A DNA stretch of 36,217 nt from a virus, in the IMG/VR virus record IMGVR_UViG_3300048922_000473, positions 1 through 36,217 of that record; one strand, written 5' to 3'. Positions 1 to 36,217 of the stretch are shown in pieces. The notes under the pieces were generated by a model, which saw only the letters and a program-made list of their open reading frames with translations, was not told the DNA's origin and searched no databases. The translations under genes were made by a program, and so were the position numbers. Each line of letters opens with the position of its first letter. The stretch's first letter is position 1.

Positions 1-1530
1 TTATATCCCGTTACCTGGCGATATTTTTTCCGATATTGATATAACCATTTTTTTTCCCATCTCATTGACCAGATCTGAATTTTTTACTCTATCGAAAAAT
101 GCTCTTAAATGGTGTGCGAAAAGGAAGGCGGCGCTGGACGGTTTTTTATTTTTCTCAACTGCATATTTAAGAACCATATGAGGGGGTACATTCGCGTATT
201 TGCAGCACGCGAGAAGGTATTCAAATTCATCAAATGCTAAACAAAATATATTTTCTTTAGGTATGTGATAGTCGCTACTGAATTTGTCATATATTTTTTG
301 CATCTCATTTGATGCATAAGCATTAGCGAGGAAACTTCCATTTCCTAAAAAAAGATTTTTGTATGTGATGCAGAGTGCGTAAGATTCTTTTCTAAAGGCG
401 CAGATTTTTCCATCATCTAAGAAAATTTCTCTATTAACTTCATGTGCCTGCTCAATAGCTTTCAAAACAGATGTTTTAATTTTTCCTGAAATATCTTCAG
501 GGCGTAATGTAACCATCCCTTTTTCATGTATTTCCACACCTTTGGCATCAATAAATATATTTGCATCGGAATGTGGGATCAAAAAATCAACTACTTTATT
601 GTCTTTAGGTAATCGTTCTTTAAGATACTTTTCAGTGAAAAATGGAATTGTGCTCTCGTGTATGATTTTTTCTAATGAATCTTCAAATACCTTTCCAAAA
701 CTGTCCATGAACTTCTCGGCATCATTTCTTCTTAGTAAATCATATATGAATGTTTGTATGCTTGTTGAAGTGAGTTGTGTATGTATTTGAAAATAATCTG
801 AACCTTTTTTTATTAGTGGGTTTTCGAGGAAAGGACTTGATGAATAGTATTCTAGTAAAGGTTTATCATGTGTTTTTAATTTAGAAAATGATGGTAGTCT
901 TTCATACGTAATTGAAATTGCATCAAGGAATCTTTCAATGGTCTCTTTAGATATAATTGGTTGTAGTACATCGAAAGTGTTTACATTCATTTTGCGAATT
1001 GGATTGTTTGAGGTTATGTGAGTTATTAAGACGAATGACAGAACTAGGAAATCCTCAATTGAGATGTTAGTTAATGATAAGAATGAGTTTTTTATTTTAT
1101 GTTTTTCTTCAAGTGGTAAGAATAAAAAAACTTGCCTGCTGATTGAGTTTAAAGCATCAATTCTTTGATAAATCCCTTGTTGATAAATATTATTCCTTAA
1201 GAAAAAATCCAATCCATTTTTCTTTTCAAGACCAATTGGTATGATACTTAAGGTGTCATAAGCCTTTTGAAACAGAGCGATGGCTTGCATTTTATTTAGA
1301 TTTTTAAATTTTTTGTTCTTTCCAATAGCTGATGCAGACCATTTTAAACATAAATTCACGACCCATGGCATATGTCTGAGCATGTGTAAGTTATCATCGA
1401 ATTTCTGCAAGTTATATTGCATGCAAAATTCGATGAATACATCAGGATTATAACGTTGTATTTCAGAACGTATTGCATCCATTCTTAATTTAACAACAGC
1501 ATCAGATTGCACGTCAAAATCTTTAATCAA
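1..1530 (-). CDS. Cargo protein with PD-(D/E)XK-nuclease-like segment, function unknown
   Basis: I do not recognise the family. The protein has about 509 residues and is visibly AT-rich, unlike the phage backbone. Counting from an upstream ATG at 1566, the segment around residues 327-342 reads VVDFLIP, then thirteen residues later IDAKG. This matches the D...(D/E)xK pattern of PD-(D/E)XK nucleases (D327, D340, K342). An acidic helix (FEDSLEKII) lies before it, as is usual in that fold. Start choice: an AGGAGA ribosome site sits 6 nt before a TTG at 1530. The ATGs at 1566 and 1557 lack such a site and would add 12 or 9 residues. The gene follows the membrane-protein gene by about 100 nt on the same strand, and both lie downstream of int. 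A phage-defence or superinfection-exclusion role is inferred only from position, composition and the nuclease-like segment. The stop codon coincides with the window edge. Confidence 0.6.
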   Translation of the reverse strand: MIKDFDVQSDAVVKLRMDAIRSEIQRYNPDVFIEFCMQYNLQKFDDNLHMLRHMPWVVNLCLKWSASAIGKNKKFKNLNKMQAIALFQKAYDTLSIIPIGLEKKNGLDFFLRNNIYQQGIYQRIDALNSISRQVFLFLPLEEKHKIKNSFLSLTNISIEDFLVLSFVLITHITSNNPIRKMNVNTFDVLQPIISKETIERFLDAISITYERLPSFSKLKTHDKPLLEYYSSSPFLENPLIKKGSDYFQIHTQLTSTSIQTFIYDLLRRNDAEKFMDSFGKVFEDSLEKIIHESTIPFFTEKYLKERLPKDNKVVDFLIPHSDANIFIDAKGVEIHEKGMVTLRPEDISGKIKTSVLKAIEQAHEVNREIFLDDGKICAFRKESYALCITYKNLFLGNGSFLANAYASNEMQKIYDKFSSDYHIPKENIFCLAFDEFEYLLACCKYANVPPHMVLKYAVEKNKKPSSAAFLFAHHLRAFFDRVKNSDLVNEMGKKMVISISEKISPGNGI

Positions 1531-1626
1531 AATATGTCTCCTATATAAATGATGCATACTTATCAAATATGTTTACTGATAATGTTTTGTGCGTGTTCTA
1601 CATTGTTTACTTACATAAGGTCATCG

Positions 1627-2649
1627 CTATTCATTTAACTTATTGTTTATAGGTAGTATATTTTTGAAAATCAAATTATCTGGATCATATGCATAATTGG
1701 CTAAAAAGTCCATACTGTTTATATTACCTTGAAAAATAATTGGATTCTGATCAATTAGCATGTAAAGAGATATTAAAATGTCTCTTAGTCCTCGTAGCAT
1801 TTCTTTAATTTCTTTTTCATCAGAAAACGATGTTTCAATTCCTAAATTTGTGATGGGATTGAAAATATCGAAATTATTTACATCACGCTCATAGTTCACA
1901 CCTAATTCTCTGCATAAAAACACTATAAGCGCCTCAAGGTTTTCTAAATTCGATATGCAATCAAGATTTCGGTGAAGTTCATTGTTTTTTATTAATGTAT
2001 TGCCAATGTTATGATATGTGTTTTCTAATAGCTTTAGAAATTCTTTATCAACCTCATTACTATATCCATTAGAGATAGAAGATTTTTTAAATAATTTTTT
2101 ATATAATGAATAGGTATGATCTACCGAAAGTTTTAAAGTGCCTTTTTCGAAGGAAGTATTGTCTCGTCGTGAAAGTGTAAATGATGGTAATGTTTTGAAC
2201 ATGTCTGAAAAATTTTTAAGATGTGCATAGTATGCATCACTCCGATTTTTCTCAGTTACTAGATCGATTTGTTGTTGTGTTTTACGGATTTGATTCTCTG
2301 TTTGAATTGTTCTGTGTATGTTCGCAACGATAGCAACGAATGGTATAGAAAGAGAAAGAAGGGCGATCGATAATTTGCTTATTTCGATGAAGTTACTAAA
2401 TCCTACTGCATCGAATCGAGGATAGTGTCCGATCCATGAGAATATACCAAAATACAATGCTGATACAATCGGAATTCTTATTGATTGTTTAAAAAGATTT
2501 TGCTTTGTCAGCCTTTCTTCAGTCATTTCGAAATAATTATTGTTTTTGTTTTTTTTGTATTCAGTGAAAAGGTAAATGCAATATATTGCTATAAATAAGA
2601 AAGAAGTTTCTGGCTTTTTGACAAAATTAATAATTGATTCTTGAATCAT
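1627..2649 (-). CDS. Cargo membrane protein with three predicted TM helices
   Basis: Unrecognised 340-residue protein. Three hydrophobic segments are visible at about residues 16-29, 59-74 and 90-109. A short coiled-coil-like stretch rich in Q, E and K follows at about 113-137, then a long polar C-terminal domain. Its N-terminal helices plus cytoplasmic domain resemble the layout of several abortive-infection effectors, but that is a resemblance in layout only. The ATG at 2649 overlaps the integrase TGA as ATGA, so translation is probably coupled to int. An alternative ATG at 2661 would lie inside int. The reading frame continues open to 2838 within int, which is not used as coding here. The gene is AT-rich, and with the next gene it forms a cargo block on the attL side of int. 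Confidence 0.65.
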   Translation of the reverse strand: MIQESIINFVKKPETSFLFIAIYCIYLFTEYKKNKNNNYFEMTEERLTKQNLFKQSIRIPIVSALYFGIFSWIGHYPRFDAVGFSNFIEISKLSIALLSLSIPFVAIVANIHRTIQTENQIRKTQQQIDLVTEKNRSDAYYAHLKNFSDMFKTLPSFTLSRRDNTSFEKGTLKLSVDHTYSLYKKLFKKSSISNGYSNEVDKEFLKLLENTYHNIGNTLIKNNELHRNLDCISNLENLEALIVFLCRELGVNYERDVNNFDIFNPITNLGIETSFSDEKEIKEMLRGLRDILISLYMLIDQNPIIFQGNINSMDFLANYAYDPDNLIFKNILPINNKLNE

Positions 2650-3674
2650 AGTGAAGTCCATTTTAAACCATGTAAAGGATTTTTTGTTACAGCATCTTCT
2701 AAATGATCTGGTGCAAAGTGTGCATAGATCATCGTCATTTTTATATCGGCATGGCCTAGAATATCGCGCAGTACCAGTATGTTTCCGCCATTCATCATAA
2801 AGTGACTGGCGAATGTATGGCGCAGCACATGGGTGCACTGGCCTTCAGGCAAGTCGATACCGGCTCGTTTTACTGCACGTTCAAAAGCTTTTCTGCATGG
2901 CGTAAATAGCTTCCCTCTATTTTTGGGGAGTTCGTCATAAAGCTCCTGAGAAATCGGAACAGTTCGATTTTTCTTGCCTTTAGTTTTGGTATATGTGATC
3001 CGATATTTAGATAATTGATGGCCTTGCAGATTTTCGGCTTCACTCCACCGCGCGCCGGTGGCAAGGCATACCTTTGCGATCATCAATAGGCTGGTGCTTT
3101 GAGAAACAGCACAGGCATCAAGCAGGCGTTTAATTTCGTCCGAGGCCAGGAATGCCAACTCCCCCTCTGCTATTTTGAATGTTGGTAGCCCGGCGAGCGG
3201 ATTAGGCGCTGACCAGTGGCCCAACTTTATCAGGGTGCCGAAAACGGACGATAAATTACGCTGCTCCAGATTTACCGTGCGGGGCTTTACTGGCGACATT
3301 AGCGTGCCGTCTTCGTTACGAACTTCACCTTTTAATCGTGCTTCGCGATATTTTGTAAAGTCACCGGCGGTTAACTCAGAGGCGATGGGATCGCCCAGGC
3401 CATTGCAGATAATATTCAGTTTCGCCATTAGGCGTTTGGGGTCCGCGAGAGTCTGACCATAAAGGGAGTGCCACTGCTCAATCAATTCTGACAAACGCCG
3501 CCGATCTTCCTTTTCACCCAGCCACGGCTTTTTGTTCACTTCATCCATGGTGAAGTTTTCAAATGCTACAGCCTCGCCCTTTGTAGTAAATTGCTTGCGC
3601 ACGCGCTTGCCGTCTCGCCCGTTAGGGTAACACTCGCACAACCATTTTCCGTTCGGCTGTTTTCTGATAGTCAT
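2646..3674 (-). CDS. int: P2-type tyrosine recombinase (integrase)
   Basis: Site-specific recombinase that integrates the phage genome at attB and, with Cox/Apl, excises it. It has 342 residues, the usual P2/186 integrase length. The catalytic set is visible: R209 in TGARWSE, H282 and R285 in HVLRH, H308 in LGHAD, and the nucleophile Y317 in IYAHF. The N-terminal part (residues about 1-60) carries the arm-binding domain, beginning MTIRKQPNGKW. It lies directly downstream of cI (1-nt gap) and is transcribed leftward with it, as in phage 186. Its stop codon overlaps the ATG of a membrane-protein cargo gene. In P2 the attachment site follows int, so here attL must lie beyond the cargo genes, off the left edge. 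Confidence 0.95.
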   Translation of the reverse strand: MTIRKQPNGKWLCECYPNGRDGKRVRKQFTTKGEAVAFENFTMDEVNKKPWLGEKEDRRRLSELIEQWHSLYGQTLADPKRLMAKLNIICNGLGDPIASELTAGDFTKYREARLKGEVRNEDGTLMSPVKPRTVNLEQRNLSSVFGTLIKLGHWSAPNPLAGLPTFKIAEGELAFLASDEIKRLLDACAVSQSTSLLMIAKVCLATGARWSEAENLQGHQLSKYRITYTKTKGKKNRTVPISQELYDELPKNRGKLFTPCRKAFERAVKRAGIDLPEGQCTHVLRHTFASHFMMNGGNILVLRDILGHADIKMTMIYAHFAPDHLEDAVTKNPLHGLKWTSL

Positions 3675-3675
3675 A

Positions 3676-4308
3676 TCAGAGGCTCTTAATGATTTTCAAT
3701 ACACGGCCAACAACCTCAATATCATCCAAGTTGCACTCAAACGAAGAGTCATCTTGATGCACCACCAATCGGTTTCCTGGAAGGCGAGTTAGCTTAACAA
3801 TGCTTTTTATCCCGTCGATATTAACCAACCACATCCCATTCACTGGTGGTGTCTGCTTACGGTCAACTAAATATGAATCGCTAGCGGTATTTACTAGAAG
3901 CAGCTCGCATGAGTCAGATGGAAGCAGGCTGCTATCAATGATGGCCTTCCCAGCTTCAACCAGTGAACCTCCCATGAGATTAACCTTGTCGATCTCGGGC
4001 GATACAAGTTCAGAAAGAGGTTTTACCTTGCCAGAGTTCACGAAATTAATACTTTTTTTATCATCAATTTTTGTTCCGGGTTCACCTTGACCAGTGGTAA
4101 GCCAGAGTAAAGAAACGCCCGTTTCAAGAGCACATTGGATCACCCATTCTGCAGGAAAACTGTCTCTTAAGTATCTGTTAGCCATAGTGCTTTTAGATGC
4201 GCCTAGGTGATCGCATAGCTGCTGCCTGGACTTAAAATCATAGGCAGCCATTAACCTATGGATAGCCTCTCTACCCCCTGTATTCTCGCCAGCTTTCACC
4301 TGTATCAT
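3676..4308 (-). CDS. cI: 186-type CI repressor
   Basis: Maintains lysogeny by repressing the rightward early promoter. It has 210 residues. Residues about 10-65 form the helix-turn-helix domain of the bacteriophage CI repressor family (SRQQLCDHLGASKSTMANRY, then a conserved W-L-L-T-G-Q-G end). The C-terminal half (about 120-205) has the SH3-like oligomerisation fold, with the segments SDSYLVD and VKLTRLPGN. 186 CI is about the same size and is relieved by an antirepressor and not by RecA cleavage; this is family knowledge. The gene is divergent from the apl/cII operon across a 119-bp control region and sits 1 nt upstream of int. Confidence 0.92.
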   Translation of the reverse strand: MIQVKAGENTGGREAIHRLMAAYDFKSRQQLCDHLGASKSTMANRYLRDSFPAEWVIQCALETGVSLLWLTTGQGEPGTKIDDKKSINFVNSGKVKPLSELVSPEIDKVNLMGGSLVEAGKAIIDSSLLPSDSCELLLVNTASDSYLVDRKQTPPVNGMWLVNIDGIKSIVKLTRLPGNRLVVHQDDSSFECNLDDIEVVGRVLKIIKSL

Positions 4309-4320
4309 TTCTTAACCCTA

Positions 4321-4349
4321 TTGACGTATCAAATATTGGATCGTAGTAT
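4321..4349 (+). promoter_or_regulatory. Rightward early promoter pR
   Basis: A -35 box TTGACG (4321-4326) and a -10 box TAGTAT (4344-4349) are separated by 17 bp. They point at apl/cII, with the start of transcription expected near 4356. The first operator-like repeat fills the spacer, so a bound repressor would block RNA polymerase. Confidence 0.75.
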
Positions 4350-4372
4350 CTCGATTGTTCAATTATTGAATC
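4329..4372. promoter_or_regulatory. Paired CI operator-like repeats 30 bp apart
   Basis: TCAAATATTGGATC (4329-4342) and TCAATTATTGAATC (4359-4372) agree at 12 of 14 positions and start exactly 30 bp apart, about three helical turns. The second contains the dyad TTCAAT-TA-TTGAA. They lie between the divergent cI and apl genes, the first inside the pR spacer. The second overlaps a weak possible leftward promoter on the minus strand. Binding by CI is inferred from position. Confidence 0.65.
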
Positions 4373-4427
4373 ATGTAAAACAAGATAAAACGACATAAAC
4401 CAAACCTTAACTGAGAGATACTGCACT

Positions 4428-4670
4428 ATGAGCACTGATATTTCAATTCGTGTACCAAAAGAGATGGCTACGCCTGCGGAATTCGCCGAATGGGAAGGCA
4501 TTTCACGCGGATCTGTGTATCAAAAAATCCACCATGGACAGTTGGCTAAGTACATGGTTAAAAAAGATAAAAACAAAGGCCGTGTAAGCCTGCGTTATCT
4601 GATGTACAAAACCGATCAGGTTCGCGAGTCCCTTGGTCATTCCAACTTCCGCGTTGTTGTTGGTCAGTAA
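4428..4670 (+). CDS. apl: Apl/Cox-like excisionase and regulator
   Basis: An 80-residue DNA-binding protein. Residues about 13-35 (ATPAEFAEWEGISRGSVYQK) form a winged helix-turn-helix typical of Cox/excisionase proteins; a basic wing with KKDKNKGRV follows. It is the first gene of the rightward operon, directly opposite cI, where 186 has apl and P2 has cox. Those proteins repress early transcription and direct Int toward excision. I assign the role from position and this helix-turn-helix; the sequence itself is not close to any one member that I can recall. Confidence 0.75.
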   Translation: MSTDISIRVPKEMATPAEFAEWEGISRGSVYQKIHHGQLAKYMVKKDKNKGRVSLRYLMYKTDQVRESLGHSNFRVVVGQ

Positions 4671-4702
4671 GTTCAATTATGAGAACTTTCTAAGAGGCTC
4701 AC

Positions 4703-5212
4703 ATGTTTGATTATAAGATTTCCAAACATCCACACTTTGAAGAGGCCTGTCGGGCTTTCGCACTGCGTCACAACATGGCGAAGCTGGCAGAACGCGCGGG
4801 AATGAATGTCCAGACTCTGCGCAATAAGCTGAACCCGGACCAGCCGCATCAACTCACGGCGCCGGAAATTTGGCTGCTGACGGATATCACCGAGGACTCC
4901 ACGCTGGTTGATGGGTTTCTGGCGCAAATCCATTGCTTGCCATGCGTGCCGCTGAACGAAGTTGCCAGCGAGAAAATGCCTCATTACGTGTTGAATGCTA
5001 CCGCAGAGATTGGTCGTGTTGCAGCAAGCGCTGTTTCTGGCGAACACCAGACAACAACGGAACGTCGGCAGGTTATCGAAAGCATCAATTCTGTCACTCG
5101 CTTAATGGCACTTACAGCTGTTTCCATGCATGCGCGCCTGCAGTACAACCCGGCAATGGCAAGTGCTGTTGATACAGTGACGGGCCTCAGCGCGTCTTTT
5201 GGTCTGATCTGA
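4703..5212 (+). CDS. cII: 186-type CII regulatory protein
   Basis: A 169-residue protein, the same length as 186 CII, which activates the establishment promoter for cI and favours lysogeny. The N-terminal half carries a helix-turn-helix (MAKLAERAGMNVQTLRNKLN, about residues 25-45). The rest is the conserved phage regulatory CII domain with the TEDSTLVDGFLAQ and SVTRLMAL segments. The ATG at 4703 is preceded by AGAGG. It follows apl by 32 nt and is followed immediately by fil. Confidence 0.93.
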   Translation: MFDYKISKHPHFEEACRAFALRHNMAKLAERAGMNVQTLRNKLNPDQPHQLTAPEIWLLTDITEDSTLVDGFLAQIHCLPCVPLNEVASEKMPHYVLNATAEIGRVAASAVSGEHQTTTERRQVIESINSVTRLMALTAVSMHARLQYNPAMASAVDTVTGLSASFGLI

Positions 5213-5219
5213 GGTGCTC

Positions 5220-5420
5220 ATGCTTAATAAAGAACCCTCATTCGCATCGCTTTTGGTTAAACAAAGCCAGGGTATGCACTGCGGCCATGGCTGGATTATC
5301 GGGAAAGATGGCAAGCGCTGGCACCCGTCCCGCTCTCAGGAAGAACTACTGGCAGGGATGACCACTACCAAACAGGTGAAACCATGGCTATTGAAGGTAC
5401 TTCTGCGACTGTTCCACTAA
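5220..5420 (+). CDS. fil: Fil-like filamentation protein
   Basis: A 66-residue protein of the phage filamentation (Fil) family, recognised from MLNKEPSFASLLVKQS and the HGWIIGKDGKRWHP segment. In 186, Fil blocks host cell division after induction and causes filamentation (established for 186). The start chosen is the ATG at 5220 with GAGG five nt upstream, which overlaps the cII stop. A GTG at 5214 in the same frame is less likely. The 3' end overlaps the next gene by 37 nt. Confidence 0.8.
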   Translation: MLNKEPSFASLLVKQSQGMHCGHGWIIGKDGKRWHPSRSQEELLAGMTTTKQVKPWLLKVLLRLFH

Positions 5421-5725
5421 GCCCGGGTCAACGGCTTGAAGGACTGAACCATATAGCTGAATTAAGGGCGAGTGTGTTTGGTCTGAATATTGAGCCAGAG
5501 CTTGAAAGGTTCATTAAAGATATGCGCGACCGTCGCGATATAAACCATAAACAAAATGAGCGTGCACTGGCTGCCATATTCTTTATGGCAAAAATTCCGG
5601 CAGAACGTCACGGCATCAATATTAGTGATCTGACTACTGACGAAAAGCGGGAACTGGTTAAAGCAATGAATCATTTTCGTGCAGTGGTGAGCTTATTTCC
5701 CAAACGGCTAACCATGCCGAACTAA
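5384..5725 (+). CDS. DUF5347-type phage protein
   Basis: A 113-residue, mostly helical and soluble protein of unknown function that matches my recollection of the DUF5347 family of P2-like phages (LNHIAELRASVFG near residue 22, then a charged DMRDRRDIN stretch). It overlaps fil by 37 nt in another frame, and the start at 5384 has a CAGGTGAAA ribosome site. Its place in the cII-A operon suggests early expression. No catalytic motif is visible. Confidence 0.75.
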   Translation: MAIEGTSATVPLSPGQRLEGLNHIAELRASVFGLNIEPELERFIKDMRDRRDINHKQNERALAAIFFMAKIPAERHGINISDLTTDEKRELVKAMNHFRAVVSLFPKRLTMPN

Positions 5726-5792
5726 CCCACAACAGAAATTAATGGCGTAAACCCGCCGGGCATTCTTTTGCCCAAATTTAGGAGAGAGAACA

Positions 5793-6020
5793 ATGCAGAA
5801 AGAATTACGAAAAATGTTTGTAGCCGAAACCGATTCGCTTATGGCGGTGATCGATATTGCCAAACGTGAGGAGCGCAAAGGCCGCGCGCTCGCAGTTTCA
5901 ATCCGCCTTGAGGCGCTGGCAACCCACATCACCAACAAAGGGTTAAACGGTGTTGAAGCAGCTGAACTACTGCGCTGCGAAGCAACCCGCTACGAAAACG
6001 AATCTCAGGAGCTCCACTAA
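5793..6020 (+). CDS. DUF2732-type phage protein
   Basis: A 75-residue helical protein matching the DUF2732 family of P2-like early regions. The signature is a basic VIDIAKREERKGRA segment followed by LEALATHI and a C-terminal LLRCEATRYENE. A strong TAGGAGAGAG ribosome site precedes the ATG. Its stop overlaps the next start by one base (TAATG). Function is unknown. Confidence 0.8.
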   Translation: MQKELRKMFVAETDSLMAVIDIAKREERKGRALAVSIRLEALATHITNKGLNGVEAAELLRCEATRYENESQELH

Positions 6021-6247
6021 TGGCTGACTCTATGGACCTCGTACAACAGCGCGTTGAAGAGGAACGCCAGCGCCACATCCACACAGCCCGCAACAGAGCG
6101 CCGGGCGTTTCCCGTGTGCTTTGCATCGAATGCGATGCGCCGATCCCTCCAGCTCGCCGCCGCGTTATTCCGGGCGTGCAGTGCTGTGTGACCTGTCAGG
6201 AAATCGCAGAGCTTAAAGGCAAGCACTACAACGGAGGCGTTGTATGA
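6020..6247 (+). CDS. TraR/DksA-type C4 zinc-finger protein
   Basis: A 75-residue protein with four zinc-binding cysteines, C35-x2-C38 and C56-x2-C59, and an N-terminal helical coil, as in small DksA/TraR-like phage proteins. TraR-type proteins bind the secondary channel of RNA polymerase and mimic DksA/ppGpp. Whether this one does so is inferred from the family. The long DksA coil is lacking; the N-terminus (about 30 residues) is TraR-sized. It is coupled to the upstream gene (1-bp overlap) and to dam (4-bp ATGA overlap). Confidence 0.88.
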   Translation: MADSMDLVQQRVEEERQRHIHTARNRAPGVSRVLCIECDAPIPPARRRVIPGVQCCVTCQEIAELKGKHYNGGVV

Positions 6248-7095
6248 GCACTATCCTGAAATGGGCGGGAAACAAAACCGCCATCATGTCCGAACTCAAA
6301 AAGCACCTCCCAGATGGCCCTCGACTGGTTGAACCTTTCGCAGGTTCCTGCGCTGTGATGATGGCAACAGACTATCCTTATTATCTTGTTGCGGATATTA
6401 ACCCTGACCTTATAAATCTTTATCAGGTAATTAAAGAAGACGTTAACAGCTTTATTCATTTGGTAGAGCGTATTTTCTCCAAGTTCACTACGGAAGAAGA
6501 TTATTATAAATGCCGCCAGTTTTTTAACACTGTACCCCTGGAGCCAATAGAAAAGGCAGCTTATTTCCTTTTCCTTAATCGTCATTGTTATCGCGGTTTG
6601 TGCCGTTATAACCAGCGCGGTCTTTTCAATGTTCCATATGGTAATTACAAAAAGCCTTATCTGCCTGTCGATGAAATACGTGCATTTGCTGAAAAGGCTG
6701 TGCGCGCGACGTTCATCTGCGCCAGTTATGACGAAACGCTGGCAATGCTGCAGGCGGGTGATGTTGTCTACTGCGATCCGCCTTATGACGGTACTTTTAG
6801 CGGTTATCACACTGCCGGGTTCTCTGATGATGACCAGTATGATTTGGCATCTATTCTGGTGCGCCGGTCATCAGAAGGCCATCCGATCATCGTGTCCAAT
6901 AGCGACACCCGCCTGATTCGTTCGTTTTATCGAAAATTCACCCTTCACCGCATCAGCACAAAACGCAGCATTGGCGTTGCCGCGGGCGAAGGGAAAAAAG
7001 CTGACGAGCTCATTGCGGTTCTTAAACCAAAGATGTGCGTAAGCGTCGATCTAGGTGGCCCTGATTGCTCTGTTGTATGGAAGGTGCCTGCGTGA
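6244..7095 (+). CDS. dam: DNA adenine methyltransferase (Dam)
   Basis: A 283-residue D12-class N6-adenine methyltransferase that probably methylates GATC. Visible motifs: KWAGNK near the N-terminus (AdoMet binding), EPFAGSCAV (motif I), and the catalytic DPPY at residues 178-181. The middle holds the NQRGLFNVPYGNY block typical of Dam and T4-Dam-like enzymes. Length is close to E. coli Dam (278). 186-type phages often carry dam in this early operon. It may protect the genome from restriction or tune replication and packaging. The gene overlaps its upstream neighbour by 4 bp and the next gene by GTGA. Confidence 0.95.
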   Translation: MSTILKWAGNKTAIMSELKKHLPDGPRLVEPFAGSCAVMMATDYPYYLVADINPDLINLYQVIKEDVNSFIHLVERIFSKFTTEEDYYKCRQFFNTVPLEPIEKAAYFLFLNRHCYRGLCRYNQRGLFNVPYGNYKKPYLPVDEIRAFAEKAVRATFICASYDETLAMLQAGDVVYCDPPYDGTFSGYHTAGFSDDDQYDLASILVRRSSEGHPIIVSNSDTRLIRSFYRKFTLHRISTKRSIGVAAGEGKKADELIAVLKPKMCVSVDLGGPDCSVVWKVPA

Positions 7096-7922
7096 AAGGG
7101 GCGCAGCTCGGGGCCCATCATTTTCACGGGACGCCTGTTTGGGGGAGTGCCGGTGATGTTCATCGCATTGCGGTGAGCGGAGCCGGTGCTTTCGTTTCAT
7201 ATGTGCGCCCGGACCAGATTGCAGCATCTCTCAATTTTGCCGCCGCAGTGGGTATTGATAACGGAGCATTTTCAGCATGGATGCGGGGCCTGGTTATTAA
7301 CTGGTGCGAATTCTATGAGTGGCTGCTTGGCTATTACCACCATCCTAAAGTGGCTTTTTTCGTGATCCCTGACGTTGTGGAGGGGGGAGAAAGTGATAAC
7401 GATGCACTGATTCGTCAGGTTCCTCGCATGTTTCGGGATAAGGCGGCTCCTGTCTGGCACCTGCACGAATCTATAGATCGTCTGGTTGAGCTTTGCCGCG
7501 AATGGCCCCGGGTTTGTTTTGGGTCATCTGGAGAATATGCGGTTATCAGGACAGAGCGCTGGCATCGTCGTATGCAGGAGGCTTTCGAAACTATTTACTG
7601 CAAATATACCTTTCAAACCAGAGTTCATGGCCTGCGTATGCTGGATGGGCGTGTGATGGGCAATTATCCACTCGCCACCGCTGACAGCACGAATCTGGCC
7701 TGCAATGTTCCTAAATTCAACTCTAAATATCCTGAACTAACCAGGGCTATCCGCGAGGCTGAGTATTCACGCGGTCTTAGCGAAAAAGAGCTCAAAGCCG
7801 TAATTTTGAAAAACCGTTGCGCCATTCTTAAAGGCGCTATCGAGGCAGTGCGGCCGCCCTCTATCTCTGAATGGTCCTCAAAAGGGTTGCAGCCTTTCCA
7901 GCTTGAACTGGAGATCGCATGA
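7092..7922 (+). CDS. TGT/DpdA-like TIM-barrel protein (putative)
   Basis: A 276-residue protein without a firm name. It has a series of short strand-end motifs, in order: [36 protein letters not shown] and VHGLRM. These resemble phage members of the tRNA-guanine transglycosylase superfamily (DpdA-like), in which D-[NS]-G-A-F carries the active-site aspartate and a second Asp lies in P-D. DpdA inserts 7-deazaguanines into DNA. No zinc site is visible. The assignment is inference. The GTG at 7092 was chosen because it overlaps the dam stop as GTGA and has GGAAGG seven nt upstream. ATG 7077 and TTG 7065 are alternatives. Its stop overlaps the start of A, so it is coupled on both sides, between dam and the replication gene. 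Confidence 0.45.
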
Positions 7923-10273
7923 GCAATTACCGCTATTCCTGGAATGCTGAAAAGAAAGCGGTTAACCCTTATCTGGATACAGATAAGCGTGCCACTTCAT
8001 CCGTGCTTTCAAACCTGATTACTCTCTATGCTGCGGATAACGAGCAGGAACGGCTGCGCCGCGAAGCCCTGAGTAATGAGGTCTGGGATCGCTATTTCTT
8101 CAATGAATCCCGTGATCCTGTTCAGCGGAAAATGGAGCAGGGCCAGCTGCTAAGCCGCGCCAAAATGGCCCGCGAACAGCAGCAATTCAATCCCGATCTG
8201 GTCATCGTTGCTGACGTGAGCGCCCAGCCGGCGCATATCAGTAAGCCGCTTCTTGAACGGATTAAATATTTCGAGGGCCTGGGCAAACCGAAGGCATATT
8301 CCCGCTATCTGCGTGAAACTATCAGGCCGTGCCTGGAACGCCTCGAGCGCGTGCGTACCAGCCAGATTTCTGCGTCATTCCGTTTTATGGCGAGCCACGA
8401 CGGGCTGGAGGGCTTGCTGGTCCTGCCCGAAATGAATCAGGAGCAGGTTAAGCGGTTGTCAACCCTGGTGGCGGCACACATGAGCATGTGTCTGGATGCT
8501 GCCTGCGGTGAGCTGTTTATGGATGAAGACGTTACGCCGGAAGAGATCCGCCGGTCATGGGAAAGGGTGGCCGCTGAGGCTATGCGCCTTGATGTTATCC
8601 CGCCTGCTTTCGAGCAGCTACGCCGTAAAAAGCACCGCCGTAAGCCGGTTCCATACGAGCTTATTCCGGGCTCGCTTGCCCGTATGCTTTGCGCGGACTG
8701 GTGGTATCGCAAGCTGTGGCAGATGCGGTGTGAATGGCGGGAAGAACAGTTGCGCGCTGTCTGCCTGGTTAACAAAAAAGCGTCCCCGTATGTCAGCTAT
8801 GAAGCTGTGATCCACAAACGCGAACAGCGTCGCAAATCACTGGAGTTTTTCCGCTCGCATGAGTTGGTTAACGCCGAAGGTGACACGCTGGATATGGAAG
8901 AAGTGGTAAACGCCAGCAGCAGCAATCCGGCGCACCGGCGCAACGAAATGATGGCCTGCGTTAAGGGGCTGGAGCTGATCGCAGAAATGCGTGGTGAATG
9001 TGCCGTGTTCTATACCATCACCTGCCCGTCACGCTTTCACGCAACGCTCAATAACGGCAGGCCGAACCCGAAATGGACCAGTGCCACGGTCCGCCAGAGC
9101 AGCGATTACCTGGTGAATATGTTTGCCGCCTTCCGTAAGGCTATGCACAAAGCCGGGCTGCGCTGGTATGGCGTTCGCGTTGCTGAGCCACACCATGACG
9201 GCACCGTGCACTGGCACCTGCTTTGCTTCATGCGCAAAAAGGACCGCAAATCCATCACCGCGCTGCTGCGTAAATTCGCCATTCGTGAGGACCGGGAGGA
9301 GTTGGGCACCAATACCGGGCCGCGATTCAAGTCTGAGCTTATTAACCCGCGCAAGGGGACACCGACCAGCTATATCGCCAAATACATCAGTAAAAACATT
9401 GACGGGCGCGGACTGGCGCAGGAAATCAGTAAAGAAACGGGCAGATCGCTGCGCGATAACGCTGAGAACGTAAACGCCTGGGCTTCGCTGCACCGTGTAC
9501 AGCAATTCCGCTTCTTTGGTATTCCTGGTCGCCAGGCATACCGTGAGCTGCGCCTGCTGGCCGGTCAGGCTGCCAGGGCGAAGGGTGACAAGAAGGCAGG
9601 CGCGCCGGTACTGGAAAACCCGCGTCTGGATGCTGTATTGGCCGCAGCGGATGCTGGTTGTTTTGCCACCTACATCATGAAACAGGGCGGCGTCCTGGTT
9701 CCCCGTAAACATCACCTTGTCAGAACTGCCTATGAGCTTAACGACGAACCGAGCACGTACGGCGATCACGGTGTTCGTATTTATGGCATCTGGTCCCCGA
9801 TCATTGAGGGCCGGATCTGCACTCATGCAGTGAAGTGGAAAATGGTTCTTAAAGCCGTTGACCTTCAGGAGGCGACAGCCGACCAGGGCGCTTGCGCCAC
9901 TTGGACTCGTGGCAATAACTGTCCCCCTGTTGAAAATTTGAACCAGACAGGGGGTGAAGTACCGGATATTACTTACATGGAGGAAAAGGCGCTGCAGGAT
10001 TACCTGCATGGAATGGGAAAAAAGGAGAGGCGGGAGTTGGTTGCCCGGCTCAGGCTGGTAAAACCGAAGCGAAGAAAGGCTTACAAGCAGGATATTTCTG
10101 AGCAGCAGCGCCTGCAACTGGAGTATGAGCTGCATTCCAGAGGCTTCAATGGCAGCGAGTATGAGGTGAATTTACTCCTACGCGGCGGCAGCCTTCCGTC
10201 TGGGGGAGGGCTGCGCATCTTTTACCAGAACGGGCGGCTGCGTGAGGATGACAAATGGCGTCAGTATTACTGA
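7919..10273 (+). CDS. A: Replication initiator endonuclease gpA
   Basis: Rolling-circle replication initiator that nicks ori and attaches to the 5' end. It has 784 residues (P2 A is 761). HUH motif: H431-W-H433 in the segment DGTVHWHLL. Two catalytic tyrosines four residues apart, Y485 and Y489 ([10 protein letters not shown]), match the two-tyrosine mechanism of P2 A. In P2 and 186 the origin lies inside this gene and A acts preferentially in cis; I did not locate the nick site. The C-terminal region (about 650-784) is charged and variable. The start ATG overlaps the upstream TGA as ATGA. It is the last gene of the cII operon, and about 90 bp separate its stop from the LexA-controlled cassette. 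Confidence 0.95.
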
Positions 10274-10363
10274 CACATCGGAATTTTTTTCTGTTTTTGA
10301 CTCATATCAGGTCTTTCTTATTGAAGGCCAAAAAGTGTTTTACATTTAGAAATTGGCACTATA

Positions 10364-10394
10364 CTGTATATATAAACAGTGTATATACATACAG
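10364..10394 (+). promoter_or_regulatory. LexA box with overlapping degenerate second box
   Basis: CTGTATATATAAACAG at 10364-10379 matches the enterobacterial LexA consensus CTG-N10-CAG, with the AT-rich alternating core. A second site at 10379-10394 (GTG-N10-CAG) overlaps its last base and is imperfect in the first arm. Both lie 35-65 bp before the 62-aa gene, so LexA would repress the cassette until DNA damage. Confidence 0.88.
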
Positions 10395-10428
10395 TTATAT
10401 TGTGTAGGTGGCCGTAAAAGGAGGGAAA

Positions 10429-10617
10429 ATGCAGGATTATCTTTTGGAGTCATTGAAACTTCAGCGCATTGATTTTTTCTTAAAACTGGTGGCGGCAAGC
10501 GATTGCAGCGACGAAGAAAAGCGGTTGGCAATTCAGTGGGTTTCTGAGCTGACTGACGAGCTGATGGCAAAAATACGTAACCATGAGTACAGCCGCACAA
10601 TGGACGCTACCAGTTAG
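10429..10617 (+). CDS. SOS-controlled small protein, function unknown
   Basis: A 62-residue acidic, helical protein without a family I can name firmly. The ATG at 10429 has GGAGGG directly upstream; the GTG at 10408 in frame has no ribosome site and lies just downstream of the LexA boxes. It is the first gene after the SOS promoter and is followed 9 nt later by a dinI-like gene. In 186 this position is held by tum, the LexA-controlled antirepressor of CI. Tum is larger (about 146 aa), so identity is not claimed. Confidence 0.7.
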   Translation: MQDYLLESLKLQRIDFFLKLVAASDCSDEEKRLAIQWVSELTDELMAKIRNHEYSRTMDATS

Positions 10618-10626
10618 GGGGAATCT

Positions 10627-10860
10627 ATGCGCATAGAAATAATGATCGATAAAGAGCAGAAAATTAGTCAGGCGCTGTTAGAAGCACTTGAATCCGAGCT
10701 TTACCGATATTTGCGCCCCCTCTACCCAAAAACAGCTATCCGAATCCGCAAGGGCAGCGCCAACGGTATTGAACTTAGCGGGATAAGACAGGCTGAAGAT
10801 AAAGAACGTGTAATGGAAATTCTGCAGCAGGTCTGGGAAGACGACAGCTGGTTACACTGA
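10627..10860 (+). CDS. DinI-like protein
   Basis: A 77-residue protein of the DinI family. It starts MRIEIMIDKEQK, has the strand RIRKGSANGIELSG and ends with an acidic helix (VMEILQQVWEDDSW). DinI binds RecA filaments and modulates SOS. In 186-type phages a DinI-like gene lies beside or within tum. It is probably co-transcribed with the preceding small gene from the LexA-regulated promoter; a GGGGGAAT site precedes the ATG. It may modulate the host SOS response or help inactivate CI. DinI membership is strong, the exact role is inferred. Confidence 0.88.
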   Translation: MRIEIMIDKEQKISQALLEALESELYRYLRPLYPKTAIRIRKGSANGIELSGIRQAEDKERVMEILQQVWEDDSWLH

Positions 10861-10953
10861 AACGTTGCCCCCGAAAGAATTCATTCTGATGGGGGTAAGG
10901 TTGAACAACGAGTGAAACGAGGCGTTAGGGGCGACGGCCACTTGAAAATGGTC

Positions 10954-10977
10954 GTCCGCTTTGTGCCAAGAGCGGAC
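10954..10977. terminator. Hairpin GTCCGCT/AGCGGAC, left flank of accessory module
   Basis: A perfect 7-bp stem with a 10-nt loop, followed by GTTGTTTT on the plus strand. It may terminate the SOS cassette. A near-identical hairpin (same stem with one mismatch, same loop length) lies at 14651-14674 on the other side of the LysR-hydrolase-MFS module. Upstream in the same 167-bp gap there is another imperfect stem around CCCCC/GGGGG (10868-10896). Confidence 0.55.
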
Positions 10978-11027
10978 GTTGTTTTCCAACTATTACCCAG
11001 GCCTGCGAACCACCTCATCTTTATCCC

Positions 11028-11915
11028 TTAAATTCTCAATGTATCGATAACCGCTCTTAGAGCGGGTGACACATTGCGGTGCGGATAATAGAGATATGAA
11101 CCTTCCAGGCGCTGACTGTAGCATTGCAAAACTCTGATCAGCGCCCCCTGTTCTATATCATCAGAAACCAATTCCTCCGGAACATAAGCCAGTCCCAGGC
11201 CTAGCCGGGCGGCTTTGGCTTCCATATAGCTGTCAGCAAAGGCCCATTGTCCCTGAGGTTGATGGGTTATCTTTTTACCGTCTTGATTGAGTTCCCATGC
11301 ATACAGGCTGCCGTCTCCAAACTGGTAAGCGATGCAGGGATGAATAACTAAATCGGAGGGAGTTTGCGGAAATCCGTAGCGACGAAAGTGCTCGGGCGTG
11401 CCGACAATGGCCATCTCCATATCGGGCGAAATGCGCACAGCGACCATACCGCTACCTACTTCCGAGCCCAGACGTATACCGGCATCGAAGCGCTCAGCAA
11501 TAATATCGACAAACCGGCTTTCGCTGATGAGCTCCAGCCGAATATCTGGGTAGCGTTGTTTAAACACCGCCAGCTTCGGCAGCAGCACTTTATCAATGGC
11601 GTGCTGACTGGCATTAATACGGACCGTACCCGATGGGGTATGGCGATAATGGGCCAGCGTGGCAAGCCCCATATCTAAAGCGTCAAATCCAGATTCGACG
11701 GTTCGATAGAGCAACTCGCCGGCATGGGTGAGCGATAACTTGCGCGTGGTACGCACCAGAAGCTGCACGCCCAGTCGTTCTTCCAGCTCGCGCACTGCAC
11801 GACTAATTCCTGACTGCGCCAGGCCAAGCCTCTGCGCGGCGGCAGTAAAACTCCCTTCTCGCACGACCTGCATAAACAGATAGAGATCGTTATAGTTTTC
11901 CCGTTTCGCCATCAT
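11028..11915 (-). CDS. LysR-family transcriptional regulator
   Basis: A 295-residue protein with the standard LysR layout. The winged helix-turn-helix covers residues about 8-66 (GSFTAAAQRLGLAQSGISRAV, then RTTRKLSLTHAG). The effector-binding domain covers about 90-292, with the usual GTVRINAS start of the linker region. It is closest in style to the AaeR/DhcR-type group with substrate-binding proteins of the CrgA kind; the effector is unknown. It diverges from the hydrolase gene across 170 bp, the classic arrangement of a LysR regulator and its target. It has no phage counterpart in P2 or 186. The start ATG has GGGGAAGG upstream. Confidence 0.93.
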   Translation of the reverse strand: MMAKRENYNDLYLFMQVVREGSFTAAAQRLGLAQSGISRAVRELEERLGVQLLVRTTRKLSLTHAGELLYRTVESGFDALDMGLATLAHYRHTPSGTVRINASQHAIDKVLLPKLAVFKQRYPDIRLELISESRFVDIIAERFDAGIRLGSEVGSGMVAVRISPDMEMAIVGTPEHFRRYGFPQTPSDLVIHPCIAYQFGDGSLYAWELNQDGKKITHQPQGQWAFADSYMEAKAARLGLGLAYVPEELVSDDIEQGALIRVLQCYSQRLEGSYLYYPHRNVSPALRAVIDTLRI

Positions 11916-11950
11916 CCTTCCCCTGCTGCAGCATCACAATTCAGAACAAT

Positions 11951-12009
11951 ATGTTATCAATCTTAGCATTTTTCACCCTCTAATCAGTACTATTTCTGCT
12001 AACTATAAT
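11951..12009 (+). promoter_or_regulatory. Probable LysR-activated promoter of the hydrolase gene
   Basis: A perfect -10 box TATAAT lies at 12004-12009, but no good -35 is found 16-18 bp upstream, as in activator-dependent promoters. An imperfect dyad ATGTTA-N7-TAGCAT (11951-11969) is centred about 56 bp upstream of the expected start, a plausible regulator site. Binding is inferred. Confidence 0.45.
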
Positions 12010-12085
12010 GTGCGCATTGCAACAAAGCACAGCAGCGTTGTCCGTAGGAAACCTGTTTCTGGCACGTTTTATGAAGGGGATTTTG

Positions 12086-13222
12086 ATGACTGCTTTCACC
12101 CAAAAATTGACAACTGCGATACCCGCCCTGTTGTTATGCGCATCATTAAGTGGAGTCACAAATATGAGTTACGCTGATACAGCCAATCCGAACGCGCCCG
12201 TTTCGCTGGTCGAAAAATGGGATAAAACTTTTGCTGAGAGCACGAAAGTTGATCACCGTAAGGTGACCTTTCCGAACCGATACGGGATCACCTTAGTCGG
12301 GGATCTCTACATCCCGAAGGATCGTGGTGATCGCAAGCTGGCAGCTATTGCTGTTAGCGGCCCCTTCGGGGCGGTGAAAGAGCAATCCAGCGGCCTGTAT
12401 GCGCAGACGCTGGCTGAACAGGGATTTGTCACTCTGGCTTTCGACCCTTCATACACGGGCGAAAGCGGCGGCTACCCGCGCAACGTCGCATCTCCGGATA
12501 TCAACACCGAGGATTTCAGCGCGGCGGTTGATTTCTTAGGCCTGCAAAAAGAGGTGGATCGCAACCGTATCGGGCTGCTCGGTATCTGCGGATGGGGCGG
12601 CATGGCCTTAAACGACGCCGCGATGGACACGCGTGTCAAGGCGGTGGCGACCAGCGTGATGTATGACATGAGCCGTGCGATGGGGCATGGCGTGGGCGAT
12701 GGCAAAGACCGCTATACCACTGCCGATCGTCGTGCCGTATTGCAGTATCTGAACACGCAGCGCTGGAAGGATGCGGAAAATGGCGCTTTCGCGCCAGGCG
12801 GGCATGACATTTATGTTGATGAGAAGGGCAACGTCACCGCTTCCGATCGTATTCTGCCGGAAACTCTGCCCGCGAATCCTAACCCAGTATTGAAAGAGTT
12901 CTTTGATTATTACCGCATGCCGCGTGGTTTCCATGAGCGTTCGGTCAACTCAACCGGTGCCTGGAACGCAACCATGCCACTGTCATTTATGAATATGCCG
13001 CTGCTGAGTTACGCCAATGAAGTTACTATCCCTACACTCATCGTGACCGGCGAAAAAGCCCATTCACGCTATTTTGCTGAAGATGCCTTTAAGGCAATCG
13101 GCAGCAAAGAGAAAGAGTTAGTGATTGTCCCTGGGGCAAACCATGTTGATCTGTACGACAACGTTGCGGGTAAGATCCCATTTGCCAAATTTGAGCAATT
13201 TTTCAAAGCAAACTTAAGGTAA
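12086..13222 (+). CDS. Exported alpha/beta hydrolase with Cys nucleophile
   Basis: A 378-residue hydrolase of the dienelactone-hydrolase-like, YcjY-type group. A signal peptide is visible (basic start, hydrophobic LLLCASLSG, probable cleavage near SYADT, about residue 31), so the mature enzyme should be periplasmic. The nucleophile elbow reads G-I-C168-G-W-G-G, cysteine in place of the usual serine, as in dienelactone hydrolase. The catalytic His is H353 in the segment GANHVD; the acid is probably the D or E in the TGEKAHSRYF region. Start choice: ATG 12086 has AAGGGGA six nt upstream, while the upstream ATG at 12008 lies inside the -10 box and cannot be transcribed from it. The substrate is unknown. 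It is the likely target of the divergent LysR gene and is upstream of an exporter. Confidence 0.85.
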   Translation: MTAFTQKLTTAIPALLLCASLSGVTNMSYADTANPNAPVSLVEKWDKTFAESTKVDHRKVTFPNRYGITLVGDLYIPKDRGDRKLAAIAVSGPFGAVKEQSSGLYAQTLAEQGFVTLAFDPSYTGESGGYPRNVASPDINTEDFSAAVDFLGLQKEVDRNRIGLLGICGWGGMALNDAAMDTRVKAVATSVMYDMSRAMGHGVGDGKDRYTTADRRAVLQYLNTQRWKDAENGAFAPGGHDIYVDEKGNVTASDRILPETLPANPNPVLKEFFDYYRMPRGFHERSVNSTGAWNATMPLSFMNMPLLSYANEVTIPTLIVTGEKAHSRYFAEDAFKAIGSKEKELVIVPGANHVDLYDNVAGKIPFAKFEQFFKANLR

Positions 13223-13239
13223 CCCGAAAAGTTTACCAG

Positions 13240-13266
13240 GCCACCTGTCATAAACGGGTGGCTTTT
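13240..13266 (+). terminator. Rho-independent terminator after the hydrolase gene
   Basis: Stem GCCACC (13240-13245) pairs with GGTGGC (13257-13262), followed by TTTTA. It lies 17 nt after the hydrolase stop and suggests that the MFS gene has its own promoter or depends on readthrough. Confidence 0.65.
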
Positions 13267-13399
13267 ACCTGCCTGGTGTGACGCCGAATATGTCACATCG
13301 CCCCATATTCTCACCCACCTATTATGTCGTTATTCCCTGAATAACTTCTGACCCGACTGCGCCTGAATCTGGCTGGTTCGATATTAAGGGATGCTAATA

Positions 13400-14593
13400 A
13401 TGTCCACTGTAAGTCTAAAACCATCATACGAAAAAAAGCATGCATACTGGAGCGGCGTATTTGCCATGACGCTTTGCGTGTTTGTGCTGATCGCTTCTGA
13501 GTTTATGCCAGTCAGCCTGCTTACGCTCATTGCCCGCGATTTGCACGTTACCGAAGGGTTGGCAGGGCAAGGAATTGCCGTCTCTGGCGCACTGGCAGTG
13601 CTGACCAGTCTGACTATCTCCCATATTGCCGGAGACCTGAATCGTAAATATCTTCTGCTTGGGCTAACGGTCTTAATGGCCATATCAGGGTTAGTTATCA
13701 CCATGGCGCCTGACTATCCGATTTATATGCTGGGGAGGGCTCTGATTGGCGTCGTCATCGGAGGGTTCTGGTCAATGTCGGCTGCAACCGCCATTCGGCT
13801 CGTGCCACAGCACCAGGTTCCCCGCGCACTGGCAATTTTTAACGGCGGTAACGCGCTGGCCACCGTTGTGGCTGCGCCGCTTGGTAGTTATCTGGGGACA
13901 ACGGTCGGTTGGCGTGGGGCCTTTTTATGTCTCGTCCCTCTTGCGATAGCTGCGTTCATCTGGCAATGGTTCAGCCTGCCTTCGATGGAAAGCGATAAAA
14001 CACAAAAACCACAGGGGTCTGTGCTTCGTCTGTTCAGCGTTGCCATCGTACCAACGGGAATGCTTGCCTGCGGGCTCTTCTTTATGGGACAGTTTGCTTT
14101 GTTTACCTACGTGCGCCCCTTTCTGGAGAGCGTCACCAGAGTGGGACCTTCTAACCTTTCTCTGATTTTGCTTGCAATAGGCATAGCAGGTTTTGTCGGC
14201 ACAATGATCGTCTCAACATTCCTGAACGCCAAATTTTACAAGACCTTAATCATGATCCCGTTGCTTATGGCCGCGATTACTGGTGCGTTACTGCTGGTCG
14301 GACACCACATCTGGGCCGTTGCCGTATTATTAAGCCTGTGGGGGCTACTTGCGACGGCTGCGCCAACAGGATGGTGGACATGGATAGCACGAGCGTTACC
14401 CGAAGATGCAGAGAGGGGTGGTGGCCTCATGGTTGCGGTGATCCAGCTATCGATTGCGCTTGGTTCAACGGCTGGAGGTCTGGCATTCGACAGTCTGGGA
14501 TGGAGAAGTGCATTTGGTTTAAGTGGTTTGTTACTACTGGGGGCGGTAGTGATGACATATGCAACATCCCGTCAAAATAGGAAGGTACACTAA
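13400..14593 (+). CDS. NepI-like MFS exporter
   Basis: A 397-residue major facilitator protein with about 12 hydrophobic segments. It resembles E. coli NepI, a proton-driven purine ribonucleoside efflux pump, in EFMPVSLLT of helix 1, GGFWSMSAATA near helix 4, RLVP, GQFALFTYVRP in helix 7 and the VAVIQL segment near helix 11. NepI itself has about the same length (396). The substrate here is unknown; nucleosides or a product of the upstream hydrolase are possible. Start: ATG 13400 with AAGGG nine nt upstream; ATG 13391 has no spacing for it. The gene stands 177 bp after the hydrolase, separated by a terminator-like hairpin. Confidence 0.88.
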   Translation: MSTVSLKPSYEKKHAYWSGVFAMTLCVFVLIASEFMPVSLLTLIARDLHVTEGLAGQGIAVSGALAVLTSLTISHIAGDLNRKYLLLGLTVLMAISGLVITMAPDYPIYMLGRALIGVVIGGFWSMSAATAIRLVPQHQVPRALAIFNGGNALATVVAAPLGSYLGTTVGWRGAFLCLVPLAIAAFIWQWFSLPSMESDKTQKPQGSVLRLFSVAIVPTGMLACGLFFMGQFALFTYVRPFLESVTRVGPSNLSLILLAIGIAGFVGTMIVSTFLNAKFYKTLIMIPLLMAAITGALLLVGHHIWAVAVLLSLWGLLATAAPTGWWTWIARALPEDAERGGGLMVAVIQLSIALGSTAGGLAFDSLGWRSAFGLSGLLLLGAVVMTYATSRQNRKVH

Positions 14594-14650
14594 CGCAATT
14601 CTTTTATATCTGGTGTGCGCTCTTTAAGGACATACGACAGAGGGGCGAAT

Positions 14651-14674
14651 GTCCGCTCCTCGCTCATAGCAGAC
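14651..14674. repeat. Right flank hairpin, counterpart of 10954-10977
   Basis: GTCCGCT, a 10-nt loop and AGCAGAC repeat the arrangement at 10954-10977 with one stem mismatch. The pair brackets the LysR-hydrolase-MFS module. Similar GTCCGCT hairpins are common between chromosomal genes of enterobacteria, which suggests that the module moved with chromosomal flanks. Confidence 0.5.
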
Positions 14675-14800
14675 CTTAAACCTTTTCAATTCATCTGCGT
14701 TTTAAAACCGTGATTTAGATGAGCGCATCCACTTCTCTCGTCAGTGCATGACTATGCCGCATGAGATCGCATGATCGTTTGAGGATCGTTTTGATGCAGG

Positions 14801-14823
14801 CCCGCCAGTTCTGGCGGGCTTTT
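14801..14823 (+). terminator. Rho-independent terminator upstream of cos
   Basis: CCCGCCAG (14801-14808) pairs with CTGGCGGG (14811-14818), followed by CTTTT. It would stop rightward transcription before cos. Confidence 0.75.
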
Positions 14824-14868
14824 GCTTATGTCATGCACCTGCATGAAAACCGCTCCATAAAGCGGGCA

Positions 14869-14887
14869 GGCGTGGCGGGGCTACGAG
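14869..14887. other. Candidate cos site (cohesive end)
   Basis: GGCGTGGCGGGG at 14869-14880 is identical to the first 12 bases of the 19-base 186 cohesive end and differs by one base from P2. The remaining 7 bases (CTACGAG) differ. It lies between the accessory module and Q, exactly where cos lies in P2 and 186. The terminase (P with M) would cut here to give 5' extensions. Confidence 0.75.
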
Positions 14888-14980
14888 CGCGCGGTTTTGG
14901 GGTTAATCGCGGTTTTGGCGCCTCAATGTCGGGCGGGCATGGTCATTTTTTGGGGCTGGTCGTGCGCGCCTGCGTCGTGG

Positions 14981-15053
14981 TGAGGCGCTGCGTTTAATTG
15001 TGAGGCGTCATGTGTGTGAAGGGCAAGAGCGCGCAGCGAGGCGCTGAGGCGCT
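14981..15053. repeat. GAGGCG direct repeats next to cos
   Basis: Four copies of (T/C)GAGGCG(C/T) at 14981, 15001, 15037 and 15045 on the plus strand, within 73 bp, about 100-165 bp from cos on the late-gene side. This could be a terminase-binding site like cosB of lambda. The function is inferred. Confidence 0.4.
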
Positions 15054-15081
15054 CTGATGGTGGGGCAGGGCGTAAGGGAAT

Positions 15082-15108
15082 AAAAAAACCGCCCGGAGAA
15101 GGGCGGTT
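15082..15108 (-). terminator. Rho-independent terminator of the P-Q transcript
   Basis: Read on the minus strand, an 8-bp stem AACCGCCC/GGGCGGTT with a 6-nt loop (15087-15108) is followed by a run of T (A at 15082-15088 on the plus strand). It is 27 nt beyond the Q stop codon. Confidence 0.9.
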
Positions 15109-15134
15109 GATATCAAAGGCTGACCAGCTGCGCG

Positions 15135-16184
15135 TCAGTCTTCATCGGTCAGGTAGGGGTCAAAGCGTATCACCTCATCACCCAGCCACTCGTTAACTTC
15201 TGTGATACGGCCCTGCAGGGGGGTAAGTTCGTTGCGAACGAAAACGCGCGCCGCTTTTTCCACATCGCCAAACCCGCCGGTATTTGTTGGAATAATCCCC
15301 ATCAGCTGCGGCGGCACGCGGTGAGCTGCCAGCATGTCATCACGGCTCACATTCTTGATGTTAAGAAACTCATCTTTCGCTGCGACTTCTGACAGCGGGA
15401 TGATCTGAATGCCGTCTTTCTTGCCGTTCGGGCTGTACATAAACAAGTTGCGGAAGTTGCCTGGCCCTTTCGATTTTTTCAGCGCTTCGCGTATGTTGTC
15501 CACGTCTTTCTGATCGGCGGCGGGGTCGCTCATGTACATGATAAAACCAGCATGGCTACCGTTTAGGTAATACTTACGGCGAAACAGCGTGGCCGATTCA
15601 TTCAGCAGGGCGGAGGGAATGGCGGAGAGGTATTCCGGCATCCCGTAAAGCTCCTGGTTAACGTCGGGTTCCATCAGGTGAAACACGCTTCCCTCATCGA
15701 ACTGATAGGGCTGTGAGTTGTAGCCATACTGTGCAAACCAGTAGGTGTCCGGGTCAATGCCACGACGGGTATATTTGGCAAGCGAGGCGCGCAGCTCCAT
15801 GATCTGCCCTAACCGGTTCATGCGTTTTTCAAGGTAGGCATTACCGAATACCAGAAAGTCCTGGGCGAACCGTGAAAAGGCTTGTTTAGACAGCCAGCGG
15901 TGAGGGATGAAGGTACTGGTAAGAATATTGCGTTTTACCTGAATAGCGCTGGAGTGATGCACGGCGGCGCGGTAAGTTCGCGCCAGGCCATCCATGCTGA
16001 TCGGTGGTTCGTACCAGCGGTCTACCTGCACGCACTCCAGGTAATCAAACAACTCCCGGCGGTCCATCACGGGGATTGGATCGCCAAACGTAAACGCCTC
16101 CGCATGTGCATTACTGACCATGTTGGCCGTATCGGTGGCGGTCTGGCCGCGCGGTGCCTTGCTGCGGTTTTTGCGGTTAGCCAT
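15135..16184 (-). CDS. Q: Portal protein gpQ
   Basis: Head portal vertex protein through which DNA is packaged and to which the connector attaches. It has 349 residues (P2 Q is 344). The conserved portal core is visible in LVFGNAYLEKRMNRLG, NGSHAGFIMYMSD, and GNFRNLFMYSPNGKKDG with RVPPQLMGIIP in the second half. It overlaps P by one base (TAATG on the minus strand), so P and Q are coupled, and it ends just before a strong terminator. Confidence 0.95.
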   Translation of the reverse strand: MANRKNRSKAPRGQTATDTANMVSNAHAEAFTFGDPIPVMDRRELFDYLECVQVDRWYEPPISMDGLARTYRAAVHHSSAIQVKRNILTSTFIPHRWLSKQAFSRFAQDFLVFGNAYLEKRMNRLGQIMELRASLAKYTRRGIDPDTYWFAQYGYNSQPYQFDEGSVFHLMEPDVNQELYGMPEYLSAIPSALLNESATLFRRKYYLNGSHAGFIMYMSDPAADQKDVDNIREALKKSKGPGNFRNLFMYSPNGKKDGIQIIPLSEVAAKDEFLNIKNVSRDDMLAAHRVPPQLMGIIPTNTGGFGDVEKAARVFVRNELTPLQGRITEVNEWLGDEVIRFDPYLTDED

Positions 16185-17947
16185 TAAAAAATCTCCACGA
16201 TGTTGCTGGTACTGGCGGAAGCTCCTGCCAGTGGTTCGTTATAAAGTGCGTGCATGGTTGCCCAGGCTAAATCCGCGTGGCTGGCTTCCTCTGTGCGGGC
16301 TGCTTCGTAGGTTGGCCGGTTGCCGCTGGCGGTGGTTGAACGGCGAATGGACATAAAGGACTGCGCGATATCCAGCATCCCCGCGTCAAATTCCAGACGG
16401 CGCCCGCTGATGATGTCGTAGGCTTTAAGCACCAGGGCATTTTTAACGGTCGGGTTGTAGACAAACTCACGCGCAGCAGGGAAGAACTGCTTAACCGTTT
16501 TGTAAACGCCATCGCCAACGCCGGTCGAGTCAATGCCGATGTAGGTCACGTTGTAGCGTCTGGTGATTTCCTCAATCGCTGAGGCCTGGGCGCGAAAGTC
16601 CATCCCGCGCCACTGGTGACGCTCAAGGATGCGGAATTTACCGCCGGGGACGACGGGAGGCGCAATGACCACGCAACCGGCGCTGTCACCGTTCTGCGTT
16701 CCTTTTGCCGGGTCATAGCCAATCCAGACAGGGTGGTATGCAAACGGACGCAGTAAAAGCGGTTCGAAATCGTCCCACACGTCCCAGCTGTCAACCATGC
16801 AGGACTGCAGCAACGCCAGCGGGAACACGGACGCCAGATCGTCAACAAACTGACACATCAGCAGGTTGTTGTATTCGTCCGGGCTGTACTCCAGGCGCAG
16901 CTGGTCCAGGTCGAAAAGGTTACACCCGCCGTTTACGGCATCTTCAATGGTGACTATCTGGCGGTACTGGCCGTCAGGGCATAAAACGCCGTGCGCCAGG
17001 CTACTGTGAGAAAGGTCAAATTCCACCCTGTCGGCTTTCGGGCGCCCTTTATTGAACAGGGCGCCAGACCAGAACGGGTAGGCGCTGTGCGTCAGGCTGG
17101 AAGGGGTAGAGAAATAGGTCTGACGCCATTTTTTGTGCAGCGCCATACCGGAGGCCACCTTGCGCAGCTCCTGGAATTTCGGTATCCAGAAATACTCATC
17201 AAGATACAGATTGCCGTGATAGCTCTGCGCGGTACGGGCATTTGTACCGAGGAAGTAAAGACACGCGCCGTTAGGCAGCACCATCGGATCGCCTTTCAGC
17301 TCAACGTCCACCTCTTTTGCAAAGTCGATGATGTACTGTTTAAAAACGTGCGCCTGAGCTTTACTCGCTGACAGAAAGATTTGATTTCGCCCCGTGGTGA
17401 GCGCGTCTATCAACGCTTCACGGGCGAAATAGTAGGTTGCACCGATCTGGCGTGACTTTAAGAGGTTGCGGATACGGTGCTTGATGCCAGCGTCCCACCA
17501 GTGGCGCTGGTACTCGAACATACCGGCGCGGAAAATCTCTTCCAGCTTTTCGATCTGCTCGTCGGTAAACAGGTTTTTTTCCGGCGGCTTGCGCGGACAT
17601 TTATTGCGGTTCGCCACGTTCGGATTCAGGTCTGCTTCATTCCCGCCGTTGTTAAATTTGCCGATTCTGGCCTGTCGTTCGGACTGACGCGCCAGCAGGT
17701 CAATTTCTTTAAAATCCTTTCCTTCCTTCTGCTCCTTCATGACGAGCTGGCAGTAACGTGCGGCGGTGGTGAGCTGCATCTGATCCAGTGGGCCATATTC
17801 GCCCCACTTATCGCGTTTTTTCCAGCTGTGAACGGTTGCAACTTTCTCGCCCAGCATTTCAGCAATGCGGGCTACGCGGTATCCCTGAAAGTACATCAGC
17901 ATTGCCTGACGACGGGGATCGAGGTCTGCGGGGGTTAGTGTTGTCAT
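16184..17947 (-). CDS. P: Terminase ATPase subunit gpP
   Basis: Large terminase subunit that drives DNA packaging and cleaves cos. It has 587 residues from the ATG at 17947 (P2 P is 590). An N-terminal helix-turn-helix (YRVARIAEMLGEKVATVHSW) is followed by the ATPase with a Walker-A-like segment KSRQIGATYY and Walker B LYLDEYF. The nuclease domain has aspartates in GYDPAKGTQNGDSAG, GIDSTGVGDG and ASHADLAW. The frame is open upstream to 18052, but the extra 35 residues (cysteine-rich) do not match the family. The promoter lies in the gap between P and O. Confidence 0.95.
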   Translation of the reverse strand: MTTLTPADLDPRRQAMLMYFQGYRVARIAEMLGEKVATVHSWKKRDKWGEYGPLDQMQLTTAARYCQLVMKEQKEGKDFKEIDLLARQSERQARIGKFNNGGNEADLNPNVANRNKCPRKPPEKNLFTDEQIEKLEEIFRAGMFEYQRHWWDAGIKHRIRNLLKSRQIGATYYFAREALIDALTTGRNQIFLSASKAQAHVFKQYIIDFAKEVDVELKGDPMVLPNGACLYFLGTNARTAQSYHGNLYLDEYFWIPKFQELRKVASGMALHKKWRQTYFSTPSSLTHSAYPFWSGALFNKGRPKADRVEFDLSHSSLAHGVLCPDGQYRQIVTIEDAVNGGCNLFDLDQLRLEYSPDEYNNLLMCQFVDDLASVFPLALLQSCMVDSWDVWDDFEPLLLRPFAYHPVWIGYDPAKGTQNGDSAGCVVIAPPVVPGGKFRILERHQWRGMDFRAQASAIEEITRRYNVTYIGIDSTGVGDGVYKTVKQFFPAAREFVYNPTVKNALVLKAYDIISGRRLEFDAGMLDIAQSFMSIRRSTTASGNRPTYEAARTEEASHADLAWATMHALYNEPLAGASASTSNIVEIF

Positions 17948-17992
17948 GGCACAAACATACGGCCTCAAATCAGCACTTTCCCCGGCTTCGCA

Positions 17993-18012
17993 TTGTGTGG
18001 GAGTTCGCACAA
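17993..18012. promoter_or_regulatory. Candidate Ogr-binding dyad between P and O
   Basis: TTGT-N12-ACAA, a perfect match to the TGT-N12-ACA dyad bound by Ogr/Delta activators of P2-like late promoters. The centre is 94 bp before the O start and 55 bp before the P start. Confidence 0.65.
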
Positions 18013-18096
18013 GCCCAACGCGTTGTTTACACGCGCCCATCACCGCAAACATAAGGCTCTGAACGTGTTACGAACTAACTAACCGGAGCCGGACCG

Positions 18097-18924
18097 ATGG
18101 CAAAAAAATCTAAGCGTTTTCGTATTGGGGTCGAAGGGGCCACTACTGACGGGCGCGTTATTGAGCGTGAATGGCTCACCCAGATGGCAGCGAGCTATAA
18201 CCCGCAGGTATACACCGCGCTGATCAATATGGAACACATCAAGGGCTTCACCCCTGATGGGCCCTTCCGTCGTTTTGGCATGGTGGAAAAGTTGGAAGCG
18301 GAAGAAATCACCGAAGGGGCATTATCCGGGAAAATGGCGCTGTATGGCTGGATTGCCCCGACTGACGATCTGGTCACGATGACCAGCAACTGGCAGAAGC
18401 TTTTCACCTCAATGGAAGTTAACACCAGCTTTGCCGATACCGGCTCCGCTTATCTGGTTGGCCTGGCGATTACTGACGATCCGGCAAGCCTCGGCACTGA
18501 AATGCTGCAGTTCAGCGCCAGCGCAGAACATAACCCCCTGGCGCGCCGCAAGCTGGACAAAGACAACCTGTTTACCGCTGCTCTTGAAACGCTGATCGAG
18601 TTTGAGGACGTGCCGGAAAAAACCAGCCTGTTTACCCGCGTGAAAGAGCTGCTGTCCCGCAAAGGCGACGATGATAACGCCCGCTTTGCTGATGTGAATC
18701 AGGCTGTTGAAACCATCGCGCGTGAGCATCAGACGCTGGCGGAGCAGGTCAGCACCCATCAGACCGATTTCAGTAACAAGTTGAGCGATATGCAAAAGGT
18801 TGTTGATGAGACAACCAGCGCACTCTCCACCCTGCGTGAGCAGCTTTCCACTCAGGACAGCCGCAGCGAACGCCGCCCTAATGCGACCGGCAATAACGGC
18901 GCAGAACAAACCACCGATTGCTGA
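18097..18924 (+). CDS. O: Capsid scaffolding protein and protease gpO
   Basis: Internal scaffold that shapes the procapsid and cleaves itself and the capsid protein. It has 275 residues (P2 O is 284). The serine-protease triad is in place, D18, H47 (NMEHIKG) and S105 (FTSME), corresponding to D19/H48/S107 of P2. The C-terminal third (about 190-260) is a coiled-coil scaffold domain with heptad-like leucines. GGAGCCGGA precedes the ATG. It is the first gene of the rightward head operon. Confidence 0.95.
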   Translation: MAKKSKRFRIGVEGATTDGRVIEREWLTQMAASYNPQVYTALINMEHIKGFTPDGPFRRFGMVEKLEAEEITEGALSGKMALYGWIAPTDDLVTMTSNWQKLFTSMEVNTSFADTGSAYLVGLAITDDPASLGTEMLQFSASAEHNPLARRKLDKDNLFTAALETLIEFEDVPEKTSLFTRVKELLSRKGDDDNARFADVNQAVETIAREHQTLAEQVSTHQTDFSNKLSDMQKVVDETTSALSTLREQLSTQDSRSERRPNATGNNGAEQTTDC

Positions 18925-18939
18925 CGGAGCAAAAGCACA

Positions 18940-20088
18940 ATGAAAAAAGAGACACGTTTTAAATTCAACGGCTATCTGACGCAGCTCGCCAAACTCAACG
19001 GCGTATCTGTGAGCGATATCGCCTCGAAATATACGGCTGAGCCGTCAGTGGCGCAGACGCTGGAAACGAAAATCCAGGAGTCTTCCTCGTTCCTGCAGAA
19101 AATCAACATTATCCCGGTTGATGAGCAGTCCGGCGAGCGTCTGGGGCTGGGTATTGGTTCCAGTATTGCCGGAAATACTGATACCACCCAGAAAGACCGT
19201 GAACCCGTTGATCCGACTTACATCGACGGTGAAGGGTACAAGTGTACCCAGACCAACTCTGATACGGCGCTGCCCTATGCGAAGCTGGATTTATGGGCCA
19301 AATTCCAGGACTTCCAGACGCGCATCCGTGACGCCATCATTACCCGCCAGGCGCTTGACCGCATCATGATCGGCTTCAACGGCGTGAAGCGTGAAAAAAC
19401 GTCAGACCGCGCGACCTATCCACTGCTGCAGGATGTGAATATCGGCTGGCTGGAAAAAATCCGCCAGGAGAAACCCGTACAGGTGATGGATAAGATCGTG
19501 TCCGAAGGCGAGGTTATTTCTCAGACTATCCGTGTCGGTAAAGGCGGTGATTTCCTTAATCTGGACGCTCTGGTTATGGGCGCCGTGAATGAGAAAATCG
19601 CGCCGTGGTATCAGGAAGATACGGAGCTTGTGGTTATCGTCGGGCGCCAGTTACTGGCGGATAAATATTTCCCGATCGTCAACCGTGACCAGCCAAACAG
19701 CGAAGCGCTGGCGGCAGATCTTATCGTCAGTCAGAAGCGTATCGGCAACCTCCCGGCCGTTCGTGCGCCGTTCTTCCCGGCGAATGCCATGCTGATCACC
19801 CGCCTGGATAACCTGTCTATTTACTGGCAATCAGGCTCCCGCCGCCGTTCGGTCATCGACAATCCGAAGCGTGACCGCGTGGAGAACTTCGAGTCCGTTA
19901 ACGAGGCGTATGTTGTCGAAGATTACGACGGCGTTTGCCTGGTTGAGAACATCGAACTGTTGCCCGTGCAGGCAGGTGGCAATGCCAGCCCGGCGCTGAC
20001 AACTGAAACCATCCAGGAAATCGTCACGGCAGCGGTGAAAGGCGCACTTGATGCGCAGGCAGCTGGCGGTGCTGGCGCCGGAGCGTGA
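18940..20088 (+). CDS. N: Major capsid protein precursor gpN
   Basis: HK97-fold major capsid protein, cleaved near its N-terminus by gpO. It has 382 residues against 357 in P2. The N-terminal region (TRFKFNGYLTQLAKLNGV) and YWQSGSRRR near the end are typical of P2 N proteins. The surplus is at the C-terminus, a low-complexity Ala/Gly tail after residue about 340 (AAVKGALDAQAAGGAGAGA region), absent from P2. It is 15 nt downstream of O. Confidence 0.95.
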   Translation: MKKETRFKFNGYLTQLAKLNGVSVSDIASKYTAEPSVAQTLETKIQESSSFLQKINIIPVDEQSGERLGLGIGSSIAGNTDTTQKDREPVDPTYIDGEGYKCTQTNSDTALPYAKLDLWAKFQDFQTRIRDAIITRQALDRIMIGFNGVKREKTSDRATYPLLQDVNIGWLEKIRQEKPVQVMDKIVSEGEVISQTIRVGKGGDFLNLDALVMGAVNEKIAPWYQEDTELVVIVGRQLLADKYFPIVNRDQPNSEALAADLIVSQKRIGNLPAVRAPFFPANAMLITRLDNLSIYWQSGSRRRSVIDNPKRDRVENFESVNEAYVVEDYDGVCLVENIELLPVQAGGNASPALTTETIQEIVTAAVKGALDAQAAGGAGAGA

Positions 20089-20091
20089 TAA

Positions 20092-20745
20092 ATGAATCCG
20101 TTCCGAGCTCACACTCAGTATGTACAGGCTCAGGATGCCGCCCGTCAGGGCGGCAGTAATGCCAGCCTGACGGGCTACAACCAGATGCTGTTACAGCTGA
20201 CAGAACACCGCAGGCGCCTTAAAACCGTCCAGTCAAATGAGCGCAAGGCTCAGCTCAAACGTGAGTTTCTTCCCGCTTATGCCTCATGGATTGCCGGTTT
20301 ACTGGATGCTGACGCGTCAGGCCAGGACGACGTGGCGATGTACGTCATGATCTGGCGCATTGATGCCGGAGACTATACCGGCGCGCTGGACATTGCCCGT
20401 CATGCCATTAAACACGGCTGGGTCCTGCCACAGCGCTTCAACCGGACCTGCGGGACAGCTGTTGCGGAAGAGTTTGCCGACGCGGCAATGCGCGCTTTTT
20501 CTGCCGGTGAATCATTCAGTGCCGCCATTCTTACCCAGGTGCTCGATATCGTTGAAGGTCAGGATATGCCGGATCAGTCCCGCGCCCGACTTCATAAGGC
20601 GATGGGTTACGCGCTGCGGGATAACGATCAGGCAGTGGCGGCACTTAACCATCTGAAGCGTGCCCTGCAGCTGGATAACAGTTCTGGCGTCAAAACCGAA
20701 ATCAACAAGCTTGAAAGCCGATTGCGACAGGCAATGTCGGCTTAA
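20092..20745 (+). CDS. M: Terminase small (endonuclease) subunit gpM
   Basis: Partner of P in cos recognition and cleavage. It has 217 residues (P2 M is 247). The N-terminal half is conserved (YNQMLLQLTEHRRRLKTVQS and VAMYVMIWRIDAGDYTGAL). The C-terminal part has a TPR-like LNHLKRALQLDNSSG segment. It starts 3 nt after N stops. A hairpin CGTGCC/GGCACG follows in the M-L gap at 20751-20774. Confidence 0.92.
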   Translation: MNPFRAHTQYVQAQDAARQGGSNASLTGYNQMLLQLTEHRRRLKTVQSNERKAQLKREFLPAYASWIAGLLDADASGQDDVAMYVMIWRIDAGDYTGALDIARHAIKHGWVLPQRFNRTCGTAVAEEFADAAMRAFSAGESFSAAILTQVLDIVEGQDMPDQSRARLHKAMGYALRDNDQAVAALNHLKRALQLDNSSGVKTEINKLESRLRQAMSA

Positions 20746-20843
20746 CGAATCGTGCCAACGCGCGGGGCGGCACGGGGTGGCGACAGGCTTTATGCCGCGT
20801 CAAAACCCCGTCCACCGCCCAACTATTTGGGAGTGCCAGAAAT

Positions 20844-21311
20844 ATGCAATTCGTTTCGCCGGAACAGGCCGGGGAAAGTACCCAGGACGTTATTAAAAAC
20901 ACCAGTTTCTGGCCTGATGTCAGGGTTTCAGAGTTCCGCCGTGATATGCGCATGGATGGGAGTGTCACCGATCCACGCCTGCGCCTGGCGTTGCTGACAG
21001 CAATTGCTGAAGTTAACGCCGATCTTTATGAGTTCCGCGATAAACAACGGGCGCAGGGGTATGCGAGCCTGGCCGACGTCCCTGCTGATGTGATCGACGG
21101 CGAAAGCCAGCGGCTCATGCTGTATCGCCGTGCGGTGTTTTGCTGGGCAAAAGCAAACCTGGTTGAGCGCTATCGCGATTTTGACGCAACCGGCGACGGA
21201 AGCAAGAAAGCCGAAGATATCGAAACAACCTTAGGCGAGTTGTGGCGCGATGTGCGCTGGGCGGAGTCCCGCCTGCGCGATATGCCGCATATGACGGTGG
21301 AGCTGATTTGA
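20844..21311 (+). CDS. L: Head completion protein gpL
   Basis: Seals the filled head by binding the portal. It has 155 residues (P2 L is 169). Conserved features are FWPDVRVSEFRRDMRMDG and LRLALLTAIAEVNADL in the N-terminal half, and the C-terminal LWRDVRWAESRLRDMPH. The ATG at 20844 was chosen for GGGAG upstream. The stop overlaps the X start (TGATGA region). Confidence 0.92.
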   Translation: MQFVSPEQAGESTQDVIKNTSFWPDVRVSEFRRDMRMDGSVTDPRLRLALLTAIAEVNADLYEFRDKQRAQGYASLADVPADVIDGESQRLMLYRRAVFCWAKANLVERYRDFDATGDGSKKAEDIETTLGELWRDVRWAESRLRDMPHMTVELI

Positions 21312-21514
21312 TGAAAGTGCGTGCGCATCAGTATGACACGGTGGACGCACTCTGCTGGCGCCATTACGGGCGCACGCAGGGAGTCACTGAACAGGTGCTG
21401 CAGGCGAATCCGAGGCTGGCTGAATATGGCCCCTTTTTACCGCACGGGCTGCAGGTGGAGCTGCCGGACATCACGGCATCAACCACTGCGCAGACTGTCC
21501 AGTTATGGGACTGA
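21311..21514 (+). CDS. X: Tail protein gpX
   Basis: A 67-residue tail-assembly protein, the same length as P2 X. It has a LysM-like fold with QYDTVDALCWRHYGR and LEVELPD-like end (LQVELPDI). The ATG at 21311 shares the final A-T-G with the L stop region. A longer frame from 21242 runs inside L and is not used. Confidence 0.92.
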   Translation: MKVRAHQYDTVDALCWRHYGRTQGVTEQVLQANPRLAEYGPFLPHGLQVELPDITASTTAQTVQLWD

Positions 21515-21517
21515 ACT

Positions 21518-21733
21518 ATGACGCTTGAACGAATCAGCGCCTTTATCACTTACTGCGTTGCCCTGCTTCTGGCATGGCTTGGCGATTTGTCTCTTAAGGA
21601 TGTATCGACCATCACCGGTCTTGCGCTGGGGATTATTACTGCAGCGGTGACCTGTTATTTACGCTGGAAAGCCTACCAGCTGCTGCGGGACGGCAGAATA
21701 TCCAGGGGGGAATATGAGTCCTTCAATCGTTAA
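21518..21733 (+). CDS. Y: Class II holin, HP1 family
   Basis: Holin that starts lysis. It has 71 residues with two hydrophobic segments, about 8-24 (AFITYCVALLLAWLG) and 30-49 (STITGLALGIITAAVTCYL), then a charged tail. This is unlike P2 Y (93 residues, three TM helices) and matches HP1-type or S21-like pinholins in size. It pairs with a SAR endolysin (next gene), as pinholins do. No lysA antiholin follows. It overlaps K by 20 nt. Confidence 0.85.
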   Translation: MTLERISAFITYCVALLLAWLGDLSLKDVSTITGLALGIITAAVTCYLRWKAYQLLRDGRISRGEYESFNR

Positions 21734-22229
21734 GCGTTGCCTGGTCGGCGCGGTGCTGGCGATTGCCGCCACGTTGCCGGGCTTTCAGTCGCTTCATACC
21801 TCCGTCGAGGGGCTGAAGCTGATTGCTGATTTCGAAGGGTGCCGCCTGCAGCCATACCAGTGCAGTGCCGGGGTCTGGACTGACGGGATCGGCAATACGT
21901 CCGGGGTAGTACCGGGTAAAACCATAACGGAGCGACAGGCCGCGCAGGGGCTGATTAATAACGTGTTGCTGACGGAAAAAAGGATTGAAGCCTGCCTGCA
22001 GGTTAAGCCACCTCAGCATGTTTACGATGCCCTGATCAGTATCGGCTTTAATGTCGGAACGGGGGCAATCTGCCGATCAACAATGGTTTCTTACATCAAT
22101 CGCCAGCAATGGTGGCAGGCGTGCAACCAGCTCCCCCGCTGGATTTATGTAAATGGTCAACGGAATAAAGGGCTGGAAAACAGGCGCGACCGTGAGCTTG
22201 CCTGGTGCCTTAAAGGGGCGGGGGCATGA
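21714..22229 (+). CDS. K: SAR endolysin (lysozyme), P1 Lyz-like
   Basis: Muralytic lysozyme of the R21/P1 Lyz type, 171 residues. Residues about 9-24 form the SAR (signal-anchor-release) segment with C9 inside it. The catalytic triad is E41, C50 and T56 (spacing 9 and 6), with Cys in place of the usual Asp; T4 lysozyme tolerates this change. C9, C43 and C50 match C13, C44 and C51 of P1 Lyz, where a C44-C51 disulfide cages the active site until release of the SAR helix. AGGGGGAA precedes the ATG. The stop overlaps lysB by 4 bp. Confidence 0.92.
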   Translation: MSPSIVKRCLVGAVLAIAATLPGFQSLHTSVEGLKLIADFEGCRLQPYQCSAGVWTDGIGNTSGVVPGKTITERQAAQGLINNVLLTEKRIEACLQVKPPQHVYDALISIGFNVGTGAICRSTMVSYINRQQWWQACNQLPRWIYVNGQRNKGLENRRDRELAWCLKGAGA

Positions 22230-22654
22230 CGCGCGCGCTGGCGGTGATCCTGGCTCTGGTGCTGGCGTTGCTGGGCTGGCAGTCATGGCGGCTCAACAAT
22301 GCCGGTCACACCATCGCGACGCAGGCTGGGGCGCTTAAAAATAACAAGCAGGAGCTGGCGAAGAAAAACAGCCAGCTCATCAGCCTGTCCATTCTTACCG
22401 AAACCAACAGCCGGGCGCAGATGCAACTTTATGCTGCAGCGGAGGAGACTTCCGCGCTGTTGCGGAGTCGCCAGCGCCGGATCGAGGAGCTAAAACGTGA
22501 AAACGAGGATTTACGCCGCTGGGCTGACACTCCTTTGCCTGCTGACATTATCCGGCTGCGGGAGCGCCCGACCCTCGCCGGAGGTGCAGCTTACCGTGAG
22601 TGGTTGTCCAAAAGTGACGCAATGTCGCCTGGACAGGTCAGCACCGCGCAGTAA
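22226..22654 (+). CDS. lysB: Inner-membrane spanin LysB (Rz-like)
   Basis: A 142-residue i-spanin. One N-terminal TM segment (residues about 4-18, LAVILALVLALLGW) is followed by a long coiled coil (about 40-95) with a Q/K-rich periplasmic region. It joins LysC to disrupt the outer membrane. ATGA overlap with K. The 3' half is overlapped by lysC in the +1 frame. Confidence 0.92.
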   Translation: MTRALAVILALVLALLGWQSWRLNNAGHTIATQAGALKNNKQELAKKNSQLISLSILTETNSRAQMQLYAAAEETSALLRSRQRRIEELKRENEDLRRWADTPLPADIIRLRERPTLAGGAAYREWLSKSDAMSPGQVSTAQ

Positions 22655-22787
22655 TGGGGATTTGAACCAGGTGCTGGATGAGACTGAGGCCGCCTGGGCA
22701 GTATGTGCCGACAAAGTGGACACGATCATAGCGTGTCAGGAGCGAGACAGTGAACAAGCCGCAGTCCCTACGCAACGCCCTGAATAA
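22497..22787 (+). CDS. lysC: Outer-membrane spanin lipoprotein LysC (Rz1-like)
   Basis: A 96-residue o-spanin. Type II signal with lipobox L18-S-G-C21, so the mature lipoprotein starts at C21, with proline-containing RPSPE just after. It begins inside lysB in another frame and extends 133 nt past it, overlapping R by 38 nt. Most Rz1 proteins are smaller; the C-terminal extension (residues about 60-96) is cysteine-containing (C70, C80) and of unknown role. Confidence 0.9.
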   Translation: MKTRIYAAGLTLLCLLTLSGCGSARPSPEVQLTVSGCPKVTQCRLDRSAPRSNGDLNQVLDETEAAWAVCADKVDTIIACQERDSEQAAVPTQRPE

Positions 22788-23181
22788 ATCGGTGGCGTAT
22801 GTCCGTGACAACCCGGACAAACTGCACCTTTTTGTTGATAACGGTTCGCTGGTCGCAACCGGCGCCCGTTCAATGTCATGGGAATATCGCTACACCCTGA
22901 ACGTGGTGATTGAAGACTTTAGCGGCAACCAGAATTTAGTGATGGCGCCCGTATTGCTCTGGTTAATGACCAATCAACCGGACGCTATCAACAACCCGGA
23001 GCTGCGCGAAAAATTTTTTACCTTTGACGTCGATATCCTGAGCAACGATCTGTGTGATATCAGCCTCAATCTGCAGCTCACGGAGCGCGTGATTGTCAGC
23101 ACAGACGGCACCGTATCGAGCGTTGAAGCGGTGCTGGAACCCGACGTACCCGACGAAATGTGGACGGTGAAATGTGGATGA
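22750..23181 (+). CDS. R: Tail completion protein gpR
   Basis: Tail terminator/completion protein, 143 residues (P2 R is 155). Recognised from MNKPQSLRNALNKSVAYVRDNPDKLHLF and VVIEDF, segments typical of P2 R. It begins with GTG, has CAGGAGCGA upstream, and overlaps lysC by 38 nt and S by 8 nt. Confidence 0.92.
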   Translation: MNKPQSLRNALNKSVAYVRDNPDKLHLFVDNGSLVATGARSMSWEYRYTLNVVIEDFSGNQNLVMAPVLLWLMTNQPDAINNPELREKFFTFDVDILSNDLCDISLNLQLTERVIVSTDGTVSSVEAVLEPDVPDEMWTVKCG

Positions 23182-23623
23182 CCTGCAGAGGGTGGATGAC
23201 TGGCTGGCGGCCCTGCTGGCGAATCTGGAACCGGCAGCCCGCAACCGTATGATGCGACAACTGGCGCAGGAGCTGCGCCGGTCGCAACAGCAAAATATCA
23301 GGCTGCAGCGCAATCCAGACGGCACTACCTTTGAGCCGCGCCGGATGACGGCCAGAAGTAAAAAGGGGCGCATCAAGCGCCAGATGTTCGCCAAATTGCG
23401 CACCACTAAATACCTGAAAACCGCAGCCACTGCGGACTCTGCCAGCGTGCAGTTTGAGGGGAAAGTCCAGCGCATCGCCCGTGTTCACCATTATGGTCTG
23501 CGTGATCGAGTCAGACGCAACGGCCCGGAGGCCCGGTACCCGGCACGCCGTCTTTTGGGTATCAACGATGTGATAGAAGAATTAACACGGGATACTCTTC
23601 TACGCTGGATTATTAGGTTGTGA
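23174..23623 (+). CDS. S: Tail completion protein gpS
   Basis: Tail completion protein, 149 residues (P2 S is 150). Conserved LQRVDDWLAALLANL, RMTARSKKGRIK and YPARRLLGIN. GTG start at 23174 with GGTGA upstream, overlapping R. The last 24 nt overlap the end of the convergent DUF2971 cargo gene; the S C-terminus appears complete (TLLRWIIRL). Confidence 0.92.
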   Translation: MDDLQRVDDWLAALLANLEPAARNRMMRQLAQELRRSQQQNIRLQRNPDGTTFEPRRMTARSKKGRIKRQMFAKLRTTKYLKTAATADSASVQFEGKVQRIARVHHYGLRDRVRRNGPEARYPARRLLGINDVIEELTRDTLLRWIIRL

Positions 23624-24406
23624 ATTATATAAAGTAATTTGCTCAATTGCTTCGTCTATAGATATTTTAATGAATGCCCATTCATAAATATCGAAGAAGC
23701 AAACGTATATTTTACATTCTGGGAGGTGTTGAGTGATTCTATCTCGCATTGTTTTTAAATAATCATGCTTGTATGCATTTCTAAGGCCGATGTAAATTTC
23801 CTTAATGCTGGAGCTGCTTATGGGCTGTATTTCATTTCTATATCGTGAAATATTTCTTACCACCCTAACTTCTTCTTCGTATGACCAATAAGCAGGTTTG
23901 TAGAGAAAGGTTCTTTGTAGTGCTTCCAGAAAATCAGGATTGTAATGAAACTGCATTCCTTCAAAGAAATTGAGATTATCAGAGTTTATGTAAGGATTAT
24001 GGGGTTTAGTTGATGCATAAATAACACTGCCATACTTTGCTGGGATGACATTCAAACCCTCATCATTTAATTCTGCTTCGTTGGCATCTATGCCAAAAAC
24101 AACTCCTGCATGCGAGCCATTATCCTTATCAAGCAAGATGCTTTTTTTATCATCATAATTTGCACCCTTACCATAATGTGCCCACATCAGAGGATTTAAT
24201 GGAGCGCGAGTCAAAGATAAAATTCCATATGATATGGAAGCGGAAAGAAATTTTAAAGTTTGTTCTTTATATTGTTCTTCCGAGCCATAGTGTAAACCTG
24301 TTAATTCAAAAGGATCGTTTAGAGATGATGCTCTTGAAAATTTCAATGTTGAATTTTTTATAATTAAGTCTGCTGTTTCAGAGTCGACATATTTATATAG
24401 AATCAT
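23600..24406 (-). CDS. DUF2971 family cargo protein
   Basis: A 268-residue protein matching DUF2971: LYKYV near the start, SLNDPFE at about 30-40, LSLT-x5-PLMWAHYG near 70-80, HAGVVFGID and later WSYEEEVRVV. The conserved pattern suggests an enzyme fold, but no function is established; members are found in defence-like neighbourhoods. It is AT-rich, antisense to all flanking late genes and lies exactly at the S-V boundary, overlapping S by 24 nt. ATG 24406 has AAGG seven nt upstream; a TTG at 24412 is an alternative. It would be transcribed from its own promoter in the lysogen. Confidence 0.88.
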   Translation of the reverse strand: MILYKYVDSETADLIIKNSTLKFSRASSLNDPFELTGLHYGSEEQYKEQTLKFLSASISYGILSLTRAPLNPLMWAHYGKGANYDDKKSILLDKDNGSHAGVVFGIDANEAELNDEGLNVIPAKYGSVIYASTKPHNPYINSDNLNFFEGMQFHYNPDFLEALQRTFLYKPAYWSYEEEVRVVRNISRYRNEIQPISSSSIKEIYIGLRNAYKHDYLKTMRDRITQHLPECKIYVCFFDIYEWAFIKISIDEAIEQITLYNSQPNNPA

Positions 24407-24460
24407 TTTCAAGCCTTAGATTAAATTGTTTCTATTAACTTCCATGGCCTTAGATGTTAT

Positions 24461-24487
24461 CCCTTAATTGTAAGGGACACCATACAG
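24461..24487. promoter_or_regulatory. Candidate Ogr-binding dyad before V, with CCCTTA/TAAGGG palindrome
   Basis: TTGT-N12-ACAG at 24468-24487, seven of eight bases of the dyad found in the other late promoters. A perfect palindrome CCCTTA-ATTG-TAAGGG (24461-24476) overlaps it. It lies 45 bp before the V ATG, between V and the cargo gene, where P2 has late promoter PV. Confidence 0.5.
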
Positions 24488-24532
24488 TGCAAGCTAGTTT
24501 TGTGATTCCCCGAGGTAATGCAATCTCATCCT

Positions 24533-25111
24533 ATGAACGCACAACTAACCGAAATCATGCGCCTTATCACCAACCTGATCCGCTCCGGAACCGTAACCGA
24601 AGTGGACCGGGAAAACTGGCTGTGCCGGGTGAAAGTGGGCGACCTTGAAACCAACTGGATTAACTGGCTGACACTGCGCGCAGGCGGTGCCCGTACATGG
24701 TGGTGCCCGTCGCCGGATGAGCAGGTGGTGGTGCTGAGTATGGGCGGCAATCTGGAAACCGCTTTTGCCTTACCTGCGATCTATTCCAACCAGTTCGCGC
24801 CGCCGTCGGACTCTGTGGACGGCTGCGTAACGGAATACCCGGACGGTGGCTGGTTTGAATATGAACCCGCGACCGGCCGCTGGCATGTGCGGGGTATCAA
24901 ATCCATGGTGATCGAGGCTGCAGATAACATAACCCTGAAAACGGGGGAATTTGTGGTGGAAGCAAGCAACACGCGCATAAACAGCGAGGTGGTGATCAAT
25001 GGTGGCGTCACCCAGGGCGGCGGCGCCATGAGTTCTAACGGGATCGTAGTCGATAAACACGGTCATACCGGCGTTAAATCCGGCGGTGATACATCGGGAG
25101 GCCCAGTATGA
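24533..25111 (+). CDS. V: Baseplate spike protein gpV
   Basis: Central spike of the baseplate that pierces the outer membrane. It has 192 residues (P2 V is 211). The N-terminal OB fold (about 1-95, TNLIRSGTVTEVD and the RTWWCPSPDEQVVVLS strand) is followed by the beta-helix and the HGH metal site near the C-terminus, as in P2 V. The in-frame ATG at 24518 would add five residues and lies only two nt after GAGG; family alignment as recalled favours 24533 (MNAQL). First gene of the late tail operon V-G. Confidence 0.9.
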   Translation: MNAQLTEIMRLITNLIRSGTVTEVDRENWLCRVKVGDLETNWINWLTLRAGGARTWWCPSPDEQVVVLSMGGNLETAFALPAIYSNQFAPPSDSVDGCVTEYPDGGWFEYEPATGRWHVRGIKSMVIEAADNITLKTGEFVVEASNTRINSEVVINGGVTQGGGAMSSNGIVVDKHGHTGVKSGGDTSGGPV

Positions 25112-25467
25112 CGCTTTATATCGGCATGAGTCAGGGCAACGGCAGGGCCATTACCGACACGGATCACCTGCGCCAGTCGGTCCGGGATATTCTGTTGACC
25201 CCGCAGGGGAGCCGCATTGCCCGGAGGGAATACGGCTCGCTTCTGTCTGAACTGATAGACCAGCCGCAGAACCCGGCGCTGCGCCTGCAGGTAATGTCTG
25301 CGGTCTATGTGGCTCTGAGTCGCTGGGAGCCACGGCTTACCCTGGATTCCATCACCATAGACAGCAGTTTTGATGGTTCGATGGTGGTTGAGCTTACCGG
25401 GCAGCGTGATAACGGCGCGCCGGTTTCACTTTCGGTATCAACAGGAGCAGACAATGGCAGTCATTGA
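25108..25467 (+). CDS. W: Baseplate wedge protein gpW
   Basis: Baseplate protein of the gp25-like family, 119 residues (P2 W is 115). It has the segment DILLTPQGSRIARREYGS, typical of gp25/W. ATGA overlap with V; overlaps J by 14 nt. Confidence 0.93.
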   Translation: MTLYIGMSQGNGRAITDTDHLRQSVRDILLTPQGSRIARREYGSLLSELIDQPQNPALRLQVMSAVYVALSRWEPRLTLDSITIDSSFDGSMVVELTGQRDNGAPVSLSVSTGADNGSH

Positions 25468-26362
25468 CCTTTCCCAGCTGCCCGCCCCGCAGATAGTGGA
25501 TGTGCCGGATTTTGAAACGCTGCTAAACGAACGGAAAGCCGCGTTTATAGCCCTTTATCCTGCAGACGAGCAGGACGCGGTAAGGCGCACGCTTGAGCTG
25601 GAGTCTGAACCCGTGACCAAGCTCCTGCAGGAAAATGCGTATCGTGAAATCCTTCTGCGCCAGCGCATTAACGAGGCGGCACAGGCGGTCATGGTGGCTT
25701 ATGCCATTGGCGGCGATCTTGATCAGATGGCCGCCAACTACAACGTGAAGCGGCTGACGGTTACTCCTGCGGATAACGACGCGGTGCCGCCGGTCGCAGC
25801 GGTAATGGAAAGTGATGAGGCGCTGCGCCTGCGTGTTCCTGCTGCATTTGAGGGGCTGTCCGTTGCGGGGCCGACGGCGGCCTACGAGTTTCACGCTAAA
25901 AGCGCTGACGGGCGAGTGGCTGACGCCAGCGCAACCAGCCCGGCACCGGCGGAGGTGGTGCTTACCGTACTGAGCCGTGAAGGCGACGGAACGGCAGCGG
26001 CGGATCTGCTGGCAGTGATTGAACAGGCGCTTAACAGTGAGAACGTGCGGCCGGTTGCTGACCGTCTGACGGTGCGCAGCGCTGAAATTATTCCGTACAG
26101 CGTGGATGCGACGATCTTTCTTTACCCAGGACCAGAAGCTGAGCCGGTGATGGAGGCGGCAAAAGCCAGCCTGCAGAAATATATCGCCAGCCAGACGAGG
26201 CTGGGGCGCGATATTCGCCGCAGTGCTATTTATGCCGCGCTGCATGTTGAAGGTGTGCAGCGTGTTGAGCTGGCCTCGCCGCTCGCTGATGTGGTGCTGG
26301 ATAAGACACAAGCCGCTTCATGTACGGAATGGAGCGTAACCAACGGGGGCACGGATGAATAG
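25454..26362 (+). CDS. J: Baseplate protein gpJ
   Basis: Baseplate wedge protein of the J family, 302 residues, exactly the P2 length. Conserved early segment LSQLPAPQIVDVPDFETLL and DQMAANYNVKR. The ATG at 25454 with CAGGAG fits. The frame is open upstream to 25370 inside W but that part is not used. Overlaps I by 8 nt. Confidence 0.94.
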   Translation: MAVIDLSQLPAPQIVDVPDFETLLNERKAAFIALYPADEQDAVRRTLELESEPVTKLLQENAYREILLRQRINEAAQAVMVAYAIGGDLDQMAANYNVKRLTVTPADNDAVPPVAAVMESDEALRLRVPAAFEGLSVAGPTAAYEFHAKSADGRVADASATSPAPAEVVLTVLSREGDGTAAADLLAVIEQALNSENVRPVADRLTVRSAEIIPYSVDATIFLYPGPEAEPVMEAAKASLQKYIASQTRLGRDIRRSAIYAALHVEGVQRVELASPLADVVLDKTQAASCTEWSVTNGGTDE

Positions 26363-26960
26363 TCTGCTTCCTCCTGGTTCATCGCCGCTTGAGCGCCGTC
26401 TCGCTCAGACCTGCAGCGGAATTTCCGATCTACATGTGCCGCTGCGGGATTTATGGAACCCGGCAACATGCCCGGTCAAGTTTCTGCCGTATCTGGCGTG
26501 GGCCTTTTCGGTTGATCGCTGGGACGAAGGATGGGCGGAGAGCGTGAAGCGCCGCGTGGTGCAGGATGCGTTCTATATCCATCAACACAAGGGCACAACC
26601 AGCGCTGTGCGGCGTGTGGTGGAGCCGTTCGGCTTTCTGATCCGCATCATTGAATGGTGGCAGACCGGCGAGGCGCCGGGCACGTTTCGCCTTGATATTG
26701 GGGTGCAGGACCAGGGCATAACAGAGGAAACCTATCTGGAGCTGGAGCGCCTGATCGGTGACGCCAAACCCTGCAGCAGGCATCTGATCGGCATGTCCAT
26801 AAATCTGCAGACGAGCGGGCCATATTTTGTGGGGGCTGCCACTTACAGCGGCGAAGAAATCACGATTTACCCGTATATCAACGAAACCATCATTTCCGGT
26901 GGTTCTGCCTACGAGGGCGGCGCCGTCCATGTTATTGACACAATGAGAGTGAATCCATGA
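26355..26960 (+). CDS. I: Tail protein gpI
   Basis: Baseplate/tail protein that links the wedge to the fibre. It has 201 residues (P2 I is 176). Recognised by LLPPGSSPLERRL, WNPATCPVKFLPYLAWAFSVDRWDE and KGTTSAVRRVVEPFG. The C-terminal region (about 165-201) is an extension relative to P2. Overlaps H by 4 bp. Confidence 0.93.
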   Translation: MNSLLPPGSSPLERRLAQTCSGISDLHVPLRDLWNPATCPVKFLPYLAWAFSVDRWDEGWAESVKRRVVQDAFYIHQHKGTTSAVRRVVEPFGFLIRIIEWWQTGEAPGTFRLDIGVQDQGITEETYLELERLIGDAKPCSRHLIGMSINLQTSGPYFVGAATYSGEEITIYPYINETIISGGSAYEGGAVHVIDTMRVNP

Positions 26961-28282
26961 GCGCAAAATTTTATACCCTGCTGACGGATATCGGCGCGGC
27001 GAAACTGGCAAATGCCGCCGCGCTCGGTGTTCCGCTGAAAATTACACAGATGGCGGTGGGGGATGGCGGCGGCGTGCTGCCAACGCCCAGCGCGCAGCAG
27101 ACAGCGCTAGTTGCTGAAAAGCGCCGTGCGGCATTGAATATGCTGTATATCGATCCGCAGAACAGCAGCCAAATTATTGCTGAGCAGGTGATCCCCGAAA
27201 CTGAGGGCGGTTGGTGGATTCGTGAGGTCGGTCTGTTCGATGAAACCGGCGCACTGATTGCCGTCGGTAACTGCCCTGAGAGCTACAAGCCGCAGCTGGC
27301 CGAGGGGAGCGGGCGCACTCAGACCGTGCGCATGGTGCTGATTACCAGCAGTACCGATAACATCACCCTGAAAATTGACCCGGCAGTGGTGCTGGCAACC
27401 CGCAAATATGTGGATGACAAAGTGCTGGAGTTGAAGGTGTATATGGATGATCTGATGGCAAAGCATACCGCCGCCAGCGATCCCCATACGCAGTATGCAC
27501 CGAAAGCCAGCCCGACATTCACTGGTACACCAAAAGCGCCGACGGCGGCGGCAGGCAATAATTCCACGCAGCTTGCCAACACGGCTTTTGTGCAGGCGGC
27601 AATTGCCGCGCTTGTTGATTCCTCGCCGGGCGCACTTGATACGCTAAACGAACTGGCCAAAGCGTTAGGTAACGATCCTAACTTTGCCACCACCATGACT
27701 AATGCCCTTGCCGGTAAAATGGATAAATCAGCTAATGGTGCTGATATCGCTGATATTTCCGCGTTTCTGAATAATCTTGGTTTGGGGGCTGGCTCTGCTC
27801 TTCCAGTTGGTGTTCCTGTTCCATGGCCTCTTGCGGCAGCCCCCGCTGGCTGGCTGAAATGCAATGGTGCTGCCTTTACGGCGGCGCAGTATCCGAAGCT
27901 GGCGCAAGCGTATCCGGGGCTAAAACTTCCTGATTTACGTGGTGAATTTATTCGTGGATGGGATGATGGGCGTGGTGTGAATGCGGGGCGTGGGTTACTG
28001 ACCAACGAGGAACATACAATTATTTCCCACAATCATGCAATTCCTACAACGGTTAATAGCCCAACGGTGGTTCCTCCTGGAATAGAGCAGGCAATAGCAA
28101 ATGAAACTATTTTTTCTCCTGCTTCCCAATATGGTTGTGACTATTGGGCAAATGGAGGCAGGACATTCACTTATATGTCTGGTGGGAAAAATGGATCTGA
28201 GAGCATCAATGATGCATCTTCCTTGAGCGGTGAAACTCGTCCGCGCAACATCGCATTCAACTTTATCGTGAGGGCCGCATGA
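26957..28282 (+). CDS. H: Tail fibre protein gpH (short form)
   Basis: Receptor-binding tail fibre, 441 residues against 669 in P2. The N-terminal baseplate-attachment domain (about 1-160, MSAKFYTLLTDIGAAKLANA and GGWWIREVGLFDE) is conserved. A collagen-like repeat region is missing. A linker with PTFTGTPKAPT follows, then a tail-collar domain (PWPLAAAPAGWLKCNG, LPDLRGEFIRGWDDGR) at about 280-350, and a C-terminal tip (HNHAI, ending RPRNIAFNFIVRAA). The last 260 nt are more AT-rich than the rest, which suggests exchange of the receptor-binding tip. Overlaps G by 4 bp. Confidence 0.92.
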   Translation: MSAKFYTLLTDIGAAKLANAAALGVPLKITQMAVGDGGGVLPTPSAQQTALVAEKRRAALNMLYIDPQNSSQIIAEQVIPETEGGWWIREVGLFDETGALIAVGNCPESYKPQLAEGSGRTQTVRMVLITSSTDNITLKIDPAVVLATRKYVDDKVLELKVYMDDLMAKHTAASDPHTQYAPKASPTFTGTPKAPTAAAGNNSTQLANTAFVQAAIAALVDSSPGALDTLNELAKALGNDPNFATTMTNALAGKMDKSANGADIADISAFLNNLGLGAGSALPVGVPVPWPLAAAPAGWLKCNGAAFTAAQYPKLAQAYPGLKLPDLRGEFIRGWDDGRGVNAGRGLLTNEEHTIISHNHAIPTTVNSPTVVPPGIEQAIANETIFSPASQYGCDYWANGGRTFTYMSGGKNGSESINDASSLSGETRPRNIAFNFIVRAA

Positions 28283-28878
28283 TGCAGAGCGCAGTTATAG
28301 AAAATGGATTTGCCGTCGTCGCTGGTGAGGTTGTTGTGTTTAATTATGACAGTCTGACGCGGGTTTATTTGTCGCAAACAACGGAGTTTATTCCGGTGGG
28401 CGTCAGCATTCCGGCAAATGCCTGTACGGACAAGCCACTGGCAGCAAAAAAAGGTTATGTTGTCTGCCGGAACAGTCAACTGACCGGATGGGAATATCTG
28501 GCTGATCATCGCGGTGAAACCGTCTGGAATATCAGAACCGGGGCGGAGCAGCGAATTACTGTGCCGGGAGATTATCCTGCTGATACCACTATATACCCGC
28601 CATCGACACCATATGATAAGTGGAACGGTGAGCGCTGGGTAACAGATGAGGCGGCGAAAGCAGCTGCAGTAATTGCCGAAGCTACATCAACAAAAGCAGC
28701 ACTCATTAAAAGCGCCGCTGCCAAAATCGAACCCCTGCAGGATGCTGTTGATCTGGATATGGCAACAGATGAAGAAAAGAGCCGCTATGATGCCTGGCGA
28801 AAATACCGCGTATTGCTGACGCGCGTGGATACATCGCAGGCCCCCGACATTAACTGGCCTGAACCTCCCGAAGATTAA
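28279..28878 (+). CDS. G: Tail fibre assembly protein gpG
   Basis: Chaperone for fibre assembly, 199 residues (P2 G is 175). The C-terminal part holds the caudoviral tail-assembly chaperone domain (DRGETVWN-like HRGETVWNIRTG, then WNGERWVTDE and ending WP-E-P-P-E). It starts at ATG 28279, overlapping the H stop. It is followed by a terminator, so it ends the V-G operon. Confidence 0.92.
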   Translation: MMQSAVIENGFAVVAGEVVVFNYDSLTRVYLSQTTEFIPVGVSIPANACTDKPLAAKKGYVVCRNSQLTGWEYLADHRGETVWNIRTGAEQRITVPGDYPADTTIYPPSTPYDKWNGERWVTDEAAKAAAVIAEATSTKAALIKSAAAKIEPLQDAVDLDMATDEEKSRYDAWRKYRVLLTRVDTSQAPDINWPEPPED

Positions 28879-28884
28879 TACTGT

Positions 28885-28908
28885 CCCCGCACCTGCGGGG
28901 ATTTTTTT
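28885..28908 (+). terminator. Rho-independent terminator after G
   Basis: CCCCGC (28885-28890) pairs with GCGGGG (28895-28900) around a 4-nt loop, followed by ATTTTTTT. It starts 7 nt after the G stop and ends the V-G transcript. Confidence 0.92.
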
Positions 28909-28918
28909 ACCCATTCCA

Positions 28919-28938
28919 TTGTGCCATTCCCCACACAA
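28919..28938 (+). promoter_or_regulatory. Candidate Ogr-binding dyad of late promoter PF
   Basis: TTGT-N12-ACAA, the same dyad as at 17993-18012. It lies after the G terminator and is centred 82 bp before the FI start, a position consistent with activation at about -55. Confidence 0.7.
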
Positions 28939-29010
28939 AGCCCGCCGCGTGCGCCGCGCGCATATCAACAGAACATAGGCACACCCCCTGTAAACCGGAG
29001 AGACTGCCAT

Positions 29011-30183
29011 ATGGCTCAGGATTACCACCACGGGGTGCGCGTTGTTGAAATCAACGAGGGCACCCGACCTATCACCACGGTGAGCACAGCCATCGTGGGC
29101 ATGGTCTGCACCGGCGATGATGCCGATGCGTCCGTGTTCCCCCTCAATAAACCGGTCCTGCTTACCGACGTGCTGACCGCCAGCGGTAAAGCAGGCGAGT
29201 CCGGCACGCTGGCCCGCTCGCTGGATGCAATTGCCGACCAGGCTAAACCCGTGACCGTCGTTGTTCGCGTTGCACAGGGTGAAACCGAAGCGGAAACAAC
29301 CTCCAACATTATCGGCGGCGTGACAGCTGACGCTAAAAAAACGGGCATGAAAGCGCTGTTATCTGCGCAGTCCCAGCTCGGCGTTAAGCCGCGCATTCTT
29401 GGCGTGCCGGGACACGACACGCAGGCGGTAGCTACTGAGCTGCTGAGCGTGGCGCAGAGTCTGCGCGGTTTTGCTTATCTGTCCGCCTACGGCTGCAAAA
29501 CAGTGGAAGAGGCTATTGCCTATCGCGCTAATTTCAGCCAGCGCGAGGGGATGCTGATCTGGCCTGATTTCATCAGTTTTGACACCGTGCTGAATGCTGA
29601 CGCAACGGCTTACGCCTCAGCCCGTGCGCTTGGTCTGCGTGCCAAAATTGACGAGCAGACCGGCTGGCATAAATCCCTGTCCAACGTGGGCGTGAACGGC
29701 GTCACCGGCATTTCTGCTGATGTGTTCTGGGATTTGCAGGACCCGGCAACCGATGCGGGGCTGCTGAACCAGAACGATGTCACCACGCTGATCCGCAAAG
29801 ACGGTTTCCGCTTCTGGGGTTCCCGCTGCCTCAGTGACGATCCTCTGTTTGCTTTTGAAAACTACACCCGCACCGCGCAGGTACTGGCTGACACCATCGC
29901 AGAAGCGCACATGTGGGCGGTGGATGGCGTGCTTAACCCGTCGCTGGCCCGCGACATTATCGAAGGTATTCGCGCCAAACTGCGCAACCTGAAAACCCAG
30001 GGCTACATCATCGGCGCCGATTGCTGGCTGGATGAGTCCGTAAACGATAAAGATTCCCTGAAAGCCGGGAAACTCACTATCGATTACGACTATACGCCGG
30101 TACCGCCTCTGGAAAACCTGATGCTGCGCCAGCGCATCACCGATCAGTATCTGCTGGATTTCTCCAGCCAGGTCAGCGCGTAA
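29011..30183 (+). CDS. FI: Tail sheath protein gpFI
   Basis: Contractile sheath protein, 390 residues (P2 FI is 396). Conserved features include [15 protein letters not shown] near the start, [13 protein letters not shown] in the middle and a C-terminal sheath domain ending LDFSSQVSA. The ATG at 29011 has GGAG upstream at proper spacing; a frame open from 28921 crosses the Ogr site and is not used. FII follows after 9 nt. Confidence 0.95.
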
Positions 30184-30192
30184 GGGGACAAT

Positions 30193-30708
30193 ATGGCTTT
30201 ACCACGCAAGTTAAAACACCTGAACCTGTTTAACGACGGGAATAACTATCAGGGGATCGTTGAGTCCCTGACCCTGCCTAAATTCGGCCGCAAGTTTGAA
30301 AAGTATCGCGGCGGCGGTATGCCCGGTTCGGCTGATGTTGATCTGGGGCTGGATGATGGCGCGCTGGACACGGAATTTTCAATCGGTGGCACTGAACTGC
30401 TGTTATTCAAACAGATGGGTAAAGCCACCGTTGACGGTATCCAGCTGCGTTTCACCGGCTCCATTCAGCGTGACGATACCGGCGAAGTGCAGGCCGTTGA
30501 GTTGGTTGTGCGCGGGCGACATAAAGAAGTCGATTCCGGCGAATGGAAAACCGGCGAGAGCAACACCACAAAAGTCAGCAGCACCAACAGTTACGCGAAG
30601 CTGACCATTAACGGCGAGGTGCTTTATGAGGTTGATGTGATCAACATGATTGAAATCGTTGATGGCGTGGACCTGATGGAAGAACACCGCAATGCCCTGG
30701 GCCTCTGA
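30193..30708 (+). CDS. FII: Tail tube protein gpFII
   Basis: Major tail tube protein, 171 residues (P2 FII is 172). Segments LPRKLKHLNLFNDGNNYQG and VELVVRGRHKEVDSGEWK match the P2 tube family. A GGGGACA ribosome site precedes the ATG. A strong hairpin (30720-30737) follows before E, perhaps limiting transcript flow or stabilising the FI-FII messenger. Confidence 0.95.
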   Translation: MALPRKLKHLNLFNDGNNYQGIVESLTLPKFGRKFEKYRGGGMPGSADVDLGLDDGALDTEFSIGGTELLLFKQMGKATVDGIQLRFTGSIQRDDTGEVQAVELVVRGRHKEVDSGEWKTGESNTTKVSSTNSYAKLTINGEVLYEVDVINMIEIVDGVDLMEEHRNALGL

Positions 30709-30719
30709 TCTACTTTAAA

Positions 30720-30737
30720 GGCGCGGGCAGCCGCGCC
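30720..30737 (+). other. Intergenic hairpin between FII and E
   Basis: GGCGCGG (30720-30726), loop GCAG, CCGCGCC (30731-30737), a perfect 7-bp GC stem with no T-run. It would reduce expression of E downstream relative to FI/FII or protect the upstream messenger's 3' end; which is unknown. Confidence 0.6.
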
Positions 30738-30762
30738 AGTACCTTATTAACAGGAAATGACA

Positions 30763-31065
30763 ATGAGCGAACAACAGACTGAAAAAACCGTACAGCTGGA
30801 CACCCCAATCAAACGCGGCAAAACCGAAATTGCCGAAATTGTGCTGCGCAAGCCGCAGTCCGGCGCGCTGCGTGGCACCCGCCTGCAGGCGATCATGGAT
30901 ATGGACGTCGGCGCGATGATGACGATTATTCCCCGCATCTCAACGCCCGCGCTGACTGCTCAGGAAATGGCTGAAATGGACCCAGCCGATCTCACCGCGC
31001 TTTCGGTTGAGGTGGTCACTTTTTTGTTGAAGAAATCGGTGCTTGCCGGTTTGCCGACAGCCTGA
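30763..31065 (+). CDS. E: Tail protein gpE (tail assembly chaperone)
   Basis: A 100-residue protein (P2 E is 91). N-terminal acidic segment SEQQTEKTVQL, then the conserved ITRKGKTEIAEI-like strand (IKRGKTEIAEI). It is the short product of the frameshift pair E/E+E', the counterpart of lambda G/GT. The slippery site lies at codons 87-88. ATG 30763 was chosen for AGGA seven nt upstream; ATG 30757 is an alternative with one nt spacing. Confidence 0.92.
   Translation: MSEQQTEKTVQLDTPIKRGKTEIAEIVLRKPQSGALRGTRLQAIMDMDVGAMMTIIPRISTPALTAQEMAEMDPADLTALSVEVVTFLLKKSVLAGLPTA
31020..31026 (+). promoter_or_regulatory. -1 frameshift slippery heptamer TTTTTTG
   Basis: T-TTT-TTG in the zero frame of E (after codon ACT). 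A -1 shift joins E to the E' frame, which ends at 31199, giving a product of about 145 residues. In P2 the E/E+E' shift occurs at the same type of site (142 aa). Confidence 0.9.
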
Positions 31066-31079
31066 CGGTAGAAGACCTG

Positions 31080-31199
31080 GTGGCTGATATCGCCACCATT
31101 TTTCACTGGCCGCCGTCCGTCACTGACGTTATGCCGCTGACCGAAGTGCTGGAGTGGCGGCATAAAGCGATTCAGAGAAGCGGGGCCAGAGATGAGTGA
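31080..31199 (+). CDS. E': gpE' extension, translated by frameshift from E
   Basis: GpE' domain of 39 residues from the possible internal GTG at 31080, but mainly made as the E+E' fusion through the slippery heptamer at 31020-31026. Recognised from the segments IFHWPPSVTDVMPLTEVLEW and RHKAIQ. The stop overlaps T by 8 nt. Confidence 0.88.
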   Translation: MADIATIFHWPPSVTDVMPLTEVLEWRHKAIQRSGARDE

Positions 31200-34100
31200 C
31201 ACTAACCTGCGTTTGCAGGTAATTCTAAATGCGGTTGATAACCTCACCCGCCCATTCCGATCAGCGCAGGCCAGCTCTAAAGAGCTGGCTACCGCCATTC
31301 AGCAAAGCCGCGCAAGATTAAAAGAACTGGACGCCCAGGCGGGCCGTATTGACGGTTTCCGCAAGGCAAGCGCGCAGCTCGCCGTCACCGGCAACAGTCT
31401 TAAAGCCGCACGCGAAGAAGCGGCGAAACTTGCCACGCAGTTCTCGGCCACTAACCGCCCGACGGCGGCGCAGGCTCGTCTGCTTGAGCAGGCAAAAAAC
31501 CGCGTTAACGAGCTGCAGAGCAAATATAACGGCCTGCGTCAGTCGGTGCAGCGTCAGCGTCTTGCGCTCAATGAGGCCGGGCTGGACACCAAAAAACTGA
31601 GCAGTGCACAGCGGGAGCTGCGGCAGAATGCCGACGAAACTCGGCAGGCGCTGGACCGACAGCAGAAATCCCTTAAACGCCTTGGCGCGCAGCAGGCCCG
31701 TATGAACGCCGTCCGCGATCAGTATTCGCGGCGCCTTGAGGTGCGGGATCGTATTGCGGGCGCCGGAGCAACGACTACTGCCGCCGGGCTGGCGATAGGC
31801 GCGCCGGTGATGGCTGCCGTTAAAAGCTATGCCAGCATGGAAGATGCGATGAAAGGCGTGGCAAAGCAGGTTAACGGGCTGCGGGACGACAACGGCAACC
31901 GCACAAAACAGTTTTACGACATGCAGGATGCCATCAAGGCCGCCAGTGAACAGCTGCCGATGGAGAATGGCGCCATCGACTATGCCGCGCTGGTTGAAGG
32001 TGGCGCCCGCATGGGCGTGACAAACCAGAATGATTCTTACGAAGACCAGAAGCGTGACCTGCTGGCCTTTGCATCCACTGCAGCAAAGGCCGCAACGGCA
32101 TTCGAGCTGCCCGCTGATGAGCTGGCGGAGGGGCTGGGTAAAATCGCGCAGCTGTATAAAGTGCCGACCCGAAATATTGAACAGCTTGGCGATGCCCTGA
32201 ACTACCTGGACGATAACGCCATGTCTAAGGGCGGCGATATCATCAATGTGCTGCAGCGCATGGGGGGCGTGGCCGACCGGCTTGATTTCCGAAAGGCGGC
32301 CGCGCTGGGTTCCACCTTCCTGTCTCTGGGCGCCGCGCCTGAAATTGCTGCCAGCGCATCAAATGCGATGGTGCGCGAACTGTCGATTGCAACCATGCAG
32401 AGCAAGCGGTTTATGGAAGGTATGGATCTGCTGAAACTCAATCCAGAAGAGATTGAAAAGCAGATGACAAAGGACGCAATGGGGACCATTCAGCGCGTGC
32501 TGGAGAAGGTCAACAAGCTGCCGCAGGATAAACGCCTGTCCGCCATGACGATGATATTTGGCAAGGAGTTTGGTGACGATGCGGCGAAGCTTGCAAACAA
32601 CCTGCCGGAGCTGCAGCGACAGCTGAAACTCACCTCAGGCACTGAGGCTAACGGCTCCATGCAGAAAGAATCCGATATCAATAAGGATTCACTTTCCGCG
32701 CAGTGGTTGCTTGTTAAAACGGGCGCGCAGAACGCTTTCAGTAGCCTGGGTGAAACCCTGCGCCAGCCGCTGATGGATATCATGGGGTATGTCAAAAACG
32801 TTACCGGGGCACTGCGTCGATGGGTTGAGGCTAACCCGCAGCTGGCGGGCACGCTGATGAAAGTGGCTGCAGCCACAGCTGCGATCACCGTTGTGCTCGG
32901 CACGCTGGCGGTGGTCGTGGCTGCCGTGCTGGGGCCGCTGGCGGTGATCCGTTTTGGCCTGTCCATGTTGGGTGTAAAAACACTCCCCTCCGTTATGTCT
33001 GCAGTGACCCGCACCGGCGGCGCGCTGTCCTGGCTGGCAAATGCGCCGCTTTCCCTGTTGCGCCGTGGCCTGGCTGCATCCGGCAGCAGCGCCGGATTGC
33101 TGGCGTCTCCCCTTAACTCCCTGCGCCGTTCTGCCGGGCTGGTTGGCAACGCGCTGAAAGCGCTGGCCGCTGCGCCGCTTGCTGTCCTTCGCGGCGGAAT
33201 GTCTGGTATTCGCAACATTATCGGCATGGTAATGAATCCGCTGGCCGCGTTGCGCGGGGGATTATCCGCAGCCGGTGGCGTGCTGCGTTTTCTGGCGTCC
33301 GGCCCGCTGGCTCTCCTTCGCGTTGCGCTGTACGGGATTTCTGGATTGCTGGGCGCCCTGCTTAGTCCGATAGGGCTCGTTGTGGCGGCGCTGGCTGGCG
33401 TGGCGCTGGTTGTCTGGAAATACTGGCAGCCGATAAGCGCATTTCTAGGCGGAGTGGTTGAAGGATTCAAAGCTGCAGCTGCGCCTATCAGTGCGGCGTT
33501 TGAGCCACTGCAGCCTGTTTTCCAGTGGATAGGTGACAAGGTCCAGGCATTGTGGGGCTGGTTTACTGATCTGCTGACGCCGGTTAAATCCACCTCTGCA
33601 GAGCTGCAAAGCGCGGCGTCGATGGGGCGGCAGTTTGGGGAGGCGCTGGCGGCAGGGCTGAACATGGTCATGCACCCGCTGGATTCGCTTAAATCGGGCG
33701 TGTCCTGGCTGCTTGAAAAACTTGGCATTGTCAGCAAGGAAGCGGCCAAAGCGAAGCTTCCTGAGCAGGTCACGCGGCAGCAACCAGCCACGGTAAACAC
33801 AGACGGTAAAGTGGTGCTGCCGCCTGGCGGATTCCCGCCGATGGGTTTTGCTGGCATGTACGACAGTGGCGGTACCATTCCGCGCGGCCAGTTCGGCATC
33901 GTGGGTGAGAATGGCCCAGAGATCGTTAACGGGCCCGCCAGTGTCACCGGCAGGAAACGGACTGCTGATCTGGCAAGGGTGGCGGCAACGCTCAATCCTT
34001 CCCGGACGGAACCGGCCAGCGCTAAACAATATCCTGAACGCGCGATAGTTCTGCCGCCTGATAGTGTGAACGGTCCGGCAAATCTTCCGGTAATCAATCG

Positions 34101-34635
34101 TACTACTGAGCTGGTGAAACTGGCGGCAACGGTAAGCCCGGTTCGTGATGTAACAGCCAGCCCGGAGCAACGGCCTGAAAGCAGGTTAATACTGCCGCCT
34201 GAGATTGTTAACGCCCCGGTAAATCGTCCTGGTCGGGATCGTGCTGCGGAGCTGGCTGATATCGCTGCGGCTGTCATGCCAGCACCGGCAGTTACGGAAA
34301 TCACGGATAACAGGGCTGACCCGATGGCTATGCGCCAGAAGGTGTTCGCTTCCGTGGTCGCTGGCGTAATGGGCCTGGCGGCTGCCCCGGCAGAAGCCGC
34401 GCCAATTCATCCGTACAGTGTACCTGTCAGGACGCAACCGGCGCCGTCGGCAAAGACAGAGAGACAGCCGCAGGTAATTAAGTACGAGATAAGCGCGCCA
34501 ATTCATATTGTCGCCCAGCCAGGGCAAAGCGCGCAGGATATCGCCCGCGAGGTGGCCCGGCAGCTTGATGAGCGTGAGCGCAGGGCCAGGGCAAAAACAC
34601 GCAGTAATTTCAGTGATCGAGGGGGTTACGAATAA
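31192..34635 (+). CDS. T: Tape measure protein gpT
   Basis: Sets tail length and lies inside the tube. It has 1147 residues, long against 815 in P2, so the tail may be longer or the protein may carry extra domains. N-terminal coiled coil (about 1-190, rich in R, A, Q, K, L), then a conserved middle part with AKQVNGLRDDNG and EQLGDALNYLDDNA. Hydrophobic stretches lie near 560-600 and a repeat-rich region at 619-734 with six P-L-x-x-L-R units of 21-22 residues. A C-terminal region (910-1043) holds three 47-residue repeats. An antisense open frame of 604 codons (32490-34304) is a shadow of this GC-rich gene. U follows with TAATG overlap. Confidence 0.94.
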   Translation: MSDTNLRLQVILNAVDNLTRPFRSAQASSKELATAIQQSRARLKELDAQAGRIDGFRKASAQLAVTGNSLKAAREEAAKLATQFSATNRPTAAQARLLEQAKNRVNELQSKYNGLRQSVQRQRLALNEAGLDTKKLSSAQRELRQNADETRQALDRQQKSLKRLGAQQARMNAVRDQYSRRLEVRDRIAGAGATTTAAGLAIGAPVMAAVKSYASMEDAMKGVAKQVNGLRDDNGNRTKQFYDMQDAIKAASEQLPMENGAIDYAALVEGGARMGVTNQNDSYEDQKRDLLAFASTAAKAATAFELPADELAEGLGKIAQLYKVPTRNIEQLGDALNYLDDNAMSKGGDIINVLQRMGGVADRLDFRKAAALGSTFLSLGAAPEIAASASNAMVRELSIATMQSKRFMEGMDLLKLNPEEIEKQMTKDAMGTIQRVLEKVNKLPQDKRLSAMTMIFGKEFGDDAAKLANNLPELQRQLKLTSGTEANGSMQKESDINKDSLSAQWLLVKTGAQNAFSSLGETLRQPLMDIMGYVKNVTGALRRWVEANPQLAGTLMKVAAATAAITVVLGTLAVVVAAVLGPLAVIRFGLSMLGVKTLPSVMSAVTRTGGALSWLANAPLSLLRRGLAASGSSAGLLASPLNSLRRSAGLVGNALKALAAAPLAVLRGGMSGIRNIIGMVMNPLAALRGGLSAAGGVLRFLASGPLALLRVALYGISGLLGALLSPIGLVVAALAGVALVVWKYWQPISAFLGGVVEGFKAAAAPISAAFEPLQPVFQWIGDKVQALWGWFTDLLTPVKSTSAELQSAASMGRQFGEALAAGLNMVMHPLDSLKSGVSWLLEKLGIVSKEAAKAKLPEQVTRQQPATVNTDGKVVLPPGGFPPMGFAGMYDSGGTIPRGQFGIVGENGPEIVNGPASVTGRKRTADLARVAATLNPSRTEPASAKQYPERAIVLPPDSVNGPANLPVINRTTELVKLAATVSPVRDVTASPEQRPESRLILPPEIVNAPVNRPGRDRAAELADIAAAVMPAPAVTEITDNRADPMAMRQKVFASVVAGVMGLAAAPAEAAPIHPYSVPVRTQPAPSAKTERQPQVIKYEISAPIHIVAQPGQSAQDIAREVARQLDERERRARAKTRSNFSDRGGYE
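33046..33390 (+). repeat. Five to six 21-22-aa hydrophobic repeats in the tape measure
   Basis: Consensus P-L-x-x-L-R-x-G-L-x(4)-G-x(8) with proline onsets at residues 619, 640, 662, 683, 705 and 726. The units are degenerate at the DNA level (no near-identity), so the repetition is old. The segment is hydrophobic and could form paired membrane helices during DNA delivery; the function is inferred. Confidence 0.6.
33919..34341 (+). repeat. Three tandem 141-bp (47-aa) repeats in the tape measure C-terminus
   Basis: Units begin at 33919, 34060 and 34201 (residues 910, 957 and 1004), exactly 141 bp apart. Each starts E/D-[IS]-V-N-[GA]-P, followed by a basic R-x-R/T-T segment, [AT]-x-L-x-x-[VIL]-A-A, and the first two end [IL]-V/I-L-P-P. 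The third is truncated and diverged at its end. Divergence indicates old duplication. Confidence 0.7.
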
Positions 34636-35120
34636 TGATGATGGTGCTGGGGTTATACGTATTCATGCTGCGCACCGTGCCCTATCAGGAGCTGCAGTAT
34701 CAGCGCAGCTGGCGGCACGCTGCCAACAGCCGGGTTAACCGGCGCCCGACAACGCAGTTTCTTGGGCCGGATAACGATTCGCTTACTCTGTCCGGCGTCC
34801 TGCTGCCGGAGATTACCGGCGGCAGGCTGTCTTTGCTGGCGCTGGAGCAGATGGCGGAGCTGGGGAAAGCCTGGCCTTTGATTGAGGGGAGCGGGACGAT
34901 TTACGGCATGTTTGTGATCGAGAGTCTGAGCCAGACAAAAACAGAATTTTTTGAGAGCGGTATGCCCCGGCGAATCGAATTTTCGCTGAGCCTCAAGCGG
35001 GTGGATGAATCGCTGTCTGATATGTTTGGCAGCCTCAGCGATCAGTTCAGTAATTTGCAGGACTCCGCCACCTCTGCGATAGGCAGTATGAAAAATACGG
35101 TTGGAGGGTTGCTGCAGTGA
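34635..35120 (+). CDS. U: Tail protein gpU
   Basis: Baseplate/tail assembly protein, 161 residues (P2 U is 159). Conserved are SWRHAANSRVNRRPTTQFLG, LLPEITGGRLSL and LEQMAELGKAWPLI. ATG 34635 overlaps the T stop (TAATG); ATGs at 34638 and 34641 are in-frame alternatives. It overlaps D by 4 bp. Confidence 0.94.
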   Translation: MMMVLGLYVFMLRTVPYQELQYQRSWRHAANSRVNRRPTTQFLGPDNDSLTLSGVLLPEITGGRLSLLALEQMAELGKAWPLIEGSGTIYGMFVIESLSQTKTEFFESGMPRRIEFSLSLKRVDESLSDMFGSLSDQFSNLQDSATSAIGSMKNTVGGLLQ

Positions 35121-36217
35121 ATTTCAGCTCTGATCTCCTGAACCTGAACAGCAAAGCCCCCGGTTTCAGCATCATTATTGAAGGTAAAGATGTGACTACC
35201 GTGCTGGATGCGCGCCTGATGAGTCTGACGCTGACGGATAACCGGGGATTCGAAGCGGACCAGCTTGATCTGGAGCTGGACGACTCGGACGGGCAAATCG
35301 TTTTGCCACGTCGGGGGGCCATTATTCAGTTTGCGCTGGGGTGGAAAGGTCAGCCACTTTTTCCGAAAGGGGCCTTTACTGTCGATGAGATTGAGCACAG
35401 CGGCGCGCCTGACCGTCTCACAATTCGCGCGCGTAGCGCAGATTTCCGTGAAACTCTTAACACGCGGCGTGAAAAGTCCTGGCACCAGACAACGGTGGGC
35501 GAAGTCGTGAAGGAAATCGCCGCCAGGCATAAATTAAAGATGGCGCTGGGCCAGGACCTGATGGACAAGCCTGTGGATCATCTTGACCAGACCAACGAGA
35601 GCGACGCGAGTTTCCTGATGAAGCTGGCGCGGCAGTATGGAGCGATAGCCTCAGTTAAGGACGGCAATTTGTTGTTTATCCGCCAAGGGCAGGGCAGAAC
35701 GGCAAGCGGTAAGCCGCTGCCGGTTATCACCATAACCCGCCAGGCCGGTGACGGTCATCGTTTTACCCTGGCCGATCGCGATGCCTATACGGGGGTGATT
35801 GCCAGCTGGCTCCATACCCGTGAGCCAAAGAAAAAAGAGGCAGCAAAGGTAAAGCGCCGTCGAAAGAAAACCACCGTGGCAAAGGAGCCGGAAGCAAAAC
35901 AGGGAGATTACTTGGTTGGAACGGATGAAAACGTGCTGGTCCTCAACAGAACTTATGCAAACCGCAGCAATGCAGAGCGAGCGGCAAAGATGCAGTGGGA
36001 GCGTCTGCAGCGCGGGGTTGCAACCTTCTCCCTGCAGCTCGCAGAGGGAAGGGCTGATCTGTATACCGAAATGCCGGTGAAGGTGAGCGGCTTTAAACAG
36101 CCGATAGATGATGCCGAATGGACCATTACCACGCTGACGCATAGTGTCAGTGCAAATAATGGTTTCACTACGACTCTGGAGCTTGAAGTTAAGATTGATG
36201 ATCTCGAAATGGAGTAA
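35117..36217 (+). CDS. D: Tail protein gpD (baseplate hub)
   Basis: Baseplate hub protein of the gp27/late control D family, 366 residues (P2 D is 387). Segments PGFSIIIEGKDVT, SWHQTTVGEVVKEIAARH and NESDASFLMKLARQYGA match the family; the conserved C-terminal half follows a basic KKKEAAKVKRRRKKT loop (about 235-255). It overlaps U by 4 bp. Its TAA is the last codon of the window; ogr should follow just outside. Confidence 0.95.
   Translation: MNFSSDLLNLNSKAPGFSIIIEGKDVTTVLDARLMSLTLTDNRGFEADQLDLELDDSDGQIVLPRRGAIIQFALGWKGQPLFPKGAFTVDEIEHSGAPDRLTIRARSADFRETLNTRREKSWHQTTVGEVVKEIAARHKLKMALGQDLMDKPVDHLDQTNESDASFLMKLARQYGAIASVKDGNLLFIRQGQGRTASGKPLPVITITRQAGDGHRFTLADRDAYTGVIASWLHTREPKKKEAAKVKRRRKKTTVAKEPEAKQGDYLVGTDENVLVLNRTYANRSNAERAAKMQWERLQRGVATFSLQLAEGRADLYTEMPVKVSGFKQPIDDAEWTITTLTHSVSANNGFTTTLELEVKIDDLEME

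Follow-up and report, generated by a model that had tools for sequence, protein, structure and literature searches.

The stretch analysed here (hereafter the window) is the whole 36,217-nucleotide virus sequence of IMG/VR record IMGVR_UViG_3300048922_000473. On its plus strand lies a conserved block that begins with a small zinc-finger gene at positions 6020-6247, which is of the TraR/DksA type in annotated relatives. This is followed by dam (6244-7095, 283 amino acids), encoding a D12-class adenine-N6 DNA methyltransferase, then by the 276-residue dpdA-like gene that is our subject (7092-7922, start codon GTG, stop codon TGA), and then by the P2-type gene A (7919-10273, 784 amino acids), encoding an origin-nicking replication endonuclease. 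The dam product matches PF02086 in Pfam (E 1.3e-67) and scores 296 bits against the D12-class Dam model TIGR00571, which has a cut-off of 115; the A product matches PF05840 (E 1.2e-128). The original prediction had described the dpdA-like gene as tightly coupled to both of its neighbours, and both overlaps can be read directly in the sequence. The dam stop and the dpdA start share the letters GTGA at 7092-7095, and the dpdA stop and the A start share ATGA at 7919-7922, both on the plus strand. A GGAAGG 5' of the first overlap is a possible ribosome-binding site for dpdA, and a GGAG is found 5' of the second.

Over 100 viral loci contain relatives of dpdA. So do 107 of 5,426 complete E. coli genomes, or about 2%, and the records listed there call them "hypothetical". 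The ratio dN/dS between dpdA and its nearest relatives is about 0.04-0.06. Given this purifying selection, together with the conservation in viral loci and E. coli genomes, the open reading frame is a real gene.

Other parts of the window were noted as well. A cargo region at 11028-14593, flanked by the replication module and the portal gene, has genes for a LysR regulator, a PETase/dienelactone-hydrolase-like alpha/beta hydrolase and an MFS transporter. A 270-residue open reading frame at 23600-24412, on the minus strand and thus opposite to the surrounding phage genes, matches the PADLOC candidate defence family PDC-S31 (E 7e-19). Beside the integrase, the minus strand of 1-2838 holds two open reading frames of 521 and 403 amino acids with no Pfam or PADLOC match; the shorter overlaps the integrase frame, and its true start is uncertain. 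The leftmost 3 kb of the window matched no plasmid.

The protein encoded at 7092-7922 matches PHROG 887, "queuine tRNA-ribosyltransferase", over nearly its full length (E 5e-93), and it is of the singleton type of phage DpdAs. A family profile built from 28 of its relatives finds the DpdA of Escherichia phage CAjan (53.8 bits, E 2e-18), and a profile-profile comparison with a CAjan-type set using hhalign gave 97.9% (E 3.8e-13). The decoy profiles in this comparison, Dam and Vut, did not match the family, and a cellular (bacterial) TGT profile aligned only over a short fragment at DSGGFQ. The function of the CAjan enzyme is genetically proven, since a dpdA deletion in that phage loses all dPreQ0 (PMC6884629). 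Identity between the two proteins is about 20%, and CAjan DpdA has the same aspartates and histidine.

Other searches with the protein gave no assignment. Neither Pfam nor PADLOC yielded a match at E 1, and NCBIfam yielded none. The candidates rejected in this way were a bacterial or archaeal TGT (PF01702), whose CxCxxC zinc motif is also absent from the sequence, and an anti-phage defence protein of the kinds modelled in PADLOC. Sequence searches of the PDB with the protein alone or as a profile returned nothing useful.

All five motifs listed in the original prediction (DNGAFS, PDV, PVWH, GSSG and HGLRM) are present in the order claimed. DNGAFS (residues 56-61, 7257-7274) aligns with LDSGAFS of CAjan DpdA and TDSGGFQ of TGT. 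The PDV motif, which contains D94, lies at 7368-7376 (IPDV being residues 92-95). PVWHLHE (residues 120-126, 7449-7469) includes P120, H123 and E126, and FGSSG (residues 143-147, 7518-7532) includes G144; all four residues are invariant, CAjan included. The invariant H179 is in VHGLRM (residues 178-183, 7623-7640), which aligns with KLHAFG of CAjan. A sixth motif, ADSTN (residues 197-201, 7680-7694), was absent from the earlier list; it aligns with SCDSSS of CAjan and carries the second aspartate, D198, the presumed nucleophile. All six motifs are encoded on the plus strand. In an alignment of 47 sequences that included the CAjan type, twelve positions were invariant: D56, A59, P120, H123, E126, G144, W157, R160, H179, P193, D198 and S199. 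Both putative catalytic aspartates, D56 and D198, are thus kept in 47 of 47 sequences. A conserved histidine (position 196) has been reported as present in DpdA and missing from DpdA2 (PMC6884629), and H179 may correspond to it.

An AlphaFold2 model of the protein is a (beta/alpha)8 barrel, with a pLDDT of 85.8 over the full length and 87.1 over the core. In the model the conserved residues are placed where TIM barrels have their active site, namely at the C-terminal end of a strand or immediately beyond it. D56 ends strand E52-56, H123 ends E121-123 and D198 ends E196-198; G144-S146 are at the end of E140-144, the PDV motif follows E87-91, and H179 is within E177-180. When the full-length model was compared with the PDB, unrelated TIM barrels dominated, and the archaeal TGT structure 1j2b (ArcTGT) was a weak match at rank 6 (E 0.011). 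With the model trimmed to the barrel and diverse sequences added, the best and only significant match was Cap10 (9ntn; E 6.6e-4, probability 1.00, TM 0.63). Matches in a viral library were to phage "queuine tRNA-ribosyltransferases". The first of these searches might suggest an unrelated TIM barrel, or a decayed and catalytically dead relative. We consider either very improbable, given the invariance of both aspartates and the histidine, a dN/dS of about 0.05 and the strong profile homology to CAjan DpdA.

Cap10, from type IV CBASS, is described in PMC11996544 as an enzyme of the tRNA transglycosylase family that handles a 7-deazaguanine conjugate. It acts with Cap9 in modifying a protein N-terminus, unlike DpdA. 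Since an enzyme of protein deazaguanylation is the top PDB match of the core, one might ask whether the protein studied here has likewise shifted to a target other than nucleic acid. Fold matches show kinship only, however, and the genes found beside this family encode DNA methylases, the A protein or YhhQ. Cap9, the partner of Cap10, is QueC-like, and the CAjan queries found no QueC-like gene in the window. Such a shift of target therefore seems to us hardly probable. The expectation that a structure search would return a TGT barrel is borne out by the predicted fold and its match to TGT-family Cap10. Taken with PHROG 887, the homology to CAjan DpdA and the invariant residues, this makes membership of the DpdA/TGT superfamily well supported, as had been proposed from the motifs.

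Unlike the window, CAjan encodes the whole preQ0 pathway and a transporter for preQ0 along with its DpdA. It had been predicted that the window contains no preQ0 biosynthesis genes and that a host precursor would be needed. In agreement with the first point, CAjan FolE, QueD, QueE and QueC used as queries matched nothing in the window. The second is supported by the presence of QueC in all four of the four host genomes that carry dpdA relatives, and by YhhQ neighbours in relatives. YhhQ is a known preQ0 transporter (PMC6884629). In 11 of the 58 clusters formed at 90% identity, dpdA touches or overlaps a YhhQ/Vut_1 gene. Vut_1 matches were obtained for five of the six YhhQ-type genes scanned with Pfam, with scores over the curated cut-off in three cases, and the remaining Vut genes were found by a profile built from this first set. 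Among the 174 loci scanned for Vut, every match touches dpdA except CAjan's own. This adjacency ties the family to 7-deazaguanine salvage. At one locus (L075:5100-5693) a QueE-like gene, 34% identical to CAjan QueE, is found just 5' of a dpdA relative, and so some members of the clade adjoin a preQ0 biosynthesis gene.

Gene A is directly 3' of dpdA in 17 of the 58 clusters and dam adjoins dpdA in 11, while dam and YhhQ occur together beside dpdA in none. The block in P2-like phages is modular: Fels-2 has dam and then A, the Salmonella phages SW9 and SEN1 have dpdA and then A, and the order dam-dpdA-A is found in the window, in E. coli PO06101 and in many others. On a phylogenetic tree the dam-associated copies of dpdA fall on several branches. 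Many branch supports are moderate, and counts of labels on the tree do not prove independent gains of the dam association. Relatives in siphoviruses and phage-plasmids occur without gene A.

The 11 clusters with dam include loci in which methyltransferase domains are fused. In Rosenbergiella metrosideri a single open reading frame of 572 amino acids on the plus strand (L078:7968-9683) has DpdA as its N-terminal part and a D12-class Dam as its C-terminal part; phage tail genes adjoin it, and a gene for a Rep_3 replication initiator is near. At three other loci, of which L141 is also counted among the 11 clusters, dpdA overlaps a gene for a fusion of a C5-cytosine methyltransferase with Dam, of 810-967 amino acids (L141:4753-7377, L208:4798-7230 and L209:4810-7713). 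The last two are in Pantoea phage-plasmids, and pMMD61212-C_C and pPSP-26e carry the overlapping dpdA and C5-methyltransferase/Dam genes. The annotation of the L209 fusion names it a multidrug transporter permease, at odds with its domains. As gene A is not beside dpdA in these fusion contexts, the link between DpdA and Dam is not a mere side effect of a shared cargo slot in P2-like phages.

The YhhQ and dam neighbours, with the fusions, point to DNA as the substrate and to host preQ0 as the precursor. An RNA substrate, whether tRNA or another, acted on by a TGT-superfamily transglycosylase during infection, would be in keeping with the name queuine tRNA-ribosyltransferase that records give to relatives, and with the finding of only trace dADG in the closest tested relatives. 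We regard this as unlikely, because the family's alignment with CAjan DpdA is much stronger than that with cellular TGT, it has neither a Pfam TGT match nor the zinc motif, and its fusion and operon partners are DNA methyltransferases. Moreover, all 26 of the 26 bacterial genomes sampled have a TGT of their own. We favor the explanation that the gene encodes a DNA-guanine transglycosylase of the DpdA type, belonging to the singleton clade of phages without a preQ0 pathway and using host preQ0, and we consider this probable.

The modified bases of characterised relatives bear on what such an enzyme would do. The DNA of the closest tested relative, Pantoea phage vB_PagS_MED16, contains both dADG and m6dA in trace amounts, with 354 dADG per 10^6 nucleotides (PMC8306585). 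From the published levels we calculate about 33 dADG and about 58 m6dA per genome. The 244 GATC sites of MED16 would give 488 m6A if fully methylated, against the roughly 58 measured, so these figures do not support a simple model of shared sites with full GATC methylation. Salmonella phage 7-11 DNA has trace dADG, at 50 per 10^6 (PMC6884629), and in CAjan about 30% of G is modified. Enzymes whose sites include G still cut MED16 DNA (PMC8306585). Because the modified-base levels are trace, strong protection against restriction is unproven for this clade. Either the enzyme of the singleton clade is site-specific, or it is limited by its precursor, or the measured base is partly an off-target product. 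It is conceivable that the trace base in these phages comes from carry-over or off-target activity. In the window GATC occurs 148 times against 170 expected, mildly below expectation, and the literature we found reports no modified base for any P2-like phage.

Modification confined to a small number of defined sites in the DNA, such as the origin, packaging sites or sites shared with Dam, would serve regulation or marking and not bulk protection. It would be a special case of the explanation that we favor, and both can hold. The small number of dADG per MED16 genome fits it, as does the tight coupling to the origin-nicking A and to Dam in the clusters counted above. The coupling to A may merely reflect the cargo slot of P2-like phages, however, siphovirus and phage-plasmid relatives being without A, and there is no known sequence motif for the singleton clade. 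We hold the restriction to few sites to be possible but doubtful.

By the DpdA-type mechanism that we prefer, D56 and D198 in the active site of the barrel would take guanine out of phage DNA by way of a covalent enzyme-sugar intermediate, and a 7-deazaguanine base would be inserted in its place. This base would be preQ0, which the closest relatives tested contain as dADG, and it would be drawn from the queuosine pathway of the host. DpdA would be translated together with Dam and A, and we propose on account of this co-translation that G and A are modified during phage replication. The purpose would most likely be protection from restriction or marking of the phage DNA. Judged from sequence, modification of the window phage's own DNA is likely. 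A further suggestion, which we make only tentatively, is that DpdA and Dam form one modification unit working at the same or neighboring sites, with G and A modified together at replication and, in the Pantoea phage-plasmids, C as well. If this is true, the two enzymes would make up a combined module for base modification, which the literature found does not describe as such.

Among the closest known arrangements is that of SW9 and SEN1, which are P2-like phages of the genus Eganvirus (Peduoviridae). Their DpdAs are 79% identical to that of the window, are annotated in RefSeq as queuine tRNA-ribosyltransferase and likewise abut gene A, and a DksA-like zinc-finger gene is present in the same stretch, as in the window. 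These phages differ from the window in having no dam 5' of dpdA, its place being taken by a DUF5405 gene, and their A proteins are only about 34% identical to that of the window. A 2021 paper already placed the SW9 and SEN1 proteins nearest to MED16 DpdA among its viral homologues (PMC8306585). The suggestion that a DpdA would be new for P2-like phages therefore does not hold. The combination of two modifications, dADG and m6dA, in one phage is also already reported, for the siphovirus MED16 (PMC8306585).

MED16 has a DpdA 57% identical to that of the window and no preQ0 genes, and it encodes a DNA adenine methylase. Unlike the window phage it is a siphovirus in which dpdA is not beside gene A, and its methylase gene is not adjacent to dpdA; the profile for the window type of Dam missed this methylase. 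Phage 7-11 has a 36% identical singleton DpdA, again without preQ0 genes, but it is a 90-kb phage of the Grimontviridae, and the stretch read contained no Dam-type gene. Fels-2 and P2-like phages of Klebsiella have a Dam 70-73% identical to that of the window (72% for Fels-2) in the same slot just before A; unlike the window, Fels-2 has no dpdA between dam and A. Our literature search, which covered few subscription journals, found no account of a DpdA from Peduoviridae and none of a fusion of DpdA with Dam. In the literature found, neither this fusion nor the dam-dpdA-A cassette, widespread as it is, appears to be described.

A DpdA working on DNA in the window phage would extend 7-deazaguanine DNA modification to the P2-like prophages, a large and easily induced group of temperate phages. 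The DpdA-Dam and C5-methyltransferase/Dam fusions provide a contextual argument, which we did not find in the literature searched, that the DpdA clade without a preQ0 pathway works on DNA. They bear on a question left open in PMC6884629, namely what, if anything, the singleton DpdAs modify.
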